Assembly (NCBI GenBank): GCA_913055825.1
Contig: CAJXKB010000016.1
Span: forward strand, 1-47,843
DNA length: 47,843 bases
Source: an uncultured Bacteroidota bacterium
GTDB lineage: Bacteria > Bacteroidota > Bacteroidia > Bacteroidales > F082
Reading direction: 5' to 3'
Positions 1 through 47,843 of the stretch are shown here, one piece after another (position 1 is the stretch's first letter; every line of letters starts with the position of its first letter). The translations under genes and the position numbers were made by a program. The notes below the pieces were generated by a model. The model saw only the letters and a list, made by a program, of their open reading frames with translations. It was not told the origin of the DNA and searched no databases.

Positions 1-249
1 CAATCCGAATGGAAAGGGCAGACAGGATTTCTAATCCGGTTGGACAAAAATGAAAAAATGAAACATCCAAGATGATTTTTTTAAACCACTTCACACGCGC
101 ATGATTATGAAGTTTCGCTGTACTACAGAAAAACATTATGTCAAACCAAAAACTGTAAAAATCAAAATATCAATTGTTTTAAAAATAAAAACAGAAGAAA
201 CAAGCAGGCCGAATTAGAAATCCTTAGCCCCAAAAGCTTCCGGGAAAAA

Positions 250-340
250 GTTTAGAGTGCCTAAAGTTTAGAGTGCCTAAAGTTAGTTACAATATCCAAT
301 TTTTGACTCCAAACTCCAAATTCCAAATTCCAAACCATAC
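250..340 (+). repeat. Interspersed repeat, copy 1 (GAGTGCCTAAAGTT family)
   Basis: Two tandem TTTAGAGTGCCTAAAG units are followed by GTTACAATATCCAATTTTTG and an ACTCCAAACTCCAAATTCC tract. Nearly the same sequence occurs as its reverse complement at 37126-37203, with only a few substitutions across about 80 bases. A shorter relative lies at 5279-5326. The function is unknown; it behaves like a dispersed intergenic repeat. Confidence 0.75.
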
Positions 341-421
341 AAAAACGCTTGTCATAGTGAACATCGTGGGTTAGCTTGTGTGTTGGCGTGAAGCTATCTC
401 CTTAACAACGCCGTTGGTTTC

Positions 422-568
422 AGGAGATTGCTTCAGTCGTACCTCCTTCGCAATGACGAACGGGTAGTAAAAAATAGTGTTTAACAATGACTGTAAAGTC
501 CTATAAAAATGTTCGTCATGGCGATGAACTTCAAAGGGTTGTGGGGAGAGCGAAGAAGCCATCCCCTT
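422..568. repeat. Paired inverted GCAATGACG-type interspersed repeat
   Basis: The left half (422-460) reads AGGAGATTGCTTCAGTCGTA followed by CCTCCTTCGCAATGACGAAC. The right half (511-568) carries GTTCGTCATGGCGATGAA and AGCGAAGAAGCCATCCCC, the same kind of unit in the opposite orientation. From general knowledge, units of the form GTCATTGCGAGGA..GAAGCAATC are widely dispersed in intergenic regions of Bacteroidota and other bacteria. Whether they move or act as transcript ends is not known to me. Confidence 0.65.
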
Positions 569-831
569 TTGACACGAACCATTAATTCTTTATTGAGGCC
601 ATCAGAAGTTACGGCTTTCTATTGATTCATGTATGCAAGATTTATAACCATTTTGTTTAACCCCTTCTGAGTGTGTCACAGCTTTAATGGTTTCCTCAGA
701 ACATCAAAATAGGAATTAGCCAAGGTTCAGCTTGTTGCAGCAGGTTTTATGTTTGTTAAAATTAATAGGGTTTTAGAATAATTTTACACCTAAAAATTTT
801 GTTAATAAATAAACAAGGCTGAAAGTTTTTA

Positions 832-839
832 TACCTTTG
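832..839 (+). promoter_or_regulatory. Bacteroidota -7 promoter box of pruA
   Basis: TACCTTTG matches the TAnnTTTG consensus and lies 43 bases before the ATG at 883. I see no good -33 TTG at the usual distance of about 20 bases. Confidence 0.6.
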
Positions 840-882
840 CACTGATATTTTAAATAAACAAAAACTAATAAATTAATTGGTT

Positions 883-2514
883 ATGTACAGCAATCTCGAG
901 AGTGTACCGAAAGCTTATAACGAGCCTATTTTGAGCTATAAACCTGGTTCTTCGGAACGTGTTGAGCTCAAATCCATGCTTGCGAAGATGAAGTCGGAGC
1001 AAATAGATATTCCCATGGTTATCGGTGGGGAAAAAATTACAACGGACGAAAAAACAGCCATTCATCCACCGCACGAATTAAAACATACGCTGGGGCATTA
1101 TTACAAAGGTGGTGCAGAACATGTAAAAATGGCTATTGATGCCGCGTTGAAAGCCCGTGAAACCTGGCACAACATGCCTTGGGAGCAACGTGCTGCCATA
1201 TTTTTGCGTGCTGCTGACCTCTTAACAGGTCCGTACCGTGCAAAAATTAATGCTGCTACCATGCTGGCGCAATCCAAAACTGCTTTTCAGGCAGAAATTG
1301 ATGCGGCTTGTGAGTTGGCTGACTTTTTCAGGTTTAATGTGCAGTATATGACTGAAATTTACAGTCAACAGCCCGATTCGGCAAAAGGCACCTGGAACCG
1401 TTTGGAATATCGTCCGTTGGAAGGTTTTGTGTATGCACTGACGCCTTTTAATTTTACATCTATCGCAGGTAACCTGCCGGGAGCACCGGCTTTAATGGGA
1501 AATGTAGTGGTTTGGAAATGTTCGAACACCCAGGTTTATTCTGCCAAAGTAATTATGGATATTTTTGAAGAAGCCGGTTTACCCGCAGGGGTTATTAACC
1601 TGATATTTGTTTCAGGCCCTGTGGCCGGTAAAGTTGTTATGGAACATCCAGATTTTGCCGGATTCCATTTTACGGGTTCCACAGCTGTTTTTCAACATAT
1701 CTGGAAAACCATTGGTTCTAATATTTCCAAATACAAAACGTACCCCCGCATTGTTGGTGAAACCGGAGGTAAAGACTTTGTAATGGTTCACAAATCGGCA
1801 CAGGTTGATCCTGTGGTAACCGCCCTGGTTCGTGGCGCTTTTGAATTTCAAGGACAAAAATGTTCTGCTGCTTCACGTGCTTATGTTCCCGACAATTTGT
1901 GGCCTGAAATAAAAGAAAAGCTAATTGCTCAGATTAAGACCATTAAAATGGGAAGTCCGGAAGATTTCAGTAATTTTATGACTGCTGTAATTGAGGAAGC
2001 CAGTTTTGATAAATTATCCATGTTTATTGACAAAGCCAAAGAAGATGTTGATGCAGAGGTGATTGTGGGTGGCGGTTATGATAAGTCGGAAGGCTATTTT
2101 ATTGAACCCACCGTTATTCAGGCTAAAGACCCGCATTATGTTACCATGGAAGAAGAACTTTTCGGGCCTGTACTTACGATTTATGTTTATGAAGCGGATA
2201 AATTTGAAGAAGCCCTGGAATTGCTTGATTCTACTTCGCCTTATGGCTTAACCGGGGCTGTTTTTGCACAGGATCGTTATGCAGTTGATCTTGCCACCAA
2301 AAAACTGGTAAATGCAGCCGGCAACTTTTACATCAACGACAAGCCTACCGGTGCTGTAGTGGGGCAGCAGCCTTTTGGTGGTTCCCGTGCTTCAGGCACT
2401 AACGACAAAGCCGGTTCGAGCCTTAACCTGATTCGTTGGGTAAGCCCGCGGACAATTAAGGAAACTTTTGTTCCGCCTGCGGATTATCGCTATCCCTTTA
2501 TGGATGAAAAATAA
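883..2514 (+). CDS. pruA: L-glutamate gamma-semialdehyde dehydrogenase (1-pyrroline-5-carboxylate dehydrogenase)
   Basis: This NAD-dependent aldehyde dehydrogenase carries out the second step of proline catabolism, oxidising glutamate-5-semialdehyde to glutamate in the cytoplasm. Counted from ATG 883 (543 residues), the catalytic cysteine is Cys327 in FQGQKCSAASRAY and the general base is Glu293 in VGETGGKDF; the cofactor-binding stretch TPFNFTSIAGNLPGAPALMG is present. The length equals that of the stand-alone P5CDH family, so there is no fused proline dehydrogenase. A TTG two codons upstream (877) is possible, but ATG fits the family better. No proline dehydrogenase gene is adjacent. A strong terminator follows, so the gene is probably transcribed alone. 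Confidence 0.95.
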   Translation: MYSNLESVPKAYNEPILSYKPGSSERVELKSMLAKMKSEQIDIPMVIGGEKITTDEKTAIHPPHELKHTLGHYYKGGAEHVKMAIDAALKARETWHNMPWEQRAAIFLRAADLLTGPYRAKINAATMLAQSKTAFQAEIDAACELADFFRFNVQYMTEIYSQQPDSAKGTWNRLEYRPLEGFVYALTPFNFTSIAGNLPGAPALMGNVVVWKCSNTQVYSAKVIMDIFEEAGLPAGVINLIFVSGPVAGKVVMEHPDFAGFHFTGSTAVFQHIWKTIGSNISKYKTYPRIVGETGGKDFVMVHKSAQVDPVVTALVRGAFEFQGQKCSAASRAYVPDNLWPEIKEKLIAQIKTIKMGSPEDFSNFMTAVIEEASFDKLSMFIDKAKEDVDAEVIVGGGYDKSEGYFIEPTVIQAKDPHYVTMEEELFGPVLTIYVYEADKFEEALELLDSTSPYGLTGAVFAQDRYAVDLATKKLVNAAGNFYINDKPTGAVVGQQPFGGSRASGTNDKAGSSLNLIRWVSPRTIKETFVPPADYRYPFMDEK

Positions 2515-2532
2515 ATAAGATTCATTTGAGTT

Positions 2533-2567
2533 AAAAGCCATCTTTGCATTGTAGGGATGGCTTTTTA
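2533..2567 (+). terminator. Rho-independent terminator after pruA
   Basis: AAAAGCCATC and GATGGCTTTT form a 10-bp stem followed by a T-rich tract, 19 bases after the pruA stop. The promoter of the next gene begins immediately afterwards. Confidence 0.8.
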
Positions 2568-2575
2568 TTTTTCCC

Positions 2576-2583
2576 TATTTTTG
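2576..2583 (+). promoter_or_regulatory. -7 promoter box of the OsmC-like gene
   Basis: TATTTTTG matches TAnnTTTG and lies 27 bases before ATG 2611. It decides the start: an in-frame ATG at 2557 lies upstream of the box and would not be transcribed from it. Confidence 0.6.
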
Positions 2584-2610
2584 CGAAAATTTAAATTAAA
2601 ACAGAAAAAT

Positions 2611-3027
2611 ATGGCAACTAAAGTAAATGTAACCTGGATGGAAGATATGGCTTTTGAAGCCAAAGTAAACGGACATAGTATTATTATTGATGCGGAAGAT
2701 AAAGTTGGCGGTAAAGACCGAGGACCTCGTCCCAAACCATTGACTTTAGTTTCGTTGGCCGGATGTACGGGCATGGACGTAATTTCAATACTTGGAAAGA
2801 TGCGGGTTAAACCCGATTTTTTTGATGTGGAAGTAGAAGGAGAACTTACCGAAGAACATCCCAAATATTTTCACACCATAACCATAAAATATATTTTTAA
2901 AGGGAAAAACCTTCCCATGGATAAACTCGAAAAGGCGGTTAGCTTGTCACAAGACCGGTATTGTGGTGTGAGTGAAATGCTCCGCAAGTCGTCAAAGCTA
3001 ACCCACGAAATTGTGATTCTCGATTAA
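2611..3027 (+). CDS. OsmC family protein
   Basis: This is a small cytoplasmic protein of the OsmC/Ohr superfamily, whose members act as thiol-dependent peroxidases. From ATG 2611 it is 138 residues, normal for the YhfA-like branch. The two redox cysteines are visible: Cys52 in LAGCTGMDV, at the start of the long central helix, and Cys118 in DRYCGVSEM. The N-terminal strand pattern (KVNVTWMEDMAFEAKVNGH) and the RGPRPKPLTL loop are typical. The chosen start follows a TAnnTTTG promoter. The physiological peroxide substrate cannot be read from sequence; whether it is Ohr-like or a general OsmC protein is left open. Confidence 0.9.
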   Translation: MATKVNVTWMEDMAFEAKVNGHSIIIDAEDKVGGKDRGPRPKPLTLVSLAGCTGMDVISILGKMRVKPDFFDVEVEGELTEEHPKYFHTITIKYIFKGKNLPMDKLEKAVSLSQDRYCGVSEMLRKSSKLTHEIVILD

Positions 3028-3087
3028 AGCTATTCACAATAAAATTCAATCCTTTTCTTTCAATAAATAATGGTTATTGAGATTTAT

Positions 3088-3095
3088 TACTTTTG
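3088..3095 (+). promoter_or_regulatory. -7 promoter box of pgpH-like gene
   Basis: TACTTTTG matches TAnnTTTG and ends 18 bases before ATG 3114. No clear -33 element was found. Confidence 0.55.
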
Positions 3096-3113
3096 TAAAC
3101 AGAATACAAAAGC

Positions 3114-5192
3114 ATGAAATCTCTTTTTTCAAAATTACAACAGCATTCCTACGAAATATTAAAAATATTAAGTTTTGTAGTAGCTGTAGTTATAGTAGTT
3201 TGGATCAGTCCGCGCGAGCGTATGTTCAAATACGAATTTCGCATTGGTAAACCGTGGAACCATAAGGACCTGTATGCCCCGTTTGACTTCTCGATTTTGA
3301 AAACAGAAAAGCAACTATCGGATGAAAAGTCGGAGGTGCTTAAAAATTTGAAACCTTATTTTCAGTATGACAGGGCATCAACAATAACGGGCCGTAAACA
3401 ACTGATTCGCAATTTTGGCGAGAGATGGTCGTTTGCTGGTAAAAATAAGGAGAAGACAATTAGTCAGCAGGATTCTATTACTTATCTTGATGCTTTACTG
3501 GCAGTTTACGATCAGGTGGAAAAAGGGATTGTCCGGCTTGACCCGGTGATTGAAGGAAAACCCAAGACCTTTCAAATTAAACTTATTAAGGATAATATAG
3601 TAAGGGATGTGAACCTGGCGCAACTTTACACGGTAAAAGAAGCTGACGATTATGCTATTTCGTATATCCGGCAACTAAACAGTGCGGATAGTGTGTTGTT
3701 ATTTGATATTATTGACAATGCGTTGGTCCAGAATGTAATTTATGATAAATACAAAACTGATTTACTGACCCAGGAAAAGATTTCGAAGATTTCGCCAACG
3801 ATAGGCCTGGTTCAAAAGGGCGAGTTGATTATTTCGCAGGGCGAATTAGTAACGGCCGCAAAGTACCAGGTTCTGGCTTCATTAAAGAAAGAGTATGAAC
3901 AGGACCTTGGGAATTCCGGTGCATGGAAATACGTGTTTGGAGGTAGTTTACTACTGATTTCTTTTTTGTTTTTTATTGAATATTTGTTTCTCAGGGTATT
4001 TGTCCCATCCATATTCAGCGAAATACGGCAATTGCATTTGGTTTTGGGAAGTCAGGTAGCTTTACTGGTAATCTCTTTTTTGGTGTTCTCCTACTATCCC
4101 TCGTGGAGTTATGTGATCCCCTACACGTTGTTGCCCATTGTGATTGCGGCTTTTCTGGAGCGTCGCGGTGCGCTGGTGGTTCATTTAATAACCCTGATGT
4201 TGCTGGGATTTTATGCTCCCAATAGTTTCGAGTTTTTCTACACCCAGTTTATTGCCGGTTTTATTGCCGTATTTTCTATGGGGCAGTTGTCGAAACGCTG
4301 GCACCTTGTTAAAACCTCCCTTTTTGTATTTTTGACTTATCTGTCGGTGTACCTGAGCATGTTGATGATACAGGAAGCCTCCTTTTCGAGTATTTCGGTC
4401 CGGTTTATCTTGATGTTGTCGGGTAGTTCGTTGTTGATTTTGTTGGCTTTCCCGATGATTTTTGTTTATGAAAAGATATTTGGTATGATTACCCAGCTTA
4501 CCCTGCTGGAGCTTTCAAATACCAATAATGAACTTTTGCGTCAACTGGCGGAGAAAGCGCCGGGAACGTTTCAGCATTCGATGCAGGTGGCCAACCTGGC
4601 TTCCGAAGTGTTGTACGTTATTGGTGGCGATGCTTTGCTGGCCCGTACGGGAGCACTTTATCACGATGTGGGAAAGATGAATCACCCCCTCTATTTTGTT
4701 GAGAACCAGTCGTCAGGTATTAACCCCCACGATGAACTGGGTTATGAAGAAAGTGCCAGGATAATTACCGGCCATGTGCTGGATGGTGTTGAAATGGCTC
4801 GCAAGGCGCATCTACCGGAGCAGATTACCGATTTTATCCGGACGCATCACGGAACGCGCAGGGTGGAATATTTCTATCGTCTTGAACGCAAACAGAATCC
4901 CGGGATGGAGGTGAACGAAACGGAATTCCGTTATCACGGGCCGGTTCCCTTTTCGCGTGAAACGGCAGTGGTAATGATGGCTGATTCTGTGGAAGCGGCC
5001 TCGCGAAGCTTAGTTAATCCCAATGAACAAAAAATAAATGATTTGGTTGAAATGATTATAAATTCCATGATCGATACCCTTCAGTTTAACAAAGCACCTA
5101 TTACTTTGCGGGAAATTTCTGTCGCCAAGAAAGTACTGAAAAAGAAATTGGTACACATTCATCACGTACGTATTGCCTATCCTGAGGATTAG
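3114..5192 (+). CDS. pgpH: 7TMR-HD cyclic-di-AMP phosphodiesterase, PgpH type
   Basis: This is a membrane HD-domain phosphodiesterase; characterised PgpH proteins hydrolyse cyclic di-AMP to pApA. Layout of the 692 residues: an N-terminal membrane segment (about 15-33), a large extracytoplasmic 7TM-7TMR_HDED domain (to about 270), seven closely spaced hydrophobic segments (about 275-470), then a cytoplasmic HD domain. Metal-binding residues are visible as His488 in FQHSMQVANLA and His517-Asp518 in YHDVGKMNHP, with a further HxxGxxxA-like helix and RTHHGTRRVEYFY downstream. Length and order match the family. No diadenylate cyclase gene is in the window. It has its own promoter and no close downstream partner. 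Confidence 0.9.
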   Translation: MKSLFSKLQQHSYEILKILSFVVAVVIVVWISPRERMFKYEFRIGKPWNHKDLYAPFDFSILKTEKQLSDEKSEVLKNLKPYFQYDRASTITGRKQLIRNFGERWSFAGKNKEKTISQQDSITYLDALLAVYDQVEKGIVRLDPVIEGKPKTFQIKLIKDNIVRDVNLAQLYTVKEADDYAISYIRQLNSADSVLLFDIIDNALVQNVIYDKYKTDLLTQEKISKISPTIGLVQKGELIISQGELVTAAKYQVLASLKKEYEQDLGNSGAWKYVFGGSLLLISFLFFIEYLFLRVFVPSIFSEIRQLHLVLGSQVALLVISFLVFSYYPSWSYVIPYTLLPIVIAAFLERRGALVVHLITLMLLGFYAPNSFEFFYTQFIAGFIAVFSMGQLSKRWHLVKTSLFVFLTYLSVYLSMLMIQEASFSSISVRFILMLSGSSLLILLAFPMIFVYEKIFGMITQLTLLELSNTNNELLRQLAEKAPGTFQHSMQVANLASEVLYVIGGDALLARTGALYHDVGKMNHPLYFVENQSSGINPHDELGYEESARIITGHVLDGVEMARKAHLPEQITDFIRTHHGTRRVEYFYRLERKQNPGMEVNETEFRYHGPVPFSRETAVVMMADSVEAASRSLVNPNEQKINDLVEMIINSMIDTLQFNKAPITLREISVAKKVLKKKLVHIHHVRIAYPED

Positions 5193-5227
5193 GCGTTTAT
5201 ACAGAAGATATAAAGTTGTATAGTGCT

Positions 5228-5390
5228 CAGCCAGAGCGAGTCTGACGCGGTGCCGGTGCGTGGCGACTTGTGATAAGGGAGTGTCTAAAGTTTGAAGTGC
5301 CTGGAGTTTGGAGTGCCTAAAGTTAGATTTGGAAACCTCTCATCCGGCGCGAGTCCCCTCGCTTTAGGCTTTGCTCCAGACTCTCACTAA
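5228..5390 (+). repeat. Composite intergenic repeat, left copy (modules B, A, C)
   Basis: Module B (5239-5262) contains AGTCTGACGCGG followed by TGCCGGTGCGTG; it matches 8075-8098 with one difference in 24 bases. Module A (5279-5326) is a GAGTGCCTAAAGTT-type unit. Module C (about 5346-5390) contains GAGTCCCCTCGCTTTAGGC and CCAGACTCTCACTAA and matches about 8159-8204. The B-then-C order and orientation are the same at both sites, 2.7 kb apart, so the two copies bracket the genes at 5752-7826. Confidence 0.7.
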
Positions 5391-5429
5391 TGGAAAAAGC
5401 CCACTATATTAAAATTGTAAAAAAACTTG

Positions 5430-5449
5430 TTTTTTTTTTTTTTTTTTTT
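5430..5449 (+). repeat. Homopolymer run of 20 T
   Basis: This is an uninterrupted T tract. Such runs are uncommon in bacterial chromosomes; it may be slippage-prone or affected by sequencing error. Confidence 0.8.
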
Positions 5450-5658
5450 AGAATTGCAAAATAAATCAGCAGAGCCCAAACCACCCTGATGATGAACACC
5501 AAAACAAAATTTTAGTGAATTGAATAAAAATTTGATAAAGGGAGAAAAACACCTCCTTTGATTGAAATGTAGCTGATTATGCGAATAGACAAACACAAAA
5601 CAAAGAAAGGAGGTAAGCTGGCAAAGATACAAATAAATAAATGTTGACAGCGTAATAT

Positions 5659-5666
5659 TATATTTG
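5659..5666 (+). promoter_or_regulatory. Candidate -7 box for the island lipoprotein gene
   Basis: TATATTTG matches TAnnTTTG and lies about 85 bases before ATG 5752. There is no properly spaced -33 element. Confidence 0.45.
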
Positions 5667-5751
5667 CTTCAACCCTAAGCTGTAACGAAAAAATGTCGTT
5701 GCAAAACCCATTTATCACTAAAATAGTAATTAACAATTAAATTGAAAAACA

Positions 5752-7122
5752 ATGAAAAATTTACTCAGTAAAATATTTATTTCTTTAATTTTGATTTTTA
5801 TGGCCTCGGTAATATTTACAAGCTGCAATAAAAACAAAATGATAAGGTCAATTAAACCCAATAAAGATATTAGTGTTGTTAATGGACGATTAAAATTTAC
5901 ATCACTGAATGTTTTTGGTAATACCATAAAAGAAATGAAAGCAAATCCAAATGTAAATCCACAAGAAATGCTTAAAAGTATTTTGGGTGAAAGAAACTAC
6001 GAAAGTTTTAAAAGCACAATGAAAGAAGCAGCAGCGAATGTAATGGATACTCTGGTAGATGATCCCACTTTTGCAAGCGTTTTAAACGATAAACGCGAGG
6101 TACAAGTAGATAGTACTGTTTTCAGGATTACACCTAATGGAACTTTTATATATGTACCGGAAAAAGAAAACAAGGTAGACCAGTTGGCAACCGAAATGCT
6201 TAATGGTAAAAAAATAAATGAAACCCAACAAGAACCATACTTGTACAAGGTGGAGAATGGAATTGAAAGGTATGCGACTTATGAGGAAGCTAGAAATAAT
6301 TCGATTGAATATTCCGGGGGATATGGTGGTGATTCAGATACAGGAAGTTCTGGCAATTCAGGATCATCTGGTAATATAAAAGATATTGAAACACATGTTA
6401 TATCCGTAGAGCAAACAGCACTTGGTAGTTATCTTGGATTTAGCTCTTCATATAAACGATATTTTGATTCAAATCATAGAATTAGATTTAAATTTTCTGC
6501 TCCTAACTTTAAGTTATTTACGTATGTAAATATTAAGGTTAAGTTTCAAAAGAAGAATGGTTTTAATATTTGGTCTAAAACAAACTGCGATAAAATTATA
6601 CTTGGCTGGGATGGATTAATATATGATTTAAGTGACCCTATGCCTGTTCCTCAAAATGGGAATCCAAATAGTTCGAGAATTAATGGTTATAATAATTGGG
6701 CACATGGTTATTGGATTCCTCCGAAGTTGAATAAGAAATACTTAGTTCTGACTATTCCTGGGTTTAGTACAAAAAAATTTACAGTAACATCAAATGATTT
6801 AGCCAAAATGTATAAAGCTATTTTTGATTGGCTAAAAAATAAATTGGATCCGGCAGTAGTGAAAAATTATAATTTGGCTATTATGTCGAATCCAAATGAG
6901 ATTATCCTTGGTAAAACTGAATACATAGAAAAAAATGTAAACAAAATAGGTAGAACCTTTGATTTTACTACTGCAGAAGTTGGTTGGAAAGGCTCATTGG
7001 ATAATGGCTCAGGACATCCAATATTAAAGCTAACAAAAACGATTATGATAAAAAAGGCATCGGTTTATGGTGAAGCTTATTTTAATAACAAATGGTTGGG
7101 GATTAGAATAGAAAAAAATTAG
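5752..7122 (+). CDS. Hypothetical lipoprotein with Gly/Ser-rich linker
   Basis: I do not recognise a family. The N-terminus has a positive start, a hydrophobic stretch and a lipobox (VIFTSCNKNK, Cys25), so it should be a lipoprotein, probably at the outer membrane. Residues about 40-165 form a charged, helix-rich part beginning SVVNGRLKFTSLNVFG, a pattern I associate loosely with Bacteroidota surface lipoproteins. A low-complexity Gly/Ser/Asp linker follows (about 187-206), then a C-terminal half rich in beta-type sequence and aromatic residues (about 210-456). Its base composition looks more AT-rich than that of neighbouring housekeeping genes. It is followed after 56 bases by a barrel gene and bracketed by repeats, which suggests a horizontally gained pair. 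The function is unknown. Confidence 0.7.
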   Translation: MKNLLSKIFISLILIFMASVIFTSCNKNKMIRSIKPNKDISVVNGRLKFTSLNVFGNTIKEMKANPNVNPQEMLKSILGERNYESFKSTMKEAAANVMDTLVDDPTFASVLNDKREVQVDSTVFRITPNGTFIYVPEKENKVDQLATEMLNGKKINETQQEPYLYKVENGIERYATYEEARNNSIEYSGGYGGDSDTGSSGNSGSSGNIKDIETHVISVEQTALGSYLGFSSSYKRYFDSNHRIRFKFSAPNFKLFTYVNIKVKFQKKNGFNIWSKTNCDKIILGWDGLIYDLSDPMPVPQNGNPNSSRINGYNNWAHGYWIPPKLNKKYLVLTIPGFSTKKFTVTSNDLAKMYKAIFDWLKNKLDPAVVKNYNLAIMSNPNEIILGKTEYIEKNVNKIGRTFDFTTAEVGWKGSLDNGSGHPILKLTKTIMIKKASVYGEAYFNNKWLGIRIEKN

Positions 7123-7178
7123 AATATAGAAATGAAAAAACATTATTAATTTTCGGCTTTTATTAAAAATATAAATTT

Positions 7179-7826
7179 ATGAAAAAATTAGGAATTTTTA
7201 TTGTGTTTTTATTACTGATGCAAACTTTATCAGCGCAGACCTATTTTAATAAAATTGGCCTTGATTTTTTTGGTGGTTATATTGTCAATACTCCAAAAAA
7301 GGATTTACCGGGAAACCGGTATAATACTTTAATGAACAGTACCAGTGGTATGTTTGGAATATATTATGAACGTTTTTTGAACAACCCTGCTTTTAGTCTG
7401 AAAACAGGAGCCTATTTTAATTATCAATTTAAGGCTTTGGGCTCCATAAGTATTCCTGTTGAATTTAACGGGGATGTCTTTGGGAAAAGAAGTAAAACTG
7501 TCCTATTTGCGGGATATACGGCCGGATTATGTTTAAATGATGTTTTTTACAATAGTGGAGGAAGCAGGTTTTTTTATGATAACGTCATTTACTATGAAAT
7601 GACTATCAAAAAGCATTTTTATATTGCTCCTTACGTGGGGATTAATGCGGGGATAAATTTTCACAGGTTTGGTTTCACTACGAATGTATTATTCAATTTT
7701 TTTGTCCCTGAATTTGTAAACTACAAAACAGTGTATAAAGATGATCAGGGAAAAGAGATAACCGAATACAACACCAATGATAATTGGGGAATAACATTGC
7801 GTTTTGGTTTGGCTTACCGGTTTTGA
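7179..7826 (+). CDS. Small outer-membrane beta-barrel protein, unknown function
   Basis: The 215-residue product starts with a clear signal peptide (MKKLGIFIVFLLLMQTLSAQ, cleavage after SAQ). The rest alternates hydrophobic and polar residues with many Tyr, Phe and Gly, and ends in the strand-like sequence ITLRFGLAYRF with a terminal Phe, the usual signature of an outer-membrane barrel of about eight strands. No specific family is recognised. It lies 56 bases after the lipoprotein gene on the same strand without a clear promoter between them, so they are probably co-transcribed and may work together at the outer membrane (inference). Confidence 0.7.
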   Translation: MKKLGIFIVFLLLMQTLSAQTYFNKIGLDFFGGYIVNTPKKDLPGNRYNTLMNSTSGMFGIYYERFLNNPAFSLKTGAYFNYQFKALGSISIPVEFNGDVFGKRSKTVLFAGYTAGLCLNDVFYNSGGSRFFYDNVIYYEMTIKKHFYIAPYVGINAGINFHRFGFTTNVLFNFFVPEFVNYKTVYKDDQGKEITEYNTNDNWGITLRFGLAYRF

Positions 7827-7939
7827 AGCATGTTATTAATTCTTTTCGTTCATTCGGACAGGCTATCCGGATGTTTCAGGCAGGGTTTTTTTAATCAACC
7901 CCATTCAGGATTTGTCTTTACTGGAAATTTCTTTTTTCT

Positions 7940-7967
7940 CCTTTCAGGTCGAACAAGACCTGAAAGG
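7940..7967. repeat. Hairpin repeat H1
   Basis: CCTTTCAGGTC and GACCTGAAAGG form a perfect 11-bp stem around a 6-base loop. It is closely related to the hairpin at 8029-8060. The lack of a T tract argues against an ordinary terminator. Confidence 0.7.
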
Positions 7968-8028
7968 TGGGGGTGTAGCATATAATATTATTAATCAGGA
8001 ATATAAGTGGATAAATCAAAATTTTCCC

Positions 8029-8060
8029 AACCTTTCAAGTCGGGTGAGACTTGAAAGGTT
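8029..8060. repeat. Hairpin repeat H2
   Basis: AACCTTTCAAGTC and GACTTGAAAGGTT form a perfect 13-bp stem with loop GGGTGA. It is the same type as H1, with compensating G/A and C/T changes in the stem (AGGTC/GACCT against AAGTC/GACTT), so the pairing itself appears conserved. Confidence 0.75.
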
Positions 8061-8065
8061 AACCT

Positions 8066-8204
8066 CAGTCAGAAAGTCTGACGCGGAGCCGGTGCGTGCC
8101 ACAATGAAGAATGAAAAATTAAGAATGACGAATTACCCTCAAAGCCTTTTTAATCAGCCAGCACGAGTCCCTTCGCTTTAGGCCTTACTTCAGACTCGCG
8201 CTAA
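8066..8204 (+). repeat. Composite intergenic repeat, right copy (modules B and C)
   Basis: Module B (8075-8098, AGTCTGACGCGG then AGCCGGTGCGTG) and module C (about 8159-8204, CACGAGTCCCTTCGCTTTAG and CAGACTCGCGCTAA) repeat the left copy at 5228-5390 in the same order and orientation. Between them lies different sequence instead of module A. Confidence 0.7.
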
Positions 8205-8209
8205 AGGGA

Positions 8210-8347
8210 GTGGCAGGGACAGTAGCGGCAGCCCGGAGACGGGAGGTGCATGTGAAGCTTTGGATGCCGGTGCGACAAGGGAGCGCCCGGCATCATTAGC
8301 TGAACGCACCCCCCGGCGAGGACTATAGCGAATGGCCCGGCAGCCAC
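8210..8347 (+). other. GC-rich structured element (candidate RNA or folded repeat)
   Basis: Complementary segments nest cleanly: GTGGC 8210-8214 with GCCAC 8343-8347; CCCG 8232-8235 with CGGG 8240-8243 around a GAGA (GNRA-type) tetraloop; GGTGC 8245-8249 with GCACC 8306-8310; AGCT 8256-8259 with AGCT 8298-8301; GATGCCGG 8263-8270 with CCGGCATC 8287-8294. It is far more GC-rich than its surroundings. It could be a structured RNA or a palindromic mobile repeat; no known RNA family is recognised. It ends about 80 bases before the riboswitch promoter. Confidence 0.5.
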
Positions 8348-8428
8348 CCAAATAACAGATAACCAAACATTTATTCATTTTCTTCAAATTTTTTTAAGCC
8401 ATTCAGGATAATTAAGCCCGATTTATAC

Positions 8429-8436
8429 TAATTTTG
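8429..8436 (+). promoter_or_regulatory. -7 promoter box of the TPP-riboswitch transcript
   Basis: TAATTTTG matches TAnnTTTG and sits just before the riboswitch, placing the predicted transcript start at its 5' end. Confidence 0.65.
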
Positions 8437-8440
8437 CCGT

Positions 8441-8535
8441 ACTAACCAATAGGGGTGCCTTAAAAACAAGGGCTGAGATCAAACCCTCTGAACCTGATTC
8501 GGGTAATGCCGGCGTAGGAAAAAGAGTTTAGCCAC
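8441..8535 (+). promoter_or_regulatory. TPP riboswitch (THI element)
   Basis: The conserved core is present in order: AGGGGTGCC (8451-8459), GGGCTGAGATC (8470-8480), ACCCTCTGAACCTGATTCGG (8483-8502), GTAATGCCGGCGTAGGAA (8503-8520). This is the thiamine-pyrophosphate aptamer. CTAA at 8442 and TTAG near 8528 may form the closing stem. It lies 54 bases before the TonB receptor start, so the receptor should be repressed by TPP. I see no clear intrinsic terminator after it, so control may be at translation (inference). Confidence 0.95.
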
Positions 8536-8588
8536 CGTTAGGATTCCTCTGTTGATTTAATGTAATGTTAATTTAAATCAATCGAGCT

Positions 8589-11015
8589 ATGTTTAAAAAG
8601 TTAATTATTAGTGTTGTTATTTCGATGATTCCGTGGTTGTTACAGGCGCAGTTTCAGCTTAGCGGAAAAGTTGTAAACCGTGAAAACGGGGAAGTGTTAC
8701 CCGGCGCCAACGTGGTGTTGGGGCATGCATATGCGGCTACGACCACGCAATTGAATGGTGCATTTGTTTTTACCAAACTGAAAAAGGGAAATTATGAAAT
8801 TAAAGTGAGTTATGTGGGTTTTGAAACCTATCAATCGACCATTAAGCTGGATGGAAACAGGCATCTTGACATTCAGCTAAAGCCGAGGGCTTACATGAGC
8901 GACGAGGTGATTATTTCGGCTACGCGTGCCGGGGCACAGTCGCCCACCACACATGAGAACCTGAGTAGCAGGACTATTGACGAAAATAATATGGGGCAGG
9001 ATTTGCCTTATGTGCTGAGTATGACGCCGTCGGTGGTGGTGAGTTCGGATGCCGGTGCCGGCGTGGGTTACACGGGTCTCAGGATTCGCGGAGTGGATTT
9101 GACAGGGATTAATGTTACGCTGAATGGTGTTCCGGTCAATGATGCCGAATCGCAGGGTGTTTATTTTGTGGACCTGCCCGATTTGGCTTCTTCGGTGGAT
9201 AACATTCAAATTCAGCGGGGTGTGGGTACATCGAGCAACGGATCGGCAGCTTTTGGTGCCAGCCTGAACATTAAAACCGACCGTTTTGACCCAAAAGCTT
9301 ATGCTGAGCTGAACAGCTCGTACGGCTCGTTTAACACGTCGAAAAATACCCTGCGCTTTGGTTCGGGACTGTTGAACAAACATTGGCTCGTGAGCGGCCG
9401 CTTTTCAGTAATCCATTCGGACGGTTACATTGACCGTGCGTCATCCAATTTGCAATCGGCTTATGTGTCGGCGGCCTATTACAGCAAGAAAAATATTTTT
9501 AAGGCGATTGCCATGTTGGGGCACGAAAAAACCTATCAGGCCTGGTACGGCGTGCCAAAAGACAGCTTGGCCACCAACCGTACCTACAATCCTGCCGGTG
9601 AAATTTACGATGCCAATGGGAACCTGATGGGGTACTACGATAACCAGACGGATAATTATAAACAGGATTACTATCAGCTGCATTATGCCCATCAGTTTAG
9701 CAAAAAGCTGAACATGGCCACGGCTGCATTTTTAACACGTGGCATTGGTTATTATGAATCCTATAAAAATGATCAAAAATTTTCGAAATATGGCATGAGC
9801 GATACCTTGATTGGCGGCGTAGCCGTGAATCGGACCAATTTGGTTCGCCAAAAATGGTTAGACAACTATTTTTATGGAATGAATGTCAGCGGTAATTATC
9901 AAAACAAGCTGCTGAAACTGTCGTTTGGGGGTGGATGGAACCATTACGATGGTGACCATTATGGAAAAATCGTTTGGGCACAGGTAGCACGGTTGGGCGA
10001 TTACGACCGCAACTGGTATTTCAACACAGGTTTGAAAACCGATTATAACGCTTTTGCCAAGATGAATCTTCAGGCCACTAAAGCGCTGAGCGTAATGACC
10101 GAAGTGCAATTTCGCGGCATCAACTACAGCATAAAAGGTACCCACGACGATTTGCGTGACCTGACACAGGCACATAATTTTCGGTTTTTTAATCCGCGTG
10201 CCGGTTTGTTTTATCAATTGAACAAAGCCAATCAGTTTTATTTCTCGGCTGCCGTTTCGCACCGTGAGCCTAACCGTTCGGTTTATCGTGATGCGGATCC
10301 CGGACAGGATATCAGGGCCGAAAAGCTGTACGATTTTGAGTTGGGGTACAAAATGCGATTGAAGACCTTTTCACTGAATGCCAATGTGTATTACATGGAC
10401 TACAAGGATCAGTTTGTGCTCACCGGAAAAATCAATAATGTGGGGACAGCCATCATGGTCAATGTTCCTAAAAGTTATCGGGCCGGACTGGAACTGACTG
10501 CGGGTTGGCAGTTGGCCGAAAATGTTCGTTGGGATGTGAATTCAACGTTCAGCATCAATAAAATCAAGAATTTTACGGAGTATGTGGATAACTGGAATTA
10601 CTGGGATGACCCGGCTAACGAACCTTACCAATACACCAAAGAGCTGGGTACGACCGACATCTCTTTTTCGCCCGGACTGGTGGCCGGCAGCAAGCTGTCT
10701 TACAAACCATTCCGACACCTGAACATTGCCTGGATATCGAAATATGTAGGCAGGCAGTATATCGATAATACTTCTAATGTGGACCGTAGCCTCGATCCGT
10801 ATTGGGTAAACAATTTAATGATTGAAACACATTTTAAAACCAGGTTGTTCAAAGAAATAGGTTTCCGGTTGAGTTTGAATAATCTATTTAGTGAATTGTA
10901 CGAAACCAATGCGTGGGTATATCGTTATGTTTACAACAATTCCGAGTCGGTAATGGACGGCTATTTTCCGCAGGCGAAATTTAATTTCATGTTGGGAATG
11001 AGTTTGAAGTTTTAA
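8589..11015 (+). CDS. TonB-dependent outer-membrane receptor, probable thiamine transporter
   Basis: This 808-residue receptor imports its ligand through the outer membrane using TonB energy. The signal peptide ends at WLLQAQ (about residue 21). It is followed by a carboxypeptidase-regulatory-like domain (about 22-105, LSGKVVNRENGEVLPGANV), a plug domain (about 125-230, with LRIRGVDLTGINVTLNGVPV), and a 22-strand barrel ending in FMLGMSLKF. Ligand assignment rests on the TPP riboswitch directly upstream; THI-controlled TonB receptors (Omr1) are established in Bacteroidota. The usual inner-membrane partner PnuT and a thiamine pyrophosphokinase are not next to it: the following gene is convergent. 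The ligand could also be a thiamine precursor. Confidence 0.85.
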   Translation: MFKKLIISVVISMIPWLLQAQFQLSGKVVNRENGEVLPGANVVLGHAYAATTTQLNGAFVFTKLKKGNYEIKVSYVGFETYQSTIKLDGNRHLDIQLKPRAYMSDEVIISATRAGAQSPTTHENLSSRTIDENNMGQDLPYVLSMTPSVVVSSDAGAGVGYTGLRIRGVDLTGINVTLNGVPVNDAESQGVYFVDLPDLASSVDNIQIQRGVGTSSNGSAAFGASLNIKTDRFDPKAYAELNSSYGSFNTSKNTLRFGSGLLNKHWLVSGRFSVIHSDGYIDRASSNLQSAYVSAAYYSKKNIFKAIAMLGHEKTYQAWYGVPKDSLATNRTYNPAGEIYDANGNLMGYYDNQTDNYKQDYYQLHYAHQFSKKLNMATAAFLTRGIGYYESYKNDQKFSKYGMSDTLIGGVAVNRTNLVRQKWLDNYFYGMNVSGNYQNKLLKLSFGGGWNHYDGDHYGKIVWAQVARLGDYDRNWYFNTGLKTDYNAFAKMNLQATKALSVMTEVQFRGINYSIKGTHDDLRDLTQAHNFRFFNPRAGLFYQLNKANQFYFSAAVSHREPNRSVYRDADPGQDIRAEKLYDFELGYKMRLKTFSLNANVYYMDYKDQFVLTGKINNVGTAIMVNVPKSYRAGLELTAGWQLAENVRWDVNSTFSINKIKNFTEYVDNWNYWDDPANEPYQYTKELGTTDISFSPGLVAGSKLSYKPFRHLNIAWISKYVGRQYIDNTSNVDRSLDPYWVNNLMIETHFKTRLFKEIGFRLSLNNLFSELYETNAWVYRYVYNNSESVMDGYFPQAKFNFMLGMSLKF

Positions 11016-11118
11016 ATTAGTGAGGTTTAGTACAGACGTAAAGGCACCAAGTGCTTGTTACCCGGAAACCCCGGAAGTGTAAAAGTTTTTGTTGTAGGTT
11101 AGCAAGATCCTGTTGATA

Positions 11119-12018
11119 CTATTTCATCGAAAGCACCTGTCGGTATTTGTTTCCGTTGGGAGGATCGGTTTGGCTCATAATGTTGATCATACTGTTTTTT
11201 TCGTTCATATTGGCCTTGGAGAAAATATTGATAATTTCAGAACGTTTTGCATCCAGAATAAGTTGTAAATTGTACAATCCAGGCCTTTTTTCATTTACTG
11301 ATTTCAGCTGAGCCAGTGATGCCAGGATTTTTTTTCTGCCTCCGGCTACATCATCAGCCATAACGTCAAGTCCCAGGCGGTGATACTGATATAAAAAAGT
11401 CCGCAGGCCTTCATAAGCTTTGTTTAGAAAGCCTTCTACGAAATGGTAACGGTTTTTCTGGCTTTCGTGTGCTTGCCAACCCGTATAATTTGAAGTCTGG
11501 GCTGTTTGTACTACCGCCATGGCTTTTTCGTAATACGCTGTTCCTCCTTGATTTGCAAAGGAATCAAAATCAATTCCCAACATCATATAAGCATAAAAAG
11601 CGAGCAATGAGGTAAGGTTATCGGAATAGGTATTATCGGAAAAGTTCATGGCCTGGGAGGCTGTGTAATGAAACTGAATATTTTTATCAATCATGTTGAG
11701 CAATGGCGACCGGTAATTGGTTTTATACACCGGGCGCTGCATCACAATATTAAAAGAACCTTTGAATTCGTCCGATGAAACCAACTGGCTAACCGTGAAC
11801 AACAGGGTACATTCAATGCGCTCTTCAGGTTTAAAATTGTAGTCGGTCCATTTGCGGTTGTTCATAAATTCGGTAATGGCTGTCTTCAGGTTGGTAATAA
11901 CCGACCGGTCAAATCCCTGTACCTGCTGGGTATTGATTTGTACTTTGCAATTAAATTCCTGTGCAGACAAGCCAACGGCTGCCATCAGCAATAAAGTGAT
12001 GAGAACTGATTTTTTCAT
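11119..12018 (-). CDS. porD: DUF4835 protein, T9SS-associated PorD
   Basis: The product has 299 residues with a signal peptide (cleavage near VGLSAQ). The motif string EFNCKVQINTQQVQGFD, the FMNNRKWT segment and FNIVMQRPVYKTNYRSPLLN are characteristic of DUF4835, which current annotation names type IX secretion protein PorD. Its exact task is not established; it is predicted periplasmic or envelope-associated. The start overlaps the coaBC stop as ATGA, showing translational coupling and membership in the bamD-rpoZ-coaBC-porD operon. In many relatives recN follows; here the next gene is convergent and recN is absent from the window. The family call is strong, the T9SS role is from family knowledge. 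Confidence 0.82.
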   Translation of the reverse strand: MKKSVLITLLLMAAVGLSAQEFNCKVQINTQQVQGFDRSVITNLKTAITEFMNNRKWTDYNFKPEERIECTLLFTVSQLVSSDEFKGSFNIVMQRPVYKTNYRSPLLNMIDKNIQFHYTASQAMNFSDNTYSDNLTSLLAFYAYMMLGIDFDSFANQGGTAYYEKAMAVVQTAQTSNYTGWQAHESQKNRYHFVEGFLNKAYEGLRTFLYQYHRLGLDVMADDVAGGRKKILASLAQLKSVNEKRPGLYNLQLILDAKRSEIINIFSKANMNEKNSMINIMSQTDPPNGNKYRQVLSMK

Positions 12019-13223
12019 GCTTCTACCCCCAAAAGCTTCTCAACTTCGTTCACAATATCACCTGCAACGGCTTCTTTTGATTTCAAGGCAAAATGTTGTG
12101 AATTACCATCTTTTGTTAATATTGTAATTTTATTGGTATCCACACCAAAACCGGCTCCTTTATCTTTTAATGAATTCAGGACAATCATATCCAGGTTTTT
12201 TTTCTGCAGTTTTTTACGGGCGTTATTTAATTCATCATCGGTTTCAAGAGCAAAGCCCACCAATAGTTGTCCTGATTTTTTCATTTTACCCAAACCAGCT
12301 AAAATATCCGCAGTCGGTTTTAATTGAATAACCTCAAGGCCGGTTTCTTTCTTAATTTTTTCTGTGGCAGGTTCGGTGGGTGTGAAATCAGCCACAGCTG
12401 CAGCCATAACAGCCACATCTACATTCGGAAATATATTGCGGCAAGCGTTATTCATTTCGGAGGCAGTCTGTACCTTATGCACCCTGATTCCGGGAAAATT
12501 CACATCCCGGTTCACCGGACCCAAAATCAAGTCAACTTCAGCTCCTTTGCGTGCAAAAGCCTTTGCCAGGGAAACCCCCATTTTTCCTGAACTGCTGTTT
12601 CCGATAAAGCGCACCGGGTCAATTGGCTCATGGGTTGGCCCGGCACTGACCATCACTCTTTTGGCTGCAAAAGAATTTTTTTCTTTAAAAAAGGTAACAA
12701 GATACTGCAAAAGTTCTTCGGGCTCTTTCATTCTACCCGGCCCCGTGAGGCCGCTGGCCAGTTTTCCTTCAGCAGGTTCTATGTAATGATATCCGAGTTT
12801 TTGTAATTTCCTGATGTTTTGCGAAGTTGTGGGATGCTGAAACATGTCGAAATCCATAGTAGGGGCAAAAAATACCGGGCACCGTGCCGAAAGCACAACA
12901 GTAAGCAGCAGGTTGTCGGCGATGCCTACAGACATTTTAGCCATCGAGTTGGCGGTTAAAGGGGCCAATAGCATGGCATCAGCCCACAAGCCTAACCCGA
13001 CATGGCTATGCCATTCGCCTGATTTTTTATCAAAAAAGTCGCTTAACACCGGTCGTTCCGAAACTGTTGATAAGGTAAGCGGCGTAACAAACTCTTGTGC
13101 AAATGCAGTTGTAATCACCTGTACTTCTGCGCCTTCAGCCTTTAACAGCCGCACCAAATAAGGGATTTTATAAGCGGCGATGCCACCGGTTACTCCAAGA
13201 ATAATATGTTTTCCCTTTAACAT
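12015..13223 (-). CDS. coaBC: Bifunctional phosphopantothenoylcysteine decarboxylase/phosphopantothenate-cysteine ligase
   Basis: This enzyme carries out two consecutive steps of coenzyme A synthesis. The N-terminal flavoprotein (CoaC) half runs from LGVTGGIAAYKIPYLVRLL to about residue 180 and includes EWHSHVGLGLWAD, LLAPLTANSMAK and the FMN-site segment FAPTMDFDMF. The C-terminal CTP-dependent ligase (CoaB) half begins near residue 190 with SAGPTHEPIDPVRFIGNSSS and contains AAAVADFTP. At 402 residues it has the usual full length. It is the third gene of the operon; its stop overlaps porD by four bases, and rpoZ ends 32 bases upstream. Confidence 0.95.
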   Translation of the reverse strand: MLKGKHIILGVTGGIAAYKIPYLVRLLKAEGAEVQVITTAFAQEFVTPLTLSTVSERPVLSDFFDKKSGEWHSHVGLGLWADAMLLAPLTANSMAKMSVGIADNLLLTVVLSARCPVFFAPTMDFDMFQHPTTSQNIRKLQKLGYHYIEPAEGKLASGLTGPGRMKEPEELLQYLVTFFKEKNSFAAKRVMVSAGPTHEPIDPVRFIGNSSSGKMGVSLAKAFARKGAEVDLILGPVNRDVNFPGIRVHKVQTASEMNNACRNIFPNVDVAVMAAAVADFTPTEPATEKIKKETGLEVIQLKPTADILAGLGKMKKSGQLLVGFALETDDELNNARKKLQKKNLDMIVLNSLKDKGAGFGVDTNKITILTKDGNSQHFALKSKEAVAGDIVNEVEKLLGVEA

Positions 13224-13255
13224 GATGTGTTGTTAAGTCACAAATTCAAAGCCTT

Positions 13256-13591
13256 TTAAAATTCAGTGGCAGTTTCTTTGTGCGGATTTCTTATGTATGT
13301 TTCTTTATTCAAAAATTCGTGAATGGCTAACAAAGTTGGTTTTGGAAGCCGTTCAAAATATTTTGCAACTTCAATTTGCTCACGGTTTTCAAAAACCTCT
13401 TCGAGGTTGTCGTTTGATGTGGTAAATTCTGAAATTTTTTGATCCAGTTCTTGTTTTAGTTCGGCAGCAATTTGGTTGGCCCGTTTCGACAAAACAACCA
13501 CGGTTTCATAAATATTTCCCGTTTGTTCATAAAATGCGGCTTTTCTGCGTGTAACTGCTGTCGTTTCGGTTTTAATCTTTTTGTAGTCCAT
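13256..13591 (-). CDS. rpoZ: DNA-directed RNA polymerase subunit omega (Bacteroidota RpoZ/Rpb6-like)
   Basis: The 111-residue protein assists RNA polymerase assembly. It contains an omega-like core, TGNIYETVVVLSKRANQIAA, corresponding to the conserved NRFxLVxxxxxRARQI segment, followed by a variable acidic helix and the tail PKPTLLAIHEFLNKETYIRN typical of the Bacteroidota version. The position between bamD and coaBC, 12 bases after the bamD stop, is the conserved arrangement in this phylum and supports the call despite the low similarity to proteobacterial omega. Confidence 0.87.
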   Translation of the reverse strand: MDYKKIKTETTAVTRRKAAFYEQTGNIYETVVVLSKRANQIAAELKQELDQKISEFTTSNDNLEEVFENREQIEVAKYFERLPKPTLLAIHEFLNKETYIRNPHKETATEF

Positions 13592-13603
13592 GTTATTATT
13601 CGT

Positions 13604-14395
13604 TTACAATTGTTTTTTTGCTTTTTCGCTTAGCGGTTTTAATTCTTTTAAATATTTACTTTTGGGAAACAGATACAATATGTTGTTGTATGCTTCCACC
13701 ATCTTTTCGTAACGCTCTTTTTGTTTGGAAGGTATGCTTTTACTGGCATACTCATAATAAGTTTTGGCAATGTAATAAAGATACATCTCTTTGTTATCTG
13801 TGTCCGGATAATCGTTCATCAGGTTTTCAAATGAAGTAATGGCAGCCTGATAGCTTCCGGTTTTATAATACAACAGGGCAATCCGGTAATCTTTATCTTC
13901 TAATTTTTTGCGAAGCTGATCCATCAGCTCGGTAGCTTTTGCAACATGGGAACTGTTTGGATAGCGGTCGATAAATAATTGCAGCTCACTAAGAGCCTTA
14001 TATGTTGTTGTTTGATCAAGCTCGGCTCTCGGAGAATCCAAAAACGTACAATAGGCCTGTAGATAGGCTGATTCTTCTGCATGTTCGCCCTTGGGGTACA
14101 TTTGTTGATATTGCTTAAAGTAATAACTTGCCAGTTGATAATCTTTTGTTTGAAAATAACTATTTGCTGTATAGTAAGTTATCTTCTCGCCTTTTTCAGT
14201 GCCCTGATAAAATGTACGGATCAAGTCGAAAAACTCAAGTGCTTTTTTAAAATTACCGCTATTGTAGAGATCCATACCGACTTCATACTTTTTTGTATTA
14301 TCCGGACTTTTCAAAATCTCACTGTAACTTTTACAACCGGTGTTAAACATAAATAAACCAGCAACTAACAATATTAATGAGGCTTTTTTTGGCAT
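13604..14395 (-). CDS. bamD: Outer-membrane protein assembly factor BamD
   Basis: This lipoprotein belongs to the BAM complex, which inserts beta-barrel proteins into the outer membrane. The signal peptide carries a lipobox (FMFNTGCKSY, Cys21). The rest is a series of about five TPR-like helical pairs, for example EVGMDLYNSGNFKKALEFFD and ALLYYKTGSYQAAITSFENL. At 263 residues it is full length. It is the first gene of the operon. A perfect -7 box ends only four bases before the ATG, so the mRNA may be leaderless. No alternative downstream start would keep the signal peptide. Confidence 0.93.
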   Translation of the reverse strand: MPKKASLILLVAGLFMFNTGCKSYSEILKSPDNTKKYEVGMDLYNSGNFKKALEFFDLIRTFYQGTEKGEKITYYTANSYFQTKDYQLASYYFKQYQQMYPKGEHAEESAYLQAYCTFLDSPRAELDQTTTYKALSELQLFIDRYPNSSHVAKATELMDQLRKKLEDKDYRIALLYYKTGSYQAAITSFENLMNDYPDTDNKEMYLYYIAKTYYEYASKSIPSKQKERYEKMVEAYNNILYLFPKSKYLKELKPLSEKAKKQL

Positions 14396-14399
14396 GGCG

Positions 14400-14430
14400 C
14401 AAAATTATAACAAATTATTGAAGTACAAAA
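14400..14430 (-). promoter_or_regulatory. bamD operon promoter, probably leaderless
   Basis: On the minus strand TAATTTTG (14400-14407) is preceded after 18 bases by TTTTG (14426-14430), a complete Bacteroidota promoter. The bamD ATG is at 14395-14393, so transcription should begin at or next to the start codon. Confidence 0.65.
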
Positions 14431-14499
14431 CGAAAATACGCGTCACAGCGTATATTCATTATTTTTTTAAGAAATTTTTTAAAAAGCAGTTTAATTCCA

Positions 14500-14507
14500 T
14501 ACTTTTG
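14500..14507 (+). promoter_or_regulatory. -7 promoter box of the alpha-oxoamine synthase gene
   Basis: TACTTTTG matches TAnnTTTG and ends 25 bases before ATG 14533. It is divergent from the bamD promoter. Confidence 0.6.
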
Positions 14508-14532
14508 CACTTTACTTAAAAAGTACAATAAA

Positions 14533-15777
14533 ATGGACGTATTTGATAAATGTGAGGTAAATATGGGGCCTCTGGGAGAACATGCCGATCAATCCGAAGG
14601 GTATTATATGTTTCCCAAGTTGGAAGGCGAACTTTCCAACAAGATGATGTTTATGGGTAAAAAAAGGCTTATCTGGAGCTTGAACAACTACCTGGGTCTG
14701 GCCAATAATCCTGAAGTCAGAAAAGCAGATGCAGAAGCTGCTGCCAAATGGGGATTAGCTTATCCCATGGGGGCTCGAATGATGTCGGGAGATACAAAAT
14801 ATCATGAAGAACTTGAAGCTCAGTTGGCCAGCTTCGTAGGTCGCCCGGCTGCTTATCTTTTAAACTACGGTTATCAGGGGATGGTTTCGGTTATCAGTGC
14901 TTTGGTTAACCGTAATGATGTTATTGTTTACGATTCGGAAGCCCATGCTTGTATTATCGACGGGATGCGTTTGCATTTTGGCAAACGTTTTGTTTTCCCG
15001 CATAACGACATGGAGAACCTGGATAAAGAACTGGAAAGAGCCACTAAACTGGTTGAAAAAACCGGTGGTGGTATTTTAGTAATTACCGAAGGTGTATATG
15101 GTATGGCCGGCGATTTGGGTAACTTGCCGGAGATTACCAAATTAAAAGATAAATATAATTTCCGTTTGTTGATTGATGATGCCCACGGTTTTGGTACCAT
15201 GGGGCCCTCCGGAGCAGGTACTGATGAGCATTTTGGTGTGCGTGATAAAGTCGATTTATATTTCGGAACTTTTGCCAAATCTATGGCTGGGATCGGTGCT
15301 TTTATTGCAGGTGATCCTAAAGTGATTAAGTTTCTGAAATACAATATGCGTTCGCAGATATTTGCCAAATCGCTGCCTATGCCCATGGTATTCGGGGCGA
15401 TGAAACGACTGGAACTCCTGCGTGAAGAGCCGTCACATCGCGAAAAACTCTGGACCATCGTCCATGCGCTTCAGAAAGGCCTGCGTGAAGCAGGATTAAA
15501 TATTGGCAATACGGCTTCGCCTGTAACTCCGGTAATGCTCAACGGAACTATTCCTGATGCCACACAGATTACTTACGACCTGCGTGAAAATTATGATATT
15601 TTCTGTTCTATCGTTGTTTACCCCGTGGTTCCCAAAGGAACTATTCTGCTACGTTTAATCCCAACGGCCAGCCATACACTTGAAGATGTGGAATATACCA
15701 TCAATGCTTTTAAAGAAGTAAAAAAGAAGCTGGAAAATAACGAATATGGTAAAGAATTTAAAATAGGGATTTCCTAA
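14533..15777 (+). CDS. PLP-dependent alpha-oxoamine synthase (serine palmitoyltransferase-like)
   Basis: This enzyme belongs to the fold-type I family that condenses an amino acid with an acyl thioester. In 414 residues the pyridoxal-phosphate site is complete: His138 in SEAHACIID stacks on the ring, Asp215 and His218 are in DDAHGFGT, and the Schiff-base lysine is Lys249 in FAKSMAG. The opening WSLNNYLGLANNPEVRKAD and the GARMMSGDTKYHEELE loop are typical of the Bacteroidota branch. The likeliest role is the first step of sphingolipid synthesis (serine + acyl-CoA). The close alternative is cysteate acyl transfer for sulfonolipids; glycine-using KBL or biotin AONS are less likely. It is monocistronic, with its own promoter and terminator. 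Confidence 0.85.
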   Translation: MDVFDKCEVNMGPLGEHADQSEGYYMFPKLEGELSNKMMFMGKKRLIWSLNNYLGLANNPEVRKADAEAAAKWGLAYPMGARMMSGDTKYHEELEAQLASFVGRPAAYLLNYGYQGMVSVISALVNRNDVIVYDSEAHACIIDGMRLHFGKRFVFPHNDMENLDKELERATKLVEKTGGGILVITEGVYGMAGDLGNLPEITKLKDKYNFRLLIDDAHGFGTMGPSGAGTDEHFGVRDKVDLYFGTFAKSMAGIGAFIAGDPKVIKFLKYNMRSQIFAKSLPMPMVFGAMKRLELLREEPSHREKLWTIVHALQKGLREAGLNIGNTASPVTPVMLNGTIPDATQITYDLRENYDIFCSIVVYPVVPKGTILLRLIPTASHTLEDVEYTINAFKEVKKKLENNEYGKEFKIGIS

Positions 15778-15788
15778 TCTCTGGTTTA

Positions 15789-15830
15789 AACACAAAAAAA
15801 GCCGAAAATATTTTCGGCTTTTTTTGTGTA
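15789..15830. terminator. Strong bidirectional terminator
   Basis: ACACAAAAAAAGCCGAAAA is followed by TA and its perfect reverse complement, a 19-bp stem with A and T tracts on either side of a GCCG core. It separates the convergent genes ending at 15777 and 15854 and can stop both transcripts. Confidence 0.92.
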
Positions 15831-15853
15831 AACACGTTGTACCGCTACCTCAA

Positions 15854-17551
15854 TTAACGATGTTGAAAAACCTTATCATATATTTTATTTCCTGATTTTA
15901 TCCTTATAAAATAAATACCGGGAGGCCAGTGATTTATTTTGATTGTTGAAACTGAACGTTTGCCCTCACGCATTAATTTCCCGGTGGCATCAAAAATTTC
16001 CCATCTATCAATTGTCCCTCCGGAAGACTTGAACCTGAGAAAATCGTGAGCAGGATTAGGATAAAGGACCAAACCGGGCGACGAGTGGTTTTCGACTCCA
16101 AGTTCTGAAGGTTTTAATGCGACGGACAATGTCCTGCTTTGGTTATTGGAAATATTAATCCCTTTTATAGTTTTTGTAAAATATCCCTTTGCCGAAATTT
16201 TTACGGTGTAATTTCCTGCGGCTATAGGTCGGTAAAACCAGCCTGAAGGAAGGGATGAATACACTTCCGAATGATCTGTATCGTGTTCTGCAACAATTAT
16301 CTTTGCCTCTAGCGGGCTCCTTGTAAGCGAATCGAAAACAATACCCCTGATTCCGTAAAGTGTCTGTTCCATATAGTCAATCAGCGAGCGATAATTATCT
16401 TCCCAGTAGCCCGGAAGTTGGCCGGGGTCAGGCATTTTCACCCTTGACATTTCCAGGGTAAACTCACGGTCGTGCCGGAAATAATTCATATAATCCTGAC
16501 GGCCTCCTGTAATCCGGTACCATACGTAACCATTGGTGATGCCATCATTTAGGTCGGTCAAATATCCCGCAGGGGCATAAGCATGCACAGTGTCGGCATA
16601 TTGACGGCATACCTGTTGCCACCAGTCATTATCGGCATGAAGTCGCGGCCAGGTATCCCAGGGATAATTTGCTACTTCCGAGCCTGTGTGCATATTGCAC
16701 GATAGTACAAAATGATGTGTCGAGGCAAAATTTATAAATGCCTGTGTTTCGGGCTGCCAAGCTTGTCCGTCGGGATGATCGCCATCGGCAGGGTCAGGAT
16801 AATTCCGGTTTAAATCAATTGAATTTGCATTAAAACGTGTAGCTCCATACACCGACGAATCTCCTCCAGCATATGTTCCATCAGGGTTGGCAAGTGGATT
16901 AATCCAAATATCCACACTGTCGAGCAAGCGGGTAACCTCGGGGATTTTTCCGTAATTCTTCAATAAATAATCAATCAGGTGCAACATCAAAACATAAGGT
17001 GTTGTTTCATCGCCATGCATGGTGGCCGTGTACATAAACAGGGGTTTTGCCTTAAGGCTGTCGGACGGTTTTAAATGGACAAATAGCAATTGCCGCCCCT
17101 GCACCGACTGGCCAATATTTACCAATTCACAGAGCTGAGGATAGTTCGTTTGGAAATCATCCATCAACTTCAGGTATTCAGGATAAGACGGGTAATAATT
17201 CCATTGCGATGTATTTTTTTGCTTGCCGCGATCCAAAACTGCTCTTGGTAAAAGCATGGAAGGAGCTGGTTGTACCTTATAATTAACGTGATAAGAAAGA
17301 AATTTTTGAAAGCCATGACGATTTGCATAAGCAAAAATATGCGTTCCTTTTTTATGGTCGATGGAAATAAAACGGCCCAGTTGGTTCAACAAGGTCTTTG
17401 AATCAGTACCTGCCGGAACGGAAAAACTAAAATACACTTCTCCCCTCAAGTGAAGCTGACGTTCGTATGAGAGACCGGAAATTGTTTGTGCCGAAACGGT
17501 TCCCGATATCCACAGGGAGCAGAGGCTATAAAAAATTATTTTTTTTATCAT
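15854..17551 (-). CDS. Secreted M14 zinc carboxypeptidase with T9SS sorting domain
   Basis: This is an exported metallo-carboxypeptidase. The signal peptide ends near SGTVSAQ. An N-terminal propeptide-like part precedes the M14 domain (about 120-400), with the zinc motif HGDE in YTATMHGDETTPYV, a third ligand in SCNMHTGSEVANYPWDTW, the arginine/asparagine segment NSIDLNRNYPDP and the catalytic glutamate in FTLEMSRVK. A carboxypeptidase-regulatory-like domain follows (about 400-475), and the C-terminus is a type A T9SS sorting domain (LVLYPNPAHDFLRFKS to IYFIRIKSGNKIYDKVF). It should cross the outer membrane by T9SS and be released or surface-anchored. It lies 28 bases after dapA, possibly in the same transcript. 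Confidence 0.93.
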   Translation of the reverse strand: MIKKIIFYSLCSLWISGTVSAQTISGLSYERQLHLRGEVYFSFSVPAGTDSKTLLNQLGRFISIDHKKGTHIFAYANRHGFQKFLSYHVNYKVQPAPSMLLPRAVLDRGKQKNTSQWNYYPSYPEYLKLMDDFQTNYPQLCELVNIGQSVQGRQLLFVHLKPSDSLKAKPLFMYTATMHGDETTPYVLMLHLIDYLLKNYGKIPEVTRLLDSVDIWINPLANPDGTYAGGDSSVYGATRFNANSIDLNRNYPDPADGDHPDGQAWQPETQAFINFASTHHFVLSCNMHTGSEVANYPWDTWPRLHADNDWWQQVCRQYADTVHAYAPAGYLTDLNDGITNGYVWYRITGGRQDYMNYFRHDREFTLEMSRVKMPDPGQLPGYWEDNYRSLIDYMEQTLYGIRGIVFDSLTRSPLEAKIIVAEHDTDHSEVYSSLPSGWFYRPIAAGNYTVKISAKGYFTKTIKGINISNNQSRTLSVALKPSELGVENHSSPGLVLYPNPAHDFLRFKSSGGTIDRWEIFDATGKLMREGKRSVSTIKINHWPPGIYFIRIKSGNKIYDKVFQHR

Positions 17552-17579
17552 AAAACTTTCCGGGGAGTAAACTTTAAAA

Positions 17580-18479
17580 TCAGGTTTTTAACTGCTGATA
17601 CGCTTCAATAAACTTCCCCAAAGCCATAAACACAGCTTTATTTGCTTTCACCATAGGCAGACGCAGATTATTTTTCATAATTCCCATTATTTCCAAGGCA
17701 GCCTTGATTCCTGCCGGGTTTCCATCTGCAAATATCTGACTGATAAAAGGTAAAAGTTTGTAATGAAGTTTTAACGCATCATCAAATTGTTTTTTATTCA
17801 TTAAACGAACCAATTCGGAAAAATCGTGCGGATAAGCATTGGCAACAACCGAAATCACGCCATCGGCTCCGAGCGACACCAAAGGATAAGTCAGCGCATC
17901 ATCGCCCGAAAATACTTTAAAACCATCAGGCCGTAAACGCAAAATTTCCATAACCTGGTTTAAATTGCCCGAAGCTTCTTTAACAGCTGCAATATTCTCA
18001 AAATCGTGTGCCAGACGCAGCGTAGTTTCCGCAGTAAGATTACAGGAAGTCCTTCCCGGCACATTGTACAAAATAACCGGTACCGGACTTGCTCCAGCAA
18101 TGGATTTAAAATGATTGTATAACCCTTTTTGGTTGGGCTTATTATAATAAGGTGCCACGGAAAGGATGGCTTCCACACCGGTAAAATCGGTGTTTTTAAT
18201 CTTGCTAACCACGGATTGTGTGCTATTTCCACCCATACCCATCACAAGCGGTACCCTGCCGTTTACAGTATCTTTGACAAAAGCCATTACTGCATCTTTT
18301 TCATCCCCGGTAAGGGTCGCCGCTTCACTGGTAGTTCCCAGTGAAACAATAAAATCAACACCCCCGTTTATTACATGTTCTAACAATTTCTCCAAACTGC
18401 CAAAATCGATAGTGCCATAATTATGGAACGGGGTAACAATGGCAACACCTGTGCCACTTAAAGTAAAGTGATTTGTCAT
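17580..18479 (-). CDS. dapA: 4-hydroxy-tetrahydrodipicolinate synthase
   Basis: DapA condenses pyruvate with aspartate semialdehyde, the committed step to diaminopimelate and lysine. The 299 residues form one TIM barrel with GTGVAIVTPFH at the start, the GTTSEAATL pyruvate loop, catalytic Tyr in ILYNVPGRTSCN and the Schiff-base lysine in IAAVKEASGNL. The stop of DUF6913 directly abuts the start of dapA, so the two are probably translationally coupled. Aspartate kinase, the entry step of the same pathway, is in the window at 40973-42283 but is separately controlled. Confidence 0.96.
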   Translation of the reverse strand: MTNHFTLSGTGVAIVTPFHNYGTIDFGSLEKLLEHVINGGVDFIVSLGTTSEAATLTGDEKDAVMAFVKDTVNGRVPLVMGMGGNSTQSVVSKIKNTDFTGVEAILSVAPYYNKPNQKGLYNHFKSIAGASPVPVILYNVPGRTSCNLTAETTLRLAHDFENIAAVKEASGNLNQVMEILRLRPDGFKVFSGDDALTYPLVSLGADGVISVVANAYPHDFSELVRLMNKKQFDDALKLHYKLLPFISQIFADGNPAGIKAALEIMGIMKNNLRLPMVKANKAVFMALGKFIEAYQQLKT

Positions 18480-19010
18480 TTATTGAATTTTAATTTTCAG
18501 TTTTTTCATATAAAACGTTAGCTGCTGATAAAATTCGCTATAATCCATTCTCCCGTTCGGAACAGTTAGGCTAATGTCCACTATTTGCTTTCCTTGCATT
18601 TGCCTGGGGCCAACCTTCAAACGTGCCCCGGTAAACTTCAGAATACCGGCACACTTTTTTGCATCGCAAGTAACAAAACTAATAAACAAATCAAAAGTCT
18701 GTTTTTGCAACTTATTTTTTAATTTTGATTTCATATGCCCGAACAGGTTAAACGCTTTCTTATCAATCCAAAATATATCTTCCGGATGCTGGTCTGTTTT
18801 TGATTTTCCTAAATAAAATACCAGCGCTGTAACCGAACCCAATTCATCTTTAATCTGATTAACAAATTCATATACCGAATCTAATTCATCTTGCTTTTCA
18901 ATGCAAAAAAACATGCCCACCCGTTGAGTGCTTTTTGCTACTTCGGAAGTTGCATCTTTCGGGGTAGGCATTTCTTCCCGACTTTTTTTTAAGATCGCTC
19001 GTGTTTCCAA
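18480..19010 (-). CDS. DUF6913 family protein
   Basis: This is a conserved Bacteroidota protein of unknown function. The 176 residues have a basic N-terminus, then a small alpha/beta core with QRVGMFFCIEKQDELDSVYE, VTALVFYLGKSK, IFWIDKKAFNLFG and FDLFISF, and end with SLTVPNGRMDYSEFYQQL. No signal peptide or membrane segment is visible. The start is uncertain: TTG 19010 is used here; ATG 18974 is an alternative, and there is no ATG farther upstream before the in-frame stop. It is tightly linked to dapA downstream. DUF6913 is my recollection of the family name. Confidence 0.75.
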   Translation of the reverse strand: METRAILKKSREEMPTPKDATSEVAKSTQRVGMFFCIEKQDELDSVYEFVNQIKDELGSVTALVFYLGKSKTDQHPEDIFWIDKKAFNLFGHMKSKLKNKLQKQTFDLFISFVTCDAKKCAGILKFTGARLKVGPRQMQGKQIVDISLTVPNGRMDYSEFYQQLTFYMKKLKIKIQ

Positions 19011-19048
19011 TAATTTCCGTTTTCTTTGTTTTTTGAATATTTGGAATG

Positions 19049-19080
19049 TAAAGGTAAAAAGAATTCCATTGCATCAAAAA
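19049..19080 (-). promoter_or_regulatory. Candidate promoter of the DUF6913-dapA transcript
   Basis: On the minus strand TTTTTG (19075-19080) is followed after 18 bases by TACCTTTA (19049-19056), one base off the TAnnTTTG consensus. The predicted transcript start falls about 30 bases before TTG 19010. Confidence 0.45.
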
Positions 19081-19101
19081 ATATTATTTATCCTACCTTT
19101 G
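19069..19101 (+). promoter_or_regulatory. Promoter of the metallo-hydrolase gene
   Basis: TTG (19069-19071) and TACCTTTG (19094-19101), spaced 22 bases apart, fit the -33/-7 pattern. ATG 19127 lies 25 bases downstream. It overlaps the divergent DUF6913 promoter. Confidence 0.6.
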
Positions 19102-19126
19102 CCCGAAATTTATTGTAGAAGCTGCT

Positions 19127-19888
19127 ATGAAAATAACTTTTTTGGGAACCGGAACTTCACAGGGCGTGCCGGTAATAGCGTGTCCGTGCGAGGTGTGTAC
19201 CCGGGGCAGCAAAAAAGACCACCGCCTGCGTTCTTCGGTACTCATCGAATCGGACGGAACTTTTGTAAACATTGATGCCGGACCTGATTTTAGGTACCAG
19301 ATGCTTCGCGAGAATGTAAAAAAGCTTGATGCAATCCTTATCACACATTGCCACAAAGACCATATTGCCGGCCTGGACGATGTACGATCATTTAACTATT
19401 TGTATCGTAAGGCAATGGATATCTACGCCCTGCCCCGCGACATTGAAGCCATACAGCGTGAATTTGCCTATGCCTTTGGTGAAAACCGCTATCGGGGCGT
19501 TCCTGAATTTAATATGATTAACATAGGCTACGATCCTTTTAAAGTGGGAAATCTCGAATTTATTCCCCTTCCTGTGCTTCATATGAAAATGGAGGTGTTG
19601 GGTTATCGCATTGGTGATTTTTCCTATGTTACGGACACCAATTATATCCCACCGGAAACCCTGGCTCGAATGATGGGTAGCAAGGTAATTGTAATCAACG
19701 CTTTACGTCGAAAAGAACACCCCTCTCATTTTAATTTGGCACAAGCCGTAAAAGTGCTTGAGTTTCTTCGTCCTGAACGTGCTTATATCACCCACATTAG
19801 CCATATGATGGGTTTTCACGATGAGGTGGAAAAAGAGTTGCCCGGTTTTATCCGGCTGGCCTATGATGGCTTGCAGATTGAAATTTAA
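19127..19888 (+). CDS. MBL-fold metallo-hydrolase, PhnP-like
   Basis: This is a 253-residue cytoplasmic metallo-beta-lactamase-fold hydrolase. It begins KITFLGTGTSQGVPVIAC, has cysteines in CPCEVCTRG as in PhnP-like phosphodiesterases with a structural zinc, the metal motif THCHKDHIAGLDD (HxHxDH), the DTNYI aspartate near residue 180 and a late histidine region THISHMMGFHDEVE. Family members act on phosphodiester bonds, including cyclic or nucleic-acid substrates; the actual substrate here is unknown. It is transcribed alone and converges with porE. Confidence 0.88.
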   Translation: MKITFLGTGTSQGVPVIACPCEVCTRGSKKDHRLRSSVLIESDGTFVNIDAGPDFRYQMLRENVKKLDAILITHCHKDHIAGLDDVRSFNYLYRKAMDIYALPRDIEAIQREFAYAFGENRYRGVPEFNMINIGYDPFKVGNLEFIPLPVLHMKMEVLGYRIGDFSYVTDTNYIPPETLARMMGSKVIVINALRRKEHPSHFNLAQAVKVLEFLRPERAYITHISHMMGFHDEVEKELPGFIRLAYDGLQIEI

Positions 19889-19922
19889 TATCTAAAAAAT
19901 TAAAATTAAGCAGTTCATCTCA

Positions 19923-21836
19923 TCACCGTATTATTATTTCCGTCCTTCTATTTTGTGCCCGGCCGGCTTCGGTATTATTTTTATTAATCGGATGTTGCGA
20001 TCCAAAACCATTGAAAGTTAATCTGTAAGTGGCAATTCCTTTACTTACAAGATAGTTGTAAACGACCTTTGCCCGTTGAATTGAAAGTGCCAGGTTATGT
20101 TCGTCCGTTCCAACCGAATCGGTATAACCGGCAATAAGGATTTTGATTTCAGGATTTTGCCTGAGCAGTTTAACTAACAGGTTTAATTCGGCATCGGCTG
20201 TTGGCCGTAAAGTAAATTTATCAAAGTCAAAAAGGATATTTTCCAGCCTCATGCGGGCTCCTTTCCGAATCGGTTGCAAATAAAAATCGGTGTCAACTGA
20301 TTGTTGACTGGTATATTTCCTTAAATCAAAATATCCTGAATAAAACAAATATCCTTTTTTAAAGATGTGAAATACCACCTCCTTTCCGGGATGAAGGATC
20401 ATGAAAAAATGGCCGTCAGATGGGGATGACCATACGGAATCAATGGCTGGTTTTTGTCCCAAATCGGATAAAACCACCTTTGCTTTCAATGCTTTTCCTG
20501 TTTTTGCATCGAATACTTTTCCATTTACATAAAAGGTTGTCCGTGGATGCATGGCAGCAAAAGTTTTAAACGTATAAATATCCATATTTCCAGATCTGTT
20601 GGATGAAATCCAGGCCTGCCTGCCGTCCGTATTTACAAAAAGGTTCATCTCATCTGCATTTGTATTTACCGGAGTTCCCAGATTTTGCGGACGTGACCAC
20701 AGGCCTTCGGTATTTTTTCGCGAAACAAACAGATCAAAACCACCCATCCCGGGCCATCCGTTGGACGAAAAATACAGCGTTTGGTTGTCGGCGTGTAAAA
20801 ACGGGGCCATTTCGTCACCTGCTGTATTGATACTGTCGCCGAGATTAATGGCCGGAAGCCATTTTCCGGCCGGGCTTTTCGTTGACATCCAGATGTCTGA
20901 GCCTCCCTTTCCTCCGGGACGTTTAGAAGCAAAAAATAAATAATGTCCGTCAGCAGAGATACAAGGTTGCGAATCCCAGGCAGCTGTATTTACCGGCTTG
21001 CCCAGGTTTTTTGGCTTTTGCCATTGTTTTCTGCATAAGCTACTTTTAAAAATGTCGCACCCGCCATACGCCCCTGGCCAATAACAGCCGGTAAAAAACA
21101 TCTGACGCCCGTCGGGGGTCAAACTCAGTCCTCCCATATTCAACCCTCTTGCCCATGGAAAAATTATTGGTTTCGGCAATTGCCATTTTGCATCCTTTTT
21201 TTTGATGGTCTTAAAAAATTGTTCCTTGAATAATTTCTCTTTCATTGTTTTGTCAGGTGCCGGAAATTTTCGTGTAAAGACCAGCTGGCTGTTGTTTGCA
21301 TTCACAAAGTTGATGTATTCTTCGGCCGGGGTATTGACGACCGAACTTAAGGCTGTCAGCCGGGTTGAATCGGGATGCAACAGGGCGTGTTGGGCAAAGT
21401 GGGCACTCTTAAGCAAAAAGATTGCTTTGTTTTGCAAATTTTTTGATGCTTTCGACGACAAATCAAGAAAAGTTATCAGGGAAACTATGGCGCCGGCATA
21501 TTTGCCCTGTTTGAACTGTAAACTTCCCAAGGAGTAATAAGCTTTCGGAATTCCGGTTTTGTCCAACCTAACTACCTTCGCGTAAGCATGAATCGCTTGT
21601 GCCGGCTCTCCTTTTTCCTCTTCCGTTTCTGCCTTAAGCAACCAGGCTTTTACCATTGTGCTATCCAGTCTGAAACATTTATTTAGTTCGTCTTCAGTAG
21701 TTTCATAATCTTTCTTTTGAAACGCTGCCAACGCCATACGAAAGGCTTTTTCGGCTTTTTTTGATTTTATTTGCTGTGCAAGAAGTCCCTGAATAACCAG
21801 AGCCGACAAAAGTAGTATGAAGGATTTCTTTCTCAT
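19923..21836 (-). CDS. porE: PorE-like T9SS protein: TPR, PD40 propeller, CRD and OmpA domains
   Basis: From ATG 21836 the protein is about 637 residues with a signal peptide ending near IQGLLAQQ. Domains in order: TPR repeats (about 25-150), a beta-propeller with PD40 blades (about 200-410; ISADGHYLFFASKRPGGKGG, LHADNQTLYFSSNGWPG, VNTDGRQAWISSNRSG), a carboxypeptidase-regulatory-like domain (about 425-505) and an OmpA C-terminal peptidoglycan-binding domain (LENILFDFDKFTLRPTADAE, GYTDSVGTDEHNLALSIQRA). This exact order is described for PorE, which links T9SS to the cell wall. An upstream TTG at 21854 lies inside the promoter box and is not the start. Another OmpA/PD40 envelope protein is the alternative. 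Confidence 0.82.
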   Translation of the reverse strand: MRKKSFILLLSALVIQGLLAQQIKSKKAEKAFRMALAAFQKKDYETTEDELNKCFRLDSTMVKAWLLKAETEEEKGEPAQAIHAYAKVVRLDKTGIPKAYYSLGSLQFKQGKYAGAIVSLITFLDLSSKASKNLQNKAIFLLKSAHFAQHALLHPDSTRLTALSSVVNTPAEEYINFVNANNSQLVFTRKFPAPDKTMKEKLFKEQFFKTIKKKDAKWQLPKPIIFPWARGLNMGGLSLTPDGRQMFFTGCYWPGAYGGCDIFKSSLCRKQWQKPKNLGKPVNTAAWDSQPCISADGHYLFFASKRPGGKGGSDIWMSTKSPAGKWLPAINLGDSINTAGDEMAPFLHADNQTLYFSSNGWPGMGGFDLFVSRKNTEGLWSRPQNLGTPVNTNADEMNLFVNTDGRQAWISSNRSGNMDIYTFKTFAAMHPRTTFYVNGKVFDAKTGKALKAKVVLSDLGQKPAIDSVWSSPSDGHFFMILHPGKEVVFHIFKKGYLFYSGYFDLRKYTSQQSVDTDFYLQPIRKGARMRLENILFDFDKFTLRPTADAELNLLVKLLRQNPEIKILIAGYTDSVGTDEHNLALSIQRAKVVYNYLVSKGIATYRLTFNGFGSQHPINKNNTEAGRAQNRRTEIIIR

Positions 21837-21851
21837 TTTTTCGTGTTCAGG

Positions 21852-21859
21852 CAAAATTA
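21852..21859 (-). promoter_or_regulatory. -7 promoter box of porE
   Basis: TAATTTTG on the minus strand lies 15 bases before ATG 21836 and fixes the start downstream of the in-frame TTG that is part of the box itself. Confidence 0.6.
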
Positions 21860-21890
21860 AGAAAAGATAGATGCTTTCTCTGTTTTCCTT

Positions 21891-21898
21891 TATTTTTG
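21891..21898 (+). promoter_or_regulatory. -7 promoter box of the PD40 propeller gene
   Basis: TATTTTTG matches TAnnTTTG. Its last three bases form an in-frame TTG that would be called as a start; the real start must lie downstream, most likely TTG 21917. Confidence 0.55.
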
Positions 21899-21916
21899 CA
21901 CACCAAATTATTTCAG

Positions 21917-22786
21917 TTGAAACACCTGCTTAGACTTTTTCTGCTTCTGTTACCGGTTTTTGTCCTGAAGCCCCTATTTGCCCAGTCAACTGGTACTATT
22001 CATATTCACATTCCCGGAGATCAGCTGTATGCCTGTTGGTCGCCCGACGGTCAAAGACTGGTTTATCAGTCAAACCAAAAGGGAAATTGGGATCTTTTTT
22101 TGTATGATTTGCAAACCGGCCACAGTGAGGAGCTGGCAGATTCTTCGACCGATGAGCAACATCCGGTTTGGGTGCCTGGGAAACAGGCTGTAATCTTCGA
22201 AATGGGAAATGGAAAAAACAGCCGGTTATATTTACTTAAGATGCCTGACGGCAAGAAGAAGTTACTCATTCCGAGAAATATTCCTTCACTGGAGGCTTCG
22301 CTTACACCTTCACGTCATATGATAGCCTTCTCGGGATGGGATGCCATCAGCGAAAGCTGGCAAATTTATACTTACGATTTCATCTATGATAACCTGAACC
22401 AACTGAGCCGGGAGAATGGAAATGCTACTTTTCCGGTTTTTTCCCGCGATGGGAAAACAATTGCCTATAAGAGTCTGACGGCCGGCGGAATCGACAGACT
22501 GCACCTGATGAATTGGTATGGCGAAAACAAACACATTCTCCCGCTGTATTCGAAGGGCATAATTACGTGGGCTCCATCCGGATGGAGATTCTACGGGGTC
22601 ATTCAAAATCCGGAATCGGGCTATGAAATATGCAGCTGGCATCGCGATGGGTCGGGACAACAAATCATCTATCAAAGCATGAACGCAATATGTTGTCCAT
22701 CACTCTCTCCCGATGGCAAACATCTGGCCTTTTCGCAACAAACTAGCAACGGATTCGATATTTTTATTATCCCTGTTCAGGAATAA
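21917..22786 (+). CDS. Secreted TolB-like PD40 beta-propeller protein
   Basis: A TTG start at 21917 gives about 289 residues opening with a classic signal peptide (KHLLRLFLLLLPVFVLKPLF, cleavage after AQ). The mature protein consists of PD40/WD40-like blades: YACWSPDGQRLVYQSNQKGN, HPVWVPGKQAVIFEMGNG, TPSRHMIAFSGWD, FPVFSRDGKTIAYKS and CPSLSPDGKHLAFSQQTSNG. Such TolB-type propellers are periplasmic or surface binding modules. There is no catalytic motif. It is divergent from porE, with a promoter pair in a gap of about 80 bases, so the two may be functionally linked (inference). Confidence 0.83.
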   Translation: MKHLLRLFLLLLPVFVLKPLFAQSTGTIHIHIPGDQLYACWSPDGQRLVYQSNQKGNWDLFLYDLQTGHSEELADSSTDEQHPVWVPGKQAVIFEMGNGKNSRLYLLKMPDGKKKLLIPRNIPSLEASLTPSRHMIAFSGWDAISESWQIYTYDFIYDNLNQLSRENGNATFPVFSRDGKTIAYKSLTAGGIDRLHLMNWYGENKHILPLYSKGIITWAPSGWRFYGVIQNPESGYEICSWHRDGSGQQIIYQSMNAICCPSLSPDGKHLAFSQQTSNGFDIFIIPVQE

Positions 22787-22867
22787 CTTGTTTTATAGAT
22801 GTTTTACAAAAAATTCGTCACGAAGTGATTCATCGAAATATTATTTTACCTTAATAAACTGTAACTG

Positions 22868-22897
22868 TTTGCAGCTGCTCAGTTTTTATTAATTTTG
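22868..22897 (+). promoter_or_regulatory. ffh promoter
   Basis: TTTG (22868-22871), an 18-base spacer and TAATTTTG (22890-22897) form a complete Bacteroidota promoter 20 bases before ATG 22918. Confidence 0.7.
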
Positions 22898-22917
22898 CCA
22901 ACCAAAAATTACAACAC

Positions 22918-24249
22918 ATGTTTGAAGGATTAAGCGACAAGTTAGACAAATCATTTAAAATATTAAAGGGACAGGGCCGCATCACCGAAATCAATGTGGC
23001 AGAATCGATTAAGGAAATCAGAAAAGCCCTGATTGAAGCTGACGTTAGTTATAAAATTGCCAAACAGTTTACAGCAGAAGTCAAGGAAAAAGCCTTGGGG
23101 ATGAACGTGCTTACCGCCGTGAAACCCGGTGAATTGATGGTGAAGATTGTACACGATGAACTGGCCAGGCTCATGGGTGGCGAGCAGGTGGATATTAATA
23201 TAAAAGGTAGTCCTGCGGTTATTTTAATTGCCGGTTTGCAAGGTTCGGGGAAAACAACTTTTACAGCTAAGTTGGCTAACTATCTGAAAAGCAAAAAAGG
23301 CCGCCAGGTGTTGCTGGTTGCCGGTGACGTATATCGGCCTGCAGCCATCGAGCAGTTAAAAGTGCTGAGTGAGCAGGTCGGAGTGGAAGTTTATACCGAA
23401 GAAGGCAATAAGAATCCGGTACGGATTGCTCAAAACGCTGTTAAATACGCCAAAGACCACGGAAAAAATATTGTTATTGTAGATACCGCCGGACGTTTGT
23501 CTGTTGATGAGGAGATGATGAATGAAATAGCGGCCATTAAAAACGCTGTTAAACCGCAGGAAACACTTTTTGTGGTGGATGCCATGACAGGTCAGGACGC
23601 GGTAAGTACTGCCAAAGCGTTTAACGACAGACTTAATTTTGAAGGGGTGGTACTCACCAAATTGGATGGTGATACCCGGGGTGGCGCTGCGTTGACTATC
23701 CGTTCGGTGGTGCAAAAGCCGATTAAATTTGTGGGTATCGGTGAAAAAATGGATGCCCTCGACCTGTTTCATCCCAGCCGTATGGCCGATCGTATTTTGG
23801 GTATGGGCGATATTGTTACTTTGGTTGAAAAAGCACAGGAACAGTTTAATGAGGAAGAAGCACGTAAGCTGCAAAAGAAAATTGCCAAAAACCAATTCAA
23901 TTTTGATGATTTCCTGAAACAAATTCAGCAAATCAAAAAAATGGGAAATGTGAAAGATCTTATGGCTATGATTCCAGGTATGGGCAAAGCCATGAAAGAC
24001 CTTGACGTAGATGATGATGCTTTCAAAAGCATTGAAGCCATCATTCATTCGATGACCCCGCAGGAACGACAAAATCCTAAAGTACTAAGCGGTTCAAGGC
24101 GCAAACGTATTGCCAGGGGAAGCGGAACCAGTATTCAAGAAGTAAACCGCCTGATAAAACAATTTGGCGAAACCAGTAAGATGATGAAAATGATGACGAC
24201 CGGAAAGGGTAAAAATATGATGCGCATGATGGGAGCAGGCCGGCGATAG
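22918..24249 (+). CDS. ffh: Signal recognition particle protein Ffh
   Basis: Ffh is the GTPase subunit of the signal recognition particle, which takes membrane-protein nascent chains to FtsY. The 443 residues show the N domain, the G domain with P-loop GLQGSGKTTFTAKLA, DTAGRLSVDEEM and TKLDGDTRGGAAL, and the methionine-rich M domain (about 300-443) with SGSRRKRIARGSGTSIQEVN for RNA binding and a Met-rich tail. Full length. folD follows after 50 bases on the same strand. Confidence 0.97.
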   Translation: MFEGLSDKLDKSFKILKGQGRITEINVAESIKEIRKALIEADVSYKIAKQFTAEVKEKALGMNVLTAVKPGELMVKIVHDELARLMGGEQVDINIKGSPAVILIAGLQGSGKTTFTAKLANYLKSKKGRQVLLVAGDVYRPAAIEQLKVLSEQVGVEVYTEEGNKNPVRIAQNAVKYAKDHGKNIVIVDTAGRLSVDEEMMNEIAAIKNAVKPQETLFVVDAMTGQDAVSTAKAFNDRLNFEGVVLTKLDGDTRGGAALTIRSVVQKPIKFVGIGEKMDALDLFHPSRMADRILGMGDIVTLVEKAQEQFNEEEARKLQKKIAKNQFNFDDFLKQIQQIKKMGNVKDLMAMIPGMGKAMKDLDVDDDAFKSIEAIIHSMTPQERQNPKVLSGSRRKRIARGSGTSIQEVNRLIKQFGETSKMMKMMTTGKGKNMMRMMGAGRR

Positions 24250-24299
24250 TCGTTTTTTTTCAAATTTAATAAAGCCATAAACTAAAAACAGTGTAAATC

Positions 24300-25196
24300 A
24301 TGGCAACAAAAAAAGAAACCGTCCTCATTGATGGCCGTTTGGTGGCCAAAAAGATTAAAGCAGAAATAAAAAAAGAAGTAGCTGAAATAGTTGACCGGGG
24401 TGAAAACGGTCCGCATCTTGCTGCTGTATTGGTTGGTGAAGATCCTGCCAGCCAAACTTATGTGGCCAGTAAAGAGAAGGCAGCTCATGAGGTAGGGATG
24501 ATATCATCTACCTATCGCTATCCTGCTGACATAACCGAAAAGGAGCTGCTTGAAGTGATTGATTATCTTAATTCGGATGATGAGGTTGACGGGTTTATTG
24601 TCCAGTTGCCGTTACCCAAACACATTGACGAATCCAAGGTGATTAACCGCATTAATCCGGCGAAAGATGTGGATGGATTTACCCCAGTGAATGTAGGAAA
24701 CATGGTGCTGGGAAAACCAGCGCTTTTGTCGGCTACACCTTACGGGATAACGGAATTACTTAAGCACTATAAAATTAAAACCGAAGGTAAGCATGTGGTT
24801 GTGTTGGGACGCTCAAACATCGTTGGAAGACCCATTAGTATATTGCTTTCGCAAAAAGCAGAATTCGGAAATGCCACTGTCACGTTATGCCACAGCAAAA
24901 CAAAAAACATGTCAGATATTACCCGCTCGGCAGATATTTTGATTTGTGCCATCGGGCAACCACAATTTGTGAAAGCCGACATGGTAAAAGAAGGTGCGGT
25001 GGTGATTGATGTGGGAATTCATCGTTTGGGTGATGACAGTGCCAAAAAAGGCTACCGGCTGGTGGGTGATGTCGATTTCAATGCAGTGGCTAAAAAAGCA
25101 GCTTACATTACACCTGTTCCGGGTGGTGTGGGACCCATGACTATTGCTATGTTATTGAAAAACACTTTATTATCTTACAAGAAAGAAATCCACTAA
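24300..25196 (+). CDS. folD: Methylenetetrahydrofolate dehydrogenase/cyclohydrolase
   Basis: FolD interconverts 5,10-methylene- and 10-formyl-tetrahydrofolate, using NADP, in one-carbon metabolism. The 298 residues include the catalytic lysine segment YVASKEKAAHEVG, IVQLPLPKHIDE, KDVDGFTPVNVGNM, the dinucleotide-binding VVLGRSNIVGRPISILL and PVPGGVGPMTIAMLL. It is full length and follows ffh closely, probably in one transcript with ffh and the following genes. Confidence 0.97.
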   Translation: MATKKETVLIDGRLVAKKIKAEIKKEVAEIVDRGENGPHLAAVLVGEDPASQTYVASKEKAAHEVGMISSTYRYPADITEKELLEVIDYLNSDDEVDGFIVQLPLPKHIDESKVINRINPAKDVDGFTPVNVGNMVLGKPALLSATPYGITELLKHYKIKTEGKHVVVLGRSNIVGRPISILLSQKAEFGNATVTLCHSKTKNMSDITRSADILICAIGQPQFVKADMVKEGAVVIDVGIHRLGDDSAKKGYRLVGDVDFNAVAKKAAYITPVPGGVGPMTIAMLLKNTLLSYKKEIH

Positions 25197-25209
25197 AGTC
25201 ATTTGTTAT

Positions 25210-26472
25210 ATGCGGTATTTTATTTGGCGACTTGCTTTTTCATTTTTATTTGTGGGTAGTGGGCAGATGCTTTTTGCACAGGTTTTGGGATGTACCAATC
25301 CACAGGCCGTAAACTTTCAGCCCAGGGCCAAGCAAAATAATGGCAGCTGTACCTATAACCCTACTGCATATAAACCATTCAAGAGTTTTATCCTTCCAAA
25401 AGAGGTGAATGAAACTTCGGGATTGATTTTTTGGAGAAACAGCCTGTGGACGCACAACGATAGTGGCGGACTTCCCATGCTATACAGGATAGATACTGTG
25501 GACGGAACTGTTGAGCAACGCATCCGGGTGAAAAACGCCACCAATACAGACTGGGAAGAGTTGGCTGCAGACAGCCTGTATATTTATGTTGGCGATTTTG
25601 GGAATAACAGCGGACACCGCCACGACCTGGTGATTTATAAAATTAGGAAATCGGATATTCCAACGACAGGTGATGACGCTGTGTCGTCAGAAAAGATATT
25701 CTTTCAATATCCTGATTATCCGGTTTATATTGCCAAACGCAGTAAAAACAATTACGATTGTGAAGCTATGATTGCAGTAGGCGATTCATTGTATTTGTTT
25801 TCAAAAGATTGGCAGGATTCCCGAACACGTGTGTACCGTTTGCCAAAAACACCGGGAAATTATGTTGCCGATTTGGTTGATAGTTTTAATACCGCCGGAC
25901 TGGTAACAGCTGCCGATTACAATCGAAGTAAACATAAAGTTGTGTTGCTGGGATATACACGTGGAAATTGGGCGCCGTTTATGTGGTTGTTATGGGATTT
26001 TAAAGGCCATGCTTTTTTTTCCGGAAACAAAAGACGTATAGACATGCCTGCTGTAACAGCTCCCCAAACAGAAGGAGTTACGTTTACAAAAGGAGATGAC
26101 GGTTTTATAAGCTCGGAAGGAAGAAATCCTTTTTTCAAGCCAACAGCCTATCATTTTGACATTAGCCCATTTACGTGTGCAAACCGGCCTGCTTCCGTAC
26201 AGCATCCGATTACATTTACATTTACTTTGCACCCGAACCCGGTGTCAAAAAGAACGGTAAGTATATACTTGGTAAACCTACCGGAAAAGGAGTATAGCCT
26301 GAAACTTTATGATTCGTCGGGGAAACAAATTATCCCATTACACTACGATACTTTCAGTAAAAGAGGTAAAATAATTATTAAGCTCAGAATTTCAAAGTTG
26401 AAAACAGGTACTTATTTTGTACGAATCCAGTCGGGAAAATACACAGTAGAGCATAAATTTATCAGAGAATAA
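25210..26472 (+). CDS. T9SS-exported protein with propeller-like domain
   Basis: The 420-residue protein has a signal peptide (cleavage near MLFAQ). Next comes a short cysteine-containing motif, GCTNPQAVNFQPRAKQNN then GSCTY, of the kind GCTDPxAxNYxPxAxxDDGSC frequent in Bacteroidota secreted proteins. Residues about 60-320 look like a beta-propeller (SGLIFWRNSLWTHNDSGG, LYIYVGDFGNNSGHRHD, CEAMIAVGDSLYLFSKDW). The C-terminus is a type A T9SS sorting domain (FTLHPNPVSKRTVSIYLV to TYFVRIQSGKYTVEHKF). The substrate or partner is unknown. It sits between folD (13 bases) and queE (3 bases), an odd place for a secreted protein, but probably co-transcribed. Confidence 0.85.
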   Translation: MRYFIWRLAFSFLFVGSGQMLFAQVLGCTNPQAVNFQPRAKQNNGSCTYNPTAYKPFKSFILPKEVNETSGLIFWRNSLWTHNDSGGLPMLYRIDTVDGTVEQRIRVKNATNTDWEELAADSLYIYVGDFGNNSGHRHDLVIYKIRKSDIPTTGDDAVSSEKIFFQYPDYPVYIAKRSKNNYDCEAMIAVGDSLYLFSKDWQDSRTRVYRLPKTPGNYVADLVDSFNTAGLVTAADYNRSKHKVVLLGYTRGNWAPFMWLLWDFKGHAFFSGNKRRIDMPAVTAPQTEGVTFTKGDDGFISSEGRNPFFKPTAYHFDISPFTCANRPASVQHPITFTFTLHPNPVSKRTVSIYLVNLPEKEYSLKLYDSSGKQIIPLHYDTFSKRGKIIIKLRISKLKTGTYFVRIQSGKYTVEHKFIRE

Positions 26473-26475
26473 AAA

Positions 26476-27108
26476 ATGAAAGAATCAGAAGCTGCTTTAT
26501 TGGATGGCGGTAGGAAATTGCCTGTGATGGAGGAGTTTTATACTCTTCAGGGAGAAGGTTATAACATGGGGAAAGCAGCTTATTTTGTGCGTGTTGGTGG
26601 CTGTGATGTGGGCTGTGCATGGTGCGACAGCAAGGAATCGTGGAATGCCAGATTATTTCCGCCTGTGGAGGTGGAAAAGGTAGCTGAACGGGCAGCACAA
26701 ACCCAGGCCAAAACTGTGGTGGTTACCGGGGGTGAGCCAACACTTTATCCGTTGGGATTTTTCACCAAAGTATTGAAAGCCAAAGGTATAAAAGTTATGC
26801 TCGAAACTTCGGGTGCCCATCCGCTGACTGGTAATTGGGATTGGATTTGCTTGTCGCCGAAGAAAAATTCACCGCCCCGGCCTGATATTTATTCCCGTGC
26901 ACACGAGCTTAAGGTCATTATCGAGAAGAAGTCCGATTTGCAATGGGCTGAGAAAAACGCACAACAGGTTTCTGAAAATTGTCATTTATTCTTACAGCCC
27001 GAATGGAGCGTTTCCGAAGTAATTTTACCGGTATTAATTGATTATGTTATGCAACATCCGCAATGGCGCATCTCGTTACAGGCTCACAAATACATGCGGA
27101 TTCCTTAG
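26476..27108 (+). CDS. queE: 7-carboxy-7-deazaguanine synthase
   Basis: QueE is a radical SAM enzyme that makes 7-carboxy-7-deazaguanine for queuosine. The substrate/cluster region is FYTLQGEGYNMGKAAYFVRV followed by GGCDVGCAWCDSKESW, a CxxxCxxC cluster motif. TGGEPTLYPLG and LETSGAHPLTG follow. At 210 residues it has the length of the Bacteroidota form. It begins 3 bases after the preceding stop. No queC, queD or queF is in the window. Confidence 0.94.
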   Translation: MKESEAALLDGGRKLPVMEEFYTLQGEGYNMGKAAYFVRVGGCDVGCAWCDSKESWNARLFPPVEVEKVAERAAQTQAKTVVVTGGEPTLYPLGFFTKVLKAKGIKVMLETSGAHPLTGNWDWICLSPKKNSPPRPDIYSRAHELKVIIEKKSDLQWAEKNAQQVSENCHLFLQPEWSVSEVILPVLIDYVMQHPQWRISLQAHKYMRIP

Positions 27109-27118
27109 GGAGAAATGC

Positions 27119-28066
27119 CTAAAGTTTTGTGTTATTTGATATAAAATCAGTAGGGATATAATTTTTTTCTGACTCGCAAATAGCCGATGAAAATGAAATT
27201 CCCGATTGAAGGAGTTTTACAATATTGGCATAGCCTATTGTAGGAATAAAATCTTTTGTAAAACCTGCTTGAACCCATTTGTAAATAAAACCGGCATTAA
27301 AACCGTCCCCGGCACCTACTGTGCTTTTTATCGTAATTTTTTTAGCCGGGAGCTGAGTCAGCTTATTTTTCCACAAGCACAGCACGCCAGATGCGCCCAT
27401 GGTCATAATGGCCGGTGCCCAGGGATTGATTTCGGAAAGGGTACGTAAAAGTTTTTCAGGAGATTCCTTACCAAATAAGGCTCTTAAATCCTCATCTGAA
27501 GCTTTGATGATATCGGCTATTTTGATGTTTTCTATTATTATTTTCCACTGTTTACTATCTCTGGTAATAGTGTCCTGACGGATGTTTGGGTCATAAACAA
27601 TTGTACTTCCCGCTTGACGGGCAGCATGCAGGGTTTTTAGTAATTCGCTACGAATACCCTCTTCCAGCGAATACAAGGAGCCAAACAAAACGACATCTTT
27701 CCCGGTAAAATGAGGAATAGACATAAGCTTCCTATGTGTTGGGTAATGCTTTTCAAAGTGGTAAGTCGCTTTTTTGTTTTGATCCAACACGGCAATGGCT
27801 ACAGATGTCTGCATTTCAGAATATTGACGTACCCATTGGGTATTTATGCCATTGTTTTTCAAAAAACGAATGATGAAGGTTGCAACATCATCATCACCCA
27901 ATTCCGTAATTAAACTAACAGGCATACGTGCCCGCGCCAGTGAAACCGATGCATTTAACATTGCCCCTCCCGGAATACCGGGAGCCTCAGCCGGACTTTC
28001 TAAATATCCAAAACTACTTGCATCTTGAACTATATCAAGAAGTGTTTCGCCTAAGCAAAAAATCAT
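27119..28066 (-). CDS. PfkB-family carbohydrate kinase (fructokinase-like)
   Basis: This ribokinase-fold sugar kinase has 315 residues. It opens with IFCLGETLLDIVQD, has the substrate-side glycine motif PGGAMLNASVSLARA, and the PfkB signature near the C-terminus, TIKSTVGAGDGFNAGFIYKW, with the catalytic base in GAGDGF. The sequence resembles bacterial fructokinases, but the sugar cannot be fixed from sequence alone. It is transcribed alone; no sugar transporter or hydrolase lies beside it. Confidence 0.87.
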   Translation of the reverse strand: MIFCLGETLLDIVQDASSFGYLESPAEAPGIPGGAMLNASVSLARARMPVSLITELGDDDVATFIIRFLKNNGINTQWVRQYSEMQTSVAIAVLDQNKKATYHFEKHYPTHRKLMSIPHFTGKDVVLFGSLYSLEEGIRSELLKTLHAARQAGSTIVYDPNIRQDTITRDSKQWKIIIENIKIADIIKASDEDLRALFGKESPEKLLRTLSEINPWAPAIMTMGASGVLCLWKNKLTQLPAKKITIKSTVGAGDGFNAGFIYKWVQAGFTKDFIPTIGYANIVKLLQSGISFSSAICESEKNYIPTDFISNNTKL

Positions 28067-28354
28067 TAATCTGAGTAATTTATAAAAAGCAAAAAATGAA
28101 ATAAATAAATTATCTTGTTGATATACTGTATATTTGAAGCATTAATAACAAAAACCCCCTTCCTAAAAGCGAAGATACACAAATTATCATACTATCCGAA
28201 ACAAGACTTATTTCCCTGACTTTTTTTTGAGCTACTTATTTAATTTGGATTGTAGCTTGTAAATGGAATTTTTTGAAAAACTTTCGGATGATAGTGCTTA
28301 TTACCAAAAAAAGCGCCCTTTTCAAGGCGCTTTTTAATTTTTTAAAGAAGTATC
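28067..28354. other. Intergenic region with a candidate plus-strand transcript
   Basis: No protein gene was seen. A plus-strand TATATTTG (28129-28136) could start a transcript of about 190 bases ending at the hairpin 28306-28336. Within it, ATCCGAAA (28195-28202) can pair with TTTCGGAT (28282-28289). No good -33 element is visible, so this is only a possibility. Confidence 0.3.
28306..28336. terminator. Terminator downstream of rpoD, bidirectional in form
   Basis: AAAAAGCGCC and GGCGCTTTTT form a 10-bp stem around a short loop, with flanking A and T tracts. It lies 19 bases past the rpoD stop on the minus strand. Confidence 0.85.
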
Positions 28355-29218
28355 TTATCCCAAATAAGATTTCAGGATTTTACTGCGCGAAGTTTGTTTC
28401 AGACGGCGAATAGCTTTTTCTTTGATTTGGCGAACGCGTTCGCGGGTCAGGTCAAATTTTTCACCAATTTCCTCAAGGGTCATAGGGTGACTACCATTAA
28501 GTCCAAAATACAGTTTTATTACATCGGCTTCGCGTTGGGTGAGGGTCGAAATGGCCCGGTCGATTTCTTTGCGTAACGACTCATACAACAGCCCTGTTTC
28601 GGGGGTAATAGATTCCTCACTTTTCAGCACATCGTACATGTTGTTGTCTTCATCCTGAATAAGTGGTGCATCCATGGAAACATGGCGCCCGGCATTCCGT
28701 TTGGATTCTTTTACCTCATTAATAGTCATTTCTAGCATTCCGGCAATTTCTTTGTAGTCGGGTTCACGCTCGAATTCCTGTTCCAGCTTGGCTGTCGCTT
28801 TATTGATTTTGTTAATGGAGCCGATTTTGTTCAACGGCAGACGGACAATACGCGATTGCTCGGCCAGCGCCTGAAGAATAGATTGGCGAATCCACCAAAC
28901 GGCGTAGGAAATAAACTTAAAGCCACGGGTTTCGTCGAAGCGTTGTGCTGCTTTGATTAGCCCCAGGTTTCCTTCATTAATTAAATCGGGCAGACTTAGT
29001 CCCTGGTTTTGGTATTGCTTTGACACCGATACCACAAATCTCAGGTTGGCTTTTGTTAATTCTTCCAATGCTTTTTTATCACCCTGTTTAATCCTTCTTG
29101 CCAGTTCAACTTCCTGTTCAGCGGTAATCAGGTCCACTTTTCCAATCTCTTGAAGATATTTGTCAAGGGATGCGGTTTCACGGTTGGTTACTTGTTTGGT
29201 GATTTTTAGTTGCCTCAT
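28355..29218 (-). CDS. rpoD: Primary RNA polymerase sigma factor RpoD (short Bacteroidota form)
   Basis: This is the housekeeping sigma factor that recognises the -33/-7 promoters noted throughout the window. The 287 residues lack region 1.1 and start with region 1.2 ([20 protein letters not shown]). Region 2 contains [20 protein letters not shown] and [20 protein letters not shown], region 3 follows, and region 4 ends with the helix-turn-helix [20 protein letters not shown] and KEKAIRRLK. Length and order match the Bacteroidota primary sigma. pnp lies upstream on the same strand (66-base gap). Confidence 0.96.
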
Positions 29219-29284
29219 GCGCTATGGATATTATTTTGGTTTATTGACTACGTTTAAAAAGATTAAAAGTTTCAGTTTGTGTAA

Positions 29285-31417
29285 CTATTTTCTTTCGGGT
29301 CGTTTAATTAAAGCTTTACGTGAAAGTTTCATTTTGCCGTTGCGTTCATCAACACCTATCAGCTTAACTTTAATTTGGTCACCTTCGTGAAGTACATCTT
29401 CTACTTTTTCAATTCGTTTCCAGTCGATTTCGGAGATGTGTAGCAGGCCTTCCTTACCGGGAAGAATCTCAACAAAAGCGCCAAAAGGCACAATGCTCTT
29501 GATGGTACCCAGATAAACTTCACCAACTTCGGGAACGGCGGTGATAGCTTTAATTTTAGCTTTGGCAGCTTCGATGGAGGCTTTATCGGGCGAAACGATG
29601 TCGATAATTCCAAAATTCCCTACTTCTTCAATTACAATAGTGGTGTTTGTTTCGCGCTGCATTTCCTGAATAACTTTTCCACCCGGCCCAATCACGGCGC
29701 CAATAAATTCTTTGGCAATACTCATGCGTTCGATTCTCGGTACATGCTCTTTGTAATCGGCACGTGGTTCGGAAATAGTTTTGGCTATTTCGCCTAAAAT
29801 GTGAAGCCTCCCCTCACGGGCCTGTTCCAGTGCTTCTGCCAGAACTTCGTAAGGTAATCCATCCACTTTGATGTCCATTTGGCAAGCCGTAATACCATCA
29901 GCTGTTCCGGTAACCTTAAAGTCCATATCTCCAAAGTGATCTTCATCACCAAGAATATCTGTCAAAATAGCGTATTTTCCTGATTCGGTATCGGTAATCA
30001 GTCCCATAGCAATACCGGCGACAGGTTTCTTAATTTGAACACCGGCATCCATCAGTGCCATTGTGCCACCACAAACAGTAGCCATGGACGATGAACCGTT
30101 TGATTCGAGAATATCCGAAACAATTCGAATGGTGTAAGGATTTGCATCTCCTTCCGGAAGAACGTATTTTAAAGCACGCATGGCGAGGTTGCCATGTCCT
30201 ATTTCACGACGTCCGGGGCTGCCAAAACGGCGAACCTCTCCGGTTGAGAATCCGGGGAAATTGTAGTGCAGGATAAATTTACTGCTGCCATCAATCACAG
30301 CACCGTCGATCATTTGTTCATTCATTTTATTACCGAGTGTAACGGTTACTAAAGCCTGTGTCTCACCACGGGTAAAAATTGCCGAACCATGCGCCGAGGG
30401 CAGATAATCTACTTCGCTCCAAATGGGGCGGACTTGATTTAATTTTCTGCCATCCATACGGATATGATCGTTCAGTAAAGCCTGACGAAGGGCTTCTTTT
30501 TCCACATTATGGAAATAACGTTTTACCAAATTTGCTTTGTCTTGTTCTTCTTCGGGAAGGCTCTCAATAAATTCATCACGGATGGCTTTAAAACCTTCAG
30601 TACGGGCATTCTTATCAGGATTTCCGCTCAGGGCCAGTTCATAACATTTTTGATAAGTAGCTTCTTTTACGCGAACTTTTAATTCCTCATCATTAGTTTC
30701 GTGGCAATATGTTCTTTTGGTTTTTGATTTTTCAACCATGTCAGCCAACTCTACCTGAGCCTGACACTGGATTTTAATAGCCTGATGAGCTGCTTTAATA
30801 GCTTCTATCATAACGGTTTCCGAAACTTCTTTCATTTCGCCTTCAACCATCATTATGTTGTCTGCACTTGCTGCAACCATCATTTCCAAATCAGCATCTT
30901 CCATGCGTGAAAGGCTGGGATTAATAACATATTTACCATCAATCAGCGCAACACGAACTTCTGAAATAGGCCCGTGGAAAGGAATGTCGGAGACAGCCAA
31001 TGCCGAAGAAGCAGCCAATGCTGCAAGTGCATCGGGGGCCACATCATCACCTCCCGAAATAAGCTGAATGATCACCTGTGTTTCGGCATGAAAATCTTCA
31101 GGAAACAAGGGACGGAGGGCACGGTCAACTAACCGTGATATCAGGATTTCATACTCCGAAGGACGTCCTTCACGTTTGAAAAAACCACCCGGGAATTTAC
31201 CGGTAGAAGCATATTTTTCTTTATAATCGACGGAGAGTGGCATAAAATCCACATCTTCTTTAGCTTCCTCGGCAGCAACAACAGTTGCAAGCAACATGGT
31301 GTTCCCCATTTTGACTACTGCAGCGCCGTCAGCTTGTTTGGCAAGCCTGCCTGTTTCGATGGAGATGGTTGTGCCATCTTCCATCTGGAATGTTTTTGTA
31401 ATAGCTTGTGCAGACAT
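29285..31417 (-). CDS. pnp: Polyribonucleotide nucleotidyltransferase
   Basis: PNPase degrades RNA phosphorolytically from the 3' end. In 710 residues: a first RNase PH domain (about 10-230, with [20 protein letters not shown]), a helical linker, a second RNase PH domain (about 310-545, with [20 protein letters not shown] and the active-site [16 protein letters not shown]), a KH domain ([15 protein letters not shown]) and an S1 domain ([20 protein letters not shown]). Complete. It lies downstream of rpsO, the conserved pairing, but with a terminator-like hairpin between them. Confidence 0.97.
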
Positions 31418-31561
31418 AAATTATTATTAGATGTTTTAAATTTTTACTATTCTTTCTAATTAGTTTAATAGCGTGTAACCAGAATGTTAGGCTTTATAAT
31501 TTTAAATTAAGGCCCTGAATAACCTGCCGGGAATTTTTTTGTTTAGCCCCAGTTTACATAA

Positions 31562-31600
31562 ACACAAAAAAAGGCAATCGGGTAATTGCCTTTTTTTGCG
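31562..31600. terminator. Hairpin with T tract between rpsO and pnp
   Basis: CAAAAAAAGGCAAT and ATTGCCTTTTTTTG form a 14-bp stem with loop CGGGTA. On the minus strand it follows the rpsO stop by about 15 bases, so rpsO may end here with some read-through into pnp, or the hairpin may be processed. Confidence 0.85.
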
Positions 31601-31614
31601 AAGTTTTATATTTA

Positions 31615-31884
31615 CTACTTTCGAAGTCCAAGCTGTTTGATAATTGTACGATATCTTACAACGTCTTTTTCTTGCAGATATTCGAGCAATTTTCTTCTTT
31701 TACCAACCATGCGGACCAACGATCTCTGAGTGAACACGTCTTTTTTATTCCTTTTCAGATGTTCGGTCAGGTGTTTGATACGGTAGGTAAACAACGCGAT
31801 CTGGCCTTCTGCCGATCCTGTATCGTGATCATCCTTACCGTACTGTGCGAAAATTTCTTTTTTCTTTTCAACAGATAAATACAT
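31615..31884 (-). CDS. rpsO: 30S ribosomal protein S15
   Basis: S15 binds the central domain of 16S rRNA. From ATG 31884 the protein is 89 residues, the standard length, starting YLSVEKKKEIFAQYGKDDHD and including TGSAEGQIALFTYRIKHLTE, LVRMVGKRRKLLEYL and the tail YRTIIKQLGLRK. An in-frame ATG at 31926 lies upstream of the -7 promoter box and is rejected. Confidence 0.97.
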   Translation of the reverse strand: MYLSVEKKKEIFAQYGKDDHDTGSAEGQIALFTYRIKHLTEHLKRNKKDVFTQRSLVRMVGKRRKLLEYLQEKDVVRYRTIIKQLGLRK

Positions 31885-31911
31885 AGAATTCTTTTTTCTA
31901 ATTTTGGGGTG

Positions 31912-31942
31912 CAAAAATAAGAACATTATTTGAACTGGACAA
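31912..31942 (-). promoter_or_regulatory. rpsO promoter
   Basis: On the minus strand TTG (31940-31942), a 20-base spacer and TATTTTTG (31912-31919) form a complete Bacteroidota promoter 27 bases before the ATG. Confidence 0.7.
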
Positions 31943-31984
31943 TTTTTTTATTTTATTTTTTTATCCAGATTGATTTTAAAAGGC

Positions 31985-32923
31985 TTATTCTCTCATTATC
32001 CGATAAAAAACCCCCCGCTCTTCCCTGACGGATATTATTTTGTTCTCGTGTTCCAGCACATCAAGGTATTTGTTTATTTCGTTGATATGAAGTCCCAGAA
32101 TTTTACGCATGTCTTCCAGTGTACATGGCCGCCGTTTGATGGTTTCCAAAATGGCTGTTTCGGTGTCTCCACGATATGAGACAATTTTTTTGCGATCGGG
32201 GGCCGCGGCAATGATTTTTACGATGTCCATGTCCCAAAAATCAACGATACTTTGTAACTCTTTCCGGGTTGCTGCCCTGATTTTATCTACAGCACCCGGC
32301 CGGTCTAGGGTGTTAAGTTGAATTTCGTCGGGATTTATCTGTAAAAAAGCCTCTTTGAGTGCCACGAGATTCTCTTTGTTGTCGTTTAACCCGGGGATAA
32401 TCAATACCTCCAGCCAAATCCGGCCTTTGAACTCTTTCCTGAATTCTATTAACCCACTGATATATTCAGGAATGTTTAAGGAGTGGAATGGACGGTTTAT
32501 TCTCCGGAATGACAACTCTTCTGCAGCATCCAGCGAGGGCAATACCACATCGGCAGCAAGTAATTCGTGCCTGACTTCTGTATCCTGAAAAAGCGTTCCG
32601 TTGGTGAGTACGGCAACCGGAATCCGGGCGTTTATACTTTTGATGAAATTAAGTACGTCACCAATTCTGCTATTTAGTGTTGGTTCTCCGGAGCCTGAAA
32701 AGGTAATGTAGTCAGGTGCCGGATTGTTTTCCAGATAGTGCGCTATTTCTTTGCTCACGTCATCGAAAGGAACATATTCCTTGCGATCCAGTGTGAGGTT
32801 GGTTGTCCGCCCGCATTCGCAATAAACGCAGTTGAGCGAGCATACTTTGTGAGGGACTAAATCGACTCCCAGCGACATGCCGAGACGGCGCGAAGGTACC
32901 GGGCCGAAAAGATATTGATACAT
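31985..32923 (-). CDS. Radical SAM protein with C-terminal winged-helix domain
   Basis: This is a 312-residue radical SAM enzyme of unknown substrate. The cluster motif CxxxCxxC is in KVCSLNCVYCECGRT (about residues 28-41). SAM-binding features follow: FSGSGEPTLNSRIGDVLNFI and VLTNGTLF. The opening YQYLFGPVPSRRLGMSLGVD is typical of this subfamily. The last 70 residues (TAILETIKRRPCTLEDMRKI, VLEHENKIISVREERGVFYR) look like a winged helix. It follows the CGGC protein by 9 bases, so the two form an operon. Confidence 0.88.
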   Translation of the reverse strand: MYQYLFGPVPSRRLGMSLGVDLVPHKVCSLNCVYCECGRTTNLTLDRKEYVPFDDVSKEIAHYLENNPAPDYITFSGSGEPTLNSRIGDVLNFIKSINARIPVAVLTNGTLFQDTEVRHELLAADVVLPSLDAAEELSFRRINRPFHSLNIPEYISGLIEFRKEFKGRIWLEVLIIPGLNDNKENLVALKEAFLQINPDEIQLNTLDRPGAVDKIRAATRKELQSIVDFWDMDIVKIIAAAPDRKKIVSYRGDTETAILETIKRRPCTLEDMRKILGLHINEINKYLDVLEHENKIISVREERGVFYRIMRE

Positions 32924-32932
32924 ATTTTTATG

Positions 32933-33382
32933 TTAATTGTAAGCCAGTCTGGTTTTTTCGTCGGCCAGTGTGGGTTTGATAAATTCCTGCCATTCAGAGG
33001 TATCCCAGGTTCCAAGCGCTTTGTGGGTTTGATAATATTTTTCAGGAATGGGATGCGTGCCGACGACAACTTTCATTTGATATTTTTCTTCAATAAACCG
33101 TTTAAAATGATCGATGTAGGGGCATGGAGGATAGCCCACCACCAATCCGGTGGCAAGATGAATAACGTCAACACCGTTTTTCTTCATTTCTTCGGGGGCA
33201 TACTCAACATTTCCGCCGGGGCAGCCTCCGCAACGGGTGTAACCTGCAATTTCGAGTTCGGTATCTTTATCATAGATACTGAAAGCTCCTTCTTTATTTT
33301 TCATGGAACGGAAGCATTTTCCGCCGGCACAATCACGATAACGATCGCAAATGATAATTCCGATTTTTATTTTTTTCTTCAT
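32933..33382 (-). CDS. CGGC domain protein (possible metal-binding)
   Basis: This small cytoplasmic protein has 149 residues. The family-naming motif is in YTRCGGCPGGNVEYAPEEMK; further cysteines are in IICDRYRDCAGGKCF and GYPPCPYID, consistent with metal or iron-sulfur binding. HLATGLVVG and VVVGTHPIPEKYY are also typical. The biochemical role of CGGC proteins is not established. It is the first gene of a pair with the radical SAM gene. Possible -7 boxes on the minus strand are TAAGTTTG (33423-33430) and TAATTTTG (33463-33470). Confidence 0.87.
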   Translation of the reverse strand: MKKKIKIGIIICDRYRDCAGGKCFRSMKNKEGAFSIYDKDTELEIAGYTRCGGCPGGNVEYAPEEMKKNGVDVIHLATGLVVGYPPCPYIDHFKRFIEEKYQMKVVVGTHPIPEKYYQTHKALGTWDTSEWQEFIKPTLADEKTRLAYN

Positions 33383-33578
33383 GGCCCTCTTTTTTTTGGC
33401 CTTTCCATCAAGTGCTACTACACAAACTTATAGATAACCACTTTTTTGCTAAAGCCTTGATGCAAAATTAGCATAAAAGCCGATATGAGGAGAAATTATA
33501 TGTAGAAATATTAAATGTGTATTCGACAAGAAGCGCCTGTTTAAAGCTTTACTCAAGCAAGTTGAAAGATCGCATTCC

Positions 33579-33606
33579 TTGATTATTCAATTTTTTTTTA
33601 TACTTG
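33579..33606 (+). promoter_or_regulatory. Candidate acs promoter
   Basis: TTG (33579-33581), a 17-base spacer and TATACTTG (33599-33606), one base off consensus. It would give a 5' leader of about 100 bases before ATG 33711. Confidence 0.4.
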
Positions 33607-33710
33607 CAGAAAGAAATTGCCATCGAAGCCAAATAAAACGGTGTTAGAAACCCAATTGTTTGTGCTACCTGCAATCCATATTATTTAGTATTCACCAAAA
33701 AAATCTCCTA

Positions 33711-35597
33711 ATGAACAACGAAGAAATTTATTATCCGTCAGAAGAAGTCATTCAACAAGCCAACGTCAAAGAATATGATAAGCTGTATCAATATTCGATA
33801 GAAGAGAGAGAGGCGTTTTGGGCGGAGCAGGCCGAAAAGCTGGAGTGGTACAAAAAATGGGATAAAGTGCTGGACGATTCTAACAAACCCTTTTATGAAT
33901 GGTATAGAGGAGCTGAAACCAACATCATACACAATGCCATCGACAGGCACCTTGGCACTCCTACCCAAAATAAGTTAGCCTACATATGGGAAGGTGAAGA
34001 TGGGGAGATCAAAACCTATTCGTATCATGCATTGAATCGGGAAGTGAGCATTTTTGCCAATATTTTAAAGGCCATGGGGGTAAAAAAAGGAGACATTGTT
34101 ACTATTTATATGCCTCAGCTGCCGGAGCAGATTTTTGCCATGCTGGCATGTGCCAAGATTGGCGCGGCTCACAGTGTGGTTTATGGCGGTTTCAGTAGTG
34201 AGGCACTTCTTGACAGAATCAAAGCAGCTAAAAGCCGTGTTGTGATAACAGCCGATGGTGGATATCGTAGGGGTAAACCCACTCATTTAAAAAAGATTGT
34301 AAATGAAGCCCTGGAGATGTGTTCGGTAGTAGAAGTAGTCATAACGGTGAAACGGACAGGTGAAGCCGTTGAAATGCAAAACGACAGGGATTTTTGGTTT
34401 CACGATTTGAAAGCGCTTCCCATTGCCAATGGCAAATGCGAAACCGTTCACATGAAATCGACCGATATGTTGTTTTTGCTTTATACGTCGGGTTCTACAG
34501 GCAAACCCAAAGGGTTGGTCCATACCCATGGCGGATACAGCGTTTATACGGCAACCACCATGCGGATGGTTTTCGATATTAAGCCTGAAGACAGGTTTTG
34601 GTGTGCTGCCGATCCCGGCTGGATTACCGGCCATAGTTATATTGTTTACGGTCCGCTCATCAATGGTGCTACCATATTTTCCTATGAAGGGGCACCAAAT
34701 CATCCTTATCCGGATCGCTGGTGGCGCATGGTGGAGAAATTTGGGATCAGTATTTTATATACTTCTCCGACTGCCATCAGGGGGTTGATGCGTTTTGGGG
34801 AATCGTGGGTCGAAAAGCACGACATTAGCTCCTTACGCTTGTTAGGGTCAGTAGGAGAACCCATCAATCCGGAAGCCTGGAAATGGTATTATAAACATGT
34901 GGGTAAAGAAAAATGTCCCATTATGGATACGTGGTGGCAAACGGAAACCGGTGGTTTTATGATCGCTCCGTTGCCCATTACGCCACTGAAGCCCGGTTCG
35001 GCAACGAAACCGTTTTTTGGTAATGAAATGGCAGTGGTAAACGATAAGGGAGAAAAAGTGGCCACAGGCGAGCAGGGAAACCTTGTTATTAAAGCGCCAT
35101 GGCCGGGGATGGCTGCTACCGTTCATAATGATGATGAGCGCTTTGTGGAAACTTACTGGAAACGTTTTGAAAAACAGGGCTTCTACAGTGCCGGAGATGC
35201 GGCGAGAAAAGATGAGGATGGCTATTTCTGGATCATTGGCCGAACTGATGATGTGATTAAAGTTTCGGGCTATAGGTTGGGTACCGCTGAGATTGAAAGT
35301 GCCATTGTAAGCCATCCATCTGTTGCCGAGGCTGCGGCCATTGCATTGCCCCACGACCTGAAAGGAAATGCAATTCATGGCTTTGTAATTTTAAAACACG
35401 GATTGGTGGCTTCTGCTGAATTAGAAATTCAAATTAAAAATCATGTGGCAAAGATGATGGGCCCTATTGCAAAACCCGAAAGTATCACCTTTGTGGATGC
35501 TTTACCCAAAACCCGTAGCGGTAAAATCATGCGCAGGGTATTAAAAGCCAGGGCACTGGGTGAAGATGAAGGAGATTTAAGTACGCTTGCCGATTAA
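33711..35597 (+). CDS. acs: Acetyl-CoA synthetase (AMP-forming), probable
   Basis: This enzyme activates acetate with ATP to acetyl-CoA. From ATG 33711 it is 628 residues, slightly shorter than the enterobacterial enzyme of about 650. Visible: the P-loop-like YTSGSTGKPKGLVHTHGGY, WCAADPGWITGHSYIVYGPL, DTWWQTETGGFMIAPLP, the hinge region GRTDDVIKVSGYRLGTAEIE and the C-terminal KTRSGKIMRRVLKA whose lysine is the usual acetylation site. An in-frame upstream start at 33660 is less likely because residues from 33711 match the family N-terminus. Propionate or another short acid remains possible. Confidence 0.92.
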   Translation: MNNEEIYYPSEEVIQQANVKEYDKLYQYSIEEREAFWAEQAEKLEWYKKWDKVLDDSNKPFYEWYRGAETNIIHNAIDRHLGTPTQNKLAYIWEGEDGEIKTYSYHALNREVSIFANILKAMGVKKGDIVTIYMPQLPEQIFAMLACAKIGAAHSVVYGGFSSEALLDRIKAAKSRVVITADGGYRRGKPTHLKKIVNEALEMCSVVEVVITVKRTGEAVEMQNDRDFWFHDLKALPIANGKCETVHMKSTDMLFLLYTSGSTGKPKGLVHTHGGYSVYTATTMRMVFDIKPEDRFWCAADPGWITGHSYIVYGPLINGATIFSYEGAPNHPYPDRWWRMVEKFGISILYTSPTAIRGLMRFGESWVEKHDISSLRLLGSVGEPINPEAWKWYYKHVGKEKCPIMDTWWQTETGGFMIAPLPITPLKPGSATKPFFGNEMAVVNDKGEKVATGEQGNLVIKAPWPGMAATVHNDDERFVETYWKRFEKQGFYSAGDAARKDEDGYFWIIGRTDDVIKVSGYRLGTAEIESAIVSHPSVAEAAAIALPHDLKGNAIHGFVILKHGLVASAELEIQIKNHVAKMMGPIAKPESITFVDALPKTRSGKIMRRVLKARALGEDEGDLSTLAD

Positions 35598-35621
35598 ATT
35601 ATGGAAATATTATTATTGTCG

Positions 35622-36476
35622 CTATTCAGCTTCAATATTAATACCTTTCAGTACGATGTCGCCTTCGTGTACCCCTAAATCTTTTGCAATAACATGACAT
35701 TTTGCCTTGAGCAGGAAAAATACCGGGCGGTCAACCTCCGAAAGCCCTTCGTAATTACCCTGTCCTTTGCTAATGATAAGGTCTGCATTATTGTAAACTT
35801 CCATGAATTCCTCTGTGCATTGCGATAAAATAGTGCCGGGGGCCACACATCCCGATTCCATGAGCCGGGCAACCTCGTCCAAACCTGAATCAATGGCGTC
35901 TTTAAGGGTGACATCATTTATAATCGGTGCAGAACGCACGGCAAAAGTTACAGGTTTCTGTAATTGTTCAATAAGGATTTTGTCAAAAACCGATTCACCA
36001 CAATTATCTCCGAGATAAAGAATGTTTTCTGCATTTCCAAGATGTTGTTTAAATGAATCATAATCGAAAATGGCAAAATCTTGATTCAGAATTTTTTTTA
36101 TATCCTCAACAAGATGAAAAGTTTTATTGATACCTAAATCGATCACATTACCGGCAATGGCAATGCGGACCGCTTTTAACAACGGATCATCTGACTGTTC
36201 CACCATGTTTTTTAGTTCGGGCAACAGTGTTTTTGCTTCCGCAATATGCGCCTTCTTCAGACTTTTGTAAGGATCGATAACCCCGGTGACGTTTTTCACC
36301 TCACGATAAACTATTTGACCTGTTTCAGCAGGAGTGAGATGCATGGGAATGTCTTTAACCTGAACGCCAACAGTATTAAGCACATTTTTGATTTTTACCT
36401 CATCAGTAGTGGCCAATCGTGCCGTGCTTAGGGCTTGTCGCATGAAACAGGGGATGCAATCAAGATAGGTTTTCAC
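35622..36476 (-). CDS. DUF89/ARMT1-like metal-dependent phosphatase
   Basis: This is a damage-control phosphatase-fold protein; characterised DUF89 members hydrolyse phosphate from damaged or harmful sugar and cofactor phosphates. From GTG 36476 it has 284 residues, starting KTYLDCIPCFMRQAL as is usual for subfamily members with a CxxC motif. Further family motifs are NVIDLG, YLGDNCGESVFDK (metal-binding Asp and Asn) and IISKGQGNYEGLSE. An ATG at 36497 is possible but would add seven residues not usual for the family. It overlaps the upstream VOC gene by 17 bases (or 38 with the ATG), so the two are coupled. Confidence 0.87.
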   Translation of the reverse strand: MKTYLDCIPCFMRQALSTARLATTDEVKIKNVLNTVGVQVKDIPMHLTPAETGQIVYREVKNVTGVIDPYKSLKKAHIAEAKTLLPELKNMVEQSDDPLLKAVRIAIAGNVIDLGINKTFHLVEDIKKILNQDFAIFDYDSFKQHLGNAENILYLGDNCGESVFDKILIEQLQKPVTFAVRSAPIINDVTLKDAIDSGLDEVARLMESGCVAPGTILSQCTEEFMEVYNNADLIISKGQGNYEGLSEVDRPVFFLLKAKCHVIAKDLGVHEGDIVLKGINIEAE

Positions 36477-36852
36477 CGGCCTGATTTTTAAGTTCAAACA
36501 TATTACCAGCTTTATCTCTGATAAACAAAAGGTCGTTGCCTTCCCTTGCGATTCGAATCACAGGATATCCATAAGCTCTTGCCTTTTCGGCAATGTGATC
36601 ACGGTCGCACACGCTAACGCAGAGGTGTTGAAAACCCTGTGCATTGATTTCTTTGGAAAGAAACAATTCAAGAACTAAATCGGCATTCCTGACAGTAAAA
36701 ACCTGTGTGGCATGCTTTTGTTGAAACACTTCCTCCGACAAGGTTTCGTTGAGTTCAAAATTATTCTCCGGCCAACATTTTAATATATTGGTATAAAAAT
36801 GATTTACTTCTGATACTTCCGTGATATTCAGGCCAATATGCTGTAATTTCAT
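36460..36852 (-). CDS. VOC (glyoxalase/bleomycin-resistance fold) family protein
   Basis: The 130-residue protein has the two beta-alpha-beta-beta-beta modules of the VOC fold. Probable metal ligands are His5 in LQHIGLNITE, a histidine in QGFQHLCVSVCDRD and the glutamate in GNMFELKNQ near the C-terminus. The reaction is unknown; relatives include glyoxalases, epimerases and resistance proteins. Its overlap with the DUF89 gene suggests a shared job in dealing with reactive or damaged metabolites (inference). Confidence 0.85.
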   Translation of the reverse strand: MKLQHIGLNITEVSEVNHFYTNILKCWPENNFELNETLSEEVFQQKHATQVFTVRNADLVLELFLSKEINAQGFQHLCVSVCDRDHIAEKARAYGYPVIRIAREGNDLLFIRDKAGNMFELKNQAGENLS

Positions 36853-37054
36853 GCGATGAGATTTTAATTAAAACCATTTCTGTTTTACTTTTGCAAACAT
36901 ACTCATTTAACCCCAAATATAGTTATTGGGGTTTTCGTTTTTTAGGTATGGCTACCGGAATTATGCGTCGGCAAAAGAAAGCGAAACAGCTATTGTTTTC
37001 ATGTTTACCGTTTATTTACATTTATTTAGAGAAAGCACGTACATATTTCCATCT

Positions 37055-37077
37055 CGTCCTCGTTTGCAACGAGGACG
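37055..37077. repeat. Hairpin repeat K1
   Basis: CGTCCTCGTT and AACGAGGACG form a perfect 10-bp stem around TGC. It is nearly identical to the hairpin at 37247-37269. Confidence 0.75.
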
Positions 37078-37125
37078 CATTTAGGCCTGAATTTTTAATG
37101 CAATATTTTATACTATGACAAGTTT

Positions 37126-37203
37126 GGAGTGTGGAATTTGGAGTTAAAAATTGGATATTGTAATCAACTTTAGGCACTCCTAACTTTAGGCACTCTAAAC
37201 TTC
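37126..37203 (-). repeat. Interspersed repeat, copy 2 (inverted relative to 250-340)
   Basis: Its reverse complement contains AGTTTAGAGTGCCTAAAG, GGAGTGCCTAAAGTT, ATTACAATATCCAATTTTT and AACTCCAAATTCC, in the same order as 250-340. CTTGTCATAGT also follows in both copies, after a length difference. It lies between two K-type hairpins. Confidence 0.75.
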
Positions 37204-37246
37204 TACTTTTAGCCTTGAAAAACATTTTAAATATTCCGGATAAAAC

Positions 37247-37269
37247 CATCCTCGTTACAAACGAGGATG
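37247..37269. repeat. Hairpin repeat K2
   Basis: CATCCTCGTT and AACGAGGATG form a perfect 10-bp stem around ACA. Compared with K1, the second base pair of the stem has changed on both arms (G-C to A-T), keeping the pairing. Confidence 0.75.
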
Positions 37270-37335
37270 AGTATGGTTTCACTATTTTCAGGTGTCAGTA
37301 CTGTTTGTATGCCCGGGAAAAACAAAAGAAACCGG

Positions 37336-37548
37336 TTACTTTTTTAGCAGTTCTTCGCGAATCATGGTATGTCCGCATTTCGGGCACTTGAGCGTAGTGC
37401 ATTTTATGCCTTGTTGATGGGCTACCTTGGTGCCACACTTTGCACACACGCAATATCCTCCAATTCCGAATGAGCCGCCTTTGTTACGGCCTCTTCCGCC
37501 GCCAAAACCTAATCCGCGGCCCGGCTGATTGTTTTTTGTTGCTGTCAT
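37336..37548 (-). CDS. Small Gly/Arg-rich zinc-ribbon protein
   Basis: This is a 70-residue protein. The N-terminal third is Gly/Arg-rich (GRGLGFGGGRGRNKGG), and the C-terminal half is a zinc ribbon with two CxxC pairs, CVCAKCGTKVAHQQGIKC and LKCPKCGHTMIRE. I recognise this layout from small proteins, related to the DUF5320 type, that occur near NifX/NifB-like and Mrp-type ATPase genes in anaerobes; no such gene lies here. The function is unknown; iron-sulfur or metal handling is only a guess. A well-formed promoter with a palindrome between its boxes indicates dedicated repression. Confidence 0.75.
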   Translation of the reverse strand: MTATKNNQPGRGLGFGGGRGRNKGGSFGIGGYCVCAKCGTKVAHQQGIKCTTLKCPKCGHTMIREELLKK

Positions 37549-37575
37549 GTCTTTAATTTTTTTAAATTAACGCCA

Positions 37576-37606
37576 CAAAGATAATGAACATAAGTTCATA
37601 ATGCAA
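37576..37606 (-). promoter_or_regulatory. Promoter of the zinc-ribbon gene
   Basis: On the minus strand TTG (37604-37606), a 20-base spacer and TATCTTTG (37576-37583) match the Bacteroidota consensus exactly. The ATG at 37548 lies 27 bases downstream. Confidence 0.7.
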
Positions 37607-37620
37607 TTATTTGTTCATTA
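37584..37620. promoter_or_regulatory. Palindromic operator within the zinc-ribbon promoter
   Basis: ATGAAC-ATAA-GTTCAT (37584-37599) fills the spacer between the -33 and -7 boxes. A third half-site, TGTTCATTA (37612-37620), lies just upstream of -33 and is the reverse complement of TAATGAACA at 37582-37590. This layout suggests a dimeric repressor; the regulator is not identified in the window. Confidence 0.6.
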
Positions 37621-37701
37621 ATTTATGCTGTTTCACAATGAGATTTTTAAGCGGGTAAAGTGTTGAAATGAATTTCATTGGTCACAATTGTCAGTTCTCA
37701 A

Positions 37702-38553
37702 CTATTTATCTTTCGTTTGTAATAATTCAACCTTAAACGAAGTGGAAGCAAAAGCGGTAAAGAAACCCAAAGCACCACCACTAATATTGCCTTGCACATT
37801 GGCCGACGGACCACTGAAAAGCGGGTTCTTGCTCTCAACTTCATCCTGCAAATCAATAATATAATGATAATATTCTCCTGTAATATTGGAGGCTATCAAT
37901 GTATAATGGTCACCCGGATGGAGTTCGTCTTTGTTTAATACCTGAACCACGGCGCCATTCAGATATCTGCCATCAAAAAATTCATCCGAGCGGACTACTT
38001 TTCGAGGGATGCTGTCAGTAACCCACTGTCCGTTTACCCGGCTGTTGAACAAATAAAAATCTTTTCCTATCGAATCAAGCGCAAAAATCCGGACGACCCA
38101 TTTTTCAATATCAGGAGCATATTGAATGTTTAACGAGTCGATGTGAATGCGTAAAGGAGGCAAAGTGGTTTCACTTTCAAAATGTGTTTCGTTTCCAATA
38201 GGCCGTGCAAGTTGAATATCTAAATGATAAATTTTCCCCGTTGTGGCACGAAATTCAGCAGGGGTTAAAAAATAATATCCTGTATCTTTCGCTGATGGAT
38301 GAAAATTCCAGGTATTTTGTCCGTCGTTTAGTTGAACTCCGGCGTCGGCAACCGTGACTGGTGCTTCATTAGAGAAATAATTGGCACTTGTAGTAAGTCG
38401 TACCTGCGAACTGCTGTCTCCGGGAAATAGATAGGCCTCAACCACCAGTTTCTCATGACCTTTCGGTAGTTTAATATCCATACGTTCGGTACAGGAAACC
38501 AATAGGATAAGGCTCGAAACAACAAAGCTTATATGAGTAAGAAATCGTTTCAT
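37702..38553 (-). CDS. DUF4249 lipoprotein partner of a TonB receptor
   Basis: The 283-residue protein has a lipoprotein signal (LILLVSCTERMD, Cys21) and the DUF4249 opening DIKLPKGHEKLVVEAYLFPG. Then come beta-rich segments including VTVADAGVQL and YYFLTPAEFRATTGKIYHLD. DUF4249 proteins are outer-membrane-associated and nearly always lie directly after a TonB-dependent receptor, as here, where the receptor stop abuts the start. The ligand is unknown; a role in surface capture or periplasmic hand-over is inferred from the pairing. Confidence 0.88.
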   Translation of the reverse strand: MKRFLTHISFVVSSLILLVSCTERMDIKLPKGHEKLVVEAYLFPGDSSSQVRLTTSANYFSNEAPVTVADAGVQLNDGQNTWNFHPSAKDTGYYFLTPAEFRATTGKIYHLDIQLARPIGNETHFESETTLPPLRIHIDSLNIQYAPDIEKWVVRIFALDSIGKDFYLFNSRVNGQWVTDSIPRKVVRSDEFFDGRYLNGAVVQVLNKDELHPGDHYTLIASNITGEYYHYIIDLQDEVESKNPLFSGPSANVQGNISGGALGFFTAFASTSFKVELLQTKDK

Positions 38554-40905
38554 TTAAAAATGAAAATTATAAGTTACAGTGGGTAAAATTCCAAATAAAT
38601 AGGTTTTCTCTGCGTAAGTGGCATTGGGAATGTCCGGGTCGTTCTCAAAATTGATTACCCATGGATTTTTCCGGTTATACACATTATAAATGGAAAAGTT
38701 AAGCGAATGGCCAAACTTTTTACCTTTTTTCTGTTTTAGCTTCCAGTTTAACGACAAATCAAGCCTGTGGTAATCAGGCAGGCGGTAAGCATTTCGAGAT
38801 GAATATACCGGAATAATAGATCCTCCATATTCAAAACGGCTTACCGGAAATGTAACAGGTTGTCCGGTTAAATATACCCAAGTCATACCCAGGCTAAGAT
38901 GCGAATTAATATCGTAATTTAATACCAGCGACAGGTCATTAGGCCGGTCGTAGGGTGCCGGATATTTTTTCCCGCCGTTGATACCGGCTATTTGATGCAT
39001 GCTTCTTGAGTAGGTATAACTTAACCACCCTGAGAATTTTCCTTTTGTTTTTTTAAGCATAAATTCCAGGCCGTAGCTGTAAGCTTTCCCAACACGCAAC
39101 TCGCCATCAAGGTATTTGTTGAGTAGCAAATCGGCATGGTCTTTAAAGTCGATGGCATTTTTGATCCATTTATAATAGACTTCCAAAGAAGCTTCAAAAT
39201 TATTATTGTTGAGATTTCTGTAATAGCCCATGGCAATCTGGTCACCTATTTGGGGTTTGATGTTCGGATTAGCCTGAAACCAAATGTCCAGCGGGTTGCC
39301 TGCAGTAGAATTCTGCGCCTTTTGGATGTACTGGACATTCCGGGCATAACTGGTTTTAAGCGATGAGTTTTCGTTTAGCCTGAATATGATTCCAACTCTG
39401 GGCTCAAAAGCCCAATACGTATGGAAAATGCCTTTTTTTACATAAACTGTCGAATCGGAAACTTGATAATCAGCATTGTAATGAAACAGGGTGGAGGGTC
39501 CGAGGTTGTTGAAAATGGAAATTCTAAATCCGTATTTGAGGCTGACTTGTCGGGTTATTTTTTGATCGTTCCCAAAATAAAAAGCACTTTCCAGTGCGAA
39601 ATTGTCGGGAAGCCGGTATTCATCAATTACAGATTCCTGGCCGGTACCTTTAATTTTCCCCGGGAAAAAGTCGTGATAAATAATGGAAAAACCAAAATTC
39701 AATTTGTTGTCAGGGTTCAGAAACCAGTCGAAATTGGAATGGAGGTTCAAATCTGTGAGGGCCGATTGCCACACAAACGAACGCGGATTGTTTTCGGCCA
39801 GCCCCAAATTATAGTTAAACCGGTTTACAACAAATGAGGTATTGGCAAAAAGTTTTTTGTTGAACAAGTGATTCCATCGTAAAGTGCCGGTGGTATTGCC
39901 CCAGTTCATCTGAAAAAAATCATTTTTAAACACATCTTTGCCAAGATATCCCGAAAGATAAATATGGTTGTTATTATTAATAAAAAAATTGAGTTTGGTA
40001 TTCAGGTCATAAAAATAGAGACGGTTGTTGCGTAGTTTCTCGTCAGACGATAATTTCAGGAATAAATCGGCATAAGTGCGGCGGCCACTGACCATGAATG
40101 ATGATTTGTATTTTTGGATTGGGCCTTCCAGCATCAACCGGGTAGAGATTAGCCCGACACCCCCGCTGCCATGAAAGGATTGTGTGTTTCCTTCTTTCAT
40201 GCGAACTTCCACCAGCGACGAAAGCCGTCCGCCATAGGCCGGTGGTAAATCACCTTTGAATAATTTTACACTTTTAACGGCATCGCTGTTGAAAACCGAA
40301 AAGAACCCCATCAAATGGCCGGCATTATATACCGTTGCCTCATCCAGCAGCATCAGGTTTTGATCGGAACCGCCACCGCGAACGCTAAATCCGGAGGATC
40401 CCTCGGCCACAAATTTAACGCCCGGAAGTAATTGCAGGGCTTTTATCAAATCGACTTCACCCAAAAACGACGGAATTTTCCGGATGGTGCTCATCTCCAT
40501 TTTGTGGACTGACATCAGCGGATTAATGATATTTTCGCGTTTGCCGGTAGCCTTTATCTCCACTTCGTTCAGCTGGTTTTGCAGGCCGTCCATACGGACA
40601 TTTATAGTAGTGTCCGATTTTAAGTTAATGGAAATCAATTTATTTTGATAGCCAACGTATGAAAATCGCAAGAGATAATGATTTGCGGGCAGGCTCAACG
40701 AATAAAAACCATATGCATTGGAAACCGTTCCGGTTGACAGTTCCGCCACAAACAGAGTTGCCCCGGCAAGAAGTTCCCCGGATGTTTTGTCCCGTATTTG
40801 TCCGTCAATGGTAAACCGTTTTGGATTTTGAGCTTGGATTTTCTGTTTGCCGGAACACGCCATAACAATTAGTAAAAAACAAATGAATTTAGTAAGTCTA
40901 TTCAT
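38554..40905 (-). CDS. TonB-dependent receptor paired with DUF4249
   Basis: This 783-residue outer-membrane receptor begins with a signal peptide ending near KIQAQNPKRF; a cysteine in VMACSGKQ could also be read as a lipobox, which would be unusual. A carboxypeptidase-regulatory-like domain (about 30-115; DGQIRDKTSGELLAGATLFV), a plug (about 130-230; SGFSVRGGGSDQNLMLLDEA) and a barrel ending in ILPTVTYNFHF follow. The barrel shows FecA/CirA-like segments (WIKNAIDFKDHADLLLNKYL, YSRSMHQIAGINGGKKYPAP). The substrate is unknown. Promoter candidate: TATCTTTG (40941-40948) on the minus strand. Confidence 0.9.
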   Translation of the reverse strand: MNRLTKFICFLLIVMACSGKQKIQAQNPKRFTIDGQIRDKTSGELLAGATLFVAELSTGTVSNAYGFYSLSLPANHYLLRFSYVGYQNKLISINLKSDTTINVRMDGLQNQLNEVEIKATGKRENIINPLMSVHKMEMSTIRKIPSFLGEVDLIKALQLLPGVKFVAEGSSGFSVRGGGSDQNLMLLDEATVYNAGHLMGFFSVFNSDAVKSVKLFKGDLPPAYGGRLSSLVEVRMKEGNTQSFHGSGGVGLISTRLMLEGPIQKYKSSFMVSGRRTYADLFLKLSSDEKLRNNRLYFYDLNTKLNFFINNNNHIYLSGYLGKDVFKNDFFQMNWGNTTGTLRWNHLFNKKLFANTSFVVNRFNYNLGLAENNPRSFVWQSALTDLNLHSNFDWFLNPDNKLNFGFSIIYHDFFPGKIKGTGQESVIDEYRLPDNFALESAFYFGNDQKITRQVSLKYGFRISIFNNLGPSTLFHYNADYQVSDSTVYVKKGIFHTYWAFEPRVGIIFRLNENSSLKTSYARNVQYIQKAQNSTAGNPLDIWFQANPNIKPQIGDQIAMGYYRNLNNNNFEASLEVYYKWIKNAIDFKDHADLLLNKYLDGELRVGKAYSYGLEFMLKKTKGKFSGWLSYTYSRSMHQIAGINGGKKYPAPYDRPNDLSLVLNYDINSHLSLGMTWVYLTGQPVTFPVSRFEYGGSIIPVYSSRNAYRLPDYHRLDLSLNWKLKQKKGKKFGHSLNFSIYNVYNRKNPWVINFENDPDIPNATYAEKTYLFGILPTVTYNFHF

Positions 40906-40940
40906 AGATTCAATCGATGCCCCTTTGTTGATTCGGCAAG

Positions 40941-40948
40941 CAAAGATA
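40941..40948 (-). promoter_or_regulatory. -7 box of the TonB receptor/DUF4249 operon
   Basis: TATCTTTG on the minus strand lies 35 bases before the receptor start; there is no -33 TTG at the usual spacing. Confidence 0.45.
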
Positions 40949-40972
40949 GATTATTTAGTTGTTTTTTCTGTT

Positions 40973-42283
40973 TCACAATTGAAACAATCCGTTGTGTAAA
41001 GCTTTTAGCGTTCTGATCTTATCTTCGGTATTAATTAGGAATGAAACATTGTGGGCGCTGGCACCGTACGAAATCATTCGTATGGGGATGTCGGACAAAG
41101 CACCAAAAAGACGCATGGCGTAGCCCGGGTCGTCGGCATCCACAAGCCCGACTACTCCAACAATGGTTTTGTTCCCGGCTACCTCAACATGGCCATATTT
41201 TTTCAGGTGTTCCACAATTTCCTCTAAATGCCGGTTGTCATCAATAGTAATTGAAACTGCAACTTCAGAAGTGGTAATCATGTCGATGGGGGTTTTAAAT
41301 TCTTCAAAAATCTCAAATACTTTTCGGAGAAAACCATAAGCCATCAGCATCCGGCTCGATTTTATCCTGATTGCAGTGATGTGGTCGCGTGCAGCTACGG
41401 CTTTAAAACCTCTGCCTTGGCCGGCAGCTGAAATTCTGGTCCCCGGATCAGCAGGCTGCAATGTATTTTTAAGCAATACGGGAATGCCGGCATTTTGTGC
41501 TGGGAGTACACAAAGCGGATGGAGAATTTTTGCACCGAAGTAGGCCAGCTCAGCAGCTTCATCAAAATGTAATTGCCTGATTGGTTGGGTTTGATCCACA
41601 AAACGCGGATCGTTGTTTTGTACACCGTCAATGTCTGTCCAAATTTGGATTTCTTCTGCTTCAAGGGCGGCGCCAAACAGCGATGCGGAATAATCACTTC
41701 CTCCCCGCCCCAAATTGCTTATGTTTCCTGTATAATCACTACAAATAAAGCCCTGTGCAATATAAATTTGACTGCCAGGATGGCCTTTTAGACTTTCATT
41801 TATTTGCTGTCTGATGTGATTTATCACAGGTTCCCCTTCTTTATCAAGATGAATCAAAGTGGTGGAGTCCAGTAAAGTTGCATTGAATTTTTGTACGGTT
41901 AACAGTCGATAAAACAGAAAGGTAGACAATTGTTCTCCAATGGCAATTAGCATTTTTTCTGCAAAGGGATCATAAGGCTCATGAATCAGGTTTGTTATCT
42001 TTTCAAAGGATTTCCCGACGTAGGCTTCAGCTATTTCGTCTGTTGACGTAAATAAATCAGTCAGTGTTTGCTGATAATTATTTTGCAATGAATGTAGAAT
42101 TGTTAAAGCATCCTCTTTTTTCCCGGTTCTGATGTTTTGACCGATGGCCGACAATGTGTCAGTAGTTCCGCTCATGGCAGATAATACCACAAAAACCTTT
42201 TTCTCCTGCCGGATAATTTCTACAATGCGTTGCATCCGTTGCGCCGTGCCCACTGATGTCCCTCCAAATTTGTAAACCTTCAT
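40973..42283 (-). CDS. lysC: Aspartate kinase (monofunctional)
   Basis: Aspartate kinase phosphorylates aspartate, the entry to lysine, threonine, methionine and diaminopimelate synthesis. From ATG 42283 it has 436 residues: kinase domain (about 1-290) starting KVYKFGGTSVGTAQRMQ, with NLGRGGSDYSAS and EIQIWTDIDGVQNNDPRFVD, and two C-terminal ACT domains for amino-acid feedback (ITAIRIKSSRMLMAYGFLRK onward). No homoserine dehydrogenase is fused. A TTG at 42301 and ATG at 42298 in the same frame are less likely because the family starts at KVYKFGG. The gene is preceded by a leader ORF and terminator typical of attenuation. Confidence 0.95.
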   Translation of the reverse strand: MKVYKFGGTSVGTAQRMQRIVEIIRQEKKVFVVLSAMSGTTDTLSAIGQNIRTGKKEDALTILHSLQNNYQQTLTDLFTSTDEIAEAYVGKSFEKITNLIHEPYDPFAEKMLIAIGEQLSTFLFYRLLTVQKFNATLLDSTTLIHLDKEGEPVINHIRQQINESLKGHPGSQIYIAQGFICSDYTGNISNLGRGGSDYSASLFGAALEAEEIQIWTDIDGVQNNDPRFVDQTQPIRQLHFDEAAELAYFGAKILHPLCVLPAQNAGIPVLLKNTLQPADPGTRISAAGQGRGFKAVAARDHITAIRIKSSRMLMAYGFLRKVFEIFEEFKTPIDMITTSEVAVSITIDDNRHLEEIVEHLKKYGHVEVAGNKTIVGVVGLVDADDPGYAMRLFGALSDIPIRMISYGASAHNVSFLINTEDKIRTLKALHNGLFQL

Positions 42284-42299
42284 GTTAATTTTTTTCATC

Positions 42300-42334
42300 A
42301 AAAAAGCCCGATCAATTTACGTGACCGGGCTTTT
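42300..42334 (-). terminator. Attenuator-type terminator in the lysC leader
   Basis: On the minus strand AAAAGCCCG (42334-42326) pairs with CGGGCTTTT (42310-42302), extended by GTCA with TGAT around loop CGTAAAT, and is followed by six T. It lies 17 bases before the lysC ATG, where an intrinsic terminator makes sense only as a regulated one. Its 5' arm can alternatively pair with 42377-42383. Confidence 0.7.
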
Positions 42335-42352
42335 ACGTGTTAACTAATTTAT

Positions 42353-42433
42353 TTAATCCATATAAAATAGCTGTTGCCGGTCAGTGGTTTCACTCCGTTT
42401 CAACTGCTTTTTATTTTTAATGATATTCCTCAT
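42353..42433 (-). CDS. Candidate leader peptide of lysC (26 codons)
   Basis: A short ORF reads MRNIIKNKKQLKRSE followed by TTDRQQLFYMD and a stop, 18 bases before the terminator stem. Codons 6, 8, 9 and 12 are lysine, 4 and 5 isoleucine, 16 and 17 threonine. Within it, CGGAGTG (42391-42397) can pair with CACTGACCG (42378-42386), and TGACCGG (42377-42383) with CCGGTCA (42322-42328) in the terminator arm. Stalling at the lysine codons would cover the first segment and favour the antiterminator. It also fits the TAnnTTTG box 18 bases upstream. No experimental support; inferred from layout. Confidence 0.5.
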   Translation of the reverse strand: MRNIIKNKKQLKRSETTDRQQLFYMD

Positions 42434-42450
42434 TTCTTGCTTTGAGCTTG

Positions 42451-42458
42451 CAAATATA
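42451..42458 (-). promoter_or_regulatory. -7 promoter box of the lysC leader transcript
   Basis: TATATTTG on the minus strand lies 17 bases before the leader-peptide ATG at 42433. No strong -33 element. Confidence 0.55.
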
Positions 42459-42719
42459 GAAATTATTTTTATTAGGGTTTAGTCGGGTGAAAATCATAAA
42501 GAAAAAAAAATGCAAGATTAATATACCTATAAACGATAACAGTCAAATAAGAAATAATTTGATATTCGTTGTCAGTTTCTTTTATAATTAAATATAAATA
42601 ATTTAAAACCAATAAATAAGCAATAAAATCACAAGCTATAATTTATAATAATTCTTTTTCGCAGGCAATTTTAAATTTAAATTATTAGTATTAAAAACAA
42701 AATTAGTCAAAAATGGCAT

Positions 42720-42727
42720 TAATTTTG
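42720..42727 (+). promoter_or_regulatory. -7 promoter box of the PorT-like gene
   Basis: TAATTTTG matches TAnnTTTG and lies 38 bases before ATG 42766. Confidence 0.5.
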
Positions 42728-42765
42728 ATAGGCTTACATCATGTTAAATTTTAAAAAATGAAAAA

Positions 42766-43374
42766 ATGAAAAAAGTAAATTTAAGTATGATTGTATTGGC
42801 ACTGATGGTAGCCTTTAGTTTACCTGCACATGCCCAAAAGTTTCACTATGGAGTAAAAGTCGGTTCTAATTTTGCCGTTCAATCGGGAATTGCCGAGTAC
42901 TATGACAACAATAATATCCGCGTGGGCCTGCATGCGGGTTTGATAGGCAGTTATCAATTAAAGGACAACATGATGCTACAAACAGAAATCAATTATGAGC
43001 AGCAAGGTGCCAAGTCGGATAATCTTACCAAAAAATTTGATTATGTGAGTATTCCGGTGCTTTATGATTATTCATTTGGGAAAACGTATCACACCAATTT
43101 GCGTTTTCATTTGAATGCGGGGCCTTATGTTTCTTATTTGGTAAATGCTAAAAGTGTGGCCACTAACAATGGCGTTGAAACGACTACCAACGTGAGACCG
43201 GATAGCCACAAAGCTGAGTTTGGTGCTGTTATGGGTGTGGGGCTTATCCAGCCTGTAGGTAAGCATTACCTCTCAATGGATATTCGCCTGAATTTGGGGC
43301 TTACTCATTTTGCTAAAAACGACAACCAGTCACATAATAAAATGATCGGAGTTTATCTCGGATACATTTTATAA
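42766..43374 (+). CDS. PorT-family outer-membrane beta-barrel protein
   Basis: The 202-residue protein has a signal peptide (cleavage after PAHAQ) and a barrel of about eight strands: FHYGVKVGSNFAVQSG, LHAGLIGSYQLKDNMMLQTE, YVSIPVLYDYSF, RFHLNAGPYVSYLV, FGAVMGVGLIQPVG and MIGVYLGYIL. This is the general OMP_b-brl_2/PorT-like family, which has many paralogues per Bacteroidota genome, so a T9SS role must not be assumed. It is transcribed alone between lysC (divergent) and tsaD (convergent). Confidence 0.85.
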   Translation: MKKVNLSMIVLALMVAFSLPAHAQKFHYGVKVGSNFAVQSGIAEYYDNNNIRVGLHAGLIGSYQLKDNMMLQTEINYEQQGAKSDNLTKKFDYVSIPVLYDYSFGKTYHTNLRFHLNAGPYVSYLVNAKSVATNNGVETTTNVRPDSHKAEFGAVMGVGLIQPVGKHYLSMDIRLNLGLTHFAKNDNQSHNKMIGVYLGYIL

Positions 43375-43391
43375 ACAATTTGCAGTGAATT

Positions 43392-43433
43392 GAAAAAAAA
43401 CGGTCCGGAAGTAAAATTTCGGGCCGTTTTTTT
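43392..43433. terminator. Bidirectional terminator between the PorT-like gene and tsaD
   Basis: AAAACGGTCCGGAA and TTTCGGGCCGTTTT form a stem (with a few mismatched or G-T pairs) around a short AT loop, flanked by A and T tracts. It serves both convergent genes. Confidence 0.8.
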
Positions 43434-43450
43434 ATCATACCGGTATTTAG

Positions 43451-44470
43451 TTATTTAAATTGACTTTTTGCGTAAGGGACAATAGTCTGCGGGGCAAAAT
43501 CTTTTTCAAGATATTTAAAATAACCGCTGATTGCGATCATGGCGGCATTGTCGGTAGTAAACTGTAAACCCGGTAGAAAAACTTTCCATTGCATTTTTTC
43601 AGCCATATCAACGACTTGCTGCCGCAACCCGGAATTAGCTGAAACGCCTCCCGCAATGGCAATTTGCCGAATCCCGGTTTCACGGGAGGCCCTTCGTAAT
43701 TTACTGAGCAGGATTTTAATAATGGTATGCTGAATGGAAGCAGACAGATCGGCTTTATTTTTTTCTATAAATCCGGGATCAATTTTCAGCTGATCGCGCA
43801 GGTAGTATAAAAAGGCTGTTTTAAGTCCGCTAAAACTGTAATTCAAGCCTTGGATCTTTGGCTCCGGAAACTTGAAAGCCAGCGGATTTCCTGTTTGTGC
43901 CAGTTTGTCGATTTGTGGTCCTCCGGGGTACGGAAGTCCCATAATTTTGGCAGCTTTATCAAATGCTTCACCGGCAGCATCGTCAATGGTCTTACCCATA
44001 ATTTGCATATCCGACGGGCTGTTTACCTTCACAATCTGGGTATGCCCGCCCGAAACTGTCAGACATAAAAATGGAAATTCAGGAGGGATATATCCGGGTT
44101 TTTCTTCCACAAAGTGCGCTAAGATATGTGCCTTCAGGTGGTTTACTTCGATGATAGGAATGTTTAGTCCCAACGCAAAGGCTTTGGCAAAAGAAGTACC
44201 CACCAACAGCGAACCCAACAAGCCGGGGCCGCGTGTAAATGCAATGGCATCCAACTGATTTTTCCCTATCTTTGCCTCACGCAGAGCCACCTCCACAACA
44301 GGGATGATGTTTTGCTGGTGTGCGCGCGATGCAAGTTCGGGGACAACACCTCCGTATTTTTTGTGAATATCCTGACTGGCAATGATATTCGACAAAATAC
44401 GCCGGTCTTTTAAAACGGCTGCGGATGTGTCGTCGCAGGAAGATTCAATACCTAAAATGTAACTACTCAT
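43451..44470 (-). CDS. tsaD: tRNA N6-adenosine threonylcarbamoyltransferase
   Basis: TsaD transfers the threonylcarbamoyl group to A37 of ANN-decoding tRNAs. From ATG 44470 it has 339 residues: ILGIESSCDDTSAAVL, the iron-binding histidines in NHLKAHILAHF, SGGHTQIV, DDAAGEAFDKAAK and AIAGGVSANSGLRQQ. Full length. An in-frame upstream start at 44488 is weaker because the family starts at this ATG. The start codon directly abuts the proposed start of the divergent TamB-like gene. Confidence 0.97.
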   Translation of the reverse strand: MSSYILGIESSCDDTSAAVLKDRRILSNIIASQDIHKKYGGVVPELASRAHQQNIIPVVEVALREAKIGKNQLDAIAFTRGPGLLGSLLVGTSFAKAFALGLNIPIIEVNHLKAHILAHFVEEKPGYIPPEFPFLCLTVSGGHTQIVKVNSPSDMQIMGKTIDDAAGEAFDKAAKIMGLPYPGGPQIDKLAQTGNPLAFKFPEPKIQGLNYSFSGLKTAFLYYLRDQLKIDPGFIEKNKADLSASIQHTIIKILLSKLRRASRETGIRQIAIAGGVSANSGLRQQVVDMAEKMQWKVFLPGLQFTTDNAAMIAISGYFKYLEKDFAPQTIVPYAKSQFK

Positions 44471-47400
44471 TTGAAAGAAAAAAAACAAAGCAAAAGTATT
44501 AAAAAAAAGCTTCTTCGCCTGCTGAAATACGCTTTATTGGTCTTGTTGGGACTGCTGGTGGTTTTGAGTTTACTTTTCCAGCTTCCCACGGTGCAATCTG
44601 TTGTTGCCCGGCGTTTGGCCAATACGTTGTCCGAAAAAACCCACACGCGCGTAAGTCTGGCTTCACTCGATGTTAGTGTTTTTAATGGAATTGAAGCAAA
44701 CGGCATTGAACTTATCGATTCTATGGGAAGCCCCATGATGAAAGTGGGACACCTGCAGGCTAAAATAGGTTTTCTAACCCTGCTTTCCGGCCGGTTACAT
44801 TTTCGTTCTGTTGTGCTTGATACTGTCGATTTTCGTTTGATTATTCATAAACAGTCTGATGATTATGCTTTTATAAAGTTTATTAACCGCCTTTCGTCTT
44901 CGACTCCTTATACAAAAAAGAACAAAAAACCTTTTGTGCTTAAAATTAAGCGACTGTCGCTGAACCAGGCACATTTTCAGTTGAAAGATGCTAATGTGCA
45001 TAACAAATACGGACCGCATAGCATGGATTATGAAGATCTGGATGTGAAAAACATTGTGATGCGTATACACGATTTTCATATCACAAACGACTCGCTAAAC
45101 TTTGTGGTAGATAAACTTTCTGCCCGGGAAAAATCAGGTTTTCGCCTGAATAAAATGAAGAGCCATGTAATTATCAGTGGGAAAGCATTTTATTTTACAA
45201 AATTTTCTGCAATCACAAACCACAGTAGCCTGGCTTTTGATTATTACATGGATGCAAAGGGTGGCTGGGACAGCTACTCTGATTTTATTGATTCGGTAAA
45301 ACTGCGCGTGAACTTAAAACCATCGGTGGTTGATTTATCGGATGTGGGATATTTTGCCGAAGTGATGTTTAATATGCCCGATGTGATAAAAATAAGGCAA
45401 GGCTCGGTTGACGGACCCATCAGCCGTATGACAGGAAAAGGATTAGATATCAGATATGGTTCCCGGACTCATTTTAGTGGCGATTTTTCCATAGCAGGAT
45501 TACCCGATTTTTACAGTTCCGGCATGAAAAGTAAAATTGTCAGATTCACAACTTCAACGCGTGATTTGCGTTCGTTTTTTCTGCCCGATGACAGCCTGCG
45601 TCATATTCCTCTACCCGATTTTCTTCCCGAAAATGAAAAGCTGAGTGTTAAAGGAAATTTTGATGGACGGTACGATAATTTCTTCACGAAATTTAAAATT
45701 ACCTCCGGCAAAGGAAAAGCCGGTTTGGAAGCCTTGATGGAAACCGGTAGCGACAAAGCTATGCGGTTAGCTGTAAATGTGGATGCCAATCAGTTTCCAT
45801 TGGGCCGGTGGCTCGGAGATTCTACTTTGATTGGAAATAGTACGTTTAATGGACAAGTGAGGATGGATCATATTATTGATCCCCATGCTCCCATAAATAT
45901 TGAGTTGAATTTTAGTCGATTGCAACTTAATCACTATTATTATCAAAACCTTGTATTTTACGGAGACTGGTTTGCAGATAGTTTAGTGACAAACTTGAGT
46001 GTGGACGATCCACATGTTAAGCTGGGAGCTAATGGATATGTACTAATGCGGAATAAGCCGCTGTTTCATCTTCATGCCGATGTGGCAAAAGCCGATTTCA
46101 GGCCTTTAAATCTTTGGACACAAAAAGATTTTCATTTGAAAACAAATGCTGATATTCGGTGGAAAGGTTTTGATCCGGATACATTTCTGGCACATATCAG
46201 CATGAAACATACCCGGTTGCAATTTGGTACGGATGTTTATCCTATTAAAAAGCTGGAGTTTGAAAAGCTTGTAGACTCATCGGGAGCAAATGTCATTCAG
46301 ATTCATTCGGATATACTTGCTATGAAACTGAAAGGCCATTATGAAATAACCAAAGCGGTAAATATGTTTGAAAAGCTTGTAAATCATTATTTTCCAGTTT
46401 TCAAACCCGCAACAGGCGAGCCGTTTAACCTGGCTCAGCACATACATCTTCGTCTCGATCTTTACCGACCAAAAATAATTGGCGAGCATTTTATACGTGG
46501 CCTTAGCATTAGTCCGGGTAGTTGGCTTACAGCCGATTTCAATTTTCGGCAACATCGCATAACGGCAGATGCATATTCCAAAAAGTTGCAATATCAGGGC
46601 ATCGATTTTAAAGGGAACCGTTTAAAAATAAAAACCGATTCGGAAAAGCTTTCGATGCAATACCAGTTGGCTCATCTTATTTTGAAAGATAGTACGGAAA
46701 ATGATAAGTCGGTATTTGGTTTAGATAGTATTAAGCTTGCATTGGGCATGCGTAATGATAGTTTAACAATGGGATTACGGTGGCATAACAGCGATAGCAG
46801 CATGATGAACAGCGGAGATATTGCAGGCGTTTATGTGAAAAAACACGGTGCCGAAGCAATGAAGATTGTGCGGAGTAGAGTTGTTGTGAATGACAGCCTT
46901 TGGCATTTGGATAACCGAAACAGCATCCGCCGCGATTCACTGGGTTGGCATTTTAACAATTTTATGGTTCAGGGCGGCCAGTCGCAATTAGCAATAGAAG
47001 GACATTATCCTAAATTGGAAGATGATTCGCTTATTATTGCATTCCGGAAATGGAATTTGTCCAACCTGGATTTGTTGTGGCGCTTCCTGGGCTTTGACAT
47101 AGATGGAATTATTAACGGTAATATCACTTTCACACGATCGGGAGGCCGGATGGCCCGGGTAGCCAATTTGTATGTTGGTAAACTGGCTTTGAACCATGTT
47201 CCGTTGGGAACAGCCCGTGTGTTAAGCACCTGGGACGATGTGAACAGCTCGGCGTTTATTAAATCGCAAATTATACGAAAGGGAAATTCGGAGATACGAA
47301 AGGTTTTCGCACTTGATGGCTTTTATTATCCTTATCGTGATACGGCCAGCCTTGATTTAAAAATAAATTTCAATCATCTTAATTTAAAATGTATTAATTC

Positions 47401-47843
47401 GTTTTTTGCTGAATATGTTTCTCATATTAAAGGCGTTGCTAATGGCGATTTAAGTTTGAAAGGAACTCCGAAAGATCCTACACTAACGGGTTTTGTTAAT
47501 ATGAAGCGTACCAGCTTGGTAGTAAATTACCTTAATACACGCTATTCGTTTAAGCAAAAGTTCTTGTTTAAACCCGGCACCATTGACTTTGGTCGTGTTA
47601 TGTTGTACGATACATTGGGAAATCAGGGTGTGTTAACGGGAAAACTTTTTCATCACCATTTTCACGATTCACGCCTGGATTTGCAGGTTACGTCACCCAG
47701 ATTACTGTTTTTTAACACCACGCGCCGCATAAATGACGTGTATTACGGACAAGCCATTGCGTCGGGAAAGGTAAGCATCACCGGGCCGCTCAACAATATC
47801 CTGATTAATATTGATGCGACTTCCGAGAAAGGGACTTCTGTAA
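44471..47843 (+). CDS. TamB-like translocation/assembly module protein, partial (3' end off window)
   Basis: The frame is open from TTG 44471 to the window end, at least 1124 residues with no stop; the C-terminal TamB/DUF490 domain is not included. The N-terminus is basic (KEKKQSKSIKKKLLRLLKY) followed by one membrane anchor (ALLVLLGLLVVLSLLF), then QLPTVQSVVARRLANTLSEK, the AsmA/TamB-type opening, and a long series of amphipathic beta strands typical of the periplasm-spanning groove that carries lipids or assists outer-membrane proteins. No ATG lies in frame between the previous stop (44453) and the anchor, so TTG at 44471, immediately next to the tsaD start, is the best choice. Its promoter must lie inside tsaD. 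Confidence 0.85.
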   Translation, partial: MKEKKQSKSIKKKLLRLLKYALLVLLGLLVVLSLLFQLPTVQSVVARRLANTLSEKTHTRVSLASLDVSVFNGIEANGIELIDSMGSPMMKVGHLQAKIGFLTLLSGRLHFRSVVLDTVDFRLIIHKQSDDYAFIKFINRLSSSTPYTKKNKKPFVLKIKRLSLNQAHFQLKDANVHNKYGPHSMDYEDLDVKNIVMRIHDFHITNDSLNFVVDKLSAREKSGFRLNKMKSHVIISGKAFYFTKFSAITNHSSLAFDYYMDAKGGWDSYSDFIDSVKLRVNLKPSVVDLSDVGYFAEVMFNMPDVIKIRQGSVDGPISRMTGKGLDIRYGSRTHFSGDFSIAGLPDFYSSGMKSKIVRFTTSTRDLRSFFLPDDSLRHIPLPDFLPENEKLSVKGNFDGRYDNFFTKFKITSGKGKAGLEALMETGSDKAMRLAVNVDANQFPLGRWLGDSTLIGNSTFNGQVRMDHIIDPHAPINIELNFSRLQLNHYYYQNLVFYGDWFADSLVTNLSVDDPHVKLGANGYVLMRNKPLFHLHADVAKADFRPLNLWTQKDFHLKTNADIRWKGFDPDTFLAHISMKHTRLQFGTDVYPIKKLEFEKLVDSSGANVIQIHSDILAMKLKGHYEITKAVNMFEKLVNHYFPVFKPATGEPFNLAQHIHLRLDLYRPKIIGEHFIRGLSISPGSWLTADFNFRQHRITADAYSKKLQYQGIDFKGNRLKIKTDSEKLSMQYQLAHLILKDSTENDKSVFGLDSIKLALGMRNDSLTMGLRWHNSDSSMMNSGDIAGVYVKKHGAEAMKIVRSRVVVNDSLWHLDNRNSIRRDSLGWHFNNFMVQGGQSQLAIEGHYPKLEDDSLIIAFRKWNLSNLDLLWRFLGFDIDGIINGNITFTRSGGRMARVANLYVGKLALNHVPLGTARVLSTWDDVNSSAFIKSQIIRKGNSEIRKVFALDGFYYPYRDTASLDLKINFNHLNLKCINSFFAEYVSHIKGVANGDLSLKGTPKDPTLTGFVNMKRTSLVVNYLNTRYSFKQKFLFKPGTIDFGRVMLYDTLGNQGVLTGKLFHHHFHDSRLDLQVTSPRLLFFNTTRRINDVYYGQAIASGKVSITGPLNNILINIDATSEKGTSV
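44491..44498 (-). promoter_or_regulatory. -7 promoter box of tsaD inside the TamB-like coding region
   Basis: TACTTTTG on the minus strand lies 20 bases before the tsaD ATG (44470), within codons 7-10 of the TamB-like gene. Confidence 0.55.

Follow-up and report, generated by a model that had tools for sequence, protein, structure and literature searches.

A candidate lysine-sensing leader-peptide attenuator upstream of lysC in Bacteroidota

Results

The lysC locus and its leader

The window, the whole 47,843-nt stretch of DNA analysed here, carries on its (−) strand lysC, which encodes an aspartate kinase of 436 aa (P0001; 40973–42283; TIGR00657, 292.7 bits against a cut-off of 208.7). The likely start codon is the ATG at 42283, with a second ATG in the same frame at 42298. 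Aspartate kinase supplies lysine, threonine and methionine, not arginine. Judged by sequence, the product resembles lysine-sensitive aspartokinase 3: this is its best-scoring model (404 bits, under the model cut-off of 455), and its nearest solved structure is the E. coli enzyme of that name (2j0w). The window's own genome holds three aspartokinase genes, namely lysC, the bifunctional aspartate kinase/homoserine dehydrogenase gene thrA (L002; 973.4 bits, cut-off 726) and one third gene. Elsewhere in the window there is a TPP riboswitch (8441–8537, (+) strand, 68.9 bits).

The region upstream of lysC, read on the same (−) strand, opens with the sequence TATATTTG (42451–42458), which we take to be a Bacteroidota −7 promoter box (consensus TAnnTTTG). 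It is followed by a 26-codon ORF, MRNIIKNKKQLKRSETTDRQQLFYMD (42353–42433), with Lys at codons 6 (AAA, 42416–42418), 8, 9 (AAG, 42407–42409) and 12 (AAA, 42398–42400). Four segments with alternative partners lie within and behind this ORF. Segment 1 (CGGAGTG, 42391–42397) pairs with 42378–42386, and the lower part of the same arm (42401–42408) with 42369–42376; segment 2 (CACTGACCGG, 42377–42386) contains the antiterminator half TGACCGG, which can form seven pairs with 42322–42328; segments 3 (42322–42334) and 4 (42302–42314) are the 5′ and 3′ arms of a terminator of 13 pairs with a 7-nt loop, ending in a six-T tract at 42300–42305. A simple terminator scan of 41800–42900 reported none, and hence missed this one. 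The box, the ORF with its four Lys codons at positions 6–12, the 13-bp terminator with six T and the pairings 1:2, 2:3 and 3:4 are all where the first-pass annotation of this DNA had placed them; it had also put the terminator 17 bases before lysC, and the terminator does precede the gene, but the last T and the ATG are separated by 16 bases.

Conservation within the genus

Twelve genomes of the window's genus were searched, of which nine contain a full-length lysC ortholog; in the remaining three, one lysC is truncated by the end of its contig, and two genomes have distant aspartokinases only. All 9/9 full-length orthologs are preceded by a correctly placed short ORF and terminator, and in 9/9 a TAnnTTTG box lies 14–20 nt upstream of the ORF start, so that relatives within the genus keep the small ORF together with lysC, as the earlier reading had anticipated. 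Each of the nine thus has what appears from sequence to be a short translatable ORF between a promoter and the first structural gene. A covariance model built from eight of the nine leaders recovered the left-out ninth (L035) at E 7.5e-8, indicating that the leader is conserved beyond chance. Run over the 12 genomes, the model gave the nine lysC leaders as its only matches below E 0.001; at E ≤ 0.1 there were 33 matches, nine of them lysC leaders. Six of the weak matches were inspected (L141–L145 and L149, the stretch for L141 being positioned approximately), and one of them, L144, is a his leader.

A second family and the constancy of Lys6, Lys9 and Lys12

Searching 393 genomes of the order with the covariance model yielded six non-self matches at E ≤ 0.001, one of which is a further lysC leader (L151, E 1.7e-5); the other five (L152–L156; stretches for L152, L153 and L155 positioned approximately) resemble ordinary terminators. 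The phylum search gave three non-self matches (L197–L199), none upstream of lysC; both searches used stricter filters, which lose weak matches. A close lysC was found in 8/11 genomes of the family of L151, one of the eight (L168) being cut. A Lys-rich leader and terminator are present at 6/7 readable loci of this second family (model E 6.9e-5 to 2.9e-7), the seventh, L167 (58% identity), having lysC without a leader.

Codon alignment of the 15 leaders from the genus and the second family, in which a one-codon gap in L011 was placed by hand, showed Lys6 and Lys9 in 15/15 and Lys12 in 14/15, with Tyr at that position in L164. The codons themselves interchange between AAA and AAG at the kept positions (AAA 9, AAG 6 at codon 9), and codons 5, 7, 8 and 11 vary. 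This is the main evidence that an amino acid, rather than base composition, has been kept. The expected conservation of Lys codons therefore holds for three of the four Lys codons of the window leader but not for Lys8, which occurs in only 2/15. The alternative sensing codons entertained in the first-pass annotation, Ile4-Ile5 and Thr16-Thr17, are not conserved: both pairs occur in the window leader only (1/15), and Ile4-Ile5 was rejected on this ground. In the leader of L035 (2344–2477, (+) strand) Lys falls at every third codon (3, 6, 9, 12 and 15), as it does in that of L163 (3, 6, 9 and 12).

A reading in which the Lys codons arose by accident from A-rich DNA, and the element is a small transcript, an ordinary terminator or a switch that responds to some other ligand, is extremely unlikely. 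Counts of Lys do agree with such an accident in the window, where four codons compare with 2.65 expected (shuffle p 0.20), ordinary for A-rich DNA, and no single leader of the genus or second family is significant (p 0.075 to 0.61); totals were 31 against 23.0 expected from shuffled bases for the nine genus leaders and 36 against 26.4 for the six of the second family. Moreover, a rule demanding an ORF with at least three Lys, ending 10–90 nt upstream of a terminator, is satisfied at 6/6 second-family loci, and shuffled DNA satisfies it at 3.0 loci on average and at up to 6, so in such A-rich sequence the result is no proof by itself. What composition does not predict is that Lys6, Lys9 and Lys12 stay constant while their neighbours change. 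No Rfam family reaches its gathering score at the window leader or in nine related loci, which speaks against a switch for another ligand.

Lys-rich leaders in Hymenobacter-like genomes

A third group of leaders precedes lysC in Hymenobacter-like genomes, drawn from five loci of a public scan and the best 30 loci among matches in 94/120 genomes. Among these best loci, 26 of the 27 with a close lysC have a Lys-rich leader and terminator; one close lysC (L187) and three more distant loci (L194–L196) are without a leader. Examples are MVKKSKKRNPT, MVKKCKKRIPA, MLKKCFKRPST and MGKKSKKRTPTRPSH, with the terminator GCGCCGGTC; leaders here were started from the innermost start codon. Since leaders of this group and of the second family were selected as ORFs with at least three Lys, the fair control is the same selection applied to shuffled DNA: the rule held at 26/27 Hymenobacter-like loci, whereas over 300 dinucleotide shuffles an average of 1.6 loci, and never more than 6 of the 27, satisfied it. 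The raw count in 25 leaders (101 Lys codons against 27.9 expected from shuffled bases) is inflated by that selection. GC upstream is 0.50–0.58 in the three loci measured, and leaders as Lys-rich as these, far beyond their shuffles, at such a GC content tell further against an accident of composition.

Hymenobacter-like leaders escape the genus covariance model (best E 0.66), so that a separate origin is possible. It is not forced, as several of the branches that separate the leader groups in a tree of 108 proteins (quick mode) fall below the 95 mark (81, 87 and 92).

Comparison of the groups also bears on nascent-peptide arrest, in which the basic peptide K..K..KR itself would stall the ribosome under the influence of free lysine or another ligand rather than at hungry codons. 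Three-codon Lys spacing is kept in 14/15 leaders, and basic peptides can slow ribosomes. Arrest peptides usually conserve a specific sequence, however, whereas here the residues outside the Lys positions vary freely and the Hymenobacter-like leaders differ in both spacing and flanks, making arrest very improbable.

lysC loci outside the leader groups

Of 80 lysC loci, 78 had at least 150 nt upstream and were counted. By a rule that needs perfect stems, and so misses imperfect terminators, 63/78 were without such a terminator, and most lysC loci from other genera have no leader of this kind. A hairpin and T-run lay in range at 15/78: seven in the genus, five in Hymenobacter, and L056, L062 and L091, the last three with no Lys leader. 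At L091, a Flammeovirgaceae lysC, the stretch ~60–140 nt upstream contains a short ORF free of Lys clusters (MTPPPPMEDRTAKGLRNN) and a strong hairpin resembling a terminator, perhaps representing another kind of attenuator. At 12 loci with orthologs from other genera of the window's family, no genus-type leader was detected by the covariance model (nor by eye at 11, L116 excepted), although the same model misses the Hymenobacter-like leaders and leaves room for differently built ones. The first-pass annotation had named loss of the ORF in relatives that keep lysC as a point against it; such loss is absent within the genus (9/9) but is seen outside the leader groups.

Alternative folds and covariation

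RNAfold of 42301–42433 gave hairpin 1:2 together with terminator 3:4 at −35.4 kcal/mol (z −4.4), and none of 200 shuffles was equally low; across 9/9 genus leaders z ranged from −3.1 to −7.6, with hairpin 1:2 in a different form in L035. RNAalifold on eight genus leaders found the same two elements, with a double change at 4/23 pairs. The antiterminator 2:3 also aligned well, 96.4% of cells being paired in the eight sequences, falling to 14–57% when the partner was slid by 1–3 columns; for 1:2 and 3:4 the corresponding values were 94.6% and 19–55%. The terminator helix, of ten consensus pairs, was 100% paired in the eight sequences (two gapped cells set aside). Mutually exclusive pairings 1:2, 2:3 and 3:4, with 3:4 an intrinsic terminator, were thus present in both folds and alignments.

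Column shuffling gave a weaker signal. For 2:3, double changes occurred at 2/7 pairs; 44/500 shuffles matched the observed percentage paired and the covariation score, 155/500 the number of doubly changed pairs and 377/500 the number of pair types. For 1:2 and 3:4, double changes occurred at 3/21 pairs, with 12/500 shuffles matching the percentage and 2/500 the covariation score. Aligned sequences therefore suggest pairing that is well kept and covariation that is modest: of the covariation foreseen for the alternative stems, pairing was borne out but double changes were few.

Lys codons relative to the predicted switch point

Ribosome position was modelled in two ways, with L035 read from its second ATG in the first (masked) model and from its first ATG in the second (free-RNA) model. 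With the A site at codons 6–12 and the RNA masked everywhere upstream of the ribosome's edge, the antiterminator formed in 9/9 genus leaders (probability at least 0.84, and at least 0.80 at codon 13); with the A site from codon 16 onwards it formed in 0/9, a zero that is partly built into the masking. Stalling at Thr16-Thr17 would therefore be unworkable, as the first-pass annotation had suspected, and these codons, unconserved and sited where the model forbids the antiterminator, were rejected as sensors.

When RNA behind the ribosome was left free, eight genus leaders lost the antiterminator at codon 14 or 15 (in the window, three codons after Lys12) and L035 lost it at codon 18, that is, 2–3 codons past the last permissive Lys. 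Over all three groups the folding model put a Lys 1–3 codons before antiterminator loss in 40/41 leaders, the remaining one (L179) showing no loss; ‘last Lys’ here means the last before predicted loss, L161, L162 and L177 carrying further Lys at or after it. A stall at that Lys would accordingly be about the latest that could still switch lysC on. Conserved codons for the end product (Lys6, Lys9 and Lys12 in the aligned leaders) thus appear, in the model, to be placed so as to free segment 2 on stalling.

Lys is the sole residue present within the three codons before loss in all 40 leaders. Arg comes next, in 28/40, and Arg13 directly follows Lys12 in 8/9 genus leaders, Lys-Arg pairs recurring in the Hymenobacter-like group; this would fit an attenuator in which an Arg codon beside the last Lys reports on arginine, alone or together with lysine. 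Such sensing is nonetheless highly unlikely: Arg is found in those three codons in 0/6 second-family leaders, L035 has His13, a single Arg in that position compares with at least three Lys per leader, and the aspartate kinase pathway does not feed arginine.

Known regulatory RNAs

No lysine riboswitch (RF00168) was found at gathering score in the window, nor to E 1 in 42240–42480, nor in any of the 12 genus genomes (0/12) by a search that was positive in 4/14 control genomes. Neither was there an Rfam T-box match at the leader. The best weak match was to the Threonine operon leader, RF00506 (23.2 bits against a gathering score of 55, E 0.02), and membership of that family was rejected, the conserved Thr/Ile codons being absent and the window's own Thr and Ile pairs unique to it among the 15 leaders.

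Discussion

A ribosome-mediated transcription attenuator sensing lysine through charged tRNA-Lys is very probably the best explanation for the parts observed at lysC and how they are conserved, for the competing pairings and for where Lys falls relative to the predicted switch point, and the comparative evidence of leaders, Lys6/9/12 and pairings supports the lysine-sensing reading first made from the window alone. Promoter use, translation, stalling, termination and response to lysine would then take the following course. Transcription would start just downstream of the −7 box, and a ribosome would translate the leader. Given ample Lys-tRNA, it would pass Lys6, Lys9 and Lys12 and cover or clear segment 2; formation of hairpin 1:2 and of terminator 3:4 would follow, and transcription would stop before lysC. 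Were Lys-tRNA scarce, the ribosome would stall on one of the Lys codons, chiefly Lys12, and mask segment 1, so that free segment 2 could pair with segment 3 and lysC be transcribed.

The full-length window RNA folds as 1:2 and 3:4, although at equilibrium the model gives the antiterminator a probability of 0.83 when a ribosome stands on the stop codon (and 0.81 without a ribosome). Because the antiterminator is allowed in both situations, termination would have to rest on 1:2 forming first, as it does in classical attenuators.

Leader-peptide control is plausible in this genus, which has a His-rich hisG leader and Thr-rich thrA leaders. The former (L144; G008:C12, from ~4133, (+) strand) reads MKRLFMHHHHLHPHPLR; a terminator follows it, a few tens of bases upstream of hisG (TIGR00070, 182.1 bits; one genome). 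The latter are ORFs at most 300 nt upstream of thrA (L002, L015–L022), ending for example in TTTTTP and the stop codon; in the window's own genome the thrA leader is MGHTTSFTTTPLGV. The stops of these ORFs fall at a CCCCTTAGGGGG-like hairpin, with no T-rich terminator evident by eye; their expression platform may be unusual.

Control of the entry to lysine synthesis in Bacteroidota is little described in the literature searched, and the 12 genomes of the window's genus are without an L-box. A lysine-specific leader-peptide attenuator would add one more amino acid to those sensed in this way and would constitute a compact sensor of lysine starvation. A broader proposal, for which we judge the chances to be even, is that Bacteroidota evolved lysine-codon attenuators at lysC at least twice, once as the leader with Lys at every third codon common to two families of one order and once as the KKxKKR leader of Hymenobacter-like genomes, filling the role played elsewhere by the L-box; and that, in the window's genus, a Thr-codon leader at thrA and a Lys-codon leader at lysC divide the two aspartokinase branches between them and couple each isozyme, by way of the ribosome, to its own end product. 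A second invention in Hymenobacter-like genomes, if true, would show how readily such switches arise.

The classical leader-peptide attenuators are those of trp, his, leu, ilv, thr and phe. With thrL (RF00506) and the other classical systems the lysC leader shares a short ORF rich in codons for a pathway product, three alternative hairpins and a terminator before the first enzyme gene; unlike thrL, it would sense lysine, resides in Bacteroidota and has no RF00506 match at gathering score.

The lysine riboswitch (L-box, RF00168) is known upstream of lysC in gammaproteobacteria and Firmicutes. The lysC of Shewanella, for instance, appears with RF00168 in PMC2659441. The L-box and the present leader have in common the gene, the presumed signal and the outcome, premature termination; the leader differs in showing no aptamer match and, to judge from its sequence, would sense by translating Lys codons rather than by lysine bound to RNA.

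Nearer relatives by signal have been proposed. SEP5 of Sinorhizobium meliloti, a short ORF in which six codons are for Thr and three for Lys, has been suggested to encode a leader peptide; the downstream gene is called aspartate dehydrogenase and linked by the authors to threonine and lysine synthesis (PMC10117765). On that description it differs from the lysC leader in its mixed Thr/Lys codons, its alphaproteobacterial host and its aspartate dehydrogenase gene. The lysQ attenuator named in Lactococcus lactis (PMC4833913) is likewise predicted, and its gene too bears a name of the lysine type, but that gene, in Firmicutes, is for a permease whose specificity is said to be altered. For Bacteroidota, ‘strong clues’ that amino-acid operons are preceded by leader-peptide attenuators were reported in Flavobacterium psychrophilum (PMC9723704), and short ORFs ‘reminiscent of leader peptides’ in 5′ UTRs of Bacteroides thetaiotaomicron (PMC7366714); neither main text mentions lysC or lysine. 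According to Naville and Gautheret 2010, leader-peptide systems known before their Firmicutes case were confined, ermC apart, to Proteobacteria and Actinobacteria (PMC2965389). We found no description of a lysine leader before lysC in the open-licence literature searched; one may have been mentioned elsewhere. The mechanism is already known; what appears to be new is its specificity for lysine, seen both in Hymenobacter-like genomes and in two families of a single order.
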